Of a stretch of DNA of 64,000 bases, positions 1 through 64,000 are shown piece by piece. Origin of the DNA: Bacteroidia bacterium (GTDB lineage: Bacteria > Bacteroidota > Bacteroidia > J057); the NCBI GenBank assembly GCA_033391075.1, contig JAWPMV010000001.1, positions 930,001 through 994,000 of the forward strand, given 5' to 3'. Position 1 is the first letter of the stretch; every line of letters begins with the position of its first letter. Both the position numbers and the translations under genes were made by a program. Under the pieces are notes generated by a model. The model had not been told where the DNA came from. It made no database searches and worked only from the letters and a program-made list of their open reading frames with translations.

Positions 1-1
1 T

Positions 2-2707
2 GGTTTGAAAGATGCAGGCCAGATCGGAAAGATACAGGTTCATCCTAAAGATCCGGAATTGGTTTATGCGGCTGTATTGGGAAATATCTTTGGGAAGAAT
101 GAGATGCGGGGAGTGTATCGGTCTAAAGATGGCGGAGCCTTCTGGGAACAAATACTTTTCCATAGTGATAGTGTAGGTGCTATCGATTTAGTGATGGATC
201 CCAACAATCCCAGGATTCTTTATGCAGGAATGTGGAGGGCTGAAAGGAAACCCTGGACCATGATCGATGGATCGGAAGAAGGGGGCTTGTATAAATCTAT
301 CGACGGAGGAGATAATTGGGCCAAGTTGAAGGGTGGATTGCCTGAAGGAGTCGGAGGTCGGATTGGAGTTGCTGTTTCGCCTGCCAATGCTAAACGGGTC
401 TGGATGATCCGCGAAATGAAGGAAGAAAGTAAGGGAGGGGTTTTCCGCTCAGATAATGGAGGTAGAAGCTGGACCAAAATAAACCGTGAACATAAACTTA
501 GACAAAGAGCCTGGTACTACTCACGAATTTTCGCTGATCCCAAAGATGAGAATACGGTTTATGTGCTCAATACCAGCATGTACAAATCCATTGATGGCGG
601 CAAGACATTCTCTCGCATCTCTACTCCTCATGGCGACAATCATTGCCTTTGGATCAACCCCTACGACACAGACATCATGATAGAATCCAATGATGGAGGG
701 GCAAATGTGAGCTATAATGGAGGAAAGAGCTGGTCCAGCCAATACAATCAACCCACTTCGGAATTTTACCGACTGACCATTGACAATCAATTCCCTTATC
801 GACTTTATGCCGCTCAGCAAGATAATTCGACCATTTCTGTTCCTTCTAACAGTCCCGGGGGCATCACACCTCTTCAGCATTGGAAAGGAGTAGGGGGCGG
901 AGAAAGTGGACATATAGCCGTCGATCCTCGAGATCCCAATCTTATTTATGCTGGAAACTATATCGGAAGGATTGACCGGACGGATTTAAGTAAAGGCTTT
1001 AGTCGCAACATTACTCATTATCCACAAATGCATGATGGACAAGCAGGACGGGATATCAAATACCGATTTCAATGGAATGCTCCTATTCGCCTTTCTCCGC
1101 ATAATCCTGACAAACTTTATCACTGCTCTCAGTATGTGCATGTATCTACTGATGGAGGAAAAAGTTGGAAAGTGATCAGCCCGGATTTAACAAGCAATAA
1201 AGATGAGTGGCAAAATATCCCCGGAGGTCCTGTTCAGCATGACCATACAGGCGTAGAACTATATACCACCATTTTTGCTTTCGAAGAATCTCCCCAGAAT
1301 GAAGGGGAGCTCTGGGCAGGAACAGATGATGGGCGGGTACATTTAAGTGTGGATGCAGGCGAAAGTTGGGAAGAGATCACGCCCGACAATATGCCGGCTT
1401 TTGCTACAGTTAATATGATTGATCTTTCCCCTCATGAGAATGGAAGGGCTTTTATGGCTGTTTATCGATATAGAGACAATGATTTCATGCCCTATATATA
1501 TAAGACTGAGGATTATGGCGAAAGCTGGGACTTGCTGACCGATGGAAGTAATGGGATTCCTGAAACTCATTTTGTGCGTGTGGTAAGAGAGGATCCTATT
1601 AGAAAAGGCTTGCTCTATGCCGGTACGGAATATGGCATGTATATATCCTTTGATGAGGGTATGAACTGGCAGCCCTTTCAACTAAACCTGCCTACAACGC
1701 CCATCACGGATATGCAGATCAAAAACAATGATCTGGTGCTCGCTACACAGGGACGAGCCTTTTGGATCATGGATGATCTGAGTCCTTTGCAGCAATTTGA
1801 TTCTTCGGTTGAAGATAAAATTGCTCATCTCTATGTTCCTCGTGCGGCATACAGGAGTCAAATCAGAGGATTTCGTGGAGGAAATGCTCCCAAATCCGCT
1901 CCCAATGGTGCTGTTTTTTACCTCAATCTTATCAGCAAGCCCGGAAAGAAAGATACAGTGGCTTTATCAGTGCTGAATAAATTTGGCGAAGTCATGAGCA
2001 GGATGTCCACCCATCCGAAAAAAGGAGAAAGCCGATTGAATTTGAAGAAGGGACTGAATCGCATCGTCTATAATTTGAGGGGGGAAAGACCTGATTTGAT
2101 CAAAGGCTCTTTTATGTCTCTGGCCGATACCCGTGGACCTAAATTGCCTCCGGATACCTATCAGGTAGTGCTAAAGGCAATGGGAGAAAGTGAAAGTCAA
2201 AGTTTTCAGATTAAAAAGGACCCGAGATGGGAGTCTTCAGATAGCGATTTGAAAGAGCAATATGATTTGGCGCTCGAAGTTCGCTCCCTCTTGAATTCGG
2301 CGCATCATGCTATCCGCAAGATTCGAAGTATCCGTGAGCAAAGCATGGAATTGGCAGTGAGGGCTGAAACGGCAGGCTTTAGTTCGGAATTGATGAGCGA
2401 TGCAAAATATATGGGAGAGAAATTGACCACTTTAGAAAATAAGCTCATTCAAACCAAAAATGAGAGCGGGCAGGACCCCATCAATTATCCTTCTCAGATT
2501 GATGACCAGATCGCTTATCTATACAGTGTGGTAAATGCTCAGGATGCCTCTCCGACTCTGGGTTGCTATGAGCGCTTTGAAGATTTGAAAAAAGATCTGC
2601 AGCCCTATTTAGATGAGCTTCAGGAAATCATCGATAATGAGTTGAAGTTCTTTACCGAAAAAGTAGATCGCATGGATTTGCCCTGGATTGTATTGCCGAA
2701 GGAGTAG
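2..2707 (+). CDS. VPS10/sortilin-type BNR-repeat propeller protein, 5' truncated
   Basis: The reading frame is open from the first bases of the window, so the true start and probably the signal peptide lie upstream; the TTG at position 5 is not a credible start. About 900 residues are visible. The first two thirds hold repeated BNR/Asp-box motifs of the form S-x-D-G-G-x-x-W (SKDGGAFWEQ, SIDGGDNWAK, STDGGKSWKV, SVDAGESWEE), typical of VPS10/sortilin-like and sialidase-like beta-propellers. The last 250 residues are mainly alpha-helical and lack an obvious T9SS tail. Such proteins of about 1000 residues are common secreted or periplasmic proteins in Bacteroidota and are often annotated as glycosyl hydrolases, but I see no catalytic motif that would support an enzymatic call. 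It stands alone: the next gene starts 112 bp downstream. Confidence 0.85.
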   Translation, partial: GLKDAGQIGKIQVHPKDPELVYAAVLGNIFGKNEMRGVYRSKDGGAFWEQILFHSDSVGAIDLVMDPNNPRILYAGMWRAERKPWTMIDGSEEGGLYKSIDGGDNWAKLKGGLPEGVGGRIGVAVSPANAKRVWMIREMKEESKGGVFRSDNGGRSWTKINREHKLRQRAWYYSRIFADPKDENTVYVLNTSMYKSIDGGKTFSRISTPHGDNHCLWINPYDTDIMIESNDGGANVSYNGGKSWSSQYNQPTSEFYRLTIDNQFPYRLYAAQQDNSTISVPSNSPGGITPLQHWKGVGGGESGHIAVDPRDPNLIYAGNYIGRIDRTDLSKGFSRNITHYPQMHDGQAGRDIKYRFQWNAPIRLSPHNPDKLYHCSQYVHVSTDGGKSWKVISPDLTSNKDEWQNIPGGPVQHDHTGVELYTTIFAFEESPQNEGELWAGTDDGRVHLSVDAGESWEEITPDNMPAFATVNMIDLSPHENGRAFMAVYRYRDNDFMPYIYKTEDYGESWDLLTDGSNGIPETHFVRVVREDPIRKGLLYAGTEYGMYISFDEGMNWQPFQLNLPTTPITDMQIKNNDLVLATQGRAFWIMDDLSPLQQFDSSVEDKIAHLYVPRAAYRSQIRGFRGGNAPKSAPNGAVFYLNLISKPGKKDTVALSVLNKFGEVMSRMSTHPKKGESRLNLKKGLNRIVYNLRGERPDLIKGSFMSLADTRGPKLPPDTYQVVLKAMGESESQSFQIKKDPRWESSDSDLKEQYDLALEVRSLLNSAHHAIRKIRSIREQSMELAVRAETAGFSSELMSDAKYMGEKLTTLENKLIQTKNESGQDPINYPSQIDDQIAYLYSVVNAQDASPTLGCYERFEDLKKDLQPYLDELQEIIDNELKFFTEKVDRMDLPWIVLPKE

Positions 2708-2819
2708 GGGGAATCCTATTCTCATTGGAATCTGCAGGATACTCAGCACAAGCTACCGTTTCCTCAAAGGCCGAGCATCTATTATTGAGCTCTGCTAGCT
2801 TGAGGGAAAGTTTATAATC

Positions 2820-4643
2820 ATGAAAAGAACAATTTTATTCCTCATCTCCCTGATTCTTTTGTCCAGTGAAATCCTGGCAACCCAAATACCTGAGAATATG
2901 CAGGGCTTTTGGCAAACGGAAGACGTAAAGATATTTTTCTATCCGAATGGGCTTAAGGTTAATGCAACTGATCCCACAAGTGTGGCTTTCGATATAAAGA
3001 CCATTCCCGATGGCAATTATTGGCAGTTGGAAAGTATGAGGACAAAAGGGGACACGGTAACGATAAGGTTCCTTCGAAAAAGCAGTTGGTCTAAGTTACA
3101 TGTGAAATATGTGTACCAATCTGAGCAAGAAGCCATGTTTCGATTCGACGATTCTAAATGGATTCGATTTGAAAAAGTGCTTGGCCAGCCAGTAAATTAT
3201 TCTTCTTTATTCAATTTTGAAATAACCTTGGATAAAGAGATCTGGACTGAAGATTTTTTTAATGAAAACTATTCGGAGGGCTTTAAACTGATCCATTCAC
3301 TTCCAAAAGAATTACAAGGGTATTGGGCTGATCATAAGCATATGCAAGCCATTTATCCTACTCAAATTAATCATTGGTTTCATATCTATAAATTAACAAA
3401 GATCTACCAAAAGGGGGACTTTTTCCAAATAGAAGCAGATGAGGAAGGAAGTAGCAATAAGATGCTGATCATAATGAAAAAGGATGGGGAACAATTGCAC
3501 ATACAAAAATATTCTTTCGCCATAATGAACAGGCAACTTTCTTTCATTTCTTCCCTAAAAAAGCTGAATAGTGAAGGAATGCGGATGGGAGAAGTAGAAA
3601 GAAATTTCTTTAAGACCTATTACCTCCCTGTCCTTTATGATCGCTTACATAATTTTAATAAAACTGCTCGTCTCAGCCCAGAGGGTAGCTTCGAAATTTT
3701 TGGTAAGAGCTGGAAAGTTACGGACATGTATGAAAGTCCTGAGGAGCTGACCCAAAATAAATACTACAGCCTCTTTGTAGAAATTGAAGAACCGGTAAAT
3801 CATAGCCGGAAGATCGTAATGATCCAAACATTCAATGAGGAGACCACTATTGATATAGAGCTTGGTCGAGAGTCTTATCGCTTTGAATCATTTTGGTCCG
3901 TATTTGGATTAATGATCGGCCAGGCTGCTGTTTTTCTGCTCATTTTTCTCTTAGCCCTCATTGTTTTTTACCGACTATTTCTCCTCCCCCGCAAACTCAA
4001 ACAGCGACTTTCTCAGGTACAATTAGAAGGCATCAAATCACAACTCAATCCCCATTTTCTATTTAACAGCATTTCCTCCATTCAAAGCCTGATGAATCAA
4101 GGGAAAACCGATGAGGCCAATACCTATTTAAATGATTTCTCGGATTTATTGAGGTATCATTTGGATGAAGGGGCCGAGGATTTGGTATTGCTTTCGGAAG
4201 AATTGGCCGCCCTGCAGCACTACTGTCAATTGGAGCAGTTACGAAGCCCTTTTCAATTATCCCTTGAAGTGGATACACAATTGAATGCGGAGCAAATAGA
4301 ATTGCCCAATCAAATTCTACAAATAATAGTTGAAAATGCCATTAAGCATGGCTTGAGACTGGTGGGTAATCCTGTATTAAACATCCGTCTTCAGAAAATT
4401 AATCATCACCTGAGAATTAGCATTGTCGATAATGGTCCCGGGATTCATGCTCAGGAAGTTGAGAATAGGTCCTTAATTAGCCGGAGGAAAACCCATAAAG
4501 GCCTGGAACTGATTCGCGAGAAGATTAAACTTCTCAAAAAGAAAGGGATCAACTTAAAACTGGAGATCAAGGATCGACAGCTTGAATTGGGGGAAGATGA
4601 GAGTGGTACCCGAGTAAATTTGGATGTGCCCCTAACTTATTAA
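2820..4643 (+). CDS. LytS/YehU-type sensor histidine kinase
   Basis: A 607-residue membrane sensor kinase. A signal peptide (residues 1-20) precedes a sensor region of about 335 residues, one membrane span near 358-390, and a cytoplasmic His_kinase (PF06580) domain. The phospho-acceptor is H412 in the motif LNPHFLFNSI; the ATPase part has the N-box IIVENAIKHG and the G-box IVDNGPGI. The sensor part seems to hold two related halves (IPENMQGFWQ near residue 25 and LPKELQGYWAD near 165), perhaps a duplicated ligand-binding module. It lies 6 bp upstream of a LytTR response regulator and surely forms a two-component pair with it. The signal is unknown. The call is firm from motifs; the sensor domain is not one I recognise. 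Confidence 0.93.
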   Translation: MKRTILFLISLILLSSEILATQIPENMQGFWQTEDVKIFFYPNGLKVNATDPTSVAFDIKTIPDGNYWQLESMRTKGDTVTIRFLRKSSWSKLHVKYVYQSEQEAMFRFDDSKWIRFEKVLGQPVNYSSLFNFEITLDKEIWTEDFFNENYSEGFKLIHSLPKELQGYWADHKHMQAIYPTQINHWFHIYKLTKIYQKGDFFQIEADEEGSSNKMLIIMKKDGEQLHIQKYSFAIMNRQLSFISSLKKLNSEGMRMGEVERNFFKTYYLPVLYDRLHNFNKTARLSPEGSFEIFGKSWKVTDMYESPEELTQNKYYSLFVEIEEPVNHSRKIVMIQTFNEETTIDIELGRESYRFESFWSVFGLMIGQAAVFLLIFLLALIVFYRLFLLPRKLKQRLSQVQLEGIKSQLNPHFLFNSISSIQSLMNQGKTDEANTYLNDFSDLLRYHLDEGAEDLVLLSEELAALQHYCQLEQLRSPFQLSLEVDTQLNAEQIELPNQILQIIVENAIKHGLRLVGNPVLNIRLQKINHHLRISIVDNGPGIHAQEVENRSLISRRKTHKGLELIREKIKLLKKKGINLKLEIKDRQLELGEDESGTRVNLDVPLTY

Positions 4644-4649
4644 GCGCTT

Positions 4650-5396
4650 ATGAGCATTCGTGCCCTTTTAATTGATGACGAGCAGCCCAATTTGGAAAAC
4701 CTGCGGATATTGTTGGAAAAACACTGTCCGCAGGTAGAGATTTTGGGGACGGCCATGAATAAAGCTTCAGCCCTTGAAGCCTTTGCCATGCATCAACCCA
4801 ATGTGCTGTTTCTGGATGTTGAAATGCCCGCTCATAATGGCTTCGAAATATTGGAGGCAATGGGTGCTGAACGGGATTTTGAAGTAATTTTCGTTACGGC
4901 CTTTCATCAATATGCCATTGATGCCATTCGCTTTTCGGCCCTGGATTATTTGCTTAAGCCTATTCGCGTGGAGGAGTTGGTCAAAGCCATTGAAAAATTG
5001 AGTGAGAAGCAGGAGGAAAGCCAGCGAAAAGAGCAGATGGAAAATATGATCGCCAATCTAAAGCGTGATCATCAGGAGAAGAAGATCGCTATCACCAGTT
5101 CAGACAGAATTGATTTTATAAAACTATCGGAAATACTGTATTGTAAGAGTGATAATAATTACACCATTTTTTTTCTGAAGAATGAACGGAAAATCATCGC
5201 TTCTCAGACCCTGAAAACCTACGAACGACTGCTTAGGGAGCTGGATTTCTTTCGCGTGCATCAATCCTATCTTATCAATACCCAATACATCCAATCTATC
5301 CTCAGAAAAGAAGGAGGGCAGGTACTTATGCAAAATGGAGCGGCGCTGCCTATAAGTCGCATGAAGAAAGACTCGCTGATGGAATTGCTCAGTTGA
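4650..5396 (+). CDS. LytTR-family response regulator
   Basis: A 248-residue response regulator. The receiver domain (residues 1-120) has the acidic pocket D9/D10, phospho-acceptor D56 in FLDVEMP, a conserved T near 80 (VTAF) and K of LLKPI. The C-terminal LytTR DNA-binding domain (about 145-248) shows the typical DRIDFIKLSEILYCKSDNNY start and the FFRVHQSYLIN segment. It follows the LytS-type kinase by 6 bp and is the expected output partner. Targets are not evident; the only same-strand gene just downstream is the ion channel, which has its own promoter. Confidence 0.95.
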   Translation: MSIRALLIDDEQPNLENLRILLEKHCPQVEILGTAMNKASALEAFAMHQPNVLFLDVEMPAHNGFEILEAMGAERDFEVIFVTAFHQYAIDAIRFSALDYLLKPIRVEELVKAIEKLSEKQEESQRKEQMENMIANLKRDHQEKKIAITSSDRIDFIKLSEILYCKSDNNYTIFFLKNERKIIASQTLKTYERLLRELDFFRVHQSYLINTQYIQSILRKEGGQVLMQNGAALPISRMKKDSLMELLS

Positions 5397-5512
5397 TGTT
5401 TATGACAATCCCCATTTGAGCTGGTAATAATAATTTAGCTATTGTAGCAATGATTTTTTTGTCCGGTTTACTTTCCATTTTCTTCTTTGGACCTCTTTCA
5501 ATAATTCGAGTC

Positions 5513-5543
5513 TTTAGAATGTCCCTTCAAAGGATTACCTTTG
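5513..5543 (+). promoter_or_regulatory. Bacteroidota-type promoter of the ion channel gene
   Basis: TTTA at 5513-5516 (one base off TTTG), 19 bp, then TACCTTTG at 5536-5543, matching the -33/-7 consensus of the Bacteroidota primary sigma factor. It lies 56 bp upstream of the channel start codon. Confidence 0.5.
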
Positions 5544-5599
5544 CCGGAACGTTTTCTTAAGATCGGTCCTTAAAAACGCACAACAGATACATAACCTCC

Positions 5600-6400
5600 A
5601 TGCTTAAGCGTCTCAGTCACTTTTTTACGGATGATAAGATCGTTTTTGTTGTCATCTTACTAAATGCTGTCCTCCTTTGTGCTCTGGCCTTTGATCTGGA
5701 CATCCAAACCGTGCACACCCTCGAATGGTTGGACTTCGGATTCATTATCTATTTCTTATTAGAGGCTTTATTTAAAATACGGGAAAGTGGCTGGAAGGAC
5801 TACATCAAAATGGGCTGGAACCGCTTTGATTTTGTGATCCTGGTACTAAGTATGCCAACTATCTTTGCCCTACTGTATGGCAATATTCAGGAATCAGACT
5901 TTTCTCTCATTTTCCTTTTCCGTATCGTCAGGGTAGTTCGCTTCTTTAAGTTCCTCAAATTCATCCCTAATATGGAGGAATTGTTAGCAGGGATAAGAAG
6001 AGCTTTTAAAGCCTCAGTATTTGTCGTGCTTGCTTTCGTAATCTTTGGCTTTGTGATTTCGATGATCAGCAATAAGATATTTGGGGAGGTAGCCCCGGAA
6101 ATGTTTGGCGATCCGGTAATCTCTTTCTATAATATTTTTAAGGTCTTTACCATAGAGGGATGGTTTGATGTACCAGAGAAGATTATCGAAAGTGGAGGTT
6201 GGACAGGACAGGAAGCCTTTTGGACAAAAGTTTACTTTATCATCATAGTTGTCACAGGGGGATTATTCGGTTTGTCTATTGTAAATGCAATCTTCGTTGA
6301 GGAAATGGTACGGGATAATAATGATGACCTGATCCTGAAAATTGAAGAGATGGATAAAAAGCTGGATACGCTACTTCAGAGGGATTCTTCTTCGCAGTAA
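5600..6400 (+). CDS. Bacterial voltage-gated cation channel, predicted Ca2+-type filter
   Basis: A 266-residue single-domain channel subunit of the NaChBac/NavAb type (Ion_trans, PF00520), expected to form tetramers in the inner membrane. S1-S3 occupy about residues 13-95. S4 is at 108-120 with basic residues at every third position (R108, R111, R114, K117, K120), the voltage sensor. S5 is near 138-160, the pore loop holds the filter TIEGWFD at 184-190, and S6 is near 210-232. A charged, probably coiled-coil tail (232-258) follows, as in related channels. NavAb-type sodium channels have TLESW(S/A); the Gly after Glu and the terminal Asp here resemble the calcium-selective CavMr (TLEGWVD, from memory). 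Ion selectivity is therefore inferred as Ca2+, not shown. Confidence 0.9.
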   Translation: MLKRLSHFFTDDKIVFVVILLNAVLLCALAFDLDIQTVHTLEWLDFGFIIYFLLEALFKIRESGWKDYIKMGWNRFDFVILVLSMPTIFALLYGNIQESDFSLIFLFRIVRVVRFFKFLKFIPNMEELLAGIRRAFKASVFVVLAFVIFGFVISMISNKIFGEVAPEMFGDPVISFYNIFKVFTIEGWFDVPEKIIESGGWTGQEAFWTKVYFIIIVVTGGLFGLSIVNAIFVEEMVRDNNDDLILKIEEMDKKLDTLLQRDSSSQ

Positions 6401-6460
6401 GATCAAATCATCAAGCTTGTGTTAAGGCAGTATTAAAATCATAAAATCTCCTAAAAATTG

Positions 6461-6491
6461 TTTGCTTAAAACTTCCATCCCTCTATCTTTG
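6461..6491 (+). promoter_or_regulatory. Promoter of tRNA-like RNA unit 1
   Basis: TTTG at 6461-6464, exactly 19 bp, then TATCTTTG at 6484-6491: a full match to the Bacteroidota consensus. Transcription should start near 6497. The same 19-bp spacing is seen before units 2 and 3. Confidence 0.7.
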
Positions 6492-6496
6492 CAGCG

Positions 6497-6655
6497 GGTT
6501 TTAGGGAGTACTCCTTTTACATGAAATCCTATACAGATAAAGCAGTTTTGAATGCTGCTTAGAGGTTTATGAAAGGTTCGAATCCTTTCTCTGTAACTAC
6601 GCGAGTAGTAGTAGTCCTTTATAATCGGTCCCCGGAATATCCGGGGATTTTTTTT
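6497..6655 (+). ncRNA. tRNA-like small RNA, unit 1 of 3
   Basis: Predicted transcript of about 160 nt between a consensus promoter and an intrinsic terminator. It holds a tRNA-like fold: acceptor strand TACAGA (6532-6537) pairs with TCTGTA (6590-6595), and the T-arm is GAAAGG (6571-6576), loop TTCGAAT, CCTTTC (6584-6589), so the 12-bp acceptor/T stack of a tRNA is kept. Between them is only one hairpin (6540-6560, 7-bp stem, loop TTTGAAT) that looks like an anticodon arm reading TGA with U33 and A37; there is no D-arm. After the fold comes the block conserved in all three units (6599-6617, CGAGTAGTAGTAGTCC) and then the terminator. A 13-codon ORF (ATG at 6521, ending VLNAA) overlaps the hairpin. 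I cannot match it to a named RNA family; a pseudo-tRNA is the main alternative. Confidence 0.6.
6629..6655 (+). terminator. Intrinsic terminator of unit 1
   Basis: TCCCCGG, loop AATAT, CCGGGGA, then eight T residues (6648-6655). The 5' half of the stem is preceded by the conserved AATCGG shared with unit 3. Confidence 0.85.
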
Positions 6656-6755
6656 ATTTCGCTGTAACCTCTTTTTAAAATATTCGTTGATATATTCGTA
6701 ATTATTCAATGTTATTTTGAATATTTTAAAAAATATCAGATTTATTTTAATAATA

Positions 6756-6786
6756 TTTGAATTATCAATATAAAATCCTATCTTTA
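6756..6786 (+). promoter_or_regulatory. Promoter of tRNA-like RNA unit 2
   Basis: TTTG at 6756-6759, exactly 19 bp, then TATCTTTA at 6779-6786. One base off the -7 consensus; the spacing equals that of units 1 and 3. Confidence 0.65.
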
Positions 6787-6791
6787 CTAAA

Positions 6792-6988
6792 GAATCAAGG
6801 AGATATTTGAAAAACATTACAGAATGTAAAGGCAATTGCCACAGATTGCCAGGGAAAGTCTAAAAAATTCAGATGCTTTGTTGAAGGGCTTTGAATTGAA
6901 AGACTGAAGGTTCGAATCCTTCTTCTGTAACACACGAGTAGTAGTAGTCCTTTTTAATTGGTCCCCGACATCCCTTGTCGGGGTTTTT
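6792..6988 (+). ncRNA. tRNA-like small RNA, unit 2 of 3
   Basis: Predicted transcript of about 197 nt. The acceptor TACAGAA (6818-6824) pairs perfectly with TTCTGTA (6923-6929), extendable to 8 bp with the flanking T/A. The T-arm is GAAGG (6906-6910), loop TTCGAAT, CCTTC (6918-6922). About 80 nt lie between, longer than a normal tRNA core. They include the palindrome GGCAATTGCC (6831-6840), a pair AGTCT/AGACT (6857-6861 and 6901-6905) and an inner hairpin AATTCAGA/TTTGAATT, but no convincing anticodon arm. The conserved AGT block is at 6932-6950, followed by a terminator whose stem differs in sequence yet still pairs. No in-frame start codon exists for a peptide reading through the GTA repeats here, which argues that RNA rather than peptide is conserved. 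Confidence 0.6.
6963..6988 (+). terminator. Intrinsic terminator of unit 2
   Basis: CCCCGACA, loop TCCCT, TGTCGGGG (8 perfect pairs), then TTTTT at 6984-6988. Stem bases differ from units 1 and 3 on both sides while pairing is kept. Confidence 0.85.
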
Positions 6989-7076
6989 CCTTTTTACAGG
7001 TGTGGTATTTAGATTATTGTAAAATTTGAGCTTTTTTTTATAAAAAGTTAAATAAATGCAATATTTTTTAGAAATA

Positions 7077-7107
7077 TTTGAATCGTAAATAAAATATACT
7101 ACCTTTG
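7077..7107 (+). promoter_or_regulatory. Promoter of tRNA-like RNA unit 3
   Basis: TTTG at 7077-7080, exactly 19 bp, then TACCTTTG at 7100-7107: a full consensus match with the same spacing as units 1 and 2. Confidence 0.7.
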
Positions 7108-7112
7108 ATATA

Positions 7113-7317
7113 AGAAAGTCATCGAGGCTTTCAGTTCTCTGCAGGATGATGAAAATGGAAGACATACCCCTTTGTCTCGGGGGCGAGGGTTAGGGACAAA
7201 GCCCCCCTTAATTGGGGGGCCTAACCGCCTCAAGAAGGTTCGATTCCTTCTCCTGCAGCACGCGAGTAGTAGTAGTCTATTAAAATCGGTCCCCGGTCTA
7301 GCCGGGGATTTTTTTTT
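7113..7317 (+). ncRNA. tRNA-like small RNA, unit 3 of 3, class II tRNA-like
   Basis: Predicted transcript of about 205 nt and the most tRNA-like of the three. Acceptor TGCAGGA (7140-7146) pairs with TCCTGCA (7251-7257). A D-arm-like segment follows (ATG/CAT stem, loop AAAATGGAAGA at 7152-7162 with the GG pair and A14/A21-like bases), resembling that of tRNA-Leu. An anticodon-like arm comes next (CCCCT 7167-7171, loop TTGTCTC, GGGGG 7179-7183). The variable region is about 50 nt and holds nested complements (CTTTGTC/GACAAAG, GGTTAGG/CCTAACC, CCCCCC/GGGGGG), like a GC-rich palindromic repeat inserted into a variable arm. T-arm GAAGG, loop TTCGATT, CCTTC (7234-7250). The conserved AGT block (7260-7277) and a terminator complete it. 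It may be a decayed tRNA, but the shared 3' module and promoter argue for one RNA family. Confidence 0.6.
7290..7317 (+). terminator. Intrinsic terminator of unit 3
   Basis: TCCCCGG, loop TCTAG, CCGGGGA, then nine T residues (7309-7317). Confidence 0.85.
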
Positions 7318-7407
7318 GGACCCTTCCGCTGCAAGCCGAGTTTCCCTTCAGTAGAAAGGAAGCAGCGCGCATATGGCAGGTAGGATTTAGGTTTATAAGC
7401 TATCTTT

Positions 7408-7471
7408 AAAATGGATCTGTACGCACTCCATAGTTTGCAAAACAAGGGAGTGAGGCTAGTGGCGGTGGGTC
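7408..7471. repeat. 64-bp direct repeat, copy A
   Basis: Begins AAAATGGATCTG and ends GGCGGTGGGTC; near-identical to copy B 138 bp downstream (about five differences). It contains an internal hairpin CACTCC...GGAGTG around the core AGTTTGCAAAACAA. Nearby CCGCTGCAA motifs (7329 and 7483) hint at a larger decayed repeat or MITE-like element between 7317 and 7610. No ORF worth calling is present. Confidence 0.75.
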
Positions 7472-7546
7472 TGGAAGGCCTCCGCTGCAATCCGCAGCAG
7501 TATAGATTTAATCAGTAAGCTTTCTATACACAAAACACACTACACA

Positions 7547-7610
7547 AAATGGATCTGCGCGCACTCCTTTAGTTTGCAAAACAAGGGAATGAGGCTAGTG
7601 GCGGTGGGTC
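7547..7610. repeat. 64-bp direct repeat, copy B, overlapping a gene end
   Basis: Second copy of the 64-bp repeat. Its right end contains the stop codon (7595-7597) and the last codons of the minus-strand oligopeptide-binding lipoprotein, so the C-terminal residues GTHRH of that protein derive from repeat sequence. This suggests the element inserted at, and replaced, the original 3' end. Confidence 0.75.
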
Positions 7611-9283
7611 CCCCTGACTTCTTTTAAAAAAAGATGATTCATCGGATTCCCAAGCATGCCTGTTATTCCTTTTTGAAGGATGCGGAAACTTTTATCATAA
7701 TAGAGGGGAATGATCGGAGCATCCTTCATGGCAATCTGATCCATTTGCTGATAGAGTTCAAATCTCAGAGAGTCATTGGGAATCTCCAGGGCTTCGCTAT
7801 ATAGGCGGTCAAAGTCCTCATTTTTATAATGAGTTCGGTTTGGTCCGTTGGGAGCAAAGTTTTTCCCATACAGCAATCCTAAATAATTTTCAGGATCGGG
7901 ATAATCGGCAATCCAACTTGCCCGCCAGAAGTTCAAGCGCGAAGAAATCGACTCTGAACGCAAAGCACCGCCTTCCATATTCTGCACATCGAGTGTGATT
8001 CCGATATTTTCACAAGCTTTCTGAACAAACTCTGAGATATGGGCATACTTGGACGTTGAGTTCAATGTGATAGGGCTCAATCCCTTGCCATTGGGATAAC
8101 CTGCTTCCGCTAAAAGAGCTTTTGCCTTCCCTAAGTCATACGAATATCCGATTACCTTTTCGCTAAAACCCGGCATTCCTCGGGGAACTATGCCTGCATG
8201 AGCAGGATAGCCCATACCATTCAGGAGATATTTTACCAGTTTCTCTCGATCAATCGCATAGTTGATCGCCTGCCGTATTTTTGGATTTGCCAGTGGATGG
8301 CCCTGATAAGCTTCGGCTTCCGGATCAACGAGAAAGCATAGAAATTCGATGTTTAGTTGTGGGGCAAGGATCAATTGATATTTTTCTCCATACTCCTCTT
8401 TCACCCTGCCATCCGGATATAATACCTCATCTTTGTAGGAATTGTCCAGATCTCCAATGAAATCCAGATTTCCTTGTACAAATTCAATAAAAGCAGAAAG
8501 GCGACTATTGATAAAACTGACATCAACTGCATCGAGGTAGGGAAGTTTTGTTCCCTGGGCTGAATATTCGAAGTAGTTAGGATTTTTGTGAAGAATGAGT
8601 CTTTGTCCTTCTTGCCAACGATAAAATTGGAAAGCTCCGGTACCTATAGGATGGGAGGAGAAGTCTTTGCCATAATGCTCGGCGACTTCTTTAGGAACTA
8701 CATACGCAAAAGGCATTGCCAGGAGGCTGAGAAAAGCAGGGAAAGCTTTGCTCAATCGTATTTCAAGGGTGTGTGCATCCAATGCTCGAAAGCCTTCTAT
8801 ATGATCGGCTTTTCCATCTCTAAATGCTTCAACTCCTAAAATTTTGTCGCGGAATATCCAGGAACCTGAGGAGCCCAGTTCCGGATCGCAGATTCGACTG
8901 AAACTGTACACAAAGTCATCGGCTACTACCCTTCTGCTACTGTCCTTTCCAAAGAGGGGATCTTTATGAAAAAACACCTCTTTTTTCAGGTAGAAGGTAT
9001 AAGTCTTTTTATCCTCTGAAATACTTAGAGAATCGGAAATGGCAGGCTGGATATTTAATACAGAATCTAATGTTACGAGTCCGTTGAATATCTGGGAGGT
9101 CATCCATATTTTGGTCCTGGCGCTGGCAAAAGCTGGATCGAGGGAATTGAGCGTTTCCGAAAGATTCATCCGAAAAACGTCTTTATCCACAGGCTTATCC
9201 ACCGTCTGTCCACAACTTATCCACAAGAGTGGAAAAAATAAGAGACTTATGCACATTAAGTTTTGAAATCTGTGGCACAGCAT
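7595..9283 (-). CDS. Family 5 oligopeptide-binding lipoprotein (ABC transporter)
   Basis: A 562-residue extracytoplasmic solute-binding protein of family 5 (SBP_bac_5, DppA/OppA/NikA type). The start is placed at ATG 9283-9281: the frame is open further upstream but that would overlap parA, and this start gives a clean lipoprotein signal with lipobox LWISC. Family motifs include LDPAFASARTKIWMTSQIFNGL near the N-terminus, FYLKKEVFFHKDPLFG, the IRQAINYAIDREKLV segment and a C-terminal half with ASWIADYPDPENYL. Family members bind peptides or nickel in the periplasm and feed an ABC importer; here no permease or ATPase gene is nearby, so it is an orphan. The last residues are encoded by a 64-bp repeat. 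Its N-terminal codons overlap a DnaA-box cluster. Confidence 0.92.
   Translation of the reverse strand: MLCHRFQNLMCISLLFFPLLWISCGQTVDKPVDKDVFRMNLSETLNSLDPAFASARTKIWMTSQIFNGLVTLDSVLNIQPAISDSLSISEDKKTYTFYLKKEVFFHKDPLFGKDSSRRVVADDFVYSFSRICDPELGSSGSWIFRDKILGVEAFRDGKADHIEGFRALDAHTLEIRLSKAFPAFLSLLAMPFAYVVPKEVAEHYGKDFSSHPIGTGAFQFYRWQEGQRLILHKNPNYFEYSAQGTKLPYLDAVDVSFINSRLSAFIEFVQGNLDFIGDLDNSYKDEVLYPDGRVKEEYGEKYQLILAPQLNIEFLCFLVDPEAEAYQGHPLANPKIRQAINYAIDREKLVKYLLNGMGYPAHAGIVPRGMPGFSEKVIGYSYDLGKAKALLAEAGYPNGKGLSPITLNSTSKYAHISEFVQKACENIGITLDVQNMEGGALRSESISSRLNFWRASWIADYPDPENYLGLLYGKNFAPNGPNRTHYKNEDFDRLYSEALEIPNDSLRFELYQQMDQIAMKDAPIIPLYYDKSFRILQKGITGMLGNPMNHLFLKEVRGTHRH
9183..9255 (+). promoter_or_regulatory. 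DnaA-box cluster, possible replication origin element
   Basis: Five same-orientation sites in 73 bp: TTATCCACA (9183-9191), TTATCCACC (9195-9203), CTGTCCACA (9206-9214), TTATCCACA (9217-9225) and TTATGCACA (9247-9255). Three match TTATNCACA perfectly, the first four are spaced 11-12 bp apart, and an A/T-rich tract (9231-9247) lies among them. The cluster overlaps the first codons of the lipoprotein gene and sits about 70 bp from parA. Whether it is oriC, a regulatory DnaA site or coincidence with coding sequence cannot be decided here. Confidence 0.55.
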
Positions 9284-9297
9284 GTCTTTCAAAATCG

Positions 9298-9305
9298 TAT
9301 ATTTG
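9298..9305 (+). promoter_or_regulatory. Possible -7 element for parA
   Basis: TATATTTG matches TAnnTTTG and lies 21 bp upstream of the parA ATG. No TTTG is found at the expected -33 distance, so support is partial. On the other strand CAAAGATA (9312-9319) gives TATCTTTG facing the lipoprotein gene, also without a -33 partner. Confidence 0.35.
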
Positions 9306-9326
9306 TGCAAACAAAGATAACAGAAT

Positions 9327-10127
9327 ATGGGTAAGATCATTTGTCTCGCCAATCAAAAAGGAGGTGTGGGAAAAACCACAACAGCTATAAACCTGGCTGC
9401 GAGTTTGGCAGCTTTGGAATACAAAACCCTCCTGGTAGATACAGATCCACAAGGAAATGCGACTGTGGGCTTGGGTGTAGAGCTTGAAACTGCTGAGTAC
9501 AGCATTTATTCCGCCATGATTGATGAAGATTTAAGTGTGGAGAAGGTAGTCATGGAGACAGAATTTCCGAATCTTCATGTAATAGCCTCCCACGATAATC
9601 TGGCAGGTGCTGAAGTTGAGATTGTCGAAGAGGAAAACCGCGAGTTTATGATGAAAGAAGCACTCGAGCGCTTTCGTGATCATTATGATTTCATCATCCT
9701 GGACTGCTCGCCTTCCCTTGGCTTGATTACAATCAATGCCCTTACAGCTACGGATTCTGTCCTGATTCCTGTTCAGTGTGAATATTTTGCATTGGAAGGA
9801 TTGGCAAAACTTCTAAATACGATTAGAATCGTTCAAAGCGGATTGAATAAAAATCTGGCCATTGAGGGGATTCTCCTGACTATGTATGATCAACGATTGA
9901 AAATCGGTTCTCAGGTCATAGATGAAGTTAGAAAGCATTTTCAACATCTTGTTTTCCAAACAATAGTTCATCGAAACACTCGTCTTAGTGAAGCTCCTTC
10001 CTATGGACAACCGGTGCTGGCCTTTGATGCCAAATGTAAAGGAGCCTTGAACTATATGAATCTGGCAAAAGAAATACTTGTCAAGAATGAACTGTCTTTA
10101 AATAAACAGGCGGCTATGGCCCGATAA
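9327..10127 (+). CDS. parA: ParA/Soj-type chromosome partitioning ATPase
   Basis: A 266-residue P-loop ATPase of the ParA/MinD family. The deviant Walker A motif KGGVGKTT is at residues 11-18 with the signature lysine K11, Walker A' is [11 protein letters not shown], and Walker B is FIILDCSPS. The usual length and the sequence [21 protein letters not shown] near residue 210 fit chromosomal Soj/ParA, which binds DNA as an ATP dimer and moves ParB-parS complexes during segregation. ParB normally follows; here an intrinsic terminator and an unrelated T9SS gene follow instead, so the gene is an orphan in this window. Its closeness to a DnaA-box cluster suggests an origin-proximal position. Confidence 0.93.
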
Positions 10128-10150
10128 TTCTTGATATAGATAATATACAC

Positions 10151-10182
10151 TCCCTCTGTCTTCGGACAGGGGGATTTTTTTT
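10151..10182 (+). terminator. Intrinsic terminator after parA
   Basis: CCCTCTGTC, tetraloop TTCG, GACAGGGGG, then A and eight T residues. It separates parA from the next gene. The remaining 170 bp to the T9SS gene are A/T-rich, with no further feature that I can support. Confidence 0.85.
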
Positions 10183-10354
10183 GCCCATACCTTACCTTCC
10201 TGCTTTCATGTAATATATCTTTTCAAGGAACTTTTTTTGTCCGGCATAGAATATATTATTTTAAATCGTAAAATATTCATAGTGTAAATTATTGGAGGGC
10301 TGCTTTCGGGTATTAGGGCAGATTTACTCTTCATGCTGAGCAAGAAGAATTTCC

Positions 10355-11896
10355 ATGAAAAATTCTCGGAAAGGAAAAATCCAACTTAGTCAGAAACAGA
10401 AACTCCAGTGGGCTGGGGCAGGTCTCCTTATACTTGCTGCGGTCTTGATGACAACGACCAATAGCAATTATGTGAACAATGACCTCATGAAGATCAATGA
10501 GAATGAGATTTTCTTTATGGGCAGTGATTTTGAAAACCAGGAAGCCGGGGATTTTATAAATGAAGGAACGCTTGTCTTCACAGGACATATCAATACGATT
10601 GGAAAATTCAGTTGTGGAACCTGCCTCTCTGGGAGCAACTATGTGAGGAGTGATTGGGGGAATTTCCAGACCATATCTGGAGAAGGCATTGTACAGATGC
10701 AGGATGTGATCATCGAAAATGAAGGCGGAATCGATCTGGAGATCGAATGGCAGGTCACAAACAGTATGGATTTTGTAAAGGGTATCATTCGTACCGACAG
10801 GGATCAGGGAGGAACAGCTTTTGTGCATTTTCAGCCCGGATCTATTGTAGTAAGTGCAAATGATGAAGAACACATTGACGGCTATGTCGCAAAAACGGGT
10901 AAGGGAGATTTTATCCTCCCGACAGGAGATGGGAGCAGACTCATGCCCGTGATGATTACGGGTAGTGGACAAAGCTCATTTTTCAAAGCGGCATATTACC
11001 ATTCCAATCCTAATGATGGTTCGATATATGCGGGGGGACCTTTTTATACCAAAGACTATGAAGTTACAGAGGTCTCCTATGTTCATGATGAAGAGTTCTG
11101 GCATATCGAGGGAAATAGTCCCACTCAAATCGTTTTACCCTGGGACCAGGTGAGCAATATCCAATCCTGGGCTGGCTCAAGGGATTCAGTCATAATAGTA
11201 GGATGGAAGGATAATAAATGGATGAATCTGGGGAATCTGTATAAGGAGGGAAATCTGATGGAAGGAAAGCTTACTTCTCGTTCGGTTGTCCCGAATGACT
11301 ATGAAGCTTTTGCTTTGGGGAAAATGAATCCTGCATATAAACCGGTAGTTTATCTGAGTTTTGATGCTGTACAGAAGGGAGATGATGGCTATCTGACCTG
11401 GTCCACCACAAAAGAAATCAATAGCTTTTATTTTGATGTAGAAAGATCCATCGATGCAGTAATTTTTGAAAAGTTTGGTCAGGTACAGGCTGGAGGAAAT
11501 ACAGCTACTATTCAGAATTATGATTTTTGGGACGAAGAGATTGCCCTAAAGGATTTGAAACGGGTTTTCTATCGAATCAGACAAGTGGACCTGGACGGTC
11601 GCTTTGTTTATTCTCATGTAGAGGAACTTGTTTTTGGGGCAGTTGAAGAAGAAATCGATCTCGTCATTTATCCCAATCCCGTGATCGACTTATTACGGGT
11701 ACGGTATACGGGCCGTGCTGCTCTCAACGCCCGTTTGAAAATAGTCAATATGTTGGGGCAGAGCGTCCATGAAGAAGCGCTCCGGGGATCTTCCGATTTA
11801 GAAATAAATGTTACCAATCTGGCCGTTGGGCACTATGTAGTGATTGCCGGAAATCAGGATGTTCAGGTCAGCAAGCGACTCATTATTGCTCGTTAA
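10355..11896 (+). CDS. T9SS-exported protein with FN3-like domain and sorting tail
   Basis: A 513-residue predicted extracellular protein. The N-terminus (residues 1-40) has a basic stretch and a hydrophobic segment, LLILAAVLMTTT, likely an uncleaved or late-cleaved signal. Residues 45-330 resemble the beta-rich N-terminal regions of Bacteroidota adhesin-like proteins and show no enzyme motif. Residues 340-425 are an FN3-like module (LTWSTTKEINSFYFDVERS ... YRIRQVDLDG) that often precedes the tail. Residues 433-513 are a type A T9SS C-terminal domain, with IYPNPV, the MLGQ turn and the final KRLIIAR. It should be secreted and anchored or released by T9SS. Function is unknown. Confidence 0.85.
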   Translation: MKNSRKGKIQLSQKQKLQWAGAGLLILAAVLMTTTNSNYVNNDLMKINENEIFFMGSDFENQEAGDFINEGTLVFTGHINTIGKFSCGTCLSGSNYVRSDWGNFQTISGEGIVQMQDVIIENEGGIDLEIEWQVTNSMDFVKGIIRTDRDQGGTAFVHFQPGSIVVSANDEEHIDGYVAKTGKGDFILPTGDGSRLMPVMITGSGQSSFFKAAYYHSNPNDGSIYAGGPFYTKDYEVTEVSYVHDEEFWHIEGNSPTQIVLPWDQVSNIQSWAGSRDSVIIVGWKDNKWMNLGNLYKEGNLMEGKLTSRSVVPNDYEAFALGKMNPAYKPVVYLSFDAVQKGDDGYLTWSTTKEINSFYFDVERSIDAVIFEKFGQVQAGGNTATIQNYDFWDEEIALKDLKRVFYRIRQVDLDGRFVYSHVEELVFGAVEEEIDLVIYPNPVIDLLRVRYTGRAALNARLKIVNMLGQSVHEEALRGSSDLEINVTNLAVGHYVVIAGNQDVQVSKRLIIAR

Positions 11897-11898
11897 CC

Positions 11899-13266
11899 TT
11901 ATTGTCCTCTCATTATAAGTCCCTGGGGAAATGATACTACACTTTCATTTCCATCTTTTCCTACCGTAGCGACCCCAAAGAAGTAATTGTCAATCACAAT
12001 ATTTTTTAAGGTATGCCGAGTCTTATTTCCTACAAAAACAGAATGGGTCCACTGGGCATCTGTGGTAAGTCTCCAGTAAACCTTATATCCCAGAATATTG
12101 GGGTCATCCTGCTCTTCCCAACTTAAGACAGTAGAAGCCTTTACAATCCCTCCAATTCTTACCCTTTTGGGTTGAGGTGGAGCCCATGCAAGTCCAGCAA
12201 GTACAATGGCATTTACGGCCGTCAGTTTTGCACAATAAGGGAAATTAACTCCTTCTATAACATCTCCGTATTTGATTCCATTTTCAGTCCGTAAATCCTG
12301 ATGCTGTCGATTGTAGTTCTCATGTGTTTCCATAATCCTCACACCGGGAAACCCCTGCTCATTGAAAGGACGATGGTGGCCACCCCTTCCAAATCGATCC
12401 AAACGATAGATCATCATGGCATCCAGGTTGGGAATGTATTGATCCGTCATCCGATCCACATAGCGAGCCAGTTGGCGAGAAAGGCCATCTACTTCTCCAC
12501 CATAAAATCGAGTTCTCCAGGCCCTGTTTTCATTTTCCTGAGGAGAACGAATCTCCGAGAAAACCCGAAAGGAATTATTCTGAATCACTCCATCAATTCC
12601 TTCTATATTTCCGATCATATCATTATTGAGAACCCCAACGATATTCCAGCCTTTATCTTTGGCCACTTGCGCCATATGCTTTCCACCAAACAATCCCTGC
12701 TCTTCCCCGGACAAACCTACGAATATGACAGAGGTAGGGAATTTGTATTGGGAAAGGACGCGAGCCGCTTCCAACACTCCTGCCATGCCTGTTGCATTGT
12801 CATTGGCTCCGGGAGATTCATCTGTGGCATTCAAGGGGTCAGAAACCCGTGAGTCGATGTCTCCACTCATGATTACATAGCGATTGGGATAACGACTGCC
12901 TGTGAGGGTAGCCAATACATTTACTACTACTGCATCTTCTTTAATTCTGCTTTTGGGATTCCCTTCGACATGGTAAAACTGATAAGAGACCTTTAAACAG
13001 CCCCCGCAATCCGCAGAAATTTTCTCAAACTCAGATTTTATCCATCGTCTTGCTGCTCCAATTCCTCGGGTTGTGGAAACCGTATCCGAAAGCGTATGAC
13101 GAGTCCCAAAGCTTACCAACTTACGGATATCCTGTTCGATTCTTTCTTCCGAAACTGCATCCACGATATCGAAAATTCGGGAATCACTATTTGGCGGAGC
13201 ACTCTCTTGTGCATGTAGTTGAAAAGAAAAAAATATCAACAGAAAGAAGAAGTAGTAATTTCTCAT
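11899..13266 (-). CDS. M28 family metallopeptidase with altered first zinc ligand
   Basis: A 455-residue secreted protein: signal peptide 1-19 (ending HAQ), M28 peptidase domain about 30-355, and a C-terminal FN3-like domain (about 360-455, VLSWEEQDDPNILGYKVYW). M28 enzymes use two zinc ions bound by H, D, E, D, H. Visible ligands are D156 (GANDNATG), E188/E189 (SGEEQG), D216 (NNDMIG) and a late His in the ETHENY region. At the first ligand, where most members have G-H-x-D-S, this protein has GDIDS (135-139), so His is replaced by Asp136. An all-acidic site may still bind metal, or the protein may use a different metal. It faces the preceding T9SS gene; the stops are 2 bp apart. Confidence 0.88.
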   Translation of the reverse strand: MRNYYFFFLLIFFSFQLHAQESAPPNSDSRIFDIVDAVSEERIEQDIRKLVSFGTRHTLSDTVSTTRGIGAARRWIKSEFEKISADCGGCLKVSYQFYHVEGNPKSRIKEDAVVVNVLATLTGSRYPNRYVIMSGDIDSRVSDPLNATDESPGANDNATGMAGVLEAARVLSQYKFPTSVIFVGLSGEEQGLFGGKHMAQVAKDKGWNIVGVLNNDMIGNIEGIDGVIQNNSFRVFSEIRSPQENENRAWRTRFYGGEVDGLSRQLARYVDRMTDQYIPNLDAMMIYRLDRFGRGGHHRPFNEQGFPGVRIMETHENYNRQHQDLRTENGIKYGDVIEGVNFPYCAKLTAVNAIVLAGLAWAPPQPKRVRIGGIVKASTVLSWEEQDDPNILGYKVYWRLTTDAQWTHSVFVGNKTRHTLKNIVIDNYFFGVATVGKDGNESVVSFPQGLIMRGQ

Positions 13267-13350
13267 GTCAGATGTATTTATTGAGGAATAAATTTAAGGC
13301 AAATTTTCCTAGCATGTACTAACTTGCGCATCTATTTGATTGTTTGAATT

Positions 13351-14283
13351 ATGTCTGCAGATCCAGGGCGTGTTATCGGCTCATATGAAGAGGGAAAATC
13401 AGGAAGCCTATTGGTCTTTCTGGCTGGCATCCATGGGAATGAACCCGCCGGTGTGAAGGCCCTTGAAAGAGTCTTTAGTAAACTGGATACACTCACTCCT
13501 GAGTTTAAGGGAAAAATACTGGGCCTTTGCGGTAATTGTAGAGCTATGGCAGAGGGACGCCGGTATATCGATCAGGACCTCAATAGGTTGTGGGGACATA
13601 TGGATATTGCCCGGATTCGCCTGAAAGATGAGGCCCAATTGAACAATGAAGAACGAGAATTGCTTGATCTACTGGCTCATTTTGAATTAGCGATAAGCAG
13701 CCAGGCAGAAAGGATCATCTTTATTGACTTGCATACTACCTCTGGAGTTGGGGGATTTTTTACCATCATTACGCAGAAAAAGGAGAATCGGGTATTGGCT
13801 GAGTATCTACAGGCACCGATTATTTTCAACCTGGTTGATGAATTGCAGGTTACGACCAGCAACTATTTCGACCGTAAAGGGATCACCAATCTCACCTTTG
13901 AGGCAGGGCAGCACAATGATCCCCAATCCATAGACCTTCATGAAGCAGCTATTTGGGTATTGCTTGAGGCATGCGGATGTCTAAGCAAGGAGGAGATTCC
14001 TGGTCAATATGAAACGTATATGTCCATCCTTAAAGCCAATGCATCCAAATTACCGACCTATCTCGATTTCAGGTATAGGCATAATATAGGAGCCAAGGAT
14101 GAGTTCATAATGAATCCCGGTTATCGCAACTTTTCTCGTATAGAAGAAGGAGAAGCACTTGCCCATGATAAAAACGGTACTATATATGCACCTTTGGGAG
14201 GGATCATGTTGATGCCTTTATACCAGCAACAGGGAGCCGATGGCTTTTTCATTACACAAGAACTAACTCAAGCACCCATATAA
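13351..14283 (+). CDS. Succinylglutamate desuccinylase/aspartoacylase family hydrolase
   Basis: A 310-residue cytoplasmic zinc hydrolase of the AstE/AspA family (PF04952, M14-like fold). Zinc ligands are H28 and E31 (AGIHGNEPAG) and H128 (IDLHTTSG); the family arginine/asparagine substrate pair is plausible in DQDLNRLWG near residue 78. Family members cleave N-acyl amino acids or related amides; the substrate here is not clear, and it is not in an arginine-succinyl pathway context. It is followed after 2 bp by a small unknown gene, almost certainly in the same transcript. Confidence 0.88.
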   Translation: MSADPGRVIGSYEEGKSGSLLVFLAGIHGNEPAGVKALERVFSKLDTLTPEFKGKILGLCGNCRAMAEGRRYIDQDLNRLWGHMDIARIRLKDEAQLNNEERELLDLLAHFELAISSQAERIIFIDLHTTSGVGGFFTIITQKKENRVLAEYLQAPIIFNLVDELQVTTSNYFDRKGITNLTFEAGQHNDPQSIDLHEAAIWVLLEACGCLSKEEIPGQYETYMSILKANASKLPTYLDFRYRHNIGAKDEFIMNPGYRNFSRIEEGEALAHDKNGTIYAPLGGIMLMPLYQQQGADGFFITQELTQAPI

Positions 14284-14285
14284 TC

Positions 14286-14702
14286 ATGTTTTCACAAATT
14301 CATCAAAGAGAGATCATCCTAAGTCAGCAAGGAAAATCCATGCAAAGGATCTCTGACTTTGCCCCAATAGAAGAAGCTCTGCTCAATTTGGATGGAGATC
14401 TGCATGCGCGTGTTCTTCTTTCTGATGATGATGGAAATTATGTAAGAGTGCTTGGAAGAAAAGATTTATTGGCTATTTGTCATGGAAGAAGTATTGATAA
14501 CCAGCTCAGTCATTATATGCTAAGTCTTTCAAAACGAGACGAAGAGGAAATGACTTTTAGTTTTGGGACAGTAACTACGCAAATCCAGAAAAATGACCTT
14601 ATGGCCCTGGAAGATGCTCTTCTGCTGGCTCAATATTTTTTTGAGCAAAAGGATTTCCCCCCTGCATATAATATGAGAGAAATCGAGAAGCCTCTTTTCT
14701 AA
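14286..14702 (+). CDS. Uncharacterised 138-residue protein coupled to the hydrolase
   Basis: A short cytoplasmic protein without signal peptide or membrane span. I do not recognise the family. The middle (about residues 38-65) has LLSDDDGNYVRVLGRKDLLAI, suggesting a small alpha/beta domain, and the C-terminal half is helical and acidic. The start ATG lies 2 bp after the stop of the aspartoacylase-like gene, and an intrinsic terminator follows its stop by 6 bp, so the two genes form a compact two-gene operon. A role linked to the hydrolase is inferred only from this arrangement. Confidence 0.75.
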   Translation: MFSQIHQREIILSQQGKSMQRISDFAPIEEALLNLDGDLHARVLLSDDDGNYVRVLGRKDLLAICHGRSIDNQLSHYMLSLSKRDEEEMTFSFGTVTTQIQKNDLMALEDALLLAQYFFEQKDFPPAYNMREIEKPLF

Positions 14703-14708
14703 ATGACA

Positions 14709-14739
14709 AAAGCCCTACACAAATGGCAGGGCTTTTTTT
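14709..14739 (+). terminator. Intrinsic terminator of the hydrolase operon
   Basis: AAAGCCCT (14709-14716), an 11-nt loop, AGGGCTTT (14728-14735) running into a T-tract to 14739. Confidence 0.85.
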
Positions 14740-14754
14740 GATAGAAATTCTTTC

Positions 14755-16314
14755 TTACTCTTCCTCCGCTTTATCTACTACGATTCGATCTTGGCGGTTG
14801 GCCAGCTCCCATGCAGTATGGTACACCAGCTTCGTGATCTTAGCTGTTTTGTCGTAGCGAATTTTGTGGGCGTCATCTCCGGGTTTGTGGTAGTCTACAT
14901 GAACTCCGGTAAAGTAGAAGATGACGGGAATATTGTTTTTGGCGAAATTGTAGTGATCACTTCTATAGTAAAAGCGATTCGGATCATTTTCGTCATTATA
15001 GGTGTAATCTAGGGTAAGGCCGGAATGGCTTGTATTGGCTTCTTCACCGATATTGTGAAGATCCGTGCTCAATTTATCCGAGCCGATGATATAAACATAA
15101 TTGGTCGAATCTTCTCTCTCCTCATATTTCTTGTCGATTCTTCCGATCATATCTATGTTGAGATTTGCAACCGTATTAGCCAATGGATACAAAGGATAAT
15201 CTGTATAAAAACGAGAACCCAGGAGGCCCTTTTCTTCTCCGGATACAGTCATGAAAATCATACTCCTACGAGGGGGATTTCCATTTTTAGCAGCCATGGC
15301 AAAGGCTTCTGCGAGTTCGAGGATCGCTGAGGTTCCAGAACCGTCATCATCAGCTCCATTGTTAATTTCTCCATTTCTGCTAATGCCGATATGGTCATAG
15401 TGAGCGGTCAAAATAACTACTTCGTCTTTCTTATCTGTTCCTTCCAGGTAGCCCAAAACATTGGAGGCAGCTGTGGAGGTGAAATCAACATCAGAGCTTA
15501 GACTGAAATCGCTTACTTTATCCAGTTTTAACTTGGGAGGAGTTGCATTTTCTGCCAAAGCCTCTTGCAGCTTATTCAATTTCCCTTTCGCCAACTTCAA
15601 AAGATCTGAACCCATAGCTGAACCCATAAAGATTTCCGGCATTCCAGTTTCTGAGGAAGCGGAAATTTCAAAACTACGTTTGCGGGCATATCTGCGAATG
15701 GTTTTGTCCATGTCTGAGGGCAAGATCATGATCATAGCTTTTGCGCCTTTTGCTTCGATAGCTTTCTGGCGAGTCGCCCAACTTCTTACTCTTTCAATTC
15801 TGCTTTGCTCTTTTTCGGCTTCATTATTAGGCGATCCCCCTAGAACTACAGCAATCTTTCCTTCCAAATCCAGCCCTTCCAAATTGTCATATTCATCATT
15901 GCTGATACCATATCCGGCAAATACAAGCTCTCCTGCGAGGCTGTCTGGAAATCCTCTTCTATAGTTGAAGAACTCCTTGGTGTATTCATAAGATTTTCCT
16001 CCGAAACTGATAGAGGCTGATTTGATTTCAGAACGATTGAGGTAATAGTATTGGAAATAGGTACCATCGGGATTGCCCGGTGCGAGGCCTATTCTTTGGA
16101 AATGAGTTTTGATGTAGGCTGCAGCCAGTCTTTGGCCACGAGTTCCGGTTTCTCTTCCCTCCAGAAGATCATCTGCCAGGAAACCGATATGTGCCTTAAG
16201 ATCGTGAGCACTAATGGTTTCTGCATAAACCTTCTCCACATCTTCTACACTATTCTGGGCGAAACTAAAACTGCTAACGAAAAGAAATATGAAAAAACTG
16301 ATATATTTTCTCAT
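14755..16314 (-). CDS. Secreted M28 family peptidase with PA domain
   Basis: A 519-residue exported aminopeptidase-like enzyme. Signal peptide 1-19 (ending SFAQ). The catalytic domain is split by a protease-associated (PA)-type insert (about 100-270), followed by the zinc site: LTAHYDHIG (first His and Asp), NNGADDDGSG (bridging Asp), GEEKG (general base and Glu ligand), NIDMIGR (Asp) and RSDHYNFA (last His). Unlike its neighbour at 11899-13266, all M28 ligands are canonical. It probably acts in the periplasm or at the surface on short peptides. It lacks a T9SS tail. Confidence 0.93.
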   Translation of the reverse strand: MRKYISFFIFLFVSSFSFAQNSVEDVEKVYAETISAHDLKAHIGFLADDLLEGRETGTRGQRLAAAYIKTHFQRIGLAPGNPDGTYFQYYYLNRSEIKSASISFGGKSYEYTKEFFNYRRGFPDSLAGELVFAGYGISNDEYDNLEGLDLEGKIAVVLGGSPNNEAEKEQSRIERVRSWATRQKAIEAKGAKAMIMILPSDMDKTIRRYARKRSFEISASSETGMPEIFMGSAMGSDLLKLAKGKLNKLQEALAENATPPKLKLDKVSDFSLSSDVDFTSTAASNVLGYLEGTDKKDEVVILTAHYDHIGISRNGEINNGADDDGSGTSAILELAEAFAMAAKNGNPPRRSMIFMTVSGEEKGLLGSRFYTDYPLYPLANTVANLNIDMIGRIDKKYEEREDSTNYVYIIGSDKLSTDLHNIGEEANTSHSGLTLDYTYNDENDPNRFYYRSDHYNFAKNNIPVIFYFTGVHVDYHKPGDDAHKIRYDKTAKITKLVYHTAWELANRQDRIVVDKAEEE

Positions 16315-16629
16315 TGGACTTGAGTATAATATGTATGGTTATAGGTAAGTATTGAATAGGACGCAAGTTATTTAAAAATCAAGTTTCCCAAAAGCAACAA
16401 AACACCCGTATGCAGGATTTCTATAAGGGTTTGTCTAAAGATGGGTCTAATTGTAAATGGATAGGCGATGCATTGAGACAGAAGAGAAGGATTTGTATCC
16501 CTGTTCAACTCATATTTCAGAGCTGAAGGCTTTGTTGGAAATGCGTCTAATTTATTTGAAATTAGTATTATATGTATTTTGAATAGGGGTAAACTCGAAT
16601 CCCAGGCTTGCAAATACCTGAATCGCATT
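16315..16629. other. Divergent intergenic region
   Basis: 315 bp between the M28 gene and the propeller regulator, which diverge. A frame in the regulator's phase is open from 16579, but the signal peptide supports the later ATG at 16630. TTTG at 16555 and a degenerate TATTTTGA near 16575 are possible promoter parts but poorly spaced. I see no RNA gene or repeat. Confidence 0.4.
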
Positions 16630-19623
16630 ATGTTCAGAATCATCTCCTGTTTTATTTCTCTGTTTGTTTGTGCGGCAGCCATAGGACAGGGACACGAATC
16701 CCTGATGAATTTTGATCACCTGACGATTGAAGATAGACTTTCACACAATTCTGTTTATTGCCTGATACAGGACCAAAACGGATACATTTGGGCAGGTACA
16801 CAAGATGGCTTAAATAAATATGATGGCTATACTTTTGAAATCTATCGAACCAATCAGTCTGCCAAAGTAAATAAAGGGTTTGTTGGAAAAACGATCAGCT
16901 CTTTGCTGGAAGATCGGGCCGGTAATATTTGGGTAGGAACCCGTAAGCATGGAATCAATTTTCTCCCTTCTCATCATGATCAATTTGTCAACTTAAGTGC
17001 TGATCCAGCATTTGAGTCAATAGCGGGTTTTGCTATTTCTGCTCTTTATGAAGATCAGAAAGGGAATATCTGGATTGCTACTGTTGGTGCTGGTTTGTTG
17101 AGCTTCGACCCGCAAAGCCGTACCTCAACTTTATATAATGTCGAAAATAGTGGCCTTTCCAGCAATTTGGTATTTGATATTGTTGAGGATGCTAAAGGAA
17201 ATATATGGGTAGCCGCAAGTGGACTTAGCTTAAATTTTTTAGAAAAAAGGGGGCAATTTTCCCAACTACCTCAGGAGACCTGGGATCAAGCCAATATGGC
17301 GGGTTATCGGAAGACATTATTGCTCGATGGAGACGAACTTTGGTTTGGGACCGAAGGAAGCGGTTTGTACAAAGTAAATATCGAAGATAAAAGCTATGTG
17401 CATTTTGCTCATGAGTCAGGACGCCACAAATTGAGTTCCAATGGAATCCGCGACCTGCAACTTTCGAAAGATGGTCTCCTATTGATAGCTACAGATGGTG
17501 GCGGTTTGAATGTCTATGATGAAAAGGCAGATACGCTATATTCCTATACCTCTCAACCTAGAGAAGTCAATTCTCTGAACAGCAATGCCTTGCAATGTAT
17601 CATCGAAGATCGGGCAGGCAATATCTGGCTAGGGACTTTCAATGGAGGTATCAACCTGTATAAAGCTGATAAAACCTGGTTTGAATTCTTATTTCCTGAA
17701 TTTCCTCAGCAAGAGGAGATTAAAAGACGTTCGGTCCTGGGCTTGACTCAGGGGACGGATGGACAAATCTGGGTCGGAACAGATGGAGGAGGATTGTTTT
17801 TACTCAATCCACAGGATAATCACTTTTCTCGTTTGAGGCTAAAAAACAATTCCGAATTAGAACAAAAGTTGCAGGAATTAGTGGTAAAAACCATTTTCGA
17901 AGATAGTCAGGGAAGGTTTTGGTTCGGAACCTTTAGAGAAGGCTTATTGCGCTACGATCCTAAAAGGCAAACGACCCATTGGTATAGGCACGAATATGGA
18001 AATCCTCATAGCCTTGGAGGCAACAACGTTTGGTCAATCGCAGAAGGAAAAGACGGACGACTTTGGATAGGAACCATAGGAGGAGGACTTAGCATTTATG
18101 ATCCTGGAAGAGATGATTTTCGGGTTTTTATGCCGAATGAAGATCAAGAGGGAAGCATTGCCGACAATCATATTATGATGGTTTTTATTGATAAAGAGGA
18201 ACAAATATGGGTAGGAACCGGAGATCATGGACTGGATCGATGGAATGAAGAAAGGGAAGAGTTTGAACACTTTGTCTTTAATCCTGAAGATTCACTTTCT
18301 ATAAGCAACGATGAAATCAGAACCATTTTTCAAGATAGTAGGGGAGAATTATGGATAGGTACAGAAGGTGGCGGCTTGAATCGCTGGCTGGGAGATGGAC
18401 AGTTTGAGCGCTTGAATAAACAAAGCGGACTGATCGGTGATAATGTAATGGACATTAGCGAAGACCTTGAAGCTAATCTCTGGATCTCAGCTTTTGAGGG
18501 CATTAGCGTGTTTAATCCTGAAAACAGAGCAATTCGAAATTTTGACTTCAGAGGAGGAGTAAATAGCAATCAGTTCAACCAGCTTGCTAGTATTTGTGCC
18601 TCTGATGGCCGTCTATACTTCGGTGGGATTCGAGGGATTAACACCATTTTGCCCGAACAGGTGAAAAGCCTTGAGACAGATCTGGAAATTATTTTTACTG
18701 ATTTCAAGGTTTTTAACCAAAGTGTGGCTGTTGGAAGATTATCTGATGGAAGAATCATCCTGGAGAACCCCATTGAGCAAGTAGAAGAGATTCACCTCGA
18801 CTATACGGATAACTCTTTCTCACTCTTTTTTGCCACCACGGATTTTGTACATCCGGCGGAGAATCAGTTTCAATATAAAATGGATGGATTTGACCCAAAT
18901 TGGCAAAATACTTCTTTGGGGCAAAACAGTGTAACCTATACCAATCTGACTCCTGGTACCTATACCTTCTTTCTGCGTTATCATGACAAAGAACTCAGCA
19001 AGAAGATTCGAATTCAACCTCCTTTCTGGCAAACAATCTGGTTTAGGGCCTTGCTATTCTTTACAATCATTGCCTTGATTGCTGGAGTATTTATATTCAT
19101 CATCCAAAGGCGAGAGGCCCTTTTGAAGCAACAAATGCTGGAAGCAAATAGTGAAATCCTTCAACTCCGTAATGAAAAACTCGCGAGTGATCTGGAAGGC
19201 AAGAACGCTAAACTGATGTTTTCGGCTGTGCAGATGGCTCACAAAAATGAAATTCTCTCAAAAGTTAAAAAGGAAATCAAGGCCCTGGATGTTACCACTC
19301 AGTCCCAAGTACGCCAAATGCTTAGGCGACTGGATCGGGAATTAAAAAGTGAAGATTATTGGAGTGAGTTCAATCTCTACTTCAATGAGGTTGATAAAGA
19401 TTTTCTTCAAGCCTTGAAAGCCGCTCATCCTGAGCTTACTCAAAATGACCTCCGGGTTTGCTCACTTATACGGATTAACCTGACTACAAAAGAAATCGCC
19501 TCACTCCTGAATATTACGGTCCGAGGGGTAGAACAAAGCCGCTATCGCTTGAAAAAACGTTTGGGTTTGGAAAGCGAGGATAATCTGGCCGACTACATAA
19601 CCCATTTTAAAGGAAAAGAGTAA
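16630..19623 (+). CDS. Membrane-anchored propeller sensor with LuxR-type HTH
   Basis: A 997-residue one-piece regulator. Start chosen at ATG 16630 because it gives a signal peptide (FRIISCFISLFVCAAAIGQG). Residues 25-700 are two-component-regulator propeller repeats (Reg_prop) such as GYIWAGTQDGLNKYDG, GNIWLGTFNGGINLY and GELWIGTEGGGLNRW. A Y_Y_Y domain (about 715-795) precedes one membrane span (802-828), a coiled coil (830-900) and a C-terminal LuxR-type helix-turn-helix (about 949-978, TKEIASLLNITVRGVEQSRY). There is no histidine kinase or receiver domain, so sensing and DNA binding sit in one inner-membrane protein. In Bacteroidota such periplasmic propellers often sense glycans; the GH5-CBM6 gene just downstream is a natural target, by inference. 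Confidence 0.88.
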   Translation: MFRIISCFISLFVCAAAIGQGHESLMNFDHLTIEDRLSHNSVYCLIQDQNGYIWAGTQDGLNKYDGYTFEIYRTNQSAKVNKGFVGKTISSLLEDRAGNIWVGTRKHGINFLPSHHDQFVNLSADPAFESIAGFAISALYEDQKGNIWIATVGAGLLSFDPQSRTSTLYNVENSGLSSNLVFDIVEDAKGNIWVAASGLSLNFLEKRGQFSQLPQETWDQANMAGYRKTLLLDGDELWFGTEGSGLYKVNIEDKSYVHFAHESGRHKLSSNGIRDLQLSKDGLLLIATDGGGLNVYDEKADTLYSYTSQPREVNSLNSNALQCIIEDRAGNIWLGTFNGGINLYKADKTWFEFLFPEFPQQEEIKRRSVLGLTQGTDGQIWVGTDGGGLFLLNPQDNHFSRLRLKNNSELEQKLQELVVKTIFEDSQGRFWFGTFREGLLRYDPKRQTTHWYRHEYGNPHSLGGNNVWSIAEGKDGRLWIGTIGGGLSIYDPGRDDFRVFMPNEDQEGSIADNHIMMVFIDKEEQIWVGTGDHGLDRWNEEREEFEHFVFNPEDSLSISNDEIRTIFQDSRGELWIGTEGGGLNRWLGDGQFERLNKQSGLIGDNVMDISEDLEANLWISAFEGISVFNPENRAIRNFDFRGGVNSNQFNQLASICASDGRLYFGGIRGINTILPEQVKSLETDLEIIFTDFKVFNQSVAVGRLSDGRIILENPIEQVEEIHLDYTDNSFSLFFATTDFVHPAENQFQYKMDGFDPNWQNTSLGQNSVTYTNLTPGTYTFFLRYHDKELSKKIRIQPPFWQTIWFRALLFFTIIALIAGVFIFIIQRREALLKQQMLEANSEILQLRNEKLASDLEGKNAKLMFSAVQMAHKNEILSKVKKEIKALDVTTQSQVRQMLRRLDRELKSEDYWSEFNLYFNEVDKDFLQALKAAHPELTQNDLRVCSLIRINLTTKEIASLLNITVRGVEQSRYRLKKRLGLESEDNLADYITHFKGKE

Positions 19624-20079
19624 GTCCTGAAGGTAATTCCCATTCTGAATACTTGAGATGTAGGGGATTGATTTGGAAATTCTTGGCAATCCTGTTCACA
19701 AATCCTGTTTTATACAGCTGGTTCTAAATCAGCTCACTTACTGGGGTTGTACTCGCTGAATGATAGTTGTAGTACAATTGTCGTAGTGTTTATATATAAG
19801 GAATTCCCTATGTTTGCTAGTCAAAACATAGATTTATAAACCGAGTCACCTGTTCTTTACGGTCAATCATGACCTCGTTCAAATTGCTGAAAAAGTTACA
19901 GTTGAAAGGTCGACATTTCTGTTTGCAAGTTTTCTTTGCTTAGCTGCATTTCAGGCAAAGGCTCAGCTTAGGATGCTGCAAAGCTCTGGGAATGACAAAT
20001 CCCTGAACCCATATGAGAGAAATGCTTCTATAACTGAACTTTCGTTAGATAAGCTCAATAATCAAATAATTACTACTCA
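19624..20079. other. Intergenic region upstream of the GH5 gene
   Basis: 456 bp. It holds a possible -7 box TATGTTTG (19809-19816) without a spaced -33 partner, and from 19869 a broken small reading frame with a signal-peptide-like segment (listed separately). The last 100 bp act as the leader of the GH5 gene. No terminator is obvious after the propeller regulator, so read-through transcription is possible. Confidence 0.4.
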
Positions 20080-20101
20080 ATGCATTATTTTATTTACCTG
20101 A
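19869..20101 (+). pseudogene. Possible frameshifted signal-peptide remnant
   Basis: From ATG 19869 one frame reads MTSFKLLKKLQLKGRHF and stops at 19941. An overlapping frame without its own ATG continues as LFASFLCLAAFQAKAQLRM and stays open until 20101. Joined by a single shift around 19910-19920 they would make a textbook basic n-region, hydrophobic core and AQ cleavage site, followed by about 45 residues. This looks like a small secreted protein or a truncated 5' end that has been broken. It may also be chance. The open part runs into the GH5 start. Confidence 0.3.
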
Positions 20102-22803
20102 TTTTTAGTCTGGTGCTACTCATACCTACCCATTCTATTATTGCCCAGGACTATCTTCACGTTCAAGGTTTGGAGATTGTTGATGGAAACGATAATCCGG
20201 TACTGCTTCGGGGCATGGGCCTGGGAGGTTGGATGCTACAGGAAGGCTATATGATGCAAACCGCATCCTTTGCAAATGCACAATACCAGATCAGGGAAAA
20301 GATTGAAGAAGTAATAGGGGTTTCTGCCACAAATACTTTTTATGATGCCTGGCTGGAGAATTATGTCCAGAAGCGAGATGTAGATTCTATGAAGGCCTGG
20401 GGCTTTAATTCAATCAGACTCCCCATGCACTACAATCTGTACACCCTTCCCATAGAAGATGAGCCCGTGGCAGGCGAACAAACTTGGTTGACCAAAGGCT
20501 TTGAACTTACAGATAGTCTGCTGGCCTGGTGCTCAGCTAATCAGATGTACCTTATTTTGGATCTGCACGCAGCTCCTGGAGGACAAGGAATGGAAGCAGG
20601 AATTTCTGATTATGATCCTACTAAACCTTCTCTCTGGGAATCGGTGGAAAACCGAAATAAAACTGTCGCTTTGTGGAAAAAACTAGCAGAACGTTATGCC
20701 AATGAACCCTGGATGGGTGGTTATGACCTCATCAACGAAACCAATTGGCAGTTGCCCAATAATGCCATGCTACGAAATATCTATGTTGAGATTACCGATA
20801 GCATTCGTACTGTCGATACCAATCACATCATTTTCATAGAAGGAAACTGGTTTGCCAATGATTTCACTAACCTGGACAATCCCTGGGATTCTAATATGGT
20901 TTACAGTCCGCATAAATACTGGAATTTCAATGATGATGAGGGGGTTCAGTGGATGCGTGACATAGGAAATAGAAACAATCGCCCGGTTTGGATGGGAGAG
21001 TCTGGAGAAAATTCCAATACCTGGTTTACAGATGCTATTAAAAAGATGGAAGGAATCAATATTGGTTGGGCATGGTGGCCCTGGAAAAAGATTGATGCAA
21101 TCGCCGGTACGATCTCTGTCCCTAAGAATCAAGGCTATCAGGACTTGCTGGATTATTGGAGTGGAAATGGACCGAAACCTTCAGCAGGTGCTGCTACAGC
21201 CGCTTTGATGCAGATGGCTGATTGGCTAAAAATCGAGAATGCGGATATCCGGAGAGATGTGGTTGATGCCATGTTCCGTCAAATCAATTCCAGTGATACG
21301 AAACCTTATGTAAATAATGTCGCACCGGGAGTAGTCTATGGGGTTGATTATGATCTGGGACCCAATGGAAGTGCGTATTTTGATCTGGATGTAGCAACTT
21401 ATCATGTATCTACAGGCGCTTATACGGCATGGAATGCAGGTTGGAACTATAGAAATGATGGGGTAGACATCGAAATCTGTGAAGACAATATCAATACCAA
21501 TGGATATAATATAGGCTTTATCGGTAGTGGGGAATGGCTTCAATATGAAGTGGATGTTCAAACAGGAGGAGTATATGATGTCATGCTCAGGGTAGCTTCT
21601 CTCAATGGAGGTGGGCCTTTGCATTTGATGATTGAGGATGCTGACTTAAGTAGTAGAAAGACCGTTCCGGGAACAGGAAGCTGGCAAGGATGGACGAGCA
21701 TTACTTTCAATGATGTAGTGCTGGATCAGGGACCACAGAAAGTCCGGGTATTTGCAGACAGTGAAGGTTTTAACTTTAGCAGTTTAGAATTTCTCTATCA
21801 GGGAGCAAGTACGAGCGTTTCCACTCGCTACCTTACCGCCAAAACCCTTGACAAATCTGAAATAGTCCTCACCCTGAATAAAGAATTGCAAAGTTCTTCA
21901 GCTTCTTTGAATTCCTTATTTACCTTAACTGCAAATGGAAATCCCCTGTCGATTACCAACGTCAGCCAGGATCCCAATAATCCGCGCAACTTATTCTTTA
22001 CGATCAATGAAGAATTGATCTTCTCTGATCTGGTGAAAATATCCTATTCCGGCTCAGCTTTGACAGCTACGGATGGGACAAATCTGCAGAATTTCAGCAA
22101 TCAAGAGGTGCAAAATCAGATTCCCCAGATTCACGAACTTCCGGGAAAAATTCAAGCGGAGGCTTATTTCAATCAGGTAGGTATCCAGACAGAATCAACC
22201 ACAGATACGGGTGGCGGTCTGAACATTGGATATACCGATGTAGGAGACTACATGGATTATAGTATTGACATCACAACAGCAGGAGAATACCTGGTTGATT
22301 ATCGGGTGGCTGCTGAAAGTGAGAACGGAGGAGTTGAATTGCACTTGAGAGATGATTCCGGTTGGGATAGCGTACTCCATAGAGCAGATTTTCAAGCAAC
22401 TGGAGGTTGGCAGACCTGGCAGACCTTTAGTCAGCCGGTTGATTTGCCCAAAGGGAAATATACCTTGCGGGTGGTAATAACCAGGTCTTTATTCAACATG
22501 AACTGGTTTGAGTTTACTTTGGTAAATGCGACTTCCATTGAGGATGAATTGGCCATTGACCTCAATTTGTATCCGAATCCTAATCAGGGAGTATTTACCC
22601 TTAAGGGTGAAATGGAGAGAGTAGGAGCCTTACGACTAGAGGTATTTGATATGATGGGCCAAAGCATCTACGAAAAAGAATTAGCTCTTTCTACTTTGGT
22701 AGATGAAAAGATCGATATACAAAATGCGCCCCGTGGGACCTATTTCCTTCGATTGATAGATGGAAGTGGAAAGAGTATCAGCAGAAAAATCTGGAAGGAG
22801 TAA
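20080..22803 (+). CDS. GH5 glycoside hydrolase with two CBM6 modules and T9SS tail
   Basis: A 907-residue exported enzyme. Signal peptide 1-23 (ending IIAQ). The GH5 (cellulase-fold) domain spans about 25-365: acid/base E220 in DLINETNW, nucleophile E307 in VWMGESGEN, and the substrate-site motif LRGMGLGGW. Residues 405-580 are a CBM6-like module, 590-690 an Ig-like/SwmB-like spacer, 700-820 a second CBM6 (IQAEAYFNQVG ... GGGLNIGYTDVGDYMDYSI), and 830-907 a T9SS sorting domain (LYPNPNQGVF, final SRKIWKE). It should hydrolyse a beta-glucan, mannan or xylan outside the cell; the substrate is not decidable by eye. The upstream propeller/HTH protein may control it. Its stop directly abuts the stop of the convergent Uma2 gene. 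Confidence 0.92.
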   Translation: MHYFIYLIFSLVLLIPTHSIIAQDYLHVQGLEIVDGNDNPVLLRGMGLGGWMLQEGYMMQTASFANAQYQIREKIEEVIGVSATNTFYDAWLENYVQKRDVDSMKAWGFNSIRLPMHYNLYTLPIEDEPVAGEQTWLTKGFELTDSLLAWCSANQMYLILDLHAAPGGQGMEAGISDYDPTKPSLWESVENRNKTVALWKKLAERYANEPWMGGYDLINETNWQLPNNAMLRNIYVEITDSIRTVDTNHIIFIEGNWFANDFTNLDNPWDSNMVYSPHKYWNFNDDEGVQWMRDIGNRNNRPVWMGESGENSNTWFTDAIKKMEGINIGWAWWPWKKIDAIAGTISVPKNQGYQDLLDYWSGNGPKPSAGAATAALMQMADWLKIENADIRRDVVDAMFRQINSSDTKPYVNNVAPGVVYGVDYDLGPNGSAYFDLDVATYHVSTGAYTAWNAGWNYRNDGVDIEICEDNINTNGYNIGFIGSGEWLQYEVDVQTGGVYDVMLRVASLNGGGPLHLMIEDADLSSRKTVPGTGSWQGWTSITFNDVVLDQGPQKVRVFADSEGFNFSSLEFLYQGASTSVSTRYLTAKTLDKSEIVLTLNKELQSSSASLNSLFTLTANGNPLSITNVSQDPNNPRNLFFTINEELIFSDLVKISYSGSALTATDGTNLQNFSNQEVQNQIPQIHELPGKIQAEAYFNQVGIQTESTTDTGGGLNIGYTDVGDYMDYSIDITTAGEYLVDYRVAAESENGGVELHLRDDSGWDSVLHRADFQATGGWQTWQTFSQPVDLPKGKYTLRVVITRSLFNMNWFEFTLVNATSIEDELAIDLNLYPNPNQGVFTLKGEMERVGALRLEVFDMMGQSIYEKELALSTLVDEKIDIQNAPRGTYFLRLIDGSGKSISRKIWKE

Positions 22804-23412
22804 TTAGTCTTCAAAGACATCTTCTAGCTCAATAATACAATCAGAGAAAATCCCTACGGGGATTTTCTCGCTTTTGGAGAAAGGTTTAGCTCGGTTTGCC
22901 TGGTATTTTCCGTTTTTATCCAGGTAATAGGTGTGCACCGTGTGATCTTTAGGAGAAACAATCCAGTATTCTTTTACCCCAGCATGTTGATAAAGCTCAA
23001 ATTTCTCATTGAGATCTTTGTCTGCAGTAGCTTTAGAGAGAATTTCGATGATCCAATCCGGTGAGCCTTTACAGCCTTTTTCATCTAATTTCTCCAAATC
23101 GCAAATCACACAAATATCAGGTTGAACTACCGTATCAATCTTGTTTTCACTTTGATGTTCGGGGGGAAGCGGTAATCTGACATCAAAAGGGGCAGCAAAG
23201 GCCTTACAAGATTTGCCTTTTAGATAATTGAAAATCTGATTGAATAAACTCCCGGAAATCCATTGATGTGAGGTGCCGGGAGCCGGAGACATCCGAAATA
23301 CCTTTCCTTTAATCAGTTCCACCATTTCCTCAAACTGCCAATTGAGGTAATCGGCATAGGTGTATTTTTTCCCAAAATCGAGATCGTTGATATCTGTTAT
23401 CACTTTCTTCAC
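22804..23412 (-). CDS. Uma2 family (DUF820) putative restriction-like endonuclease
   Basis: A 202-residue protein of the Uma2/DUF820 family (PD-(D/E)XK fold). Core residues are in VVQPDICVICD (Asp near 100), DWIIEILSKATADKD (Glu and downstream Lys/Asp) and KFELYQHAGVKEYWIVSP, the family hallmark. Start is the GTG at 23412; no ATG in frame is nearby and the TATCTTTA box (23417-23424, minus) is very close upstream. The family is abundant in cyanobacteria and present in Bacteroidota; a nuclease role is predicted from fold only. Zero-base spacing to the GH5 stop means any mRNAs overlap tail to tail. Confidence 0.85.
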   Translation of the reverse strand: MKKVITDINDLDFGKKYTYADYLNWQFEEMVELIKGKVFRMSPAPGTSHQWISGSLFNQIFNYLKGKSCKAFAAPFDVRLPLPPEHQSENKIDTVVQPDICVICDLEKLDEKGCKGSPDWIIEILSKATADKDLNEKFELYQHAGVKEYWIVSPKDHTVHTYYLDKNGKYQANRAKPFSKSEKIPVGIFSDCIIELEDVFED

Positions 23413-23437
23413 ATATTAAAGATACAAAAATAGCATC

Positions 23438-23468
23438 AGAGCCTCCTTGATTAACTCAAAAAGGCTCT
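23438..23468 (-). terminator. Possible terminator downstream of tpiA
   Basis: Read on the minus strand: AGAGCCT, 17-nt loop, AGGCTCT, followed within 12 nt by a TTTTTG tract. It lies 55 bp after the tpiA stop and before the Uma2 start, so it could separate the two minus-strand genes. Confidence 0.45.
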
Positions 23469-23522
23469 GCTATTATATTAGTCCCCAAAAAGAGGAGCTA
23501 TGTCAACATGTGAATGGGAAAT

Positions 23523-24284
23523 CTACAAAGCTTTGAGAATTTCCGTGAAATCGCGGGATTTCAAACTTGCACCTCCAACGAGTCCTCCATCAATATCTGC
23601 TTGAGCAAAGAGGTCATTGGCATTGGCAGGCTTTACACTTCCACCATAAAGGATCGTAGTTCCGTCTGCTACCTCTGCTCCATATTTATCCGTAATCAGC
23701 TTCCTGATAAAGGCATGGACTTCTTGCGCTTGCTCGGGGCTGGCAGTTTTACCCGTACCAATCGCCCAAACCGGCTCATAAGCCAGAATACATTTTGAGA
23801 AACTCGCCGCATCAAGGTGAAAAGAACCTTCACTTACTTGTTCCTCGATAACTCGAAGGGTATTTCCTCCCTCTCTTTCTTCCAGTTTTTCTCCAAAGCA
23901 GTAAATAGGTACTAATCCATTCTCTAGTGCTTTGTCAATTTTATCAGCCAGGAGGTCGTTGTTTTCTCCCTGGTACTCTCTTCTTTCAGAGTGGCCAATA
24001 ATCACATGAGTAACTCCGATAGAAGTCAACATGGTCGCAGAAACTTCTCCCGTATAGGCACCTTTGTCTGCCTGGTGGAGGTTCTGCGCTGCAAGGTGCA
24101 TATTCGGATGATCCTTGGTAATATGATGAACGAGGGATAGGTAAGGATGTGGAACGCCGAAGATCACTTCTGCATCTCCTTTATACTCATCTTTCGCCAT
24201 ATTTACGACCTCGCTGGCCAGGCTTTGAGCTTCCTGAGCGCTAAGGTTCATTTTCCAGTTGCCGGCAGCAATTTGTTTACGCAT
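23523..24284 (-). CDS. tpiA: Triosephosphate isomerase
   Basis: A 253-residue TIM-barrel enzyme interconverting dihydroxyacetone phosphate and glyceraldehyde 3-phosphate in glycolysis and gluconeogenesis. Catalytic motifs are complete: N and K in AAGNWKMN at the N-terminus, the electrophile His in VIIGHSERR, the base Glu in AYEPVWAIGTGK with the mobile loop, and the phosphate-binding ILYGGSVKP and GGLVGGASL. Standard length and cytoplasmic. It stands between the Uma2 gene and the alternative GlmU gene, all on the minus strand, with about 100 bp on either side. Confidence 0.97.
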   Translation of the reverse strand: MRKQIAAGNWKMNLSAQEAQSLASEVVNMAKDEYKGDAEVIFGVPHPYLSLVHHITKDHPNMHLAAQNLHQADKGAYTGEVSATMLTSIGVTHVIIGHSERREYQGENNDLLADKIDKALENGLVPIYCFGEKLEEREGGNTLRVIEEQVSEGSFHLDAASFSKCILAYEPVWAIGTGKTASPEQAQEVHAFIRKLITDKYGAEVADGTTILYGGSVKPANANDLFAQADIDGGLVGGASLKSRDFTEILKAL

Positions 24285-24387
24285 TGTATGTGATGTATTG
24301 GTTAATAATGGGCGTAGCAGTATCCTCGCAATCGAAGCGCCTAACTTAATACGAATTATTTATCTCTGAAAATATTGAGGGAATTTT

Positions 24388-25623
24388 TCAAACCTTTTCC
24401 ATTTCCCACCTTCTGTAGGGAGCACTTAGTTCAAAAACCTTGTTAAGAATCTGCTTGTCCGTATCTCCAAAGTTTAATTTTCGGCGCGCCATTACCTTTT
24501 CCGCAACTTCGAAAGCCTTACGGGTTTGATAGGTACTAAAACCATGCGCACCTCCCCAGGAAAAAGAGGGGATAAAATTGCGAGGGAAACCAGAACCAAA
24601 AATATTGGCAAATACTCCTACAACAGTACCGGTATTGAACATGGTATTGATGGCTGTTTTGCTGTGGTCTCCCATGATGAGGCCACAAAATTGCAAACCG
24701 GTATCTGCGAATCTCTCCTCCTGGTAGTTCCAGATTCTGACATTCGCATAATTGTTCTTGAGATTTGAGCTATTGGTATCGGCTCCTATGTTGCACCAGA
24801 AACCCATCACCGAATTGCCCAGATATCCTTCATGGGCTTTGCTGGAATATCCCATGATGACCGAATTGCCTATTTCTCCGCCTGCCTTACTATATGGCCC
24901 AACCGTCGTATCTCCCCTTAATTTGGCTCCTACGCTGATTTGGGCATAATCACAGATAGCATGTGAACGTCTGATAATACAGCCTTCCTGAAGATTTGCC
25001 CCTTTTCCGATGTACATGGGACCATCTTCTGCATTGATGATGGCTGCTTTAACACTGACACCTTCTTCTACAAATAGATTATCAGCCCCATAGATGCGCG
25101 TATAGGGATCCCTGATCTTTTGAGAAGTTCTGCTTCGGGTGATCAATTCGAAGTCATAAGCGATCAATTTTTCATTGTTGAGAAACATATCAGGAGCCTG
25201 CCTGATCGCTAAAGAATCATTAGATGTATTGATTTCCTTGAGTCCCAGGGCATCCAGAAGTTCTTTGCCTAAGATGCCTGAAAACTCTCCGGGAAGCATA
25301 CTCAGAGGGAATTGAGCGGCGATTACTTCTCCTTTTTCATTGCTTAGGAAGCTGGATGGGCCCAGATCCTCAATTTCCTTCAATAGCTCTTCGTCTGGAA
25401 TAAATTTCCCATTGATCCATATGCAGGGCTCATTATGTGTGGGGAATTTATTGAAGGCCGCTCCCAGATAATCGTAGGCATAGGCATACATTTCCTCACC
25501 ATAGATATGGCTCCATCTTTCTTTACATGTAAATATACCGGCTCTCAATTCAAATAATGGCCGGGTGAAGGTAAGAGGAAGGAGATTGAAATGACTATTG
25601 TCTTCGAAAAGAATCTTTTCCAT
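24388..25623 (-). CDS. Alternative GlmU: UDP-GlcNAc pyrophosphorylase/acetyltransferase-like
   Basis: A 411-residue protein of the 'alternative bacterial GlmU' family (TIGR03991) found in Bacteroidota. The N-terminal half (1-190) is a divergent nucleotidyltransferase region starting with FNLLPLTFTRPLFELRAGI, a family signature. The C-terminal half (195-390) is a left-handed beta helix with hexapeptide repeats, including GPMYIGKGANLQEGCIIR and GYSSKAHEGYLGNSVMGFW. The family is thought to make UDP-N-acetylglucosamine for peptidoglycan and other glycans in place of classical GlmU. An intrinsic terminator separates it from rpmE2 upstream. Confidence 0.9.
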   Translation of the reverse strand: MEKILFEDNSHFNLLPLTFTRPLFELRAGIFTCKERWSHIYGEEMYAYAYDYLGAAFNKFPTHNEPCIWINGKFIPDEELLKEIEDLGPSSFLSNEKGEVIAAQFPLSMLPGEFSGILGKELLDALGLKEINTSNDSLAIRQAPDMFLNNEKLIAYDFELITRSRTSQKIRDPYTRIYGADNLFVEEGVSVKAAIINAEDGPMYIGKGANLQEGCIIRRSHAICDYAQISVGAKLRGDTTVGPYSKAGGEIGNSVIMGYSSKAHEGYLGNSVMGFWCNIGADTNSSNLKNNYANVRIWNYQEERFADTGLQFCGLIMGDHSKTAINTMFNTGTVVGVFANIFGSGFPRNFIPSFSWGGAHGFSTYQTRKAFEVAEKVMARRKLNFGDTDKQILNKVFELSAPYRRWEMEKV

Positions 25624-25708
25624 ATAAAAGCCTGAGATGCTATTAAATAGAGGTAGAATTCAATAGATAAAGGAAACTTTATCTTTTTTAATTAACTCCC
25701 ACAAAAAA

Positions 25709-25728
25709 AGCAGTTCCAAAGAACTGCT
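25709..25728 (-). terminator. Intrinsic terminator of rpmE2
   Basis: AGCAGTTC, loop CAAA, GAACTGCT: eight perfect pairs; on the minus strand it runs straight into TTTTTTT (25708-25702). Confidence 0.85.
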
Positions 25729-25768
25729 CCAATTGTTTTTTTATGTAATTCAGACAAGGATAGTCTGA

Positions 25769-26020
25769 CTATTTTCCTTTGTTTCCGTAGCGCTTGTAGA
25801 ATCTGTCGACACGTCCGGCAGTATCCACAAGTTTCTGCTTACCTGTGAAGAAAGGGTGAGAATCACTAGAAATCTCTAGTTTCACCAACGGATAATCATT
25901 TCCATCTTCCCAAGTAATCGTGTCTTTAGTCTGGATCGTAGAACGCGTTTTGAATGCGTAATCAGTTGAAATGTCTTTGAAGATTACTTCTCTATATTCC
26001 GGATGAATTCCTTCTTTCAT
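25769..26020 (-). CDS. rpmE2: Ribosomal protein bL31, type B, zinc-free form
   Basis: An 83-residue large-subunit ribosomal protein. Start set at ATG 26018-26020 ([14 protein letters not shown]), the family start; the frame extends 18 codons further but those codons include the promoter. The conserved [13 protein letters not shown] and [12 protein letters not shown] motifs are present. There is no cysteine, so this is the C-minus form that does not bind zinc. It is a single-gene unit with its own consensus promoter and terminator. Confidence 0.96.
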
Positions 26021-26040
26021 GATTTTAATATTTTGGAGTG

Positions 26041-26071
26041 CAAATATACAGCAAAATATCCTTTTCGCAAA
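26041..26071 (-). promoter_or_regulatory. Consensus promoter of rpmE2
   Basis: On the minus strand TTTG (26071-26068), exactly 19 bp, then TATATTTG (26048-26041), 20 bp upstream of the ATG. This full match to the Bacteroidota consensus serves as an internal reference for the spacing used elsewhere in the window. Confidence 0.75.
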
Positions 26072-26221
26072 CAAGTCTTTAAGGAATTTATCAGGAAGTT
26101 AAATTGTCTTCCTCAAAATTAAACATAAAGCTAAAGTTAAGGTTAAGCAGGCTGTGGGTAATTTAGATTACCTTTGGACTTAATATAGATTTTGATATTT
26201 TTGTTCTCACCTGGAATTTAT

Positions 26222-26629
26222 ATGTTAAAGCGCATCCTGACATATCTTATTTTTGCTGCCGCACTCAGCATAGTTCCTCAAAAGATCCAGGCTCAAACGG
26301 TTCTTTTGAACTATTTCAATCTGAAAGTAGATGGAGCTCAAATCCTGCTGGAGTGGGAACTGCAATCTGAGATTGGGGTAAAAGAATTTCGGGTGTTTCG
26401 GAGATTTAATGATGAACCTAGTCTGGCCCATCTGGTGACCATGCCGGTAAAAGGCCTTATGAAGTACAATTACCTGGATGATGATATGTTCAAAACCCAG
26501 GGAAGAGTCGTTCATTATGAGTTGCATATAGTTACAGATAAGAAAACTTTCAAGTTTTTCGCCAGCCAATCTCACAATCCTACCTCCATACAGCGAACCT
26601 GGGGAAGCATAAAATCGATGTTTCGTTAG
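26222..26629 (+). CDS. Small secreted FN3-like protein
   Basis: A 135-residue exported protein. Start chosen at ATG 26222 (MLKRILTYLIFAAALS), giving a signal peptide that ends IQAQ; an upstream in-frame ATG at 26192 would prepend ten uncharged residues and is less likely. The mature part is one beta-sandwich module (LNYFNLKVDGAQILLEWEL ... EFRVFRRF) like the FN3-type modules next to T9SS tails elsewhere in this window, but with no tail and no enzyme motif. Some 145 bp downstream is a second tail-less protein with the same kind of module, so the two may act together. Function unknown. A TACCTTTG box (26169-26176) lies upstream. Confidence 0.75.
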   Translation: MLKRILTYLIFAAALSIVPQKIQAQTVLLNYFNLKVDGAQILLEWELQSEIGVKEFRVFRRFNDEPSLAHLVTMPVKGLMKYNYLDDDMFKTQGRVVHYELHIVTDKKTFKFFASQSHNPTSIQRTWGSIKSMFR

Positions 26630-26778
26630 GGCAATTTTTTAGCATTTCTCGCATTTGGATTACATCGTAAGGAACTCCCCCTAAGTTCCTGAATTTTCTT
26701 TTTTCGGTCTTATAAATTCATGCCATGATCCTCTAAGGATCCATTAGGCTAAGTGCCTATAGCCAGATTTAGAGCTTT

Positions 26779-27705
26779 ATGGCGAAACAACACAGACCGA
26801 ATACGTCCACCAATCAGACTTCCCGTTTATCAAATCGAAGAATGGGAATTGCTGCTGCCCTGCTTGCCTCTTGCCTCCTCATTATAGGAACTTTTAGTTT
26901 GAAAGATCAATCTCCTGCATTAAACCAAAAGGAGAAAGAGCCCATAGCTGAAGGCGAAATAAAAAAGGAAGAAAAGAAAGCAGCGCCAACAGAAAGCAAT
27001 CAGGAGGAGAAATCAACACGTGTAATTCCTTCCAGCCCCCCGAAAAGAGAGAATAAGGAAACTCCCCCCGCAGCCAAAAAGGTCTCAAAAGCCCGGAAAG
27101 CAGAAAGTCCTGCCCCTTCTTCCATTAGTTGGGCGAATATGAGTCTTGAAATTGAAGCCAATCAGCCTGTATTGAACTGGTCTACCTTTGCAGAAAGTAA
27201 TACCGCCTATTTTGAAATTGAACGCTCAATTGACCGGGAGAAGTTTAAGCGAATTGGAAAATTGCCGGGAGGAGGGGCAGGAGATTTCCAGCATCAGGAG
27301 TACAATTTTGTAGATCCGGGTTTAGCCATGATTGGATTTCCCCGGATTTACTATCGGATCAAACAGATTGGATTGGATAAAAAGGTGTCCCAAAGTCAGA
27401 TTTATGAACATAGTTTTGATTTGAATCTGGGATTATACATCAAAGTTGATACCATCGAAGGAGGGATTATTACCCTGGCCTATGTGGCTGATGAAGCCTG
27501 TGAAGCTTTGTTTCAGGTCCTGACCAAGGAGGGGAAAGTTCTCTATGAAGAAAAGATAGATGTAGGCTTTAAGGCAAGGCGAAGAAAACTGGATGCAAGT
27601 ATATGGGGAGAAGGAGACTATTTGATGGTGCTTTCTAATGATAATACCCGCGTAAGCGAATGGTTGCAGATTAGAAATGATAAAGAAGAAGAGGTAGAAG
27701 AATAG
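26779..27705 (+). CDS. Membrane-anchored protein with charged linker and FN3/CTD-like domains
   Basis: A 308-residue protein of unknown function. One membrane span (about 23-41, IAAALLASCLLIIGTF) with a basic cytoplasmic start suggests an N-in anchor. Residues 45-115 are a Lys/Glu/Pro/Ser-rich linker of low complexity. Residues 118-215 form an FN3-like module (PVLNWSTFAESNTAYFEIER ... YRIKQIGLD), and 220-300 have the size and strand pattern of a T9SS C-terminal domain but lack the YPNP start and KKIIV-type end. It thus looks like a T9SS cargo layout whose signal peptide became an anchor and whose sorting tail was lost or changed. The extracytoplasmic part would face the periplasm. Confidence 0.7.
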   Translation: MAKQHRPNTSTNQTSRLSNRRMGIAAALLASCLLIIGTFSLKDQSPALNQKEKEPIAEGEIKKEEKKAAPTESNQEEKSTRVIPSSPPKRENKETPPAAKKVSKARKAESPAPSSISWANMSLEIEANQPVLNWSTFAESNTAYFEIERSIDREKFKRIGKLPGGGAGDFQHQEYNFVDPGLAMIGFPRIYYRIKQIGLDKKVSQSQIYEHSFDLNLGLYIKVDTIEGGIITLAYVADEACEALFQVLTKEGKVLYEEKIDVGFKARRRKLDASIWGEGDYLMVLSNDNTRVSEWLQIRNDKEEEVEE

Positions 27706-27820
27706 ACCGAATTCTTATAGCTAATAAATATTTAAGCTGGATTTAGTCCAAAAATTGGAAAGAATTCAGGTAGATGCGTTTTCTAGGGAATTTTGTGTAA
27801 TTTTATGCGGGGAACGCATC

Positions 27821-29773
27821 ATGAAGAACCTACTGAACTACGCAACTATTCTCCTATTTTTCCTGGGCTACCTATGGTCCGGCTTATTTGCGCAGACTAA
27901 ATTAGAGGCGCTTGAACAGCAACTCGAACAAAATCTCTCCTCCGAAGAACGCATCAGCGTCTTAAATGAGTTGGCTGAAAACCTTAAGCGTAATTACCCC
28001 AAATCAGCTTTTCGATATAGTAAACAAGCCTATGAGCTTGCACAAATCAAAAAGGTCCCGGAAGGGATTGCATCTTCCCTTCTTATTATGGGAGATAGCA
28101 AATGGAACCAGGGGTATTATAAAGAAGCATATACCTTTTATGAGGAAGGAAAGACTGCTTATGAAGCACTTGGGGACAGCATGGGAATTGCTTCTGTCCG
28201 ACATGGTTTTGCGATTGTTGACTGGAGGTTTGGAAACTTTCCCAAAGCTTTGGAACATGAATTCAAAGCCCTGATGATCCGTGAGAGAAATGGGGATAGC
28301 CTCTTGATGGCAGATTCTTATTATTGGTTAGGCATTTTCCATACAGACCTGATTCATTTTGAAGAAGCCATTGATTTCCTCAATCGCTCATTAAGAATAG
28401 CCAAGTCTTATGAGGATAAGCAAAGGACCGCTAATTCGCTCAACTTTATTGGGAGAGCCTGGCGCAAGCAGGAAGAATATGGAAGGGCGCTGGAAGCCCA
28501 CAACGAATCTCTGGGCTATTACCGGGATCTGGGGGATAGTCTGGGGGTCTCTGATTATTTCAATAATGTAGGAAGCATTTACAGGCGTGAAGAAAACTAC
28601 GAAGAGGCCTTGAAGTATTTTTTCCGGGCACTGGAAATACAGGAGAAACTCAATGATCAGGAAGGAATTGCGGATGGGTATAATGACATAGGCACAACCT
28701 ATATGCAGAAAGGTGCTTTCAATGAGTCCATTACTTATTTGAACAAGGCCCTGGATATTTCCAGAAGGACGGGATTGAAGGATGATGTGAGATATGCCTA
28801 TGCCAGTTTGTCGGCTGTATATGATTCGGTAGGAGACTATGAAAATGCTTATTTCTACCATCGAAAGTTGATGGAAGTTAAGGATTCCATTCTGGATCAA
28901 AAGAAAAACCAAACCATCGCCGAACTGGTAAAAGATCATGAAGAGGAAACCCGTGCACAGAAATTGAAATTGCTGGAACTGGATTCTTCCCGCAATCAAT
29001 TATTGGGTTTTTTACTTCTCGCTGCCTTATTGCTTTCCCTGGTTTTTTTGATTTGGATGATTAGCCGTTCGCGCTTGCAATCAAAGTTGAATAAGGAGCT
29101 TTCGCGGAAAAATCGAATCATCGAAATAGAAAAACATCGCTCCGAAGAACTCCTGCTCAATATCCTTCCGAAAGAAACGGCGGATGAATTGATGATGCAT
29201 GGAAAAGCCAAAGCAAGGAGCCATGAAGAAGTATCTGTACTTTTCTCCGATTTTGTAGGCTTTACCAAGCTTAGTGAACAATTAACTCCCCATGAGCTTG
29301 TGACAGAGCTTCACCACTGTTTTGAGGCCTTTGATAGGATTATAGAGAAATATGGCATAGAAAAGATAAAAACCATCGGAGATGCCTATATGTGTGTATC
29401 GGGCCTTCCAGCGGACAGTACCCAGCATGCAGTTAATATGGTCAAAGCAGGTCTGGAAATGCAGGAATTCCTGACGATTTATAAGAAGCAGCGAAAAGAG
29501 CAAGGCATTCCTTTCTTTGAAGCGCGCATAGGTATACATTCTGGTCCTGTGGTTGCCGGCATTGTTGGTATCCGAAAATTCTCCTACGATGTTTGGGGGG
29601 ATACGGTAAATATGGCTTCTCGTATGGAAGACCATGGCGCAGTAGGTAAGGTCAATATTTCACAAGCCACCTATGAGATCGTTCAAAACGATTTTCTCTG
29701 CAAACATCGTGGACAACTTGATGTCAAGCACAAAGGGAAAATGGATATGTACTTTGTGGAGTGGGAGATTTAG
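27821..29773 (+). CDS. TPR-containing membrane adenylate cyclase (class III)
   Basis: A 650-residue sensor cyclase. Start at ATG 27821 gives a signal peptide (MKNLLNYATILLFFLGY ... LFAQ); the frame is open 22 codons further up. Residues 30-370 are about eight TPR repeats (ALKYFFRALEIQEKLNDQEG type) in the periplasm, then one membrane span (394-415), a short coiled coil, and a class III cyclase domain (470-650). Metal-binding Asp are D477 (FSDFVGF) and D521 (IGDAYM). The base-recognition pair is K517 and D590 (SYDVWGDTVN), the adenylate rather than guanylate type, so cAMP is the expected product. No cAMP receptor is in the window. Confidence 0.9.
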   Translation: MKNLLNYATILLFFLGYLWSGLFAQTKLEALEQQLEQNLSSEERISVLNELAENLKRNYPKSAFRYSKQAYELAQIKKVPEGIASSLLIMGDSKWNQGYYKEAYTFYEEGKTAYEALGDSMGIASVRHGFAIVDWRFGNFPKALEHEFKALMIRERNGDSLLMADSYYWLGIFHTDLIHFEEAIDFLNRSLRIAKSYEDKQRTANSLNFIGRAWRKQEEYGRALEAHNESLGYYRDLGDSLGVSDYFNNVGSIYRREENYEEALKYFFRALEIQEKLNDQEGIADGYNDIGTTYMQKGAFNESITYLNKALDISRRTGLKDDVRYAYASLSAVYDSVGDYENAYFYHRKLMEVKDSILDQKKNQTIAELVKDHEEETRAQKLKLLELDSSRNQLLGFLLLAALLLSLVFLIWMISRSRLQSKLNKELSRKNRIIEIEKHRSEELLLNILPKETADELMMHGKAKARSHEEVSVLFSDFVGFTKLSEQLTPHELVTELHHCFEAFDRIIEKYGIEKIKTIGDAYMCVSGLPADSTQHAVNMVKAGLEMQEFLTIYKKQRKEQGIPFFEARIGIHSGPVVAGIVGIRKFSYDVWGDTVNMASRMEDHGAVGKVNISQATYEIVQNDFLCKHRGQLDVKHKGKMDMYFVEWEI

Positions 29774-29887
29774 GCAAGTATTGAGGTGAAATTGTTCGAT
29801 AGATGACTAAATGCTCCTCGAAAGGAAGGCTTGAAAAAATTCCCCATCAATTACTCTACTCAAACTACAACACTACAACACCTCCTC

Positions 29888-30418
29888 CTAGTATTCCACA
29901 AGTGAATGAATCTGCTCCGCATAAGGCTTCAATTTCTCCTGCCCATTGAGAAACGTCAGATCGATAATAAAACTAAAGCCTAATACTTCTGCTCCTAACT
30001 TTTTGGCCAGTTCGGCAGTTGCTGCCGCTGTACCTCCTGTAGCCAGCAAGTCATCATGTATGACAATTTTATCGCCGGGTTGCAGGGCTTCCTTTACAGC
30101 TTCAAGCGTAGCTTCTCCATATTCAAGGGCATAGCTCATTTCAATTGTCTCTGGAGGCAGTTTCCCTTTTTTGCGGATCATTACAAAACCTGCATCCAGT
30201 TCCTCAGCCATTTGAGGTCCAAAGAGAAAGCCACGGCTGTCTATTCCCAGGATTTTATTCACACCCGAATCCCTCCAGCGGTTTGCCAATTCCATTTTAC
30301 ATTCCCGCATTAGCTCGGGAGAGAGGAAAATAGGGGAGATGTCTTTGAAAAGTACACCGGGTATCGGAAAGTCAGGTACCTCTCGGATGTGCGCATGGAT
30401 TTTCTCTGCTAAACTCAT
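29888..30418 (-). CDS. apt: Adenine phosphoribosyltransferase
   Basis: A 176-residue cytoplasmic enzyme that makes AMP from adenine and PRPP (purine salvage). The family start IREVPDFPIPGVLFKDISP is intact, followed by IDSRGFLFGPQMAEEL, the flexible-loop RKKGKLP, and the PRPP motif VIHDDLLATGGTAAA. Normal length. It ends head-on against the cyclase gene with about 115 bp between, in which I see nothing special. Confidence 0.96.
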   Translation of the reverse strand: MSLAEKIHAHIREVPDFPIPGVLFKDISPIFLSPELMRECKMELANRWRDSGVNKILGIDSRGFLFGPQMAEELDAGFVMIRKKGKLPPETIEMSYALEYGEATLEAVKEALQPGDKIVIHDDLLATGGTAAATAELAKKLGAEVLGFSFIIDLTFLNGQEKLKPYAEQIHSLVEY

Positions 30419-30548
30419 GCAGTGAAGGTATGAAAATGTAGATGATATTGCGAGTGGATAGCGAGGAGAAGTAAGAACAAGAAATAAGAACTAAAGAAGT
30501 AAGAATTTTTGTTTGAGGCCAATACGCTAAGCCATCCTTTGCATTTCC

Positions 30549-31751
30549 CTAAATCTCAAAATAGATGCGAAGCTTTTTCAGTATTTCCGAACTCAATCCC
30601 GGAACCGCCAATACTTCTTCCCAGTTTTTGAAATGCCCTAAAGCCTTGCGTTCATTAATGATGGCTTCTGCTATTACTTTATCTATAAAGGGATAGAAAG
30701 CCAGATTCCTTGCAAAAACAATATTGAGGTCTTTCCTCGGATATTTGTCTACACCTTCCACTTTCAGATAAGGAGAAATACGTGCAAAGGTAGCGGGTGA
30801 TAAGCCGTAAACCTGTTTGAGTTGATCTACGGAATAGAAGAATCCCAGCAATTTTCTGTATTTCAAAATCCGTAAGACCAATTTGCTTTCTAACTCAGGT
30901 AATAGGGAAAGACTGGAAGAGTCTGCTTTATTCAGGTCTATGATGGGGAGTTGGCTTGCTGCAGCAGGCGCTTTGATGGCAGGAGCTATTTTCTTGGGTT
31001 TCTCTGCTCCCCGACTTGGACCACTGAGGGACTGAGGCTTGACTTCATTTGCTTCTGCAAAGAACTTTTTCAACTCCTCTTCCTCTTTACTTTCTTCTTC
31101 CGCAAAAATAGAAGCCGGTACATCCAAAAATAGATAAGGCTTTATCTGACTAAAAGTCTCTGGTTCCAGATAATAAACACGCTTGAGTTGATCTATGTTG
31201 GAAAAGCCTCCCAGGGTATTTCTGTACTTTACTATCCGCTTGGACAAAGTTTTGCCAATACCTGGTAAAGTTTCAAATTCTTCAGCCGTAGCTGTATTGA
31301 TATCCAGCTTTGGATAAGATTTCTTCTGTGTTCTCGTGATGGTCTTTCTGGGAGAAGGAGGCGCACTAAAGCGATTGTAGTAAAGGTTAGACTCTATGGC
31401 AGAAAAAAGCTCAGGGCTAATCCCATAGACTTTAGACACTTGCTCAACATTCCTAAATCCGCCTATAGAATTTCTGTATCGGATAATACGTTGGCTAAGC
31501 CCTGGACCTATCCCTTTAAGCTGGGTCCATTGCAAACTGTCCGCGAGATTTATATCAAGTCGGAGGGTTGAGTCTTGTACAGTAACAGGTTGGGCGAAGT
31601 TTTGGGCCATCACCGGCTGGTCATAGGGGCGTTGAGCAATGAAGTGTTTAAAGACAAATAGGGCGCTCATAGCCACCAGCAGTATCAGAACCAAAAGTAG
31701 AATGCCCTTTTTTTGAGAATGAGTAAAGGTGAATTCTGCTTTATCTAGCAT
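30549..31751 (-). CDS. ComEA-like membrane protein with four helix-hairpin-helix modules
   Basis: A 400-residue protein: one N-terminal membrane span (about 15-33) and then three clear ComEA-type HhH repeats (near 68-105, LKGIGPGLSQRIIRYRNSIG; 155-190, LPGIGKTLSKRIVKYRN; 280-312, LLPELESKLVLRILKYRK), plus a more divergent pair at the C-terminus (350-400, VIAEAIINERKALGHF and VPGLSSEILKKL). A Glu/Lys/Pro-rich spacer (about 215-270) separates the second and third. HhH modules bind DNA backbone; ComEA receives DNA during uptake. Four or more modules and the anchor suggest an extracytoplasmic DNA-binding protein, but no other competence gene is present here. Confidence 0.85.
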   Translation of the reverse strand: MLDKAEFTFTHSQKKGILLLVLILLVAMSALFVFKHFIAQRPYDQPVMAQNFAQPVTVQDSTLRLDINLADSLQWTQLKGIGPGLSQRIIRYRNSIGGFRNVEQVSKVYGISPELFSAIESNLYYNRFSAPPSPRKTITRTQKKSYPKLDINTATAEEFETLPGIGKTLSKRIVKYRNTLGGFSNIDQLKRVYYLEPETFSQIKPYLFLDVPASIFAEEESKEEEELKKFFAEANEVKPQSLSGPSRGAEKPKKIAPAIKAPAAASQLPIIDLNKADSSSLSLLPELESKLVLRILKYRKLLGFFYSVDQLKQVYGLSPATFARISPYLKVEGVDKYPRKDLNIVFARNLAFYPFIDKVIAEAIINERKALGHFKNWEEVLAVPGLSSEILKKLRIYFEI

Positions 31752-31874
31752 ATAGCTGGTTTAGCAATCCAAAGATCGACTGAAACAAGTTCTTCGAAAA
31801 TAACCTTTTTTGGATTTTAACGCAAGATTCCGTCAATTAGTACAAAAATGCTGGATAATGTAGCCTCATTTCTT

Positions 31875-34800
31875 TCAGCCTGCATGGTGCTGTGGGAGAC
31901 TAAAAGAAATGGTCGTTCCTTCCCCTAATTCAGAATTTAACTCACAACTTCCCTCCAATCTAGAGATCGAATTCTTCACAATGTATAGCCCTAAACCTGA
32001 GCCTTTAGATTGGGTATTGCCTCGATAAAACATCTCGAATACCTTCTTCTGCAAACGCTCTGGTATGCCTTGGCCATTATCTTCTACTTTGAACTGAACT
32101 TTTTCAGCCTGTTCCTGAACCGAAACTTTCACAAAGGGTTGCTGGTGATCCAGGTTGTGGTAGTTGATGCTGTTAACGATGAGGTTTTGGAGAATGGAAC
32201 TCAGGAGTTTTCTATCTGATATAAAACCATTGCTGAGCTTGATTTCTGTCTGAAATTCTATATTTCGGGATTTCGGTAAATGCTTTAAACTTCCGATAAT
32301 ATCTTCCAGTAAGTTGTTGACATTGAGCGGTTCAAGCTTTACTGTAGCATTATTTACCCGTGTTGCCTCTATCAATTCAGAGAGGGTCAAATCCAGCCTT
32401 TCGGTACTTTTGGAGATCATGTCGAAATACCGCAGGGCTCCGGGATCATTTACCTCGTCTCGAGCTATATTGGTTACTCCTATGATACTGGTCAGCGGCC
32501 CTTTCAGGTCATGAGAAGCCCGATAAACAAAGGCATCCAGTTCGTCATTTTTCTCCTGCAGTTTGATTTCAGCAATTTTACGGGTAGTAATGTCGGTCAG
32601 GATGGCGATGGTGCCAATCGTATCTCCATTGCTATCTACATAGGGCGAACCCGCAACCAGCAACCAAAGGTCATCTCCATTTTTATGTTGGAGATACAGC
32701 TCATATTGATCCGATATTCCCTTTCTCCGTAATGCTGACTTTTCTTTGATAATCTTACTGCTATCCTCACCCCCCAAAGCTTCATAGGAACGCTTGCCGA
32801 TAAGTTCTGTCTTATCTCTTCTCAGGATGCTACAGGCGGAACCATTGACAAACAGGATAGTTTCCTCATTGTCGGTCATGAGCAGGCCTTCATTCATTTT
32901 CTCGACCAGCGTTCGATACTTCTGTTCGCTTTGGTGAAGGGCATTTTGTTGATAAAGGCGCTCAGTGATATCCCGCGCAACTCCTACCAAATAGGCATGT
33001 GAATCGGATTTTATATAGCCCAGATTCACCTCAACCGGAAGATAGTTTCCTGAACGACCCGGATATTTATCAGTATAAATGGCAGAGCCTGTTCTCTTGA
33101 CTTCTTCCATGACAGGAGAAGGAATATTATCGAAAAGCAGGTGTTTTCCTCCTTCCTGGGTTGACTTCTGAGCCAATTTAGAATCATTTTGCAGAATCTG
33201 ATAGGTCTGGCTGTTTGCGTCAACCAATTCACCGCTTTCTGAATCCAAAAGGAAAATGGCATCGCCGGACTGATTGATGAGTCGGTTGAATAAACCCAGC
33301 CTTTGCTCAGATACTTTTCTTTGACTTACATCCGAAATGTGGAGGATCATCCGCTTCTCTCCATCCAGTTCAAATGAACTGGATCGAATTTCTACAGGTA
33401 TTTCCAGCCCATCTCCACTGAGTATTGCACTTTCAGAGTAAGTCAATTGACCCATCGTCATAGCTGCATAAACTCCTTCGGTCATTTCTCTTTGCTTTGA
33501 AGGGATTAGCTGATGAAAGCCGGTACCGATCAAAGCTTTTCTTTCCTTTTTAAATAATTCGCAGGCAGCTGGATTGGCATCCAATACCTCTCCCTTAAGG
33601 TTGTGGACCAATATAGGTTCCGGAGAACTATTGAAAAGGTCTTTAAATTTTTGCTCACTGCGTTTCAGTTCAGTGATTCTGTCCTGTTCTGCACTGATGT
33701 CTCGATTCAGGAGAACGATTCGGGGGGATTCATCTTTTATGGGAGGAATAAGGGTAAAAGAGGAACGTACCCGGACGGCCTTATTATTTTTATGTTGCTG
33801 CTCAAGTTCTCCTTTCCAGGATCCTTGTTCAAATAATTCTTTGTGTGCTCTTTCTTGTGAAGAACCTAAGACCTTGGTAGGAAGCAAGTCGAAGAGTTTC
33901 TTTCCAATGCTCTCTTTATTATTCCAGCCATAAATTTTTTCAGCAGCAGGATTCCAGCTAAGAATGCGAAAGTCAGTATCGGTAGAAATAATAGCTTCAG
34001 AAACGGTATTGACGAGAAGAGCCTGGGACTGAACCTCTCGCAGAAATTTGGTCCTCTCTTCAATATCAATAAGGCTGATCAATAAACGGAATTCTCCCCC
34101 CAATATCACCAGCTTTCCAGCAATTTCAACCAGGACTTCATTTCCATCTTTGGCGATCAGGATACATTCCAATCTGTTCTGTACACCCTGGGTAGCCGCT
34201 TTGAGAAAACGCATGAAGTCTTCAGGATCAGGATCCTTACTCATCGACTCAAGCGGTAGGCCTGCTTTATCCTGCTTGGAATAGCCCAAAAGTTTGCTGG
34301 CAGCTTCATTGAGATCAATGAGTTCCAGATTTTCAGGATGAAGGATGAGAATCCCTTCTCCAACACTATCAAATATCTCTCGGTAATTTCTTTCTGATTG
34401 CTCGAGGTGTAAGGCGGTTTCTCTTTCTTCTGATATGTCGCGAATGATGGCCAGTATTTCACCTGAATTGGATAAGGGAGTAAAGCGAAGGTCAAAGTGC
34501 CGACTTTCATTTGCCATAGCAGACAAAAACTCCAATTGCAAGACCTTGCCTGATTCACGTGTCTTTTGAAGGAGTAAAGAGGCTTCATCCTGCTTACTGG
34601 CTGTCATAATCTGTGAAGCCATAACTTCAAAGGTTTCGCCAATATATTGTTCCAAACTGGGCAAATTAGCATTCCGCTTATCCATTCTTACGGATCTGAT
34701 TTCGCCAGCTGCGTCTATGACTACCAAAGAATCCGGAAAAGCTTGCATCAGGGAATCATTGAGTGCAACACTTCTTTCCAGACTTCTTTCCTGCTGCTTA

Positions 34801-35690
34801 TTGATGCTGATATCTCGCGCCTTTATGAAAAAAGCATCTCCCAGATTGCTGTGAACTTTCCCCATTTTTAGTTCCAACTCCATGGGTTTCCCAGGATTGT
34901 CTTTTATCGTATAAGTTGAAGGAAGGAGCTCATTGTAGGAAAGTTTATCATACATGCCCTGAGCTACTTTTTTATCTACTCCAAAGAAGGATAAAATCTC
35001 TTCTACATTTTTGTTGGAACCCCCACCTAATCCCATGAGCATTTGCTTTGCCTGCTGATTGGTATAAATCAATTCGTCTTTGGGAAGATCGATCAGGAAG
35101 ATCGAATAAGAAGAATTGTCCAGCATATTGGCCAGCATTTCGCCCCCTTCCATCATATCTACATCTCTATGCTCTCTCAGCCAGACATAAATGCCGGCCA
35201 GAAGACTGATTGCACAAATGATAGATAAAAATAAGAGGGGAGAGATGGCGAGATTCGGGCGAAAGAAGGTACAAATAGAAAAGAAGATCAGGCTGGCCAC
35301 TGCAAAAATGGTGTATTCGGTCATGGTTCTAAAAGAGACCGAAAACAGGATGTGGACAGCGACAAGCGCCAGGGAAAAGCCAATATGGAGATTGTTGGAA
35401 TAGGCGAGGAATATCACAAAGAGGTACATCCCTACATAAATCCAGAATGCATATTCGTAGAGGTATTTACGAATATGAGGCAATACTCCTTCAAGTACGC
35501 CCAGCCAAATAGATGCTATCCCCAGAGAAAAATAAATTCCTTTGGGACAGACAAAAGTTGGAAACAAGACATTGAGCAAGAGTCCTATTCCGATAAAACT
35601 GGCACCTCCCAGGATTAATAACCATTTCAGCACACCTGGATCGCTGGAAATGAAAAACTGAGAGAATATGCCTTTCGAGGCTGAACTCAT
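31875..35690 (-). CDS. Multi-PAS membrane sensor histidine kinase
   Basis: A 1271-residue kinase. The N-terminus (about 20-170) holds five or six hydrophobic spans without a long periplasmic domain. Seven PAS-like segments follow, recognisable by starts such as MLANMLDNSSYSIFLID, LNDSLMQAFPDSLVVID, YREIFDSVGEGILILH, LVNTVSEAIISTD, FKDLFNSSPEPILVHN, LFNRLINQSGDAIFLLD and YRTLVEKMNEGLLMTDN. The C-terminal kinase core has H-box YRASHDLKGPLTS, N-box LQNLIVNSINYH, G1 VEDNGQGIP and G2 GSGLGLYIVKN. No response regulator is adjacent, so it is an orphan. Ligands (redox, light, small molecules) cannot be inferred. Confidence 0.93.
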   Translation of the reverse strand: MSSASKGIFSQFFISSDPGVLKWLLILGGASFIGIGLLLNVLFPTFVCPKGIYFSLGIASIWLGVLEGVLPHIRKYLYEYAFWIYVGMYLFVIFLAYSNNLHIGFSLALVAVHILFSVSFRTMTEYTIFAVASLIFFSICTFFRPNLAISPLLFLSIICAISLLAGIYVWLREHRDVDMMEGGEMLANMLDNSSYSIFLIDLPKDELIYTNQQAKQMLMGLGGGSNKNVEEILSFFGVDKKVAQGMYDKLSYNELLPSTYTIKDNPGKPMELELKMGKVHSNLGDAFFIKARDISINKQQERSLERSVALNDSLMQAFPDSLVVIDAAGEIRSVRMDKRNANLPSLEQYIGETFEVMASQIMTASKQDEASLLLQKTRESGKVLQLEFLSAMANESRHFDLRFTPLSNSGEILAIIRDISEERETALHLEQSERNYREIFDSVGEGILILHPENLELIDLNEAASKLLGYSKQDKAGLPLESMSKDPDPEDFMRFLKAATQGVQNRLECILIAKDGNEVLVEIAGKLVILGGEFRLLISLIDIEERTKFLREVQSQALLVNTVSEAIISTDTDFRILSWNPAAEKIYGWNNKESIGKKLFDLLPTKVLGSSQERAHKELFEQGSWKGELEQQHKNNKAVRVRSSFTLIPPIKDESPRIVLLNRDISAEQDRITELKRSEQKFKDLFNSSPEPILVHNLKGEVLDANPAACELFKKERKALIGTGFHQLIPSKQREMTEGVYAAMTMGQLTYSESAILSGDGLEIPVEIRSSSFELDGEKRMILHISDVSQRKVSEQRLGLFNRLINQSGDAIFLLDSESGELVDANSQTYQILQNDSKLAQKSTQEGGKHLLFDNIPSPVMEEVKRTGSAIYTDKYPGRSGNYLPVEVNLGYIKSDSHAYLVGVARDITERLYQQNALHQSEQKYRTLVEKMNEGLLMTDNEETILFVNGSACSILRRDKTELIGKRSYEALGGEDSSKIIKEKSALRRKGISDQYELYLQHKNGDDLWLLVAGSPYVDSNGDTIGTIAILTDITTRKIAEIKLQEKNDELDAFVYRASHDLKGPLTSIIGVTNIARDEVNDPGALRYFDMISKSTERLDLTLSELIEATRVNNATVKLEPLNVNNLLEDIIGSLKHLPKSRNIEFQTEIKLSNGFISDRKLLSSILQNLIVNSINYHNLDHQQPFVKVSVQEQAEKVQFKVEDNGQGIPERLQKKVFEMFYRGNTQSKGSGLGLYIVKNSISRLEGSCELNSELGEGTTISFSLPQHHAG

Positions 35691-35828
35691 TCCTGCTTAG
35701 CTTGGCGAATTAAGATCCTCATTTCCCCGAAACTAACAAACCGGGGAAAATATTAAAAGAATTGGATTATTTTTTCAAGCAAAGCTTAAGCTTGAAAGAA
35801 CATTAATTACAAGATTTGAGGAAGTATT

Positions 35829-37076
35829 CTACTTCTTAAACGCTTCTATAGTCCTTTGAATTATATTACAGCATTCATCCAATTGTTCTTCCGTCATAAC
35901 GAGGGGAGGAGCAAAGCGAATGATGTTGCCATGCGTAGGCTTGGCAAGCAATCCATTGTCGCGCAATTTCAGGCAAATCTCCCAGGCTGTACTGCTATCC
36001 TCGGTATCATTGATCACAATCGCATTCAATAATCCTTTTCCGCGAACCAATACCAGAAGATCAGGATTGGCATCAACCACTTCTTGCATACGTGCACGGA
36101 AAATATTTCCCAGCTTCTCAGCTCTTTCGGAGAGATTTTCATCTACCAGTACCTGTAATGCTGCCATCGCAACAGCACAAGCTACCGGATTTCCTCCATA
36201 AGTAGACCCATGTTCACCGGGTTTAATGCTCAACATAATTTCATCATCACATAGGATCGCTGATACTGGCATTACTCCACCAGAAAGCGCTTTCCCAAGA
36301 ATGAGGATATCCGGACGTACATTTTCATGATCACAGGCCAGCATTTTACCTGTCCTTGCCAGACCGGTTTGCACCTCGTCTGCAATGAAAAGTACCTGTT
36401 TCTCTTTACACATGGCCGCAGCTTTTGCCAAATATCCTTCATCGGGCACAACTACTCCTGCTTCTCCCTGAATCGGCTCAACCATGAAACCGGCGACATT
36501 GGGATCTTCCAATGCTTTAGCCAAAGCATCAAGGTCATTGTATTCGATCAATTCAAAGCCGGGCATATAGGGCCCAAAACCTGCATAACTGCTTGGATCT
36601 GTAGAACTAGAAACGGCAGCCAGGGTTCTTCCCCAGAAGTTTCCATTGGCAAATAGAATCTTTGCCTGATTTTCGGGAACTCCTTTTACAGAATAGGCCC
36701 ATTTACGACAGAGCTTCAAGGCAGTTTCTCCACCTTCCACTCCTGTATTCATAGGAAGTACCTTATCATAGCCTAAGAGCTCTGTGATATACTTCTCATA
36801 TGGTCCAAGGACATCATTATAAAAGGCACGGGAAGTCAGGGTGAGTTTCGCGGCCTGATCATACAGTGCCTGAAGAATTTTTGGATGACAATGTCCCTGA
36901 TTCACTGCACTATAAGCAGACAAGAAATCATAATAGCGATTTCCTTCAGGATCGTATAGAAATACGCCTTCTCCTTTGGATAGTACAACTGGAAGGGGAT
37001 GGTAATTGTGGGCCCCATGACGATCTTCCAACTGCATGGCCTGCTCAGAGCTGATTTGTGAATGGGTTTTGATCAT
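35829..37076 (-). CDS. rocD: Ornithine--oxo-acid (delta) aminotransferase
   Basis: A 415-residue class III PLP aminotransferase converting ornithine and 2-oxoglutarate to glutamate semialdehyde. Motifs: [21 protein letters not shown] at the N-terminus, [26 protein letters not shown], the D of [14 protein letters not shown], and the PLP lysine in [16 protein letters not shown], followed by [15 protein letters not shown]. All fit eukaryote-like and Bacteroidota RocD rather than ArgD. A minus-strand TATCTTTG box (37128-37121) lies 45 bp upstream in the short gap after folA. Confidence 0.94.
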
Positions 37077-37147
37077 ATGCTTTTCTTCTATTTAGTTAGT
37101 TGAGAATACATTAGCACTTACAAAGATAAGAAATTTATGCCTGCTAA

Positions 37148-37645
37148 TCAGGCTTTCTTCAAGGTTCGAAAGGTGTAGGCATATTCATGCTTATCATCTG
37201 CCTGTCTCGCATCTACTTCAACAATCTTCCACTCCCGCGGATTGGCAAGTTTGAAATAGGTGTCTCCTTCTATTTCAGCATGCACCAGGGTTTCGTAAAT
37301 CAGGTTGACGTAGCCCTCATTGATGGCTTTTTCATAAACTCCGGCTCCTCCTGTAATGCATACTTCTGCTTCTTCTTTACAGGCTGCTAGCGCTTCCTCC
37401 AGGCTTTGGTAAACTTCTATTCCCTTTGCATGAAAGTCTTTATTGCGAGTCAGAACTATATTTCTTCTTTTGGGCAAAGCTTTTCCGATAGACTCGAAAG
37501 ACTTCCTCCCCATGATTATGGGTTTGCCGATGGTTTTCGATTTGAAGAATTTCAGGTCATTGGGCAAACGCCAGGGGAGATCATTATCGACTCCAATAAC
37601 CCCATTTTCAGAAACTGCGTATATGGCAGATATGATTTGATCCAT
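37148..37645 (-). CDS. folA: Dihydrofolate reductase
   Basis: A 165-residue enzyme reducing dihydrofolate with NADPH. The core is standard: ISAIYAVSENGVIGVDNDLPWRLPNDLKFF with the catalytic acidic residue, TIGKPIIMGRKSFESIGKALP, the NADPH-binding CITGGAGVYEKAI, and a C-terminal YAYTF strand. It probably transcribes separately from rocD, which follows on the same strand after 71 bp and has its own -7-like box. Confidence 0.96.
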   Translation of the reverse strand: MDQIISAIYAVSENGVIGVDNDLPWRLPNDLKFFKSKTIGKPIIMGRKSFESIGKALPKRRNIVLTRNKDFHAKGIEVYQSLEEALAACKEEAEVCITGGAGVYEKAINEGYVNLIYETLVHAEIEGDTYFKLANPREWKIVEVDARQADDKHEYAYTFRTLKKA

Positions 37646-37749
37646 AGAAAGATTTCCTGATCTGTAAGCTATACATGAATTCCGGCAAAATTAAGGCGGA
37701 AGGAGCAAGGCTCCAACATATTTGTATACAACCCTTCGGACTTTTGATG

Positions 37750-37757
37750 TATCTTTG
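37750..37757 (+). promoter_or_regulatory. -7 element for the DUF4296-mutS2 operon
   Basis: TATCTTTG, a full -7 match, 23 bp upstream of the DUF4296 ATG. The nearest TTTG (37722-37725) is 24 bp away, longer than the 19 bp seen elsewhere, so the -33 element is uncertain. Confidence 0.45.
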
Positions 37758-37780
37758 CATAAATAAGCGTTTAAGCTGAT

Positions 37781-38254
37781 ATGAAAGCTTTTTTCCGACA
37801 TATGATTCTTTTTTGTCTGCTGGCTACACTCGTCCTGCCTGCCTGCAAGAAAAAGGAAGCACCTTATCTTTCTGAGGAGAGGATGCTGGAAATCCTGCGA
37901 GAATTGCATATGGCAGATGTTCTGGCGGAGGCACATGGAAAAAGCCTGGGATATCGAAAGGAGTTGAGAAATGAAAGTTATGATGAAATCCTGGAGGTGT
38001 TTGATATAAGCCGAGCAGATTTTTTCCGCAGCTATACCTATTACCTCAATGAGCCGGAAATCATGGATTCTATTTATATCCGGATGATCAAGGATATAGA
38101 GAAAAGAATGGAAGTCGCCAGAGACATTGACTACGAGACCAAGAAAGACAAAGACAAGTGGGATAAGAATAAGAAGGAGAATAAAAAGAAAGAAGTAGAA
38201 AAGAAATTACAGCAGAAAGAGGAAGCCGTACGCACGGTAGGAACGGGATCATGA
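37781..38254 (+). CDS. DUF4296 lipoprotein
   Basis: A 157-residue lipoprotein with signal peptide and lipobox (LVLPAC, Cys near residue 22). The domain LSEERMLEILRELHMADVLAEA ... FFRSYTYYLNEPEIMDSIYIRMI is DUF4296, a Bacteroidota family of unknown function. The C-terminal 35 residues are almost all Lys, Glu and Asp. Its stop overlaps the start of mutS2 by the ATGA tetranucleotide, so the two are translationally coupled; no functional reason for the pairing is known to me. Confidence 0.88.
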   Translation: MKAFFRHMILFCLLATLVLPACKKKEAPYLSEERMLEILRELHMADVLAEAHGKSLGYRKELRNESYDEILEVFDISRADFFRSYTYYLNEPEIMDSIYIRMIKDIEKRMEVARDIDYETKKDKDKWDKNKKENKKKEVEKKLQQKEEAVRTVGTGS

Positions 38255-40665
38255 AATGCAAGCATCCAAATACGTATGAAAAGCTGGGATTTGATCAGGT
38301 CCTCGAAGATCTGAAATCTCGCATATTGCACCCGGAGGCAAAAGAACGGGTGGATAAACTGAGTCCTATCTCAGATTTTGAGCAACTTTTACCTGAATTG
38401 AAAAAGGTAGAGGAGTATGTGGCCCTGGAAGAAGGTGATTCCAGATTTCCCAATGGAGGTCATGTCCGCATAAAACCTCTGATGGAAAAATTGAGGGTGA
38501 AGGGAAACTGGTTGAGCCTGGAAGAAATCTGGAATCTCCATAACTGGATGAGTTTTGTAGATGAGGCCAGGAAGTTTATCAAGAAAAAAGAAGAAGAAGC
38601 CCCTTTATTATATGCTCTCCTCCATGAGGAAGATTTTGATACCCGCCTGATCAAGGATATTGAGAAGGTCGTGAATGAAAGGGGACAATTGAAGGATGAT
38701 GCCTCGCCGGAACTGGCGCGTATTCGAAGAGAGATGAAGAAAGCTTCCTCCGGTTTGAGAAATGCACTTTATCGTATTCTCAAGACAGCCAAAGAACAAA
38801 AATGGAATGGGGGAGAGGAGATTACCATGCGAAATGATCGTTTGGTGATTCCAGTGAAAACAGATTTTAAAGGGAAAGTCCCGGGCTTTGTTCAGGATAT
38901 TTCTCAAAGTGGAGGGACGGTCTTTGTCGAACCAGCAGAGGTGCTTCCCTTGAATAATAAAGTACGGGAACTGCAGATCTCGGAACACAATGAGATCGTA
39001 CGGATATTGCAGAACCTGAGTTTGAAGATAAGAGAGGCGATACCCAGCTTAACAGGATTCAGAAGTCGGATCATTGACCTGGCCCTTATCAAGGCTAAAG
39101 CTATGCAAGCCATTAGCCTGGAAGCTGTTTTGCCTTCAATTGAAAAGGAAGGGCGAAGCATGAAGATCATGCAAGGATATTATCCTCCCCTTCAACTCAA
39201 ATCTAAACAGGAAGAAATAGAGGTCGTGCCTTTGGACATCTCTCTCAATAAGAATAAACGGATCATCATCATTTCCGGTCCCAATGCTGGAGGAAAGTCT
39301 GTCGCCTTAAAAGCCGTAGGTTTACTTCAGCTGATGTTGCAGTCCGGGATGTTAATTCCTGTCCATCCGGATTCGCGCTTCATTCTCTTTAAAGAGTTAT
39401 ACCTCGATATCGGAGATGAGCAGTCCGTGGACAATGACCTGAGTACCTATACCTCTCATTTGTATCAGTGGAGGCGCATGGGGGATCAGATGAAACATAC
39501 TTCTCTCTTTTTGGTAGATGAGTTTGGCAGTGGAACAGATCCCCGCCAGGGAGCAGCCATCGCAGAATCCTTTTTGGAAAGATTTGTGAGGGTAGGGGCT
39601 TATGGAATAATTACCACCCATTATGGCAATTTGAAGGACTTCGCAGAGGTAAATCCCGGCACAGCCAATGCAGCCATGCAATTCGATACCCGCGAATTGA
39701 AACCTACCTATCGATTGATAGAGGGAATGCCAGGACGTAGCTATGCTTTTGAGATGGCCAATAGAGTAGGGGTTCATAAGGTCATTATCCGCAATGCCAA
39801 GGAGAAGATGGGTGGCGATGAAATGGATTCTGAGAAATTGCTCAAGGAGCTGGAACGCAAGAATACCCGTCTCAATCGCCTCTTGCAGGAAAACGAAAAG
39901 AAGGAAAAGAACCTCAATCGATTGCTCAAAGAGAATGACATTCTTCAAAGCGGCCTTAGCAAGAACAAGAAGCAAATCATTCGAGATGCAAAGCGGGAAG
40001 CAGAAGCCATTATAGATCGAGCAAATAAAGATATAGAGCGAACCATACGGGAGATCCAGGAAGCCAAGGCCGATAAGCAGAAGACCAAAAAATTGCGCAA
40101 GGCACTTGAGGAATCGAAGCCGAAATTGGCAAAAAAGGAGTTGATAGAGGAAGAAGAGGCCAAATTAGCCGAAAAAATCTCTAAAGAAGATCAGGTGAAA
40201 GTCCTGCATGGGGAAGAAGCCAAGCCCGGAGATTGGGTGATCATTAAAAGTTCCCAAACGAAAGGCATACTGGCTGAGAAAAAAGGCAAACATGCCGTGG
40301 TTGAGGTTGGAGAGCTGAGGATGACTTTGAAAAGCGATCAGATAACGAAGTTATTCGTTCCCAAAAGCAAGAAAAAGAAGCAGATAAAAAGCTCCCTGCT
40401 CACCAGTGGGAGTAAGCATGCCAAAACCGAGATAGACATGATGGGTATGCGGGTGGAGGAAGCCCTTCCGCTATTGGATAAGGTGGTGGATGATGCTCGT
40501 TATGCAGGATTGAATCAGATCCGGATATTGCATGGGAAAGGAACAGGGGTTCTTCGTGAGGTAATCAGAAAACGCCTGCTTGATCTCAATTTTGTAGCCA
40601 GTGTAAAGGATGCACCCATAGAATTTGGAGGCTCCGGCTGGACCATTTGTGAGTTCAAGTCCTAA
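38251..40665 (+). CDS. mutS2: MutS2-type ATPase/Smr endonuclease
   Basis: An 804-residue MutS2. It lacks the mismatch-recognition domains of MutS and starts with core/clamp helices. The ATPase has Walker A GPNAGGKS (343-350), Walker B LFLVDEFGSGTDPRQG, and the signature DIGDEQSVDNDLSTYTSHL. A long Lys/Glu-rich coiled coil (about 520-650) follows, then a KOW-like region (GDWVIIKSSQTKGILAEKKG) and a C-terminal Smr domain (725-804) with IDMMGMRVEEA and LHGKGTG. MutS2 suppresses homologous recombination and, in some bacteria, rescues collided ribosomes; which applies here is unknown. Its start overlaps the preceding lipoprotein gene. Confidence 0.94.
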   Translation: MKCKHPNTYEKLGFDQVLEDLKSRILHPEAKERVDKLSPISDFEQLLPELKKVEEYVALEEGDSRFPNGGHVRIKPLMEKLRVKGNWLSLEEIWNLHNWMSFVDEARKFIKKKEEEAPLLYALLHEEDFDTRLIKDIEKVVNERGQLKDDASPELARIRREMKKASSGLRNALYRILKTAKEQKWNGGEEITMRNDRLVIPVKTDFKGKVPGFVQDISQSGGTVFVEPAEVLPLNNKVRELQISEHNEIVRILQNLSLKIREAIPSLTGFRSRIIDLALIKAKAMQAISLEAVLPSIEKEGRSMKIMQGYYPPLQLKSKQEEIEVVPLDISLNKNKRIIIISGPNAGGKSVALKAVGLLQLMLQSGMLIPVHPDSRFILFKELYLDIGDEQSVDNDLSTYTSHLYQWRRMGDQMKHTSLFLVDEFGSGTDPRQGAAIAESFLERFVRVGAYGIITTHYGNLKDFAEVNPGTANAAMQFDTRELKPTYRLIEGMPGRSYAFEMANRVGVHKVIIRNAKEKMGGDEMDSEKLLKELERKNTRLNRLLQENEKKEKNLNRLLKENDILQSGLSKNKKQIIRDAKREAEAIIDRANKDIERTIREIQEAKADKQKTKKLRKALEESKPKLAKKELIEEEEAKLAEKISKEDQVKVLHGEEAKPGDWVIIKSSQTKGILAEKKGKHAVVEVGELRMTLKSDQITKLFVPKSKKKKQIKSSLLTSGSKHAKTEIDMMGMRVEEALPLLDKVVDDARYAGLNQIRILHGKGTGVLREVIRKRLLDLNFVASVKDAPIEFGGSGWTICEFKS

Positions 40666-40692
40666 AAAACAAAAGCCCCGGCAGATGCCGGG
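40660..40692 (-). terminator. Intrinsic terminator of the 1338-residue T9SS gene
   Basis: On the minus strand CCCGGC, loop ATCT, GCCGGG, then GCTTTTGTTTTTT. It lies between the two convergent genes and best serves the minus-strand gene. Confidence 0.75.
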
Positions 40693-40724
40693 ACCTTCTC
40701 ATATGAACATAAAAATCCATTAGT

Positions 40725-43700
40725 CTATTTACTGAGGATCACTTTGCTAAGCTCGCGCTGATTGGCGCCTTGAGCTTCCAGCATATAAATACCATTAGGC
40801 AATCCTCCTATATTGAATCCCATTTTATGGCTACCTGCATGCATACTTCCTGCGTGTAGGCTTTTTATCAGTTTCCCATTCACATCCAGTAGCTTGACAT
40901 TGACATTTTGTTCCTTATTGGTAGTCAAAACTATGTTTAGCATGCCTTTGCTGGGATTGGGATAGGTATACAGTCCCATACCATCAGATAAAATATGTGT
41001 ATTGATACGGGGACCGTACGTATAGTTTCCATTTTTTTCGAGCTTTTTGATCCTGAACACATAATTGTCAGGGACAAGTTCTTCTAATTGGTAAACATAA
41101 GCTTGCTCATGGCCAGCAATGCCACTTTCAGCAATAAAAGCTATATCCTGAAAGAGGGCAGCACTCCCATCACGAGCTTGCATCATCTGAATAACAAAAC
41201 CCTGCGACTCTTCTGTAAAAGCACTGTTCCAGCTCAGTTGAACATCTTTATTTTGAACCTCTGCCCGAAAAGCATTGATCGGAACACTGAGGCCTCTGGT
41301 TTTTTCTTCGGTAGCCCTGATCTCAAGTGCATTGAGTTTAGGACTTTCAGTACCATCATAAAAAACGATGTCAAGATTTCCATCTCCATTCAACTGAATG
41401 GGATAGCAAAGGGTAATGGCTTTTTGAGCAGCTCCTTTTTCCAACTGAGTAAAAGAGGTGTTTACCTTTTCGCCTTCCACCCAAATTTCGAAAGCTTCCT
41501 GATCAGTTGGATTCAGTAGATACAGACAGAGCTGGTACAATCCATTTCCGCTTTTACTCAGGGGAAAAGACCATTTCATTTCTTTCCCTGTACTTTTTCT
41601 CCCTCTCTCAAATAATTCGGGAGGAGTCAGACCGGGAACGGAAGGATCATAGGATAGATTGGCAACAGCACTTCCTCCTGTGATCGTCTCACCCCCTCTT
41701 TTGAGGTAGGGCATATCCACCTGGCCTTCATCTGCCATCCAGTCCAGAGCACCATCCGTAGCGGGAATTTCAGTTCCTCCTACATTTACCCGATACAAAA
41801 CTTCGGAGAAGGTTGCCCCGATTCCCTTAAGGGGAATTTCAATGGCTTTGGAGGAGCAGCTGGTAAAGATCTCCAATACTGCCTCTTTTGCTCCACTACT
41901 GCTGGGTTGAAAATTGATCTGTAAGTTTGCCTCTTTTTGGGTGTTTAAGTCGGCGAAACTTCTCTTGTCAATGCTAAAAACCTCTGCATCTTTTCCTGTG
42001 ATTTGTACATGGCTTACATCCATGTCAAACATCAGCGGGTTACGTAAATTGAGGGTGTAGCTTTTGTTTGTGTTCTCTGAAATTGCCTGAAAATTTATTT
42101 CTGTTTCCCGGATGCTCAGGGCGCAACTTTGGCGATCCCCATAAATCTCGAGAAAATCATACTGTGCAGAAAATGCGGGTGCCGATCCGCTCTCCGTCAT
42201 CAAACCAACCGCCATAGAAGAAGGAACTCCTTCAATTTTGTAGCTGCAATTCATTGCTGATAACAACTTTCCACTAACTCTGATACTAGGACCAATTGGA
42301 ATGAGTTCTGTTGAGGGTCCAGCAGAGAAATAAGCCTGTGCTGTATTTTCAAAGGGATCTATTTCCCAAAAAAGATCAATTTGTGTTTCGGCCAAAATGA
42401 GATCAACCGGATAGAAAGTTGCTACTCCTTCTCCTTCTGATTCTTCCAGTATACTGAATCCACCGCCTCCCTGTCCATCACCATTCAAACCGAGGAAGAG
42501 AAAATTGTCCTGATCTCCCGTTCCGAGGTACATGCCCTGAAGGTAGTCTTTTGCACTTCCCCCATTAAAGAAAGGCCCTTGAATACGACTTCTTACCCAT
42601 ACGATCTCATTAGCTCCACATAAATTGAGACCTGTCTGATAGGAATTTTGGTCGCTATTGTTTTGGCCTAAAGCACTTCCCTGATTGGATTCGATGATGA
42701 ATGCATTGCTTCTCCCTTTTCCATCCAACAATTGAGCTTCAGCCTTAATGCTCTGATAATCGAGTTTTCCATTTGACATGATACCTGTCAGGCCCGACTG
42801 AAAAGGATCTTTTGCGCGATTTCCTTCTTTAAAAGAAAGATGCAAAGGGAATTTATTATTAACCTGGCCATTTGAGGCATCCCAGGCAAAAGCATCCTGT
42901 GTATCTGGAATTCCATCATCGTCATCATCAGGATCGTTCCAGTCAGAAACTTTAAAGCCATTGATAAGGCTGCCATCGCTGTCTATAGGCATACTTTCTG
43001 CCGAACAGGGATCTGTATCATTTCTCGGATCCATCTCATCGGCATTGGAATAGCCATCCCCGTCATCGTCGAGATCGAAGGCATTTTTTCCGCTACATCC
43101 AGAAGTGCTCCTTCCAACTTTCTTATAGTCTGCCGGTTCCAGGATGGTGATTTTATTTTCGTGGTAAATGAGTGCCCAGATGGTTCCGGGAAATACTTCC
43201 TCATCTCCCAGAGCTACCAAGTCAATGGCTCCATTACCCAGGCCAGAAATCAGGGTAGTACCCGGATATCCTTTTCCATCATTTGGAGATGGACTTATTT
43301 TCTGAATTTTTCCGGCCTGATCAAAAGTACTAACCAGGATATCTCCCTGTAATGCTTTCTGGAAGTTGCTGGCCGTATATTCCGTAATGCCTTTCAATTC
43401 GACAGGCATTTGAAACAGTACGCCACTTTCCTTGCTTTCTCCTCTTCGGTAATTAGCCTCTGAAGGATTGGCCAAGGATAGATCTACAGGTGGCCATCCT
43501 TTAGGTTTACTATCTTCTGACATGCGTCTAAAGGAGCCTTCAAGATATAGGCCGGCCCCAGAGGGATTGGCTCTAATAGGATTGGGATGTCCACCGAAAT
43601 AACCTGGACTGACCAGGTGTAAACTATTTTCTGTATCGAGGATATCATTTGTTGATACCCTTGCAGTATTTGATGCATTATTATCTGTAACAGATGCAGG

Positions 43701-44741
43701 AGCCAATTGATTGCTGATATTGGAGCTCAGTCTGTGTCCATCGAAATCAGGTTTGCCAGCGCCTATCGGATATCCCCCTTGATTGAGTTTCGCTCCATTG
43801 TCAGTGGTGTACATAAATCCTTTTGAACTGATAAGGATATCATAAGGATCTCTGAATCCGGGGGCATACACCTGAACGGGCCCACCCAATATCAGGCGCG
43901 ATTGATTCAGTCCGTCTAAGCCTCCCCAGGGAGCTTTGCTGCTACTGATATCTCCACCTCCCATCAAATCGATATGTTTTACAGTAGGGAGGTCGTATTT
44001 ATAACGTTGGCCTTCCTCATCCCTTTTGGTAGGAAGGTTTTCTATCATTCTAAGATCCAGGGAGAGGATACCTGCTGATAAGGCATATTCAGAGCTGAGA
44101 GCAAATGCTTGTGAAGGAGCGCCTGCATTGGTATGACCGGCCTGTGCTACATAGAGGTATTTGCCATCGAGAGAAAGAGAAAGTCCATTGCTCCCGTGTT
44201 TTTCTTTTCCGCGGGGTAGTCCCCGAACGAGATGGAGAATTTCCCATTTCTCTCCGGTCCAGCTAAGTTTGGAGATGATACCTGAATTGGTATCCAGGTT
44301 CATGTCTCCATTTCCGCTTACTCCGTCTCTTGGATCATAAGAACTCACATAGATTACTGGCTTTTCAGGACTGCCAGAGAGGATGAGTCCATTGACTTTT
44401 CTATTGTTGATCTCTGGTGCAGGACTTCCATCTTCATGATGATTGGGAATCTCCTGAACCAGGTGGATATTGGTAATATGTTTTACTGAATAATCATTGG
44501 CTGATGATCGTTCGATCTCAAGTGCATAGATTTGGCCGTCCTCTACTGCTACGTATAGCTTGCCGTCGGGCCCAAAATCAAGACTGGTGGGATGCGTTAA
44601 GGATGCACCTTTCAGATCCAGCCTGCTCAGTCCAAAACTTTGTCCTTGAACCCTCTGAATAGACAAAAGGCCGGTAAAGGATATAAGTAAGGAAAGAATT
44701 GTTCTCGTCGCTATATAGGACAAATGCTTACTCATGTGCAT
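40725..44741 (-). CDS. Large multidomain T9SS-exported protein (propeller, TSP3, malectin-like)
   Basis: A 1338-residue secreted protein. Signal peptide 1-34 (ending RVQGQ); the ATG two codons in is an equally good start. Residues 40-530 form a beta-propeller like NHL or sorbosone-dehydrogenase domains (LDFGPDGKLYVAVEDGQIY, SLDGKYLYVAQAGHTN). Residues 550-610 carry Asp-rich calcium-binding type 3 repeats (DLDDDGDGYSNADEMDPRND). Then come a lectin-like beta sandwich (about 630-860), an ASPM/HYDIN-like Ig region (870-985), a malectin-like domain (990-1140), an FN3-like module and a T9SS tail (1250-1338, YTYPNPSKGM, final LSKVILSK). It likely binds or turns over glycans outside the cell; no catalytic residues are evident. 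The gene is monocistronic. Confidence 0.88.
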   Translation of the reverse strand: MHMSKHLSYIATRTILSLLISFTGLLSIQRVQGQSFGLSRLDLKGASLTHPTSLDFGPDGKLYVAVEDGQIYALEIERSSANDYSVKHITNIHLVQEIPNHHEDGSPAPEINNRKVNGLILSGSPEKPVIYVSSYDPRDGVSGNGDMNLDTNSGIISKLSWTGEKWEILHLVRGLPRGKEKHGSNGLSLSLDGKYLYVAQAGHTNAGAPSQAFALSSEYALSAGILSLDLRMIENLPTKRDEEGQRYKYDLPTVKHIDLMGGGDISSSKAPWGGLDGLNQSRLILGGPVQVYAPGFRDPYDILISSKGFMYTTDNGAKLNQGGYPIGAGKPDFDGHRLSSNISNQLAPASVTDNNASNTARVSTNDILDTENSLHLVSPGYFGGHPNPIRANPSGAGLYLEGSFRRMSEDSKPKGWPPVDLSLANPSEANYRRGESKESGVLFQMPVELKGITEYTASNFQKALQGDILVSTFDQAGKIQKISPSPNDGKGYPGTTLISGLGNGAIDLVALGDEEVFPGTIWALIYHENKITILEPADYKKVGRSTSGCSGKNAFDLDDDGDGYSNADEMDPRNDTDPCSAESMPIDSDGSLINGFKVSDWNDPDDDDDGIPDTQDAFAWDASNGQVNNKFPLHLSFKEGNRAKDPFQSGLTGIMSNGKLDYQSIKAEAQLLDGKGRSNAFIIESNQGSALGQNNSDQNSYQTGLNLCGANEIVWVRSRIQGPFFNGGSAKDYLQGMYLGTGDQDNFLFLGLNGDGQGGGGFSILEESEGEGVATFYPVDLILAETQIDLFWEIDPFENTAQAYFSAGPSTELIPIGPSIRVSGKLLSAMNCSYKIEGVPSSMAVGLMTESGSAPAFSAQYDFLEIYGDRQSCALSIRETEINFQAISENTNKSYTLNLRNPLMFDMDVSHVQITGKDAEVFSIDKRSFADLNTQKEANLQINFQPSSSGAKEAVLEIFTSCSSKAIEIPLKGIGATFSEVLYRVNVGGTEIPATDGALDWMADEGQVDMPYLKRGGETITGGSAVANLSYDPSVPGLTPPELFERGRKSTGKEMKWSFPLSKSGNGLYQLCLYLLNPTDQEAFEIWVEGEKVNTSFTQLEKGAAQKAITLCYPIQLNGDGNLDIVFYDGTESPKLNALEIRATEEKTRGLSVPINAFRAEVQNKDVQLSWNSAFTEESQGFVIQMMQARDGSAALFQDIAFIAESGIAGHEQAYVYQLEELVPDNYVFRIKKLEKNGNYTYGPRINTHILSDGMGLYTYPNPSKGMLNIVLTTNKEQNVNVKLLDVNGKLIKSLHAGSMHAGSHKMGFNIGGLPNGIYMLEAQGANQRELSKVILSK

Positions 44742-45356
44742 ATAGATTCTCTTTAGGATAGTGCACTATCCGTTGCTGGTATGCGAAAAATGATTGTAAA
44801 GCAGATTCTCATGGTATTCTGATAGCCTTAGCTAATCAGAATTGGTAACCTTGTTTGAGTCTTGTGCAAAAGCAAAGGCAAATTGTATGCCTGAATGGAG
44901 TATTTTGAAAGGAAATCTTTTAGGGCTATTGTAAGAATCGGTAGATTAGACCTGTATTTAAGGATGGGATTTTCTGCTAAAAGCCTGTCAATGAATCCTT
45001 TTCCCCTTTTTGACGAATCCCGGCAGGCATTTATTGCGTCTATGGTAAAATGAATGGCTGAAAGTTTTTGAGAAATAATTACCCAAAAGCAGTAGCGGAC
45101 GATTCAAGAGGTTATTTTATCCGTTCACTTTTTAAATTCTACATAAGCAAGGAATTTATTTACTTTGCGTGCGAATAATGATACCTCTTTGGTATTTTTC
45201 AGCCGCCTGAATTGAGCAATACAATCATATGCATACAATCCTAAGGGAGGTGCATTTGTACTAATTAGGCTAAATTTCGTTCTTTACCGGCTGATTTTAT
45301 TTGCCACCCTAAGCTTTCACCCTCGTAAGATTTATTTATAAACGGAATTCTCCATA
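44742..45356. other. Divergent intergenic region before the sulfate-activation genes
   Basis: 615 bp between the large T9SS gene and cysC. It holds a perfect 16-bp palindrome (GGATAGTGCACTATCC, 44756-44771) just upstream of the T9SS start, and an A/T-rich stretch with TTTACTTTGCG near 45164 that only loosely resembles a -7 element. No ORF, tRNA or riboswitch that I can recognise. The cysC leader could be up to 190 nt. Confidence 0.4.
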
Positions 45357-45956
45357 ATGGTAGAAAACATACATCCAATTTTTGACCAGATCATTTCACG
45401 GGAAGAAAAGGAAAGTTTCCTTAAACAAAAATCCGTAGTGTTGTGGTTAACCGGCCTTTCTGGTTCGGGGAAATCTACCCTTGCTAAAGCACTGGAACGC
45501 AAATTGCAGGATGCTGGTTTCTTCAGCAAACTTCTCGACGGAGATAATATCCGCAGCGGGCTAAACAACAATCTGGGATTTTCCCTGGAAGATAGAAAAG
45601 AAAACATCCGAAGAATATCGGAGGCGGCTAAGCTTTTTTTGGACGGAGGAATGGTGACGATTTGTTCCTTTGTAAGTCCGACCAGAGAGATCCGCGATAT
45701 GGCTCGAGAGATTATTGGAGATCAGGATTTTCTGGAGGTTTATGTGAATGCACCTCTTGAGGTTTGTGAAGCAAGAGATGTAAAGGGCCTATATAAAAAG
45801 GCGAGGGCTGGAGAAATCAAAGGTTTTACGGGGATAGACTCTCCTTTCGAAGCACCTGAAAATCCTTTTGCGGAGATCAGGACGCATGAAGAAGAATTGG
45901 AAATCTCAGCCGAGAAACTATTTACACTCGTTAAGGAAAAAGTCAACTTTCAATAA
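45357..45956 (+). CDS. cysC: Adenylylsulfate (APS) kinase
   Basis: A 199-residue P-loop kinase phosphorylating APS to PAPS. The Walker A is GLSGSGKST (33-41), followed by the substrate motifs LDGDNIRSGLNNNLGFS and RISEAAKLFLDGGM, FVSPTREIRDMAREI, and GLYKKARAGEIKGFTGIDSPFE, all standard. It is the first gene of cysC-cysD-cysN. PAPS is the sulfate donor for sulfotransferases as well as for reductive assimilation; no PAPS reductase or sulfite reductase gene is next to it, and export-polysaccharide genes follow. Confidence 0.96.
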   Translation: MVENIHPIFDQIISREEKESFLKQKSVVLWLTGLSGSGKSTLAKALERKLQDAGFFSKLLDGDNIRSGLNNNLGFSLEDRKENIRRISEAAKLFLDGGMVTICSFVSPTREIRDMAREIIGDQDFLEVYVNAPLEVCEARDVKGLYKKARAGEIKGFTGIDSPFEAPENPFAEIRTHEEELEISAEKLFTLVKEKVNFQ

Positions 45957-45989
45957 GGATATAAAAATACATCCGAAAATTTTTTTGTA

Positions 45990-46892
45990 ATGGATTATAG
46001 ACTTAGTCATCTAAAACAGCTTGAATCCGAAGCAATTTACATCATCAGGGAAACGGCTGCTCAGTTTGAGCGACCTTGTTTGTTGTTTTCCGGGGGTAAG
46101 GACTCTATCACCATGGCCTGGCTTGCTCGAAAGGCATTTTTTCCGGGAAAACTTCCTTTCCCCATGATGCATGTCGACACCGGTCATAATTTCGATGAAA
46201 CAATTTCATTCAGAGATAAATTCATTTCTGATATGGGCGCACGTCTGATCGTGGCTTCTGTTCAGGAATCTATAGATAAAGGAAGAGCGGTAGAGGAAAA
46301 AGGCCCCAATCCAAGTAGGAACTCCTTGCAGAGTATCACGCTTTTGGATGCCATCGAAGAGAATAAATTTGATGCATGTCTGGGCGGAGCGAGAAGAGAT
46401 GAGGAAAAGGCTCGTGCAAAAGAGCGTTTCTTTTCTCATAGAGACGAATTTGGGCAATGGGAGCCAAAAAATCAGCGTCCTGAATTGTGGGACCTTTTTA
46501 ATGGATATAAGCATCCGGGAGAAAACTTCCGCGTTTTCCCAATTTCGAACTGGACAGAACTGGACGTTTGGATGTACCTGCAGGAAGAAAAAGTTCCTCT
46601 TCCAAATCTTTACTTTGCCCACAAACGCAAAGTGGTTAAAAGAGATGGAGTTTATCTGGCTGATACTCCTTTTATCACCCTGATGGATGGAGAGCAGTTT
46701 GAAGAGAAAATGGTAAGATTCCGTACCATCGGAGATGCTACCTGTACAGGAGCTGTTTTGTCTGATGCGGATTCCATCCCAGCTATAATTGATGAAATTG
46801 CCACTACCCGTACCACCGAACGTGGAGGTAGATCCGATGACAAACGCTCTGACAGTGCTATGGAAGACCGCAAAAAGCAGGGTTATTTCTAG
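45990..46892 (+). CDS. cysD: Sulfate adenylyltransferase subunit 2
   Basis: A 300-residue ATP-pyrophosphatase subunit that, with CysN, makes APS from sulfate and ATP. The PP-loop SGGKDS is at 34-39, followed by FPMMHVDTGHNFDETI, the GGARRDEEKARAKER motif, and the C-terminal TTRTTERGGRSDDKRSDSAM region typical of CysD. It begins 33 bp after cysC and is followed by cysN after 44 bp; all three are on one transcript, probably starting upstream of cysC. Confidence 0.97.
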   Translation: MDYRLSHLKQLESEAIYIIRETAAQFERPCLLFSGGKDSITMAWLARKAFFPGKLPFPMMHVDTGHNFDETISFRDKFISDMGARLIVASVQESIDKGRAVEEKGPNPSRNSLQSITLLDAIEENKFDACLGGARRDEEKARAKERFFSHRDEFGQWEPKNQRPELWDLFNGYKHPGENFRVFPISNWTELDVWMYLQEEKVPLPNLYFAHKRKVVKRDGVYLADTPFITLMDGEQFEEKMVRFRTIGDATCTGAVLSDADSIPAIIDEIATTRTTERGGRSDDKRSDSAMEDRKKQGYF

Positions 46893-46936
46893 CAAACATC
46901 TTTTTAATACTTCTAAATCAATTTCATAAGATATAC

Positions 46937-48178
46937 ATGGACTTATTAAGATTTTCCACAGCCGGTAGCGTAGATGACGGGAAAAGTACCTTGATCGGAA
47001 GGCTGTTGTACGATACAAAATCCATTTTTCAGGACCAGCTTGAGTCTATCGAAAGGACAAGTGAGCAAAGAGGGGATGATTATCTGGACCTGGCCTTGTT
47101 AACAGATGGTTTGAAAGCGGAGCGTGAGCAGGGCATCACCATTGATGTAGCTTATCGCTACTTCGCAACTCCCAGAAGGAAGTTTATCCTGGCAGATACG
47201 CCCGGACATATCCAGTATACCCGTAATATGGTGACAGGAGCTTCTACTGTAAACCTCGCGATCATCCTGGTAGATGCTCGTCATGGGGTAGTGGAGCAAA
47301 CTCGTCGTCATTCTTTCATTGCTTCTCTCCTTCAGATCAAACACGTCATTGTGGCCATCAATAAGATGGACCTGGTTGACTATTCTGAAGAAGCTTATAA
47401 TAAAGTGAGAGAACAGTATGAAAAATTCTCTTCCAAGCTGAACATCCCGGATATCCGTTATATTCCTCTCAGTGCTTTGAAAGGAGATAATGTGGTGGAT
47501 AGAGGAGAAAATATGCCCTGGTACAAGGGATCTCCACTGTTGTATACCCTGGAGACAGTACATGTCGGTAATGACCACAATCATGTAGACAGCCGATTCC
47601 CGGTGCAATACGTAATCCGCCCTCATTCTGATGAATATCCAGACTATAGAGGATATGCAGGTAGAGTTGCAGGAGGCGTATTTAAGCCCGGCGACGATGT
47701 TGTCGTTTTACCCTCCGGTTTTACGTCAAAAGTTAAATCAATCGATACCTACGATGGTCCGGTTGAAGAAGCTTTTGCACCGATGTCTGTGACCATTACC
47801 CTCGAAGATGATATTGATATCAGCCGGGGAGATATGATTGCAAAACCTGAAAATCAGGCAGACGTGAGCCAGGATATTGAGCTGATGCTTTGCTGGATGA
47901 ATGAAAAACCTCTTCAGGAAAGAGGAAAATATAAACTTAGACATACCTCGCGTGATGCAAGATGCATCGTGAAAGACGTTAAGTATAAAGTTGATGTAAA
48001 TAGCCTTCACAGAGTGGAAGATGATAAATCTTTAGGATTGAACGATATCGGACGGGTGCTAATTCGTACCACCGTGCCGCTCATGAAGGATGCTTACAAC
48101 AGAAATCGTAATACAGGAAGTGTGATTCTCATCGATGAGTTCACCAATGAAACTGTAGCTGCAGGTATGATCCTGTAG
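46937..48178 (+). CDS. cysN: Sulfate adenylyltransferase subunit 1 (GTPase)
   Basis: A 413-residue EF-Tu-like GTPase that drives APS synthesis by CysD. G1 is GSVDDGKST (10-18), the switch region has REQGITIDVAYRYF, G3 is DTPGH, and G4 is NKMD. Its length matches CysN alone, without the fused APS kinase seen in NodQ, consistent with the separate cysC two genes upstream. An intrinsic terminator follows the stop. Confidence 0.97.
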   Translation: MDLLRFSTAGSVDDGKSTLIGRLLYDTKSIFQDQLESIERTSEQRGDDYLDLALLTDGLKAEREQGITIDVAYRYFATPRRKFILADTPGHIQYTRNMVTGASTVNLAIILVDARHGVVEQTRRHSFIASLLQIKHVIVAINKMDLVDYSEEAYNKVREQYEKFSSKLNIPDIRYIPLSALKGDNVVDRGENMPWYKGSPLLYTLETVHVGNDHNHVDSRFPVQYVIRPHSDEYPDYRGYAGRVAGGVFKPGDDVVVLPSGFTSKVKSIDTYDGPVEEAFAPMSVTITLEDDIDISRGDMIAKPENQADVSQDIELMLCWMNEKPLQERGKYKLRHTSRDARCIVKDVKYKVDVNSLHRVEDDKSLGLNDIGRVLIRTTVPLMKDAYNRNRNTGSVILIDEFTNETVAAGMIL

Positions 48179-48479
48179 AGAAAGAATTTGAACAAAAAGG
48201 GGCTAAATCCCCCTTTTTGTTCGTTAAATTCTTAACAAACAAAATTCCAAACATCTCACACCCGGTTCTTCGAAGAATAGTTCTTTCGCGTTTCAGATAT
48301 TTCCAGGCTCCGTTAAGGAGATAATATTTACGGTTCGGCGCATTGCAAAATCTCAGGTAAGGTTTTTGCCTAAATTGCTTCGATAAAGGGGTTTGGTACA
48401 TCACTTTTTATTGCACCAAATTATTCAAACCATGCACTGTAATTCTTTGTCACAAAAGAAAAGATCGACCTTGTTGAAC
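48179..48479. other. Intergenic region before the export genes
   Basis: 301 bp. After the cysN terminator there is about 250 bp of leader for the export lipoprotein. The lipoprotein frame is open from 48393, but the signal peptide supports ATG 48480. No clear TAnnTTTG box; TAATTCTTTG at 48440-48449 is a poor candidate. Confidence 0.4.
48191..48221 (+). terminator. Intrinsic terminator after cysN
   Basis: AACAAAAAGGGG, loop CTAAAT, CCCCCTTTTTGTT: twelve or so pairs ending in a T-run. It also reads in the other direction. Confidence 0.85.
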
Positions 48480-49280
48480 ATGTCAAAACAAGTATTAACA
48501 ATGTTGTTAGGCGTTTTATGCCTGACATTCACCTCTTGCATCTCAAACAAGAAAACACTTCTGCTTCAAGGAGGCGGTTTTAGTAAATCCGAGGTTACCT
48601 CAGTACCTAATAAGGCACCTGAGTATAAACTCCAACCAAATGATGTTCTTTCAGTTAAAATCAAAACGCTGAATGCTGATCAAGCCAAGTATTTGGAGCT
48701 TTCGGATAATACTTTTAATGTAAACCAGCTTAGTACATTCCTGGGAGGATATTCAGTCTCGGATTCTGGTTACATTAATATCCCAGCTATTGGAGAGGTG
48801 AAAGTTGGAGGGTTGACAGTCAACAAAGCGCGCGAGCGTGTCCAAACAATGATCCGTGCATCTGCACTTAAAGATGCTTCGGTCTTTGTAAACCTGGTAA
48901 GTTTCCGGGTATCTGTACTGGGTGAAGTAGCAGCTCCCAGCCAGTTTTTTGTCTACAACAATCAGGTAACTATCATGGAAGCCATTGCTCGTGTAGGAGG
49001 CTTCGATGAATTCGCTGATCGAAGCGAGGTTCACTTGATCCGTCAGACTCCCAGGGGAGAAGATGTCATCAAGATTGATATGATGAACTCTGATTTTCTT
49101 ACTTCCCCCTATTATTATCTGTTACCCAATGACGTTTTATATGTCCCAACTCTAGAAGAGAAGAACCAACGTTCTAATCTCTCTACTTTGGTGATCGTAA
49201 ATACGGTCGTTAGTACAGTGAGTGCAACTATTGCCATCCTGACGCTTATAGACCGTAGGAGAGCAGCTGAAGAAGAATAA
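48480..49280 (+). CDS. Wza-like polysaccharide export lipoprotein
   Basis: A 266-residue outer-membrane lipoprotein of the Poly_export family. Start chosen at ATG 48480 so that the signal (SKQVLTMLLGVLCLTFTSC) has a proper n-region and lipobox. The domain begins YKLQPNDVLSVKIKTLN, has the SLBB-like repeat VSFRVSVLGEVAAPSQFFVYN, and ends with a hydrophobic helix (LSTLVIVNTVVSTVSATIAIL) that would span the outer membrane, as in Wza-type translocons of Bacteroidota. The partner Wzc-like kinase begins 38 bp downstream. Confidence 0.92.
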   Translation: MSKQVLTMLLGVLCLTFTSCISNKKTLLLQGGGFSKSEVTSVPNKAPEYKLQPNDVLSVKIKTLNADQAKYLELSDNTFNVNQLSTFLGGYSVSDSGYINIPAIGEVKVGGLTVNKARERVQTMIRASALKDASVFVNLVSFRVSVLGEVAAPSQFFVYNNQVTIMEAIARVGGFDEFADRSEVHLIRQTPRGEDVIKIDMMNSDFLTSPYYYLLPNDVLYVPTLEEKNQRSNLSTLVIVNTVVSTVSATIAILTLIDRRRAAEEE

Positions 49281-49318
49281 GGAATTTTAACGAAGAACCA
49301 TTACAACAAATAGGATAG

Positions 49319-51691
49319 ATGTTTCAGACAAATAGAGGCCTTAGCAACCATTACGGGGACGACACGATTGATGTGAAAAGTATCTTGCGCCGGTTTACCA
49401 GCCGCTGGTACTATTTCCTGATTGGTGTTTTCCTTTTTGGATCTCTGGGCTATCTTTTTCTGCAGTTTTCCCCGAATATTTATCGGGTGCAGTCCAAGGT
49501 AATCCTGGACAACCAAAATGCAAAAGACCTTGCTTCTGAACAGTTCATGAAAGAACTGGGCATGCTATACGACAAGTCAACGGTTGAAGACAAAGCACAG
49601 GTTTTGTCTTCTTTCAACCTCATCCGTTCAACCATAAAGCAACTTCCTTTAGAGGTTTTCTATTACTCAAAAGATGGACTCAAGGTAAGGCAGGCATATA
49701 AAGATGCTCCTTTCTATGTCCAGTTAGATACTACCCACAACCAATTGGTTAATCTGGAAATCTATATCGAAAAACTGAGTGATAGTGAGTATGGAATAAA
49801 GGCGGAAGGGACCAAAATCCAGTTATACAGCAGAAGAGGGAATGAGATCGTCCGTGAATTGGATGAGATCAATATTGATGAGAAAATAGCAATTGGGACA
49901 GGCTATGAGAGTAGCTTGCTTAAGTTTGATGTCTTCTTCAGAGAAGATTATGATACTTATACCAAGGATGCTTATTTCTTCAAAGTCAATACCCTGGATG
50001 GATTAGCAGAAAATTTTCAGGGAGGTCTTGAAATCGCCGCGAGCGGTACCTCCAATATCCTGGATATCACTTCTGAAGGACCGGTAGTTGAGATCGAAAA
50101 AAGTTTCATCAACAAACTACTCGAAACCTATAAGAGGAAGGAATTGAGAGAAATGCGGGATTTGGGATATACAACAGTAAGTTATCTTGATTCTATGCTA
50201 GCCGATGTTACAAATCGTCTTGAAAGAGGAAGGAATAAACTTCAGGCATCCAGAGTTAAAGGAGGTGCTATTGATGTAAACCTTAAAGAAACTACTGTTC
50301 AGAGAGAAATTGGAGAGCTGGAAAGAGAAAGGCTAAGGGCCAATAATGCTTTTGAGTATTATAAAGGTGCTGCTGACAATCTCAACAAAACGCCTCCCGA
50401 TATTCGCTTGGAATTGCCCGCACCTGCTGCCCTGGGAATACAGGATCAGGTATTGACAAATGCAATCACCAAATTGTCCGAGTTATATGATGAGCGTGAA
50501 AAGATGTCTTATACTGTGCTGGAAGGTGCTCCTGAAATGGAAGTAAACCGCCTGGCCATTGAGAACAATCGCCGTGATATAATTATGAATGTCAATAGTA
50601 GCCTGAAAGCTACCGAGACAGAGTTGAGGGGAATTGAAACCAGATTGAAGGGCTTGAAGGCTGATGCGAAAAATTTGCCTCTTGCATCCGCAAGGAATGA
50701 GCGCTATTCAAACGAGATTGAACTTACTCAGGAAGAGTATACCAAACTCACCCAGAAACGTACAGAGGCCATGATCGCTGTTACTTCTGTGAATAGTGTA
50801 GATATCGAGGTGATTGAAAGTGCTCGTTTGGAGGATAATAAACCGATTTCTCCGAAAAAACCTTTGATCATGTTGGTAGCCCTATTCCTCGGAATGGCAT
50901 TGCCCGTTGGATTGATCCTCGTTCAGGACTTCTTCCATGACAAAATTGTCGGAAGAGCCGATATCGAAAGCAGTACCAATATTCCGGTACTTGGTTTTGT
51001 AGCACGTCATGACAGAAATAGTAATTACATCGTTCCGAAAGATTCCCGGACCGCTCTTGCAGAGTCTTTCCGCTCTATTCGGATCAAGATGCAATACCTC
51101 AATGATAATGTGCATCAGCAGGTAGTAGGTTTGACTTCCTCCTCTTCTGGAGAAGGTAAGACCTTCTGTTCTACCAACCTGGCAGCCATCATGGCCCAGG
51201 CCGGGAAGAGAACCCTCCTGATCGACGTGGACCTGAGACGTCCTCGTGTAACTCGTTACTTTGAGAATGGAGACGGTAGTGGATTATCCTCATACCTCGC
51301 AGGAGATATTGATGATTATCGCTATATCGTTCACCAGACGCATATCGAAAATCTGGATGTTATACACTCTGGTCCGGTTTGTACAAACCCGCTGGACTTG
51401 ATCTCTACGGATAAAATGACAGCTCTGATGGAAACCTTCCGTCAGGAGTATGACCATATCGTACTGGATACGCCTCCAGTAGGGCTGGTATCTGACTACC
51501 TCATCATTATGAAGTTGACAGATTTCAATGTCTATGTCGTGAGAGATAGTACAACCAGCATTGACTCCCTCAAGTGGATCAATGAGTTGTATGACAATGA
51601 TAAAATCAAGAATATCGCCATGGTCATCAATGATGTTAAGTCAGTTGCGGCCTATGGATATATCAATAATCACTATGGATATGGTGATTAG
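49319..51691 (+). CDS. Wzc-like polysaccharide co-polymerase/tyrosine autokinase
   Basis: A 790-residue inner-membrane protein. It has a first membrane span near 36-55 (YFLIGVFLFGSLGYLFL), a long periplasmic part with coiled coils (about 60-515), and a second span near 520-540 (LIMLVALFLGMALPVGLIL). A cytoplasmic BY-kinase domain follows: Walker A SSSSGEGKT (607-615), Walker A' LLIDVDLRRPR, Walker B HIVLDTPPVG. The last residues are a Tyr cluster (AAYGYINNHYGYGD), the autophosphorylation tail. With the upstream Wza-like lipoprotein it forms the envelope-spanning exporter and chain-length control of a Wzx/Wzy-type polysaccharide system; flippase and polymerase are not in the window. Confidence 0.94.
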   Translation: MFQTNRGLSNHYGDDTIDVKSILRRFTSRWYYFLIGVFLFGSLGYLFLQFSPNIYRVQSKVILDNQNAKDLASEQFMKELGMLYDKSTVEDKAQVLSSFNLIRSTIKQLPLEVFYYSKDGLKVRQAYKDAPFYVQLDTTHNQLVNLEIYIEKLSDSEYGIKAEGTKIQLYSRRGNEIVRELDEINIDEKIAIGTGYESSLLKFDVFFREDYDTYTKDAYFFKVNTLDGLAENFQGGLEIAASGTSNILDITSEGPVVEIEKSFINKLLETYKRKELREMRDLGYTTVSYLDSMLADVTNRLERGRNKLQASRVKGGAIDVNLKETTVQREIGELERERLRANNAFEYYKGAADNLNKTPPDIRLELPAPAALGIQDQVLTNAITKLSELYDEREKMSYTVLEGAPEMEVNRLAIENNRRDIIMNVNSSLKATETELRGIETRLKGLKADAKNLPLASARNERYSNEIELTQEEYTKLTQKRTEAMIAVTSVNSVDIEVIESARLEDNKPISPKKPLIMLVALFLGMALPVGLILVQDFFHDKIVGRADIESSTNIPVLGFVARHDRNSNYIVPKDSRTALAESFRSIRIKMQYLNDNVHQQVVGLTSSSSGEGKTFCSTNLAAIMAQAGKRTLLIDVDLRRPRVTRYFENGDGSGLSSYLAGDIDDYRYIVHQTHIENLDVIHSGPVCTNPLDLISTDKMTALMETFRQEYDHIVLDTPPVGLVSDYLIIMKLTDFNVYVVRDSTTSIDSLKWINELYDNDKIKNIAMVINDVKSVAAYGYINNHYGYGD

Positions 51692-51709
51692 TCTTTGGAA
51701 ATAGATAAC

Positions 51710-51749
51710 TTGCGGCAAGAAAGAATGATCCTTTTCTTTCTTGTCGCAA
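51710..51749. repeat. Long inverted repeat between the kinase and gmd genes
   Basis: Arms TTGCGGCAAGAAAG (51710-51723) and CTTTCTTGTCGCAA (51736-51749) pair over 14 positions with one G-T, separated by 12 nt. It could end the export transcript (no strong T-run follows) or stabilise the mRNA end. A possible promoter for gmd lies downstream: TTTC (51762-51765), 20 bp, TAGCTTTG (51786-51793). Confidence 0.6.
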
Positions 51750-51877
51750 TACATCCTTCTGTTTCACCTCCCTTGTTTCTTTTTATAGCTTTGTAAGCTA
51801 TCCCTAGTAATTTATGTTCTTCTTTTTAAGAAAGAACATAATTTAAATGAAGCGTTTATTTACTTATTAATTCACAT

Positions 51878-52918
51878 ATGAAAACAGCATTTATTACAGG
51901 AATCACTGGTCAGGATGGCTCTTTTCTGGCAGAGTTCCTTATAGAGAAAGGCTATGAGGTTCATGGGATCATCCGTCGTGCTAGTACGTTTAATACCAGC
52001 CGCATTGATCACCTTATGGGACATGAGCATTTGAATTTGCATCATGGAGACCTTTCTGACAGTGCCAACCTGAATAAACTTCTCCGTCAGATCAAGCCTG
52101 ACGAAATTTATAACCTGGGTGCCCAATCTCATGTTAAAGTATCTTTCGATGTACCTGAATATACTGCTCAGGTTGATGCCGTAGGTACCTTGAGGATTTT
52201 GGATGCGATGATCAATCAGTGTCCGGAAGCACGTTTTTACCAGGCTTCTACTTCAGAGCTTTATGGAAAAGTACAGGAGATTCCACAAACGGAAACCACT
52301 CCTTTCTACCCAAGAAGTCCTTATGGAGTAGCTAAACTGTATGGATTCTGGATCACCAAAAACTTCCGTGAGTCTTATGGACTTTATGCTTGTAACGGTA
52401 TCCTGTTCAACCATGAGTCTGAAAGAAGAGGTAAAACCTTCGTTACCCGCAAGATCACAACCAATTTGGCAGAAATCGCTGTTGGATTGAGAGATGTATT
52501 GAGACTGGGTAATATGGATGCTCAGCGTGACTGGGGATATGCAAAAGAATATGTGGAAATGATGTGGCTTATGCTGCAGCAGGAAGAAGCAGAGGACTTT
52601 GTAGTAGCAACTGGTAAAATGTATACAGTACGTGAATTCGTTGAAAAAGCAGCTACCCATGCTGGTTTTGAGATCGTATGGAAAGGAGAAGGAGTAGACG
52701 AAAAAGGTTATGATGCCAAAACAGGCAAATTGATCGTTGAAGTTGATCCTAAATACTTCCGTCCGGCAGAAGTAGAATTGCTGATAGGTGATCCTACCAA
52801 AGCCAAAGAAAAACTCGGCTGGGTTCCTAAAGTCGAAATCGACGAACTGGTTGAGATCATGATGAATAACGATTTAAAAGAAGCTAAAGCAAAAGTTTTG
52901 CATGGACAAAACAGCTAA
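51878..52918 (+). CDS. gmd: GDP-mannose 4,6-dehydratase
   Basis: A 346-residue extended SDR enzyme making GDP-4-keto-6-deoxymannose, the first step to GDP-L-fucose and related sugars. The nucleotide-binding [14 protein letters not shown], the substrate motif [14 protein letters not shown], the catalytic [11 protein letters not shown] and the [13 protein letters not shown] motif (Tyr-x-x-x-Lys) are all present. Its stop overlaps the fcl start by 17 bp, so the pair is co-translated. Confidence 0.97.
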
Positions 52919-53864
52919 AATTTACATAGCCGGCCATCGAGGAATGGTTGGATCTGCTATAGTTCGTAAGCTGATTAAAGAAGGCTACGAAAACCTTGTT
53001 ACGCGTACCTCAAAAGAGCTTGATTTGAGAGATCAGGCTGCTGTAGCAGATTTTTTTGCTACTGAAAAACCAGAATATGTATACCTCGCTGCTGCTAAAG
53101 TAGGAGGGATCGTTGCCAATAATACCTATCGCGCCGAATTTCTGCACGATAACCTGGCAATAGAATTGAATATCATCCATCAATCCTATGTCCACGGAGT
53201 AAAAAAATTGCTGTTTCTGGGTAGCTCATGTATCTATCCAAAATTTGCTCCGCAACCTATGACAGAGGATGATTTGCTGACCGGTAGCCTGGAGCCCACC
53301 AATGAGCCCTATGCGATTGCAAAAATTGCCGGCATCAAATTGTGTGAAGCCTATCGCGATCAGTACGGATGTAATTTTATTTCTGGTATGCCTACCAATT
53401 TGTATGGCCCTAATGACAATTATGACCTGCAAAAATCTCACGTATTGCCCGCTTTGATCCGCAAATTTCACGAAGCCAAAGTAGAAGGGAAGCCAAGTGT
53501 ACCCATCTGGGGAGACGGAAGTCCCAAAAGAGAATTCATGCATGTGGATGATCTCGCCGAGGCTTGCCTCTATCTGATGGAAAGCTATGACGGAAAGCAG
53601 TTCGTCAACATCGGAGTAGGAAATGACATCAGCATCAAAGATTTGGCTTTACTAGTCAAAGATGTGGTGGGCTTTGAAGGAGAATTGGAGTTTGATACTT
53701 CCAAGCCTTCAGGAACTCCCCGCAAGCTCATGAATGTCGGTCGTTTGAACGAAGCAGGATTTACTGCAAAGATCGAATTGAGAGACGGAATCGAGCACGT
53801 GTATCAGGATTTCCTCGATAATCAGGATAAGTATGTCGCGGGTATTCGCGTGGTTCATACTTAG
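52902..53864 (+). CDS. fcl: GDP-L-fucose synthase
   Basis: A 320-residue epimerase/reductase converting GDP-4-keto-6-deoxymannose to GDP-L-fucose. Motifs: [14 protein letters not shown] (NADP binding), [34 protein letters not shown] and the catalytic [15 protein letters not shown]. Complete and of normal length. Its first 17 bp overlap gmd and its last 32 bp overlap the following GH9 gene. It shows that this cluster can supply activated fucose to glycosyltransferases. Confidence 0.97.
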
Positions 53865-55575
53865 TCTGTGTATAAGCTTATGCTATACATGTACCACGGG
53901 TGAAGCCGGGGTACTCAACCATATATACCCACCGGGTTCAGACAATATTCGTCTGAATCAGGTGGGTTTTTATCCTTCCGGCCCCAAGCATGCAGTTGTA
54001 TTGGATAGCCTGGGGGATAATTTTGTGGTATTCAATGCTGACAATGATAAAGAGGTCTTTAGCGGGAGCCTGGGAGAAGCTCAGTATTGGGAGTATTCGG
54101 GCGAAAGGCTTCGGCTGGCCGATTTTTCTCCCCTGAAAAAGAAAGGTACCTACTATTTGAAAGTGGGCGAAACAGAACGCTCCCATTATTTCGAAATCAA
54201 AGATAAGGTACTCGAAGGGGTACACAGCTCCAGCCTGAAATCCTTTTACTACCAGAGAGCCTCTCTGGAACTCGATAAATCCATAGCTGGTATTTGGGCA
54301 AGAGATCTGGGACATCCGGATAAACAGGTGAAAATTCATAATTCCGTCGAAAGTCCTGGCCGTAAAGCGGGAAGTATCGTTTCTGCTCCCGGAGGATGGT
54401 ATGATGCCGGAGATTATGGAAAGTATACAGCCAATGCAGCCTATGCCAGCTGGATCATGCTGCATTTCTACGAACAATTTCCCCAGCAACTCAAAAAACT
54501 CAATTATCAGATACCAGAGTCTTCCAATAAAATTCCGGATATCCTGGATGAGGCTTTGTACAGCCTTCGCTGGATCATGAGTATGCAAGATCCTGAAACA
54601 GGCAAGGTGTATCATAAACTCACTGGTCTTAAACATCCCCCGAATAAGATGCCGGAAGATGATCTGGATGAGCGCTATATGATAGGCGAAAGTACAGGCA
54701 CGACTTATGCCTTCGCTGCGGTAATGGCTAAGGCGCATAGAGTATTCAAAAACTTTGAGCAAGAATTGCCCGGACTGGCTGATTCCTGTTTGACTGCTTC
54801 TCAGGCTGCCTGGGAGTGGGCGGAGGCAAATCCTGAGATCTATTACCAAAATCCCCCGGACATCCATACAGGACAGTACAAGGATGGGAATTATGGAGAT
54901 GAGTATGTGTGGGCGAAAACAGAATTATATCTTTCTCAAGAGGATGTTAAGTTTGAGCCCGCTAAGAAAGAAATTCTCAAATACCAGGATAAAGCGCCGG
55001 GTTGGAATTCAACCCTTCCACTGGCCTGGATGAGCATAGGTCTGGCTCAGAACCCCAAAGGACTCATTGTTACAGATATTAATGAGCATTTCCTCCGGAT
55101 TGCAGATGCCTATATAAAAGAAAGAAAAGGCAATCCTTATCAATTCATTCTCGGACGGGATAAATATGATTTCATTTGGGGCAGCAATGGTATCGCTGCC
55201 AGTGCGGGCATGTGTTTGATCCATGCCTATACAATTACAAAAAAAGAGAGCTACAAAGATGCCGCTCAGGATGTCATAGATTACTTACTGGGCAGGAATG
55301 CTACGGCTTACTCTTTTCTAACAGGAGTCGGGACTATTCGTCCTATGAATATTCACCATCGCCCCTCAAATGCGGATGGAATTGCCGAGCCGGTACCCGG
55401 ATTCCTGGTGGGCGGACCTCAGGGAGAGAAAAATTACGACGGCTGTAGCTATCCCAGCAGCTTCCCGGCTGCCTTTTATGTGGATGAATGGTGCTCTTAC
55501 TCTACAAATGAGGTGTGTTTGAACTGGAATGCACCTTTTGTCTACCTCTCCGGAGCCCTCGAATTTCTTCAATAG
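53833..55575 (+). CDS. GH9 family glycanase, lipoprotein
   Basis: A 580-residue predicted lipoprotein: signal with lipobox LCYTC (Cys20), CelD_N-like Ig domain (about 36-125, [18 protein letters not shown]), and GH9 (alpha/alpha)6 barrel (135-580). Catalytic residues fit the family: D191/D194 in [12 protein letters not shown], the His of NIHHRPS, and the acid E560 in [14 protein letters not shown]9 enzymes are mostly endoglucanases that hydrolyse beta-1,4-glucan or similar chains. Its ATG lies inside fcl (32-bp overlap), so it belongs to the sugar-nucleotide operon and probably trims or releases the exported polymer rather than feeding on plant cellulose. That role is inferred from context. 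Confidence 0.9.
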
Positions 55576-56387
55576 GGCCTTTTCAAGCTATTTAGATTAA
55601 ATTTTCAGTAGAAAAACTGTGCTTCCTATGTAAAAAATAGGGATGTTTTTCGCATTTATTAAACTTTTGCTAATCCTTTCCCCTAAAATAGACATACAAT
55701 CTCTTACACTTTGGCCTTATTTCTATCATTCGGGAAAAGTAAATAGGAAGAATTATTGTCAAAAAATAATACCAAAAATCGTAACAAATGCCTAAATTGC
55801 GCAAAATTGAGTGTGAAATGCTATAAAATGCGCGGGTTTTGATCAAAAACGAAACAAATTGTTTTCGAATATTTGTTACAATTTGTCGGAAAAACTTACA
55901 CAAATTGAGGCTGCTTATATTTTGGGAATTTGAAAATGTAAATGTGAATCCCATATATTTGAAACATCAAAAGTTCAGAAATGGAAATAAACCACTCAAA
56001 TACTTTTGATTCCCTCACTCTTGTAAATTCATTGATTAACACCCTTGTTCTAAAGCGAATATGCGTTGGACACATTTTTAGTGGATAACACATAAAGCAT
56101 TGAAAAAGGTTTGGGGTTAAAAATCATATTGATTCCTTTTTCATTTTTTTAATAATCCGAACAAACTGATTGGTAGACCCAAACAGTGGTAAGAAATTTT
56201 GACCCAAGCGGTTGATTAAAGTGAATCGATCATTCTTTACAAAACCTGGTGTCTAAACTGTTAGAAAGCAACACCATCAAGATCGACACTTTACCAAGCC
56301 TTGAACTCTTGTAATCAAAATTAATTACCGTTCGAATTCAGCATTTTTTTTTTGGGGTATCAATACTTCATGGTAAAGGTTATAACA
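55576..56387. other. Long A/T-rich region upstream of the PL14-like gene
   Basis: About 810 bp without a supportable gene; minus-strand reading frames here look like chance. Features: an inverted repeat ACAAATTGT/ACAATTTGT (55854-55862 and 55878-55886) with a third half-site near 55900, and a likely promoter TTTG (55929-55932), 21 bp, TATATTTG (55954-55961). That would give the downstream mRNA a leader of about 420 nt, which suggests post-transcriptional control, though I recognise no riboswitch. Confidence 0.45.
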
Positions 56388-59267
56388 ATGCTAATGCAGA
56401 CGACACATTTGCTCACTAAGCGGATTTCCCTATTACTTGTTCTTTTATCATTTGTCCTTACGGGATGGTCGCAAACACAACTTGCAAAGACCAGTTTTCC
56501 CGCCAGTGCCACATTGAACAGTAAGGATGAATGGCGTCATTTTTGGGACGATTACGGTCTCGGACGCCTAAACAACAGTGGCGCACAATACACCAGCAAA
56601 CCCATCACCTCTAATAATGGTATTCTTACCATTCCTTTCTCAGTAGGAGACTGGGGGGGAGCGGGATGGCAAAACTCAGGTGCTATTATTTATTCCTCAC
56701 AACCACGTCATACGGGATCATCGATCTACGTTGAATTTGAGATTAAATTCAGCAGCAATTTTGACTGGGGATATGAGGGAGAACAATACAGAGGAGGTAA
56801 GTTTGGAGGGGGCTTTAAATCAGGAAGCATTCCCGTAGGTGCCAAGCCTGCACCTGGAAATTTTTCAATAACTACGATGTGGAGAAGTGGAGGTACATTG
56901 GATGCCTACATATATCATGCGGGTCAGACTTCAAACTGGCCTGATCGACAAATTTATGCTACGATTGAAAAAGGTCGCTGGTATAAATTTGGCGTGCAAA
57001 TTACCCTCAATGATCCTGGCCAGAATAATGGGAAGGTACAGATTTGGATTGATGAGCAATTATCATACAATCGCCAGGACTTCCGATTCTCAGATACAGG
57101 ATCCTCTACCTTTGAGACAACTTTTGGTAACTTTTTCGGGGGGAACTCTGATGCCTGGAGATCCAGAACCAATGGTGATATCCAGTACAAATATGTTGAG
57201 GTCTGGGATCGTAAACCAGGAGGAGGAGCTCCTTCAAACTCAAGCCCTATAGCCAGAGGTTCCTCAAATGTAACTTCGGGTCAGGCTCCTTTGGCAGTTG
57301 AGTTCAATGGTGCAGATTCTTATGACCCGGACGGAACAATTGCTTCTTATAGCTGGGATTTCGGAGACGGAAACCAGTCAACGGCTGTTAATCCCGTACA
57401 TACTTATACAACTCCCGGTAACTACACAGCCAGTCTGACAGTTATAGATAATGAGGGAGCTAGTACCACCGACAACATGGTGATCCAGGTGAATGGAAAC
57501 GATCCTGGAAATGCGTGTGGGGATTTGGAGAGCGGATGGTTCAGTACCGATATCGGTAATGTTGGATATGTAGGCGAAGCTTGCTTTGATGATGTAACCA
57601 ACACTTATTCTGTAACTGCCTCCGGAGAAGATATTTGGGGAACGGCTGATGCATTTCACTATCTCTATCAACCTTTGACAGGAGATGCAGAGATCGTTAC
57701 CCGTGTACTTAATATAGAGAATACAGATACCTATGCTAAAGGTGGGCTCATGATCCGCGAGGATCTGGGAGAATCAAGCAGATACGCAATGATCGCGGTA
57801 AATCAAAACAACTATGCCTTTGAATACCGAACTGATCCCAATGTATTTGCTCAATCAACTACCGGTAGCTGGATCTATGACAATATCGATCATCCAACCT
57901 ATTTGAAACTGAGTCGTTCAGGTAGCAGATTGACCGGATACATTTCTGAGGATGGAACCAACTGGACCGAAGTAGATGGAATTGATCTGTCTCTGCAAGC
58001 CAGTGTATATATCGGAGTAGCTCTGACAGCACACGATAATATCCAGTCCAATACTTCCAGTTTTGACAACCTGGCCGTAACATCTGGCAACACCGGCGGT
58101 GGTGGTGGCGGAGGAGGGGGGGGAAATCCCGGATTCTGTAGCCTTCCTAATGGATGGAATAGCCAGGACATTGGAAATGTTGGTTTGCCTGGAGCCTCCT
58201 GCTACGATGATTCAACTGAAACTTTTGCGATTGCGGCTTCTGGAGAAGACATCTGGGGAAATGAAGACAGTTTCCACTACCTATATCAGGAATTGGATGG
58301 AAATGGAGTAATCATTGCCAAAATCGACGATATCGAGCAAACCCATCAATTTGCCAAAGGAGGAGTGATGATCCGCGAAAAACTCGATGCCGGTTCACGC
58401 CACGCTATGCTGGTTCTGAACCAAAATCAGAGAGCCTTCCAGTATCGTATGGAAGAAAACGGAATCACCGGTCCCGAATCAGGCAGTTGGTTAGGAGAAA
58501 ACATTGATCATCCCTACTGGGTAAAGCTGGAGCGTACCGGCAATGACTTTGCAGGATATATTTCTCCAGACGGTAATGACTGGACTTTAGTTGGGGCAGT
58601 TACCATGGAGCTGGCAGATATAATCTATGTAGGATTGGCGCTAACCAGCCACGATAATTCTGCCTTGAATATCGGAGCCTTCAAGGAAATTGATATCACA
58701 GCAGCTTCTAATACCAATTTCCCGGTTGAATTGCTGGATTTCAAAGGAGTGCTTACGGGTAGAGGAACTAATCTCGAATGGAGTACTGCCAGAGAAAGCA
58801 ATAATCATATGTACACCATCGAACGTTCAATAGATGGAAGCGCTTTCCAGAAGATCGGTGAAATGATGGGTGCAGGTACTACCACGAGGAGAAGCGATTA
58901 TGCATTCCTGGATACTGATCCTGTATTGGGTACCATGACCTACCGCTTGAAGCAAACAGACTTTGACGGTACGTATGAATACCTCGGTCAGATAGAAATC
59001 CTCAATAAAGGAAACTTTACAGCGGAGATGGAGATTTATCCTAATCCCCTGAAAGATGGAAATCTTAGTATAGAAATTAGTGGACTTCCGGTTGAGGAAG
59101 TAGATGAAATCTCTATCATAGATATGACCGGAAAGCTGGTATATGCTTACAAGCCTACGGAGACGGTGAGTACGATAAGCATACCAAATAATCTCAACAG
59201 CGGTTTATACTTTGTTCAGCTCAAATCTTTTGACGCAACACTGGGCAAAAGATTGCTGATCCAATAA
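56388..59267 (+). CDS. T9SS protein: PL14-like domain, PKD domain, twin lectin-like domains
   Basis: About 959 residues. Start is uncertain among ATG 56370, 56388 and 56394; 56388 gives a good signal peptide (ending TGWSQ). Numbering from it, residues 25-290 resemble polysaccharide lyase family 14 folds (YVEFEIKFSSNFDWGYEG followed by GGKFGGGFKSG, then KGRWYKFGVQI and VQIWIDEQL). A PKD domain (about 290-375, SYDPDGTIASYSWDFGDGNQ) follows, then two copies of a DUF1349/LamG-like module (near 378-570 and 585-780; each begins with CxLxxGW and has ASGEDIWG) joined by a run of nine glycines. An FN3-like module and a T9SS tail (YPNPLKDGN, final GKRLLIQ) close it. It may cleave or bind the exported or environmental uronate polymer. 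Lyase activity is unproven. Confidence 0.83.
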   Translation: MLMQTTHLLTKRISLLLVLLSFVLTGWSQTQLAKTSFPASATLNSKDEWRHFWDDYGLGRLNNSGAQYTSKPITSNNGILTIPFSVGDWGGAGWQNSGAIIYSSQPRHTGSSIYVEFEIKFSSNFDWGYEGEQYRGGKFGGGFKSGSIPVGAKPAPGNFSITTMWRSGGTLDAYIYHAGQTSNWPDRQIYATIEKGRWYKFGVQITLNDPGQNNGKVQIWIDEQLSYNRQDFRFSDTGSSTFETTFGNFFGGNSDAWRSRTNGDIQYKYVEVWDRKPGGGAPSNSSPIARGSSNVTSGQAPLAVEFNGADSYDPDGTIASYSWDFGDGNQSTAVNPVHTYTTPGNYTASLTVIDNEGASTTDNMVIQVNGNDPGNACGDLESGWFSTDIGNVGYVGEACFDDVTNTYSVTASGEDIWGTADAFHYLYQPLTGDAEIVTRVLNIENTDTYAKGGLMIREDLGESSRYAMIAVNQNNYAFEYRTDPNVFAQSTTGSWIYDNIDHPTYLKLSRSGSRLTGYISEDGTNWTEVDGIDLSLQASVYIGVALTAHDNIQSNTSSFDNLAVTSGNTGGGGGGGGGGNPGFCSLPNGWNSQDIGNVGLPGASCYDDSTETFAIAASGEDIWGNEDSFHYLYQELDGNGVIIAKIDDIEQTHQFAKGGVMIREKLDAGSRHAMLVLNQNQRAFQYRMEENGITGPESGSWLGENIDHPYWVKLERTGNDFAGYISPDGNDWTLVGAVTMELADIIYVGLALTSHDNSALNIGAFKEIDITAASNTNFPVELLDFKGVLTGRGTNLEWSTARESNNHMYTIERSIDGSAFQKIGEMMGAGTTTRRSDYAFLDTDPVLGTMTYRLKQTDFDGTYEYLGQIEILNKGNFTAEMEIYPNPLKDGNLSIEISGLPVEEVDEISIIDMTGKLVYAYKPTETVSTISIPNNLNSGLYFVQLKSFDATLGKRLLIQ

Positions 59268-59297
59268 TAGAAGTCAAGGCTACTTATTGAAATAGAT

Positions 59298-59326
59298 CAT
59301 CCCTCACCGCAAGGTGGGGGATTTTG
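59298..59326 (+). terminator. Intrinsic terminator after the PL14-like gene
   Basis: CCCTCACC, loop GCAA, GGTGGGGG, then ATTTTGATTTT. About 30 bp after the stop. Confidence 0.75.
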
Positions 59327-59497
59327 ATTTTGGCAAGGATTGTATACTAAATCTTCTCAAAGAGAGAAACAGAATAAATTTCAAGTGCAAGTCTCAAGTG
59401 CAAATTCAATGAAGGTTTCCTATACCCTTGAACTTGACACCTGGATTTGAACTTATCTTTTCCCTGACTAAAAGACTTAAAATTCAAAGCACAAAAA

Positions 59498-59525
59498 AAG
59501 CCTTTCATTTAGGATGAAAGGCTTT
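59498..59525 (-). terminator. Intrinsic terminator of the glycosyltransferase pair
   Basis: AAAGCCTTTCAT, loop, ATGAAAGGCTTT: twelve pairs; on the minus strand it runs into TTTTTTTGT. It lies 20 bp past the stop of the minus-strand GT4 gene. Confidence 0.85.
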
Positions 59526-59544
59526 CTCTTATATCTTTTCTTGC

Positions 59545-60762
59545 TTATTGTCTTACTGTGAGGACTGTATCATATAGTTCCCGATAGCGTTTTGCTTGCA
59601 GGTCCTCATGGTAGCGAGTATGCGCATCTTTTACGATCCAATCTCTGTCAAATCTATCCCCCAGGCTTAGAAACTCATCCATCGCATCAGCAAGACAGGC
59701 TCCTGAAACATCTGAACAGATCAGGCCATTTTGTTCATGCTGGATCATATCAGGTACCCCTCCTATCTCATATCCAATTACTGGCGTTCCGGTACAAATA
59801 CTTTCCAAAACCGTATTAGGAAGATTATCCTCGATAGATGGGATCACAAACACATCGGCTGCAGCATAGGCCATAGCCATTTTTTCCTGGTCCTTGATCG
59901 TACCCAGGTGGTAGAAATTAGGGATATCATGCAAAGCATGCCCTTCTTCCACTTTCCCCACCGCACAAAGATAGAAGTCATCTCTTTTTAGAATCTCCAA
60001 AGCTTCCAGGAGTAAGTGAAATCCCTTCCTACGATTGGTGATTACTTCTGAAACAAAGAGAATGGCTTTTTTATCACTAGGTATTCCAAAAGCCTGCTTG
60101 GCTTCCAGGGGATCGTATTTCTTGAAAATTTGGGTGTCTAGTCCGTAAGGAATATTATGATGGGGAAATTGTCCCAGCACCTCACTGTTTTTGGAGCATT
60201 CCATCAACCATTTCGAGGGCCCAACAATATGCATGTTTTGTCCCTGTACAGCTTTTTTCTTGAGGGCTAATTGATCTTTGAGGAGATCAGCATAAGAATC
60301 AAAAAGAAATTCTTTTTCATAGTGATTTCCTCCTCCGAAGGGCTCCATATCATGAAGCGTCCAAACAATAGGCTTTTTATTCTTTTTGAAGAAGCTGCTA
60401 TAGTCTAGAAAACGAGCCACCCAATGGAAATTGATGAGGTCGGCTTCTTTATACAAACGGCTATTGCTTATATCGCAGAATTGTCTGGAAAAATTGAAGG
60501 GTTGGAAATTACTCGCTCGCCCTTTAAGCTTGAGTTGATTTCTCTTATTGTGCGCCCGTTCCATCACATCGATGGTTTTTCGCTTCAATCCTGTCCCATA
60601 GGTATCCGCATAGAACTCATAGCTCTCGGGAATTTGCGGATTTTGCTGCCGCATGACAAGGAGCTTGGAGTCTACCTTTTGTTTGAGCAATCCCATATGG
60701 AGACGGATACCGGCATTGGCGGCCCCTCCCCAGTCAAGGGTGGATACGTGAAGAATTTTCAT
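59545..60762 (-). CDS. GT4-type glycosyltransferase
   Basis: A 405-residue cytoplasmic or membrane-associated glycosyltransferase of the GT-B fold (GT4-like). The N-terminal domain starts MKILHVSTLDWGGAANAGIRLH with the acceptor-site glycines; the C-terminal domain has AILFVSEVITNRRKGFHLLLEAL and the sugar-nucleotide motif VFVIPSIEDNLPNTVLESICTGTPVIGYEIGGVPD (E-x7-E type; shown in the IEDNLP to LESICTG part). It overlaps the upstream glycosyltransferase gene by 29 bp, so they are coupled. It likely adds one sugar to the repeat unit; donor and linkage are unknown. Confidence 0.9.
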   Translation of the reverse strand: MKILHVSTLDWGGAANAGIRLHMGLLKQKVDSKLLVMRQQNPQIPESYEFYADTYGTGLKRKTIDVMERAHNKRNQLKLKGRASNFQPFNFSRQFCDISNSRLYKEADLINFHWVARFLDYSSFFKKNKKPIVWTLHDMEPFGGGNHYEKEFLFDSYADLLKDQLALKKKAVQGQNMHIVGPSKWLMECSKNSEVLGQFPHHNIPYGLDTQIFKKYDPLEAKQAFGIPSDKKAILFVSEVITNRRKGFHLLLEALEILKRDDFYLCAVGKVEEGHALHDIPNFYHLGTIKDQEKMAMAYAAADVFVIPSIEDNLPNTVLESICTGTPVIGYEIGGVPDMIQHEQNGLICSDVSGACLADAMDEFLSLGDRFDRDWIVKDAHTRYHEDLQAKRYRELYDTVLTVRQ

Positions 60763-61738
60763 ACAGTGAAAACTTGTCTTTCTGATAATAATCTTTTAGA
60801 AAAAGTACGCGCTGCTTTAGCCAACGCAAATTTGATCGAATGACATTTTTGGTAGAAAAGTCATTCTGGTACTTGTAAAAATGGGCGAGCGCTTTACGAG
60901 CACCTTCATGTTCCTCAATCGATTTGGGAACCTCTATTTTCAGGCTGTTTGCCAGTTCTTCAACCAGCATGGGATCTTTTTTATTGTTTTCTGAGTTGTA
61001 ATGTGTACCACTTCCATCAAATCCTATATTTTGGATAAGGGACTGTCTGGGCGAAAGGCAGAGTCCCTGATTGAAGTAGATGCTGCTAAACCATTTGATG
61101 GCCCAGGAATTATGAGTTCCATTCAGGTTGCCTTTTAAATAGTTGTGAAATTTGATCGAGCCTCCCAGATTGAAATCTTCGAGGGCTTTTTCATCCAGCA
61201 ATTTCTGCAGCAGATATAAAGAGTCCGAGACATATTTTTCCCAGGAAGATTTCCAGGTGCCCCATCCCCAACAGCTCATGAACTTCAGGAAAAAAGTATC
61301 CGGAAGTCCCTGGCGATCTATGTCTGGCATGTAGGCCGAAATATGCATGACCTTTTCTATTGATTCATATTTATTGAGCGCTTCGTTCATATAGGCTAAA
61401 AATCCTGGGGAAGCTACAATGTCATCTTCTAATACGATGATTTTTCCATGTACATCCAAAACCTCTCCAACTCCTTTAACTATAGATTTTGCCAGTCCCC
61501 GATTCGCATCGGATTCTCTGATGACAACTTCTTTACACCACTGCTCTGAACGTATCGCTTCCCGCAACTCCCGAATCTTCTCCAACTCTTTTTGTGACGC
61601 ACTTTCTCTTGGGCCGTCAGCATATATATAAAGCACAGATGAACTAGCTTCAGGATTCTCTTTGAGTGCCCGTAGCGTCGCCAAACTGTGTTCGGGTCTA
61701 TTGTAGACAAATAAAACAATTGGTGCGAATTCTTCCAT
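60734..61738 (-). CDS. GT-A type glycosyltransferase
   Basis: A 334-residue glycosyltransferase of the GT2/GNT-I-like group. N-terminal APIVLFVYNRPEHSLATLRAL is the typical nucleotide-sugar start, VIRESDANRGLAKSIVKGV follows, and the metal-binding acidic motif is IIVLEDDIVASPGFLAYMN. Then comes SCWGWGTWKSSWEKYV, which is common in a Bacteroidota and cyanobacterial subfamily of unknown acceptor. First of a two-gene minus-strand operon with the GT4 gene. Its substrate cannot be read from sequence. Confidence 0.88.
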   Translation of the reverse strand: MEEFAPIVLFVYNRPEHSLATLRALKENPEASSSVLYIYADGPRESASQKELEKIRELREAIRSEQWCKEVVIRESDANRGLAKSIVKGVGEVLDVHGKIIVLEDDIVASPGFLAYMNEALNKYESIEKVMHISAYMPDIDRQGLPDTFFLKFMSCWGWGTWKSSWEKYVSDSLYLLQKLLDEKALEDFNLGGSIKFHNYLKGNLNGTHNSWAIKWFSSIYFNQGLCLSPRQSLIQNIGFDGSGTHYNSENNKKDPMLVEELANSLKIEVPKSIEEHEGARKALAHFYKYQNDFSTKNVIRSNLRWLKQRVLFLKDYYQKDKFSLYENSSRIHP

Positions 61739-62226
61739 AAGAAATTGCCTTAGCAGCTTAAAAATGCGGCTAAACAGGATGATACGATAGATAGAGGAGC
61801 TTGGGGAAATAGATGTTGTAGACGAATATCTTAAGCATTAAGTCAGGGAACAAGATTAAAATAGCAAATATTCTGCCGAATTTAAAGGAGACTGAAATGA
61901 AGCAGAGGAAAGAAAAATTCAGGCATATGCAAAGTTTTCAATTCTTATAGATAAAGGGCTTGATTATTTTCATCACCTAAAATAAAGGCATTCTGAACAA
62001 AAGACTGAATACGCACTGTATGACCTATTCAGGATGTATTTTTGTCCGTTCAACTGTCATATATTAAGCCTGTTAGCTTTTTGAATAATTTGCGAATGGA
62101 AAAAGTAGATTTAGCTCTACTTTTTGGATAAGAAACAATCGGTCTTTTGGACCGAAAATTGATATTAGGTAGGAATTAGAAGTAATCCTTTTAGAAAAAT
62201 TCAAATAACAGAGATTTTCATCCTTT
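61739..62226. other. Divergent intergenic region before asnB
   Basis: 488 bp between the divergent glycosyltransferase and asparagine synthetase genes. A/T-rich; I find no TAnnTTTG with correct spacing, no repeat and no RNA fold worth reporting. Promoters for both sides must lie here. Confidence 0.4.
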
Positions 62227-64000
62227 ATGTGTGGAATACTAGGCGCAATCCCTAAACAAGACGAAACCACTTTTCTTCATGCTCTGAATTTAATGGAACA
62301 CAGGGGACCAGATGGTTTTGGGACCTGGCACGATGAATCCAATCAGGTAAGTTTGGGCCATAGACGTCTGTCCATCCTTGACCTCTCGGAAAATGGGAAA
62401 CAACCCATGTTTTATGATCGCTTTGTGATCACCTTCAATGGAGAGGTATTCAACTTTACAGAAATAAAGATCGAACTGGAAAGCAAAGGCTACCAGTTTC
62501 GCTCTGATTCAGATACAGAGGTAATTCTGGCTGCCTACATGGAGTGGGGAGCAGATTGTCAGCAAAAGTTCAACGGTATGTGGGCTTTTGCGATCTGGGA
62601 TAGAGAAAGAAGAGAACTTTTCCTTTCCAGAGACAGATTCGGGATCAAACCTCTTTATTATGCAATTATAGGACAGCAATTGGTATTTGCTTCCGAAATG
62701 AAATCGATTTTTCCTTTTCTTCCTCAATTGCGGGTATCAAAGGACTTTGAATTCTGTAAGAGCAATATGTTTGATTATGAAACCACGGATAAATGCCTGG
62801 TAGAAGGAATCAAACGCTTCCCTGCAGGACACTTTGCAAAAGTTTCTTTGGACAATGTGAGTTCATTGGAGCCGGTGCGTTGGTGGAATACCCTGGATAG
62901 TATTTATGAAGTAGGGGATAATTATGAAGAGCACGTAGAGCGCTTTAGAGAACTTTTCTTTGACGCGATAAAAATACGGATGCGTTCTGATGTACGTATT
63001 GGTACAGCTTTGAGTGGAGGAGTAGATTCCAGCGCTGTGATCTGTGCGATGGCCAATATCAATCGTGCCGGAGATAGCCGGGTTGCCAATGATTGGCAGA
63101 ATGCATTTTGCGCCACTTTCCCCAATACCATGCTGGATGAAAGTCGCTATGCCAAAATGGTAACCGATCACCTGGGGATCAATGCCGTTTTCAAGGAAAT
63201 CAATCCAGTGAAAGGTCTCGACAATCTGGAAGAATATCTATGGTTGTTTGAAGAAATGTACCTCACCAGCCCGATTCCCATGATCGAGATCTATAAGACG
63301 ATCAAGGAAAATGGCGTAACGGTAAGTATCGATGGACATGGGGCGGATGAATTGATCGCTGGATATGGAGGAAATATGTTTGATGCGGTGATGGATTCGC
63401 CTTTCAATTTCTCCAAGATCCAGAATCTGGTCAATACCTTTGTGGATTACATGGATTTCGAAGAAGAAGGAACCCTGTCCAAAAAAATGGAATTGTATCA
63501 GCGAGGCTATAAGCAAGTCGCTGTAAGATATAGAAACCTCTTCCTGAGAGATGGAAATAAAAGTGGAGATCCTCAAAGAGATAAGTTGGGTCATTTCAAC
63601 AAGTATCTCTATGCTGAATTTCACGAAAAAGTATTACCTACTCTCCTGAGAAACTATGACCGCTACTCTATGGCGGCAAGTGTTGAGATTCGTATGCCAT
63701 TTATGGATCACAGACTCGTTAGCTACTGTTTCTCATTGCCCTGGCATAGCAAGCTAAAAGGAGGATATACGAAATCTGTTCTTCGTCAGGCCATGGATCC
63801 ATATGTGCCTCAGGAGGTCATTTGGAGAAAGAGCAAGATTGGTTTCAATACACCTTTCGCCGAATGGATGAAAGGATCATGGAAGGAATATCTGCTCGAT
63901 ATGGTTGCTTCTTCAGATTTTAGCAATTCTGATGTTGTGGATTCTGCAGCTGTAAGAAAGCAAATCGAAGGAGTTATCCTCGGAAATGCAGTACAATATA
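62227..64000 (+). CDS. asnB: Asparagine synthase (glutamine-hydrolysing), 3' truncated by window
   Basis: 591 codons are visible and the frame is open at the window end. The ATG is followed directly by Cys (MCGILGAIP), the N-terminal nucleophile of class II glutamine amidotransferases, exposed after removal of Met. Further glutaminase motifs are HRGPDGFGTW, GHRRLSILDLS and FNGEVFN. The synthetase domain has the PP-loop SGGVDSS (about residues 263-269) and the MPFMDHRLVSYC stretch. In polysaccharide clusters such AsnB-like proteins may amidate sugars (WbpS-like) rather than make free asparagine; the sequence alone does not decide. It diverges from the glycosyltransferase pair. Confidence 0.93.
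   Translation, partial: MCGILGAIPKQDETTFLHALNLMEHRGPDGFGTWHDESNQVSLGHRRLSILDLSENGKQPMFYDRFVITFNGEVFNFTEIKIELESKGYQFRSDSDTEVILAAYMEWGADCQQKFNGMWAFAIWDRERRELFLSRDRFGIKPLYYAIIGQQLVFASEMKSIFPFLPQLRVSKDFEFCKSNMFDYETTDKCLVEGIKRFPAGHFAKVSLDNVSSLEPVRWWNTLDSIYEVGDNYEEHVERFRELFFDAIKIRMRSDVRIGTALSGGVDSSAVICAMANINRAGDSRVANDWQNAFCATFPNTMLDESRYAKMVTDHLGINAVFKEINPVKGLDNLEEYLWLFEEMYLTSPIPMIEIYKTIKENGVTVSIDGHGADELIAGYGGNMFDAVMDSPFNFSKIQNLVNTFVDYMDFEEEGTLSKKMELYQRGYKQVAVRYRNLFLRDGNKSGDPQRDKLGHFNKYLYAEFHEKVLPTLLRNYDRYSMAASVEIRMPFMDHRLVSYCFSLPWHSKLKGGYTKSVLRQAMDPYVPQEVIWRKSKIGFNTPFAEWMKGSWKEYLLDMVASSDFSNSDVVDSAAVRKQIEGVILGNAVQY

Follow-up and report, generated by a model that had tools for sequence, protein, structure and literature searches.

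The third of three tandem small RNA units in the stretch of Bacteroidia DNA analysed here (64,000 nucleotides, called the window) belongs to a family of RNAs that fold into a class II cloverleaf like that of tRNA-Leu, with a giant variable arm. The family is undescribed as far as could be found, and its members are tRNA-like RNAs of a non-canonical kind that probably take no part in decoding. No description of it was found in the literature searched, the scope of which excluded most subscription journals.

Organization of the locus

The three separate units lie on the + strand downstream of an ion-channel gene (5600-6400, +; Ion_trans, PF00520), and each is composed of a Bacteroidota promoter whose spacing is exactly 19 nt, a T-arm of the tRNA type, C74 as an encoded base, the module CGAGTAGTAGTAGTC and a strong intrinsic terminator. 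An initial annotation, made from the letters of the window, had proposed three units with a promoter, a T-arm, a common block and a terminator, and the statistics of promoters, terminators and repeats bear this layout out. The pattern TTTG-N19-TANNTTTR has five matches in 64 kb against 0.77 expected, three of which stand exactly upstream of the units, and the five terminator-like sites in the region, where shuffles give 0.9, include the + strand stems of all three units. The module occurs in three exact copies, all at the units, with no other in the 9.49-Mb genome, and a 74-nt 3' part is present as a three-copy direct repeat with spacings of 333 and 328 nt. As had also been observed, no + strand protein gene follows; the next protein gene (7595-9352) is on the minus strand.

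Unit 1 is preceded by its promoter at 6461-6491 (TTTG-N19-TATCTTTG) and has a tRNA-like core at 6532-6597, with acceptor strands at 6532-6538 and 6589-6595, the T-arm at 6572-6588, A73 at 6596 and C74 at 6597; it has a body of its own, the D-arm is absent, and the module (6602-6616) and the terminator (6627-6656, stem 6627-6649) come after it. The promoter of unit 2 (6756-6786, TTTG-N19-TATCTTTA) is followed by a core at 6818-6931, which also has its own body, with acceptor strands at 6818-6824 and 6923-6929, the T-arm at 6906-6922, A73 at 6930 and C74 at 6931, and then by the module (6935-6949) and the terminator (6963-6989, stem 6963-6983). Unit 3, with its promoter at 7077-7107 (TTTG-N19-TACCTTTG), is a full member of the family (7139-7259) and scores 121 and 116 bits with the covariance models R1 and R2, respectively. 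Its parts are N-1 (7139), the acceptor (7140-7146 with 7251-7257), the anticodon loop TTGTCTC (7172-7178), the variable arm (7185-7231), the T-arm (7234-7250), G73 (7258) and C74 (7259), behind which are found the module (7263-7277) and the terminator (7288-7317, stem 7288-7310).

A closed acceptor stem had been ascribed to all three units. Counting Watson-Crick pairs only, this stands for unit 2 (7/7 pairs, attained in 65 of 3000 shuffles) and unit 3 (7/7, 23 of 3000), but in unit 1 the stem is marginal (6/7, reached by 252 of 3000), and once G-U pairs are allowed the acceptors of units 1 and 2 are indistinguishable from chance. The common block, said to lie about 5 nt after the acceptor, begins 4-5 nt past C74 in each unit, with the correction that the C ending the tRNA-like part is itself an encoded C74. 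C74 is also encoded by the genome's ordinary tRNA genes, which is why the C found in every family member is assigned to position 74 and its 5' neighbour to the discriminator; on the same ground, a 7-bp acceptor with G73 and C74 is preferred to one of 8 bp with a C discriminator.

A D-arm, an anticodon arm and a variable arm are recognisable in unit 3 only. Units 1 and 2 retain the T-arm, C74 and the tail on unrelated bodies, and they are local, lineage-specific derivatives that have lost the identity elements and are most likely kept for the trailer.

Several other features were observed in the window. Downstream of unit 3 there is a near-identical pair of about 64 nt (7408-7471 and 7546-7610; AAAATGGATCTG...GGCGGTGGGTC), 98% and 91% alike in two parts. 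The minus-strand frames 6422-6835, 6869-7165 and 7230-7490, antisense to the units, have in common a DYYYS stretch derived from the module and a stretch of the IEPS/FEPS type that is typical opposite tRNA T-arms, and are likely annotation artefacts. At 62227-63999, next to sugar-polymer genes, a frame starts with MCGILGAIP and by eye looks like an enzyme of the glutamine-dependent asparagine synthetase type.

Structure of the unit 3 family

In an alignment of 71 distinct sequences, fitted to a model whose first structure, for eight sequences, had been derived from single folds and the tRNA pattern, 96.6% of the pair cells are standard, and double changes fill 355 cells, compared with 115 after shuffling and no more than 69 when the partners are slid. 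The acceptor has 7 bp plus a mostly paired -1/73 position, the D-stem has 3 bp and carries a tRNA-Leu D-loop, the anticodon stem has 5 bp with a 7-nt loop, and the T-arm is canonical. A 4-bp base opens the variable arm and is followed by an internal loop that is conserved (GGGAYAAA/GCUAAC) and by a distal helix that is hypervariable. In the long forms, found in phages and many bacteria (for example L258 6342-6492, minus strand, and L197 1501-1677, + strand), the arm contains an additional conserved element, GGGUUGACCAC, which could be a binding domain. A cloverleaf with covarying stems together with a tRNA 3' end is found in the unit 3 family only.

Ordinary tRNA-Leu genes are among the nearest-scoring non-members, and the family has in common with tRNA-Leu the fold, the 3-bp D-stem and D-loop, A20a and the T-arm. 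It differs from tRNA-Leu in having G73 instead of A73 and a GUC-type anticodon loop, and in a variable arm that is several times longer and contains the conserved internal loop.

The RNA finders applied do not see these genes. None of the three units is recognised by Rfam 15 (4227 models), where the sub-threshold matches are weak, and ARAGORN reports none in the window; of 46 family loci, 45 give no ARAGORN call and one is misread as a tRNA-Pro. This agrees with the initial annotation, which knew of no named RNA family of this kind. A genome-wide search with RF00005 at E <= 10 leaves the units and the genome's own second family copy unmatched, and the 49 ordinary tRNAs returned by a whole-genome tRNA search do not include the units. 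For tmRNA and tRNA-Sec, the only result was a tRNA-Sec match below threshold (17.6 of 47 bits), with none at the family loci. A self-splicing intron or a tmRNA was ruled out, there being no Rfam match, and Ser, Leu and Sec identities were rejected on their determinants.

Distribution and genomic neighbours

Model R1, made from eight sequences reached through DNA similarity in relatives, detects 17 members in 10 of 13 genomes of the window's taxonomic family, all with at least 98 bits, while the next-best matches in these 13 genomes are of ordinary tRNA size and have at most 60 bits. With the same model, members are also found in two further families of the window's order and, across the class, in 65 of 395 sampled genomes (E <= 1e-11). 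In a phylum sample searched with R2, members have at least 81 bits and matches of about 85 nt at most 66 bits, which is a clear gap; by a hand count, a member is present in 40 of 395 genomes, and one of the families concerned, f116, lies outside the class. The RNA is present in many Bacteroidia families. The units have homologues elsewhere and match no known family, two points on which the initial annotation had made its claim depend.

An exact 23-mer covering the T-arm and the acceptor end occurs in 20 IMG/VR viral contigs, 19 of which score 79-105 bits and one 64.5, and the search of annotated phages gave a single match, in a 636-kb phage record that is itself unannotated. Genes of phage type (terminase, helicases, exonucleases) stand beside the RNA in the viral contigs tested, and some of these contigs may be crAss-like, going by the terminase. 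With unit 3 as the query, no relatives were found on plasmids. In phages, the RNA is in some cases part of a tRNA array, several of these arrays also having a tmRNA gene, and in others the sole tRNA-like gene of the stretch examined. The contigs L255, L260, L263, L265, L267, L268 and L270 combine the RNA in a tRNA array with a phage tmRNA gene, and four of these seven tmRNA genes have an unusually long predicted tag peptide. Since phage contig L253 encodes an ordinary tRNA-Asp alongside the tRNA-like RNA, the latter is no substitute for tRNA-Asp there.

On chromosomes, a divergently transcribed Lrp/AsnC regulator gene adjoins the RNA at 35 of 53 loci, as judged from domain matches. The regulator was rejected as an obligate partner because it also occurs in genomes without the RNA.

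The window's genome also contains arrays of odd tRNAs apart from its normal set, L227 (G000:C1:1139500-1140600) and L228 (G000:C1:1175700-1176500), which possibly belong to a mobile element or prophage. One of the two includes a second tRNA-Asp with the loop CTGTCTC, which has U37 as in the unit 3 family.

Identity elements and a possible function

Bacterial aspartate identity is determined by G73, G10, G34, U35, C36 and C38, with a minor contribution of the second acceptor pair, whereas for amidation U1-A72 makes Asp-tRNA-Asn a substrate and G1-C72 and U20a are preventive (PMC9976931). The enzyme responsible, GatCAB, occurs in some Bacteroidetes genera (PMC4206432). Across 87 distinct family sequences, the AspRS-substrate set is present almost throughout (G73 in 86, G34 in 84, U35 and C36 in all 87, C38 in 86), and U1-A72, G2-C71 and C74 are invariant (87 each); position 34 is C or U in 3 of 71 bacterial members. 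G10 is found in only 18 of 71, and the G1-C72 pair that is strictly conserved in bacterial tRNA-Asp is missing, its place being taken by U1-A72 in 87/87, which counts against an aspartate reading. As to the features of GatCAB substrates, both are in place: U1-A72 in all 87 and, in the 20a-like column, A in 71/71, with U20a absent. The G73 of 86/87 members departs from the A73 of LeuRS substrates, and the combination used by SerRS and allo-tRNAs (C72, C11-G24, a large variable arm) is not found either, with A72 in 87/87 and C11-G24 in 13/71.

The features of a decoding elongator are lacking. Position 37 is U in 75 of the 87 sequences, G in 6 and C in 6, so that a purine is found in 6/87, and it is never A; U33 is present in 57/87, and most members from the window's taxonomic family have G33. 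Decoding is unlikely, given the complete lack of A37 and the poor retention of U33. The commonest loops of the family differ from the tRNA-Asp loop of the genome, CTGTCAC, mainly at position 37. In all, G73, G34-U35-C36 and C38 are common to the family and tRNA-Asp, and its U1-A72 is that of the genome's tRNA-Asn, whereas the class II body, the missing A37, the U33 that is not kept and the missing G1-C72 set it apart from tRNA-Asp and tRNA-Asn. Other non-decoding or odd tRNAs are the allo-tRNAs and the staphylococcal tRNA-Gly for the cell wall, which resemble the family in their complete tRNA fold and probable non-decoding use and differ from it in body plan, identity and phyla.

These elements suggest an RNA that AspRS could charge, that GatCAB could amidate and that would serve the ribosome poorly, if at all, and the idea of an aminoacyl mimic, raised at the outset, is strengthened by an identity set of the aspartate type (PMC9976931). 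The aspartate/asparagine reading, drawn from sequence rules, is the best-supported mechanism. It is a real possibility, held tentatively, that the unit 3 family is an aspartate-charged, non-decoding tRNA-like RNA and a substrate for amidation, with units 1 and 2 as derivatives and the trailer as a second product. Such an RNA would be made and trimmed like a tRNA, by RNase P at the 5' end and with CCA completed after C74, and would receive aspartate from AspRS by way of G73, G34-U35-C36, C38 and G2-C71. Without A37 and a conserved U33 it would not be used in decoding, and the invariant U1-A72 would make the charged RNA a GatCAB substrate and yield Asn-RNA; its likely job would therefore be a tRNA-dependent Asp/Asn reaction or a sensor outside translation. 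The neighbouring AsnC-type regulator possibly controls the RNA, and in the units with a module, cleavage that removes the tRNA-like part may set free an sRNA about 55 nt long. Neither a transfer enzyme nor any other consumer of the charged RNA came to light.

The 3' module and its trailer

A covariance model of the T-arm plus the trailer, R3, detects nine module units in five genomes (five genera) of the window's taxonomic family with at least 79 bits, the next score being 38. C74 and the module are present in every one of the nine, whereas the partner units have diverged in their bodies, and one unit, G003_1, lacks the acceptor. A related ion-channel gene precedes the module units in G003, G006 (by eye) and G007, as in the window, and the unit of G009 is at a contig end. 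Directly downstream of the module unit of G006, a minus-strand frame (L149) resembles a tyrosine recombinase by eye, with no Pfam match for its first 138 residues; if this reading is right, the G006 unit may be an integration site. The initial annotation had regarded the units as one family with a shared 3' module: they are tRNA-like, non-mRNA genes and do share it, but they are not equivalent, and the module, a local addition, is normally absent from the wider unit 3 family. No copy is present in IMG/VR phages by exact pattern, and the module 15-mer, searched against all genome contigs, gave among the matches listed mostly chance occurrences in coding DNA and one real new one, apparently that of G009. 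A perfect antisense target was rejected, as the reverse complement of the module does not occur in the genome.

The trailer is composed of a stretch of AGU repeats followed by the terminator. In centroid folds, the repeats are open (single-stranded) in most trailers, and part of them is paired in that of unit 3. Hfq is encoded in 0 of 13 genomes, so binding of Hfq through the ARN repeats of the module was rejected; RRM proteins are encoded in all 13. The conserved trailer of the module units probably corresponds to a 3'-trailer sRNA, a second product of about 55 nt. It resembles in origin the 3'ETS-leuZ of E. coli, a conserved trailer of similar length (53 nt) behind a tRNA part, which differs in being located within an ordinary tRNA operon and in acting with Hfq-bound sRNAs, whereas the genomes considered here are without Hfq (PMC8166272). 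In layout it resembles the FopS sRNAs of Bacteroides, with paralogous copies, a single-stranded 5' part before a terminator and RRM proteins in the host (PMC11697453); FopS genes are free-standing and have no tRNA-like part, and the units described here have no Rfam match. Processing of the trailer and its binding by RRM proteins are putative.

The trailer may even be the main product, a possibility to which somewhat less weight is given. In that case, three promoters would drive three copies of one sRNA, made of AGU repeats and a terminator hairpin, the tRNA-like parts would serve mainly as processing signals for RNase P and RNase Z, as with the 3'ETS of leuZ, and an RRM protein could bind the repeats. 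The conservation of the trailer in nine units of five genera with diverging bodies, the single strandedness of the repeats before the terminator in most folds, the distribution of RRM proteins (13/13) and Hfq (none) and the two precedents (PMC8166272; PMC11697453) speak for it, whereas most of the wider family has no module, the trailer of unit 3 itself can pair part of the repeat, and G003_1 is without the acceptor that processing should need. It is compatible with aspartate charging as the best explanation for unit 3.

Other explanations

That the RNA is a tRNA-Asp isoacceptor used in decoding, with a body of unusual form, is improbable. It would have the anticodon GUC and a loop that differs mainly at position 37 from that of the cell's tRNA-Asp, the second tRNA-Asp of the window's genome also has the loop CTGTCTC, and resistance to anticodon nucleases, if that were its advantage, would explain the presence in phages, where the RNA occurs in tRNA arrays. 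Against this stand the U33 of 57/87 and the G33 of most members from the window's taxonomic family, the complete lack of A37, the replacement of G1-C72 by U1-A72 and the ordinary tRNA-Asp that one phage has as well.

Equally improbable is an uncharged decoy or sponge that would bind AspRS, a tRNA-modifying enzyme or a tRNA-cutting toxin, or an RNA partner that the Lrp/AsnC protein would contact through the loop of the variable arm. The conserved GGGAYAAA/GCUAAC loop, GGGUUGACCAC in the long forms, the Lrp/AsnC neighbour and the carriage by phages are in its favour, yet a decoy would have no need for C74, U1-A72 and a complete acceptor end, which are kept in 87/87. Functionless, decaying tRNA copies, suggested by the loss of the D-arm and identity elements in units 1 and 2 and of the acceptor in G003_1, are hardly credible in view of the strong covariation across the family, the exact promoter spacing of all three units, the module conserved in five genera and the presence in phages.

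Significance

A tRNA-shaped RNA family that is spread across the phylum and some phages has been overlooked by ARAGORN and by all 4227 models of Rfam 15. For the reading as an aspartate-charged RNA outside decoding, the identity elements lead to a sharp prediction, namely charging with aspartate, possible conversion to asparagine and no decoding, and the trailer module would be a putative case of tRNA-like processing that releases an sRNA in bacteria without Hfq. On a wider and more doubtful view, Bacteroidota and their phages would share a non-translational amino-acid carrier RNA, charged by AspRS, amidated to asparagine and coupled to an AsnC-type regulator, on which the asparagine supply would be made or sensed, and some copies in the window's family would double as a source of the trailer sRNA. 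If confirmed, the charging and amidation of these RNAs would be a non-ribosomal use of aminoacyl-tRNA with a neighbouring regulator and a connection to phages.
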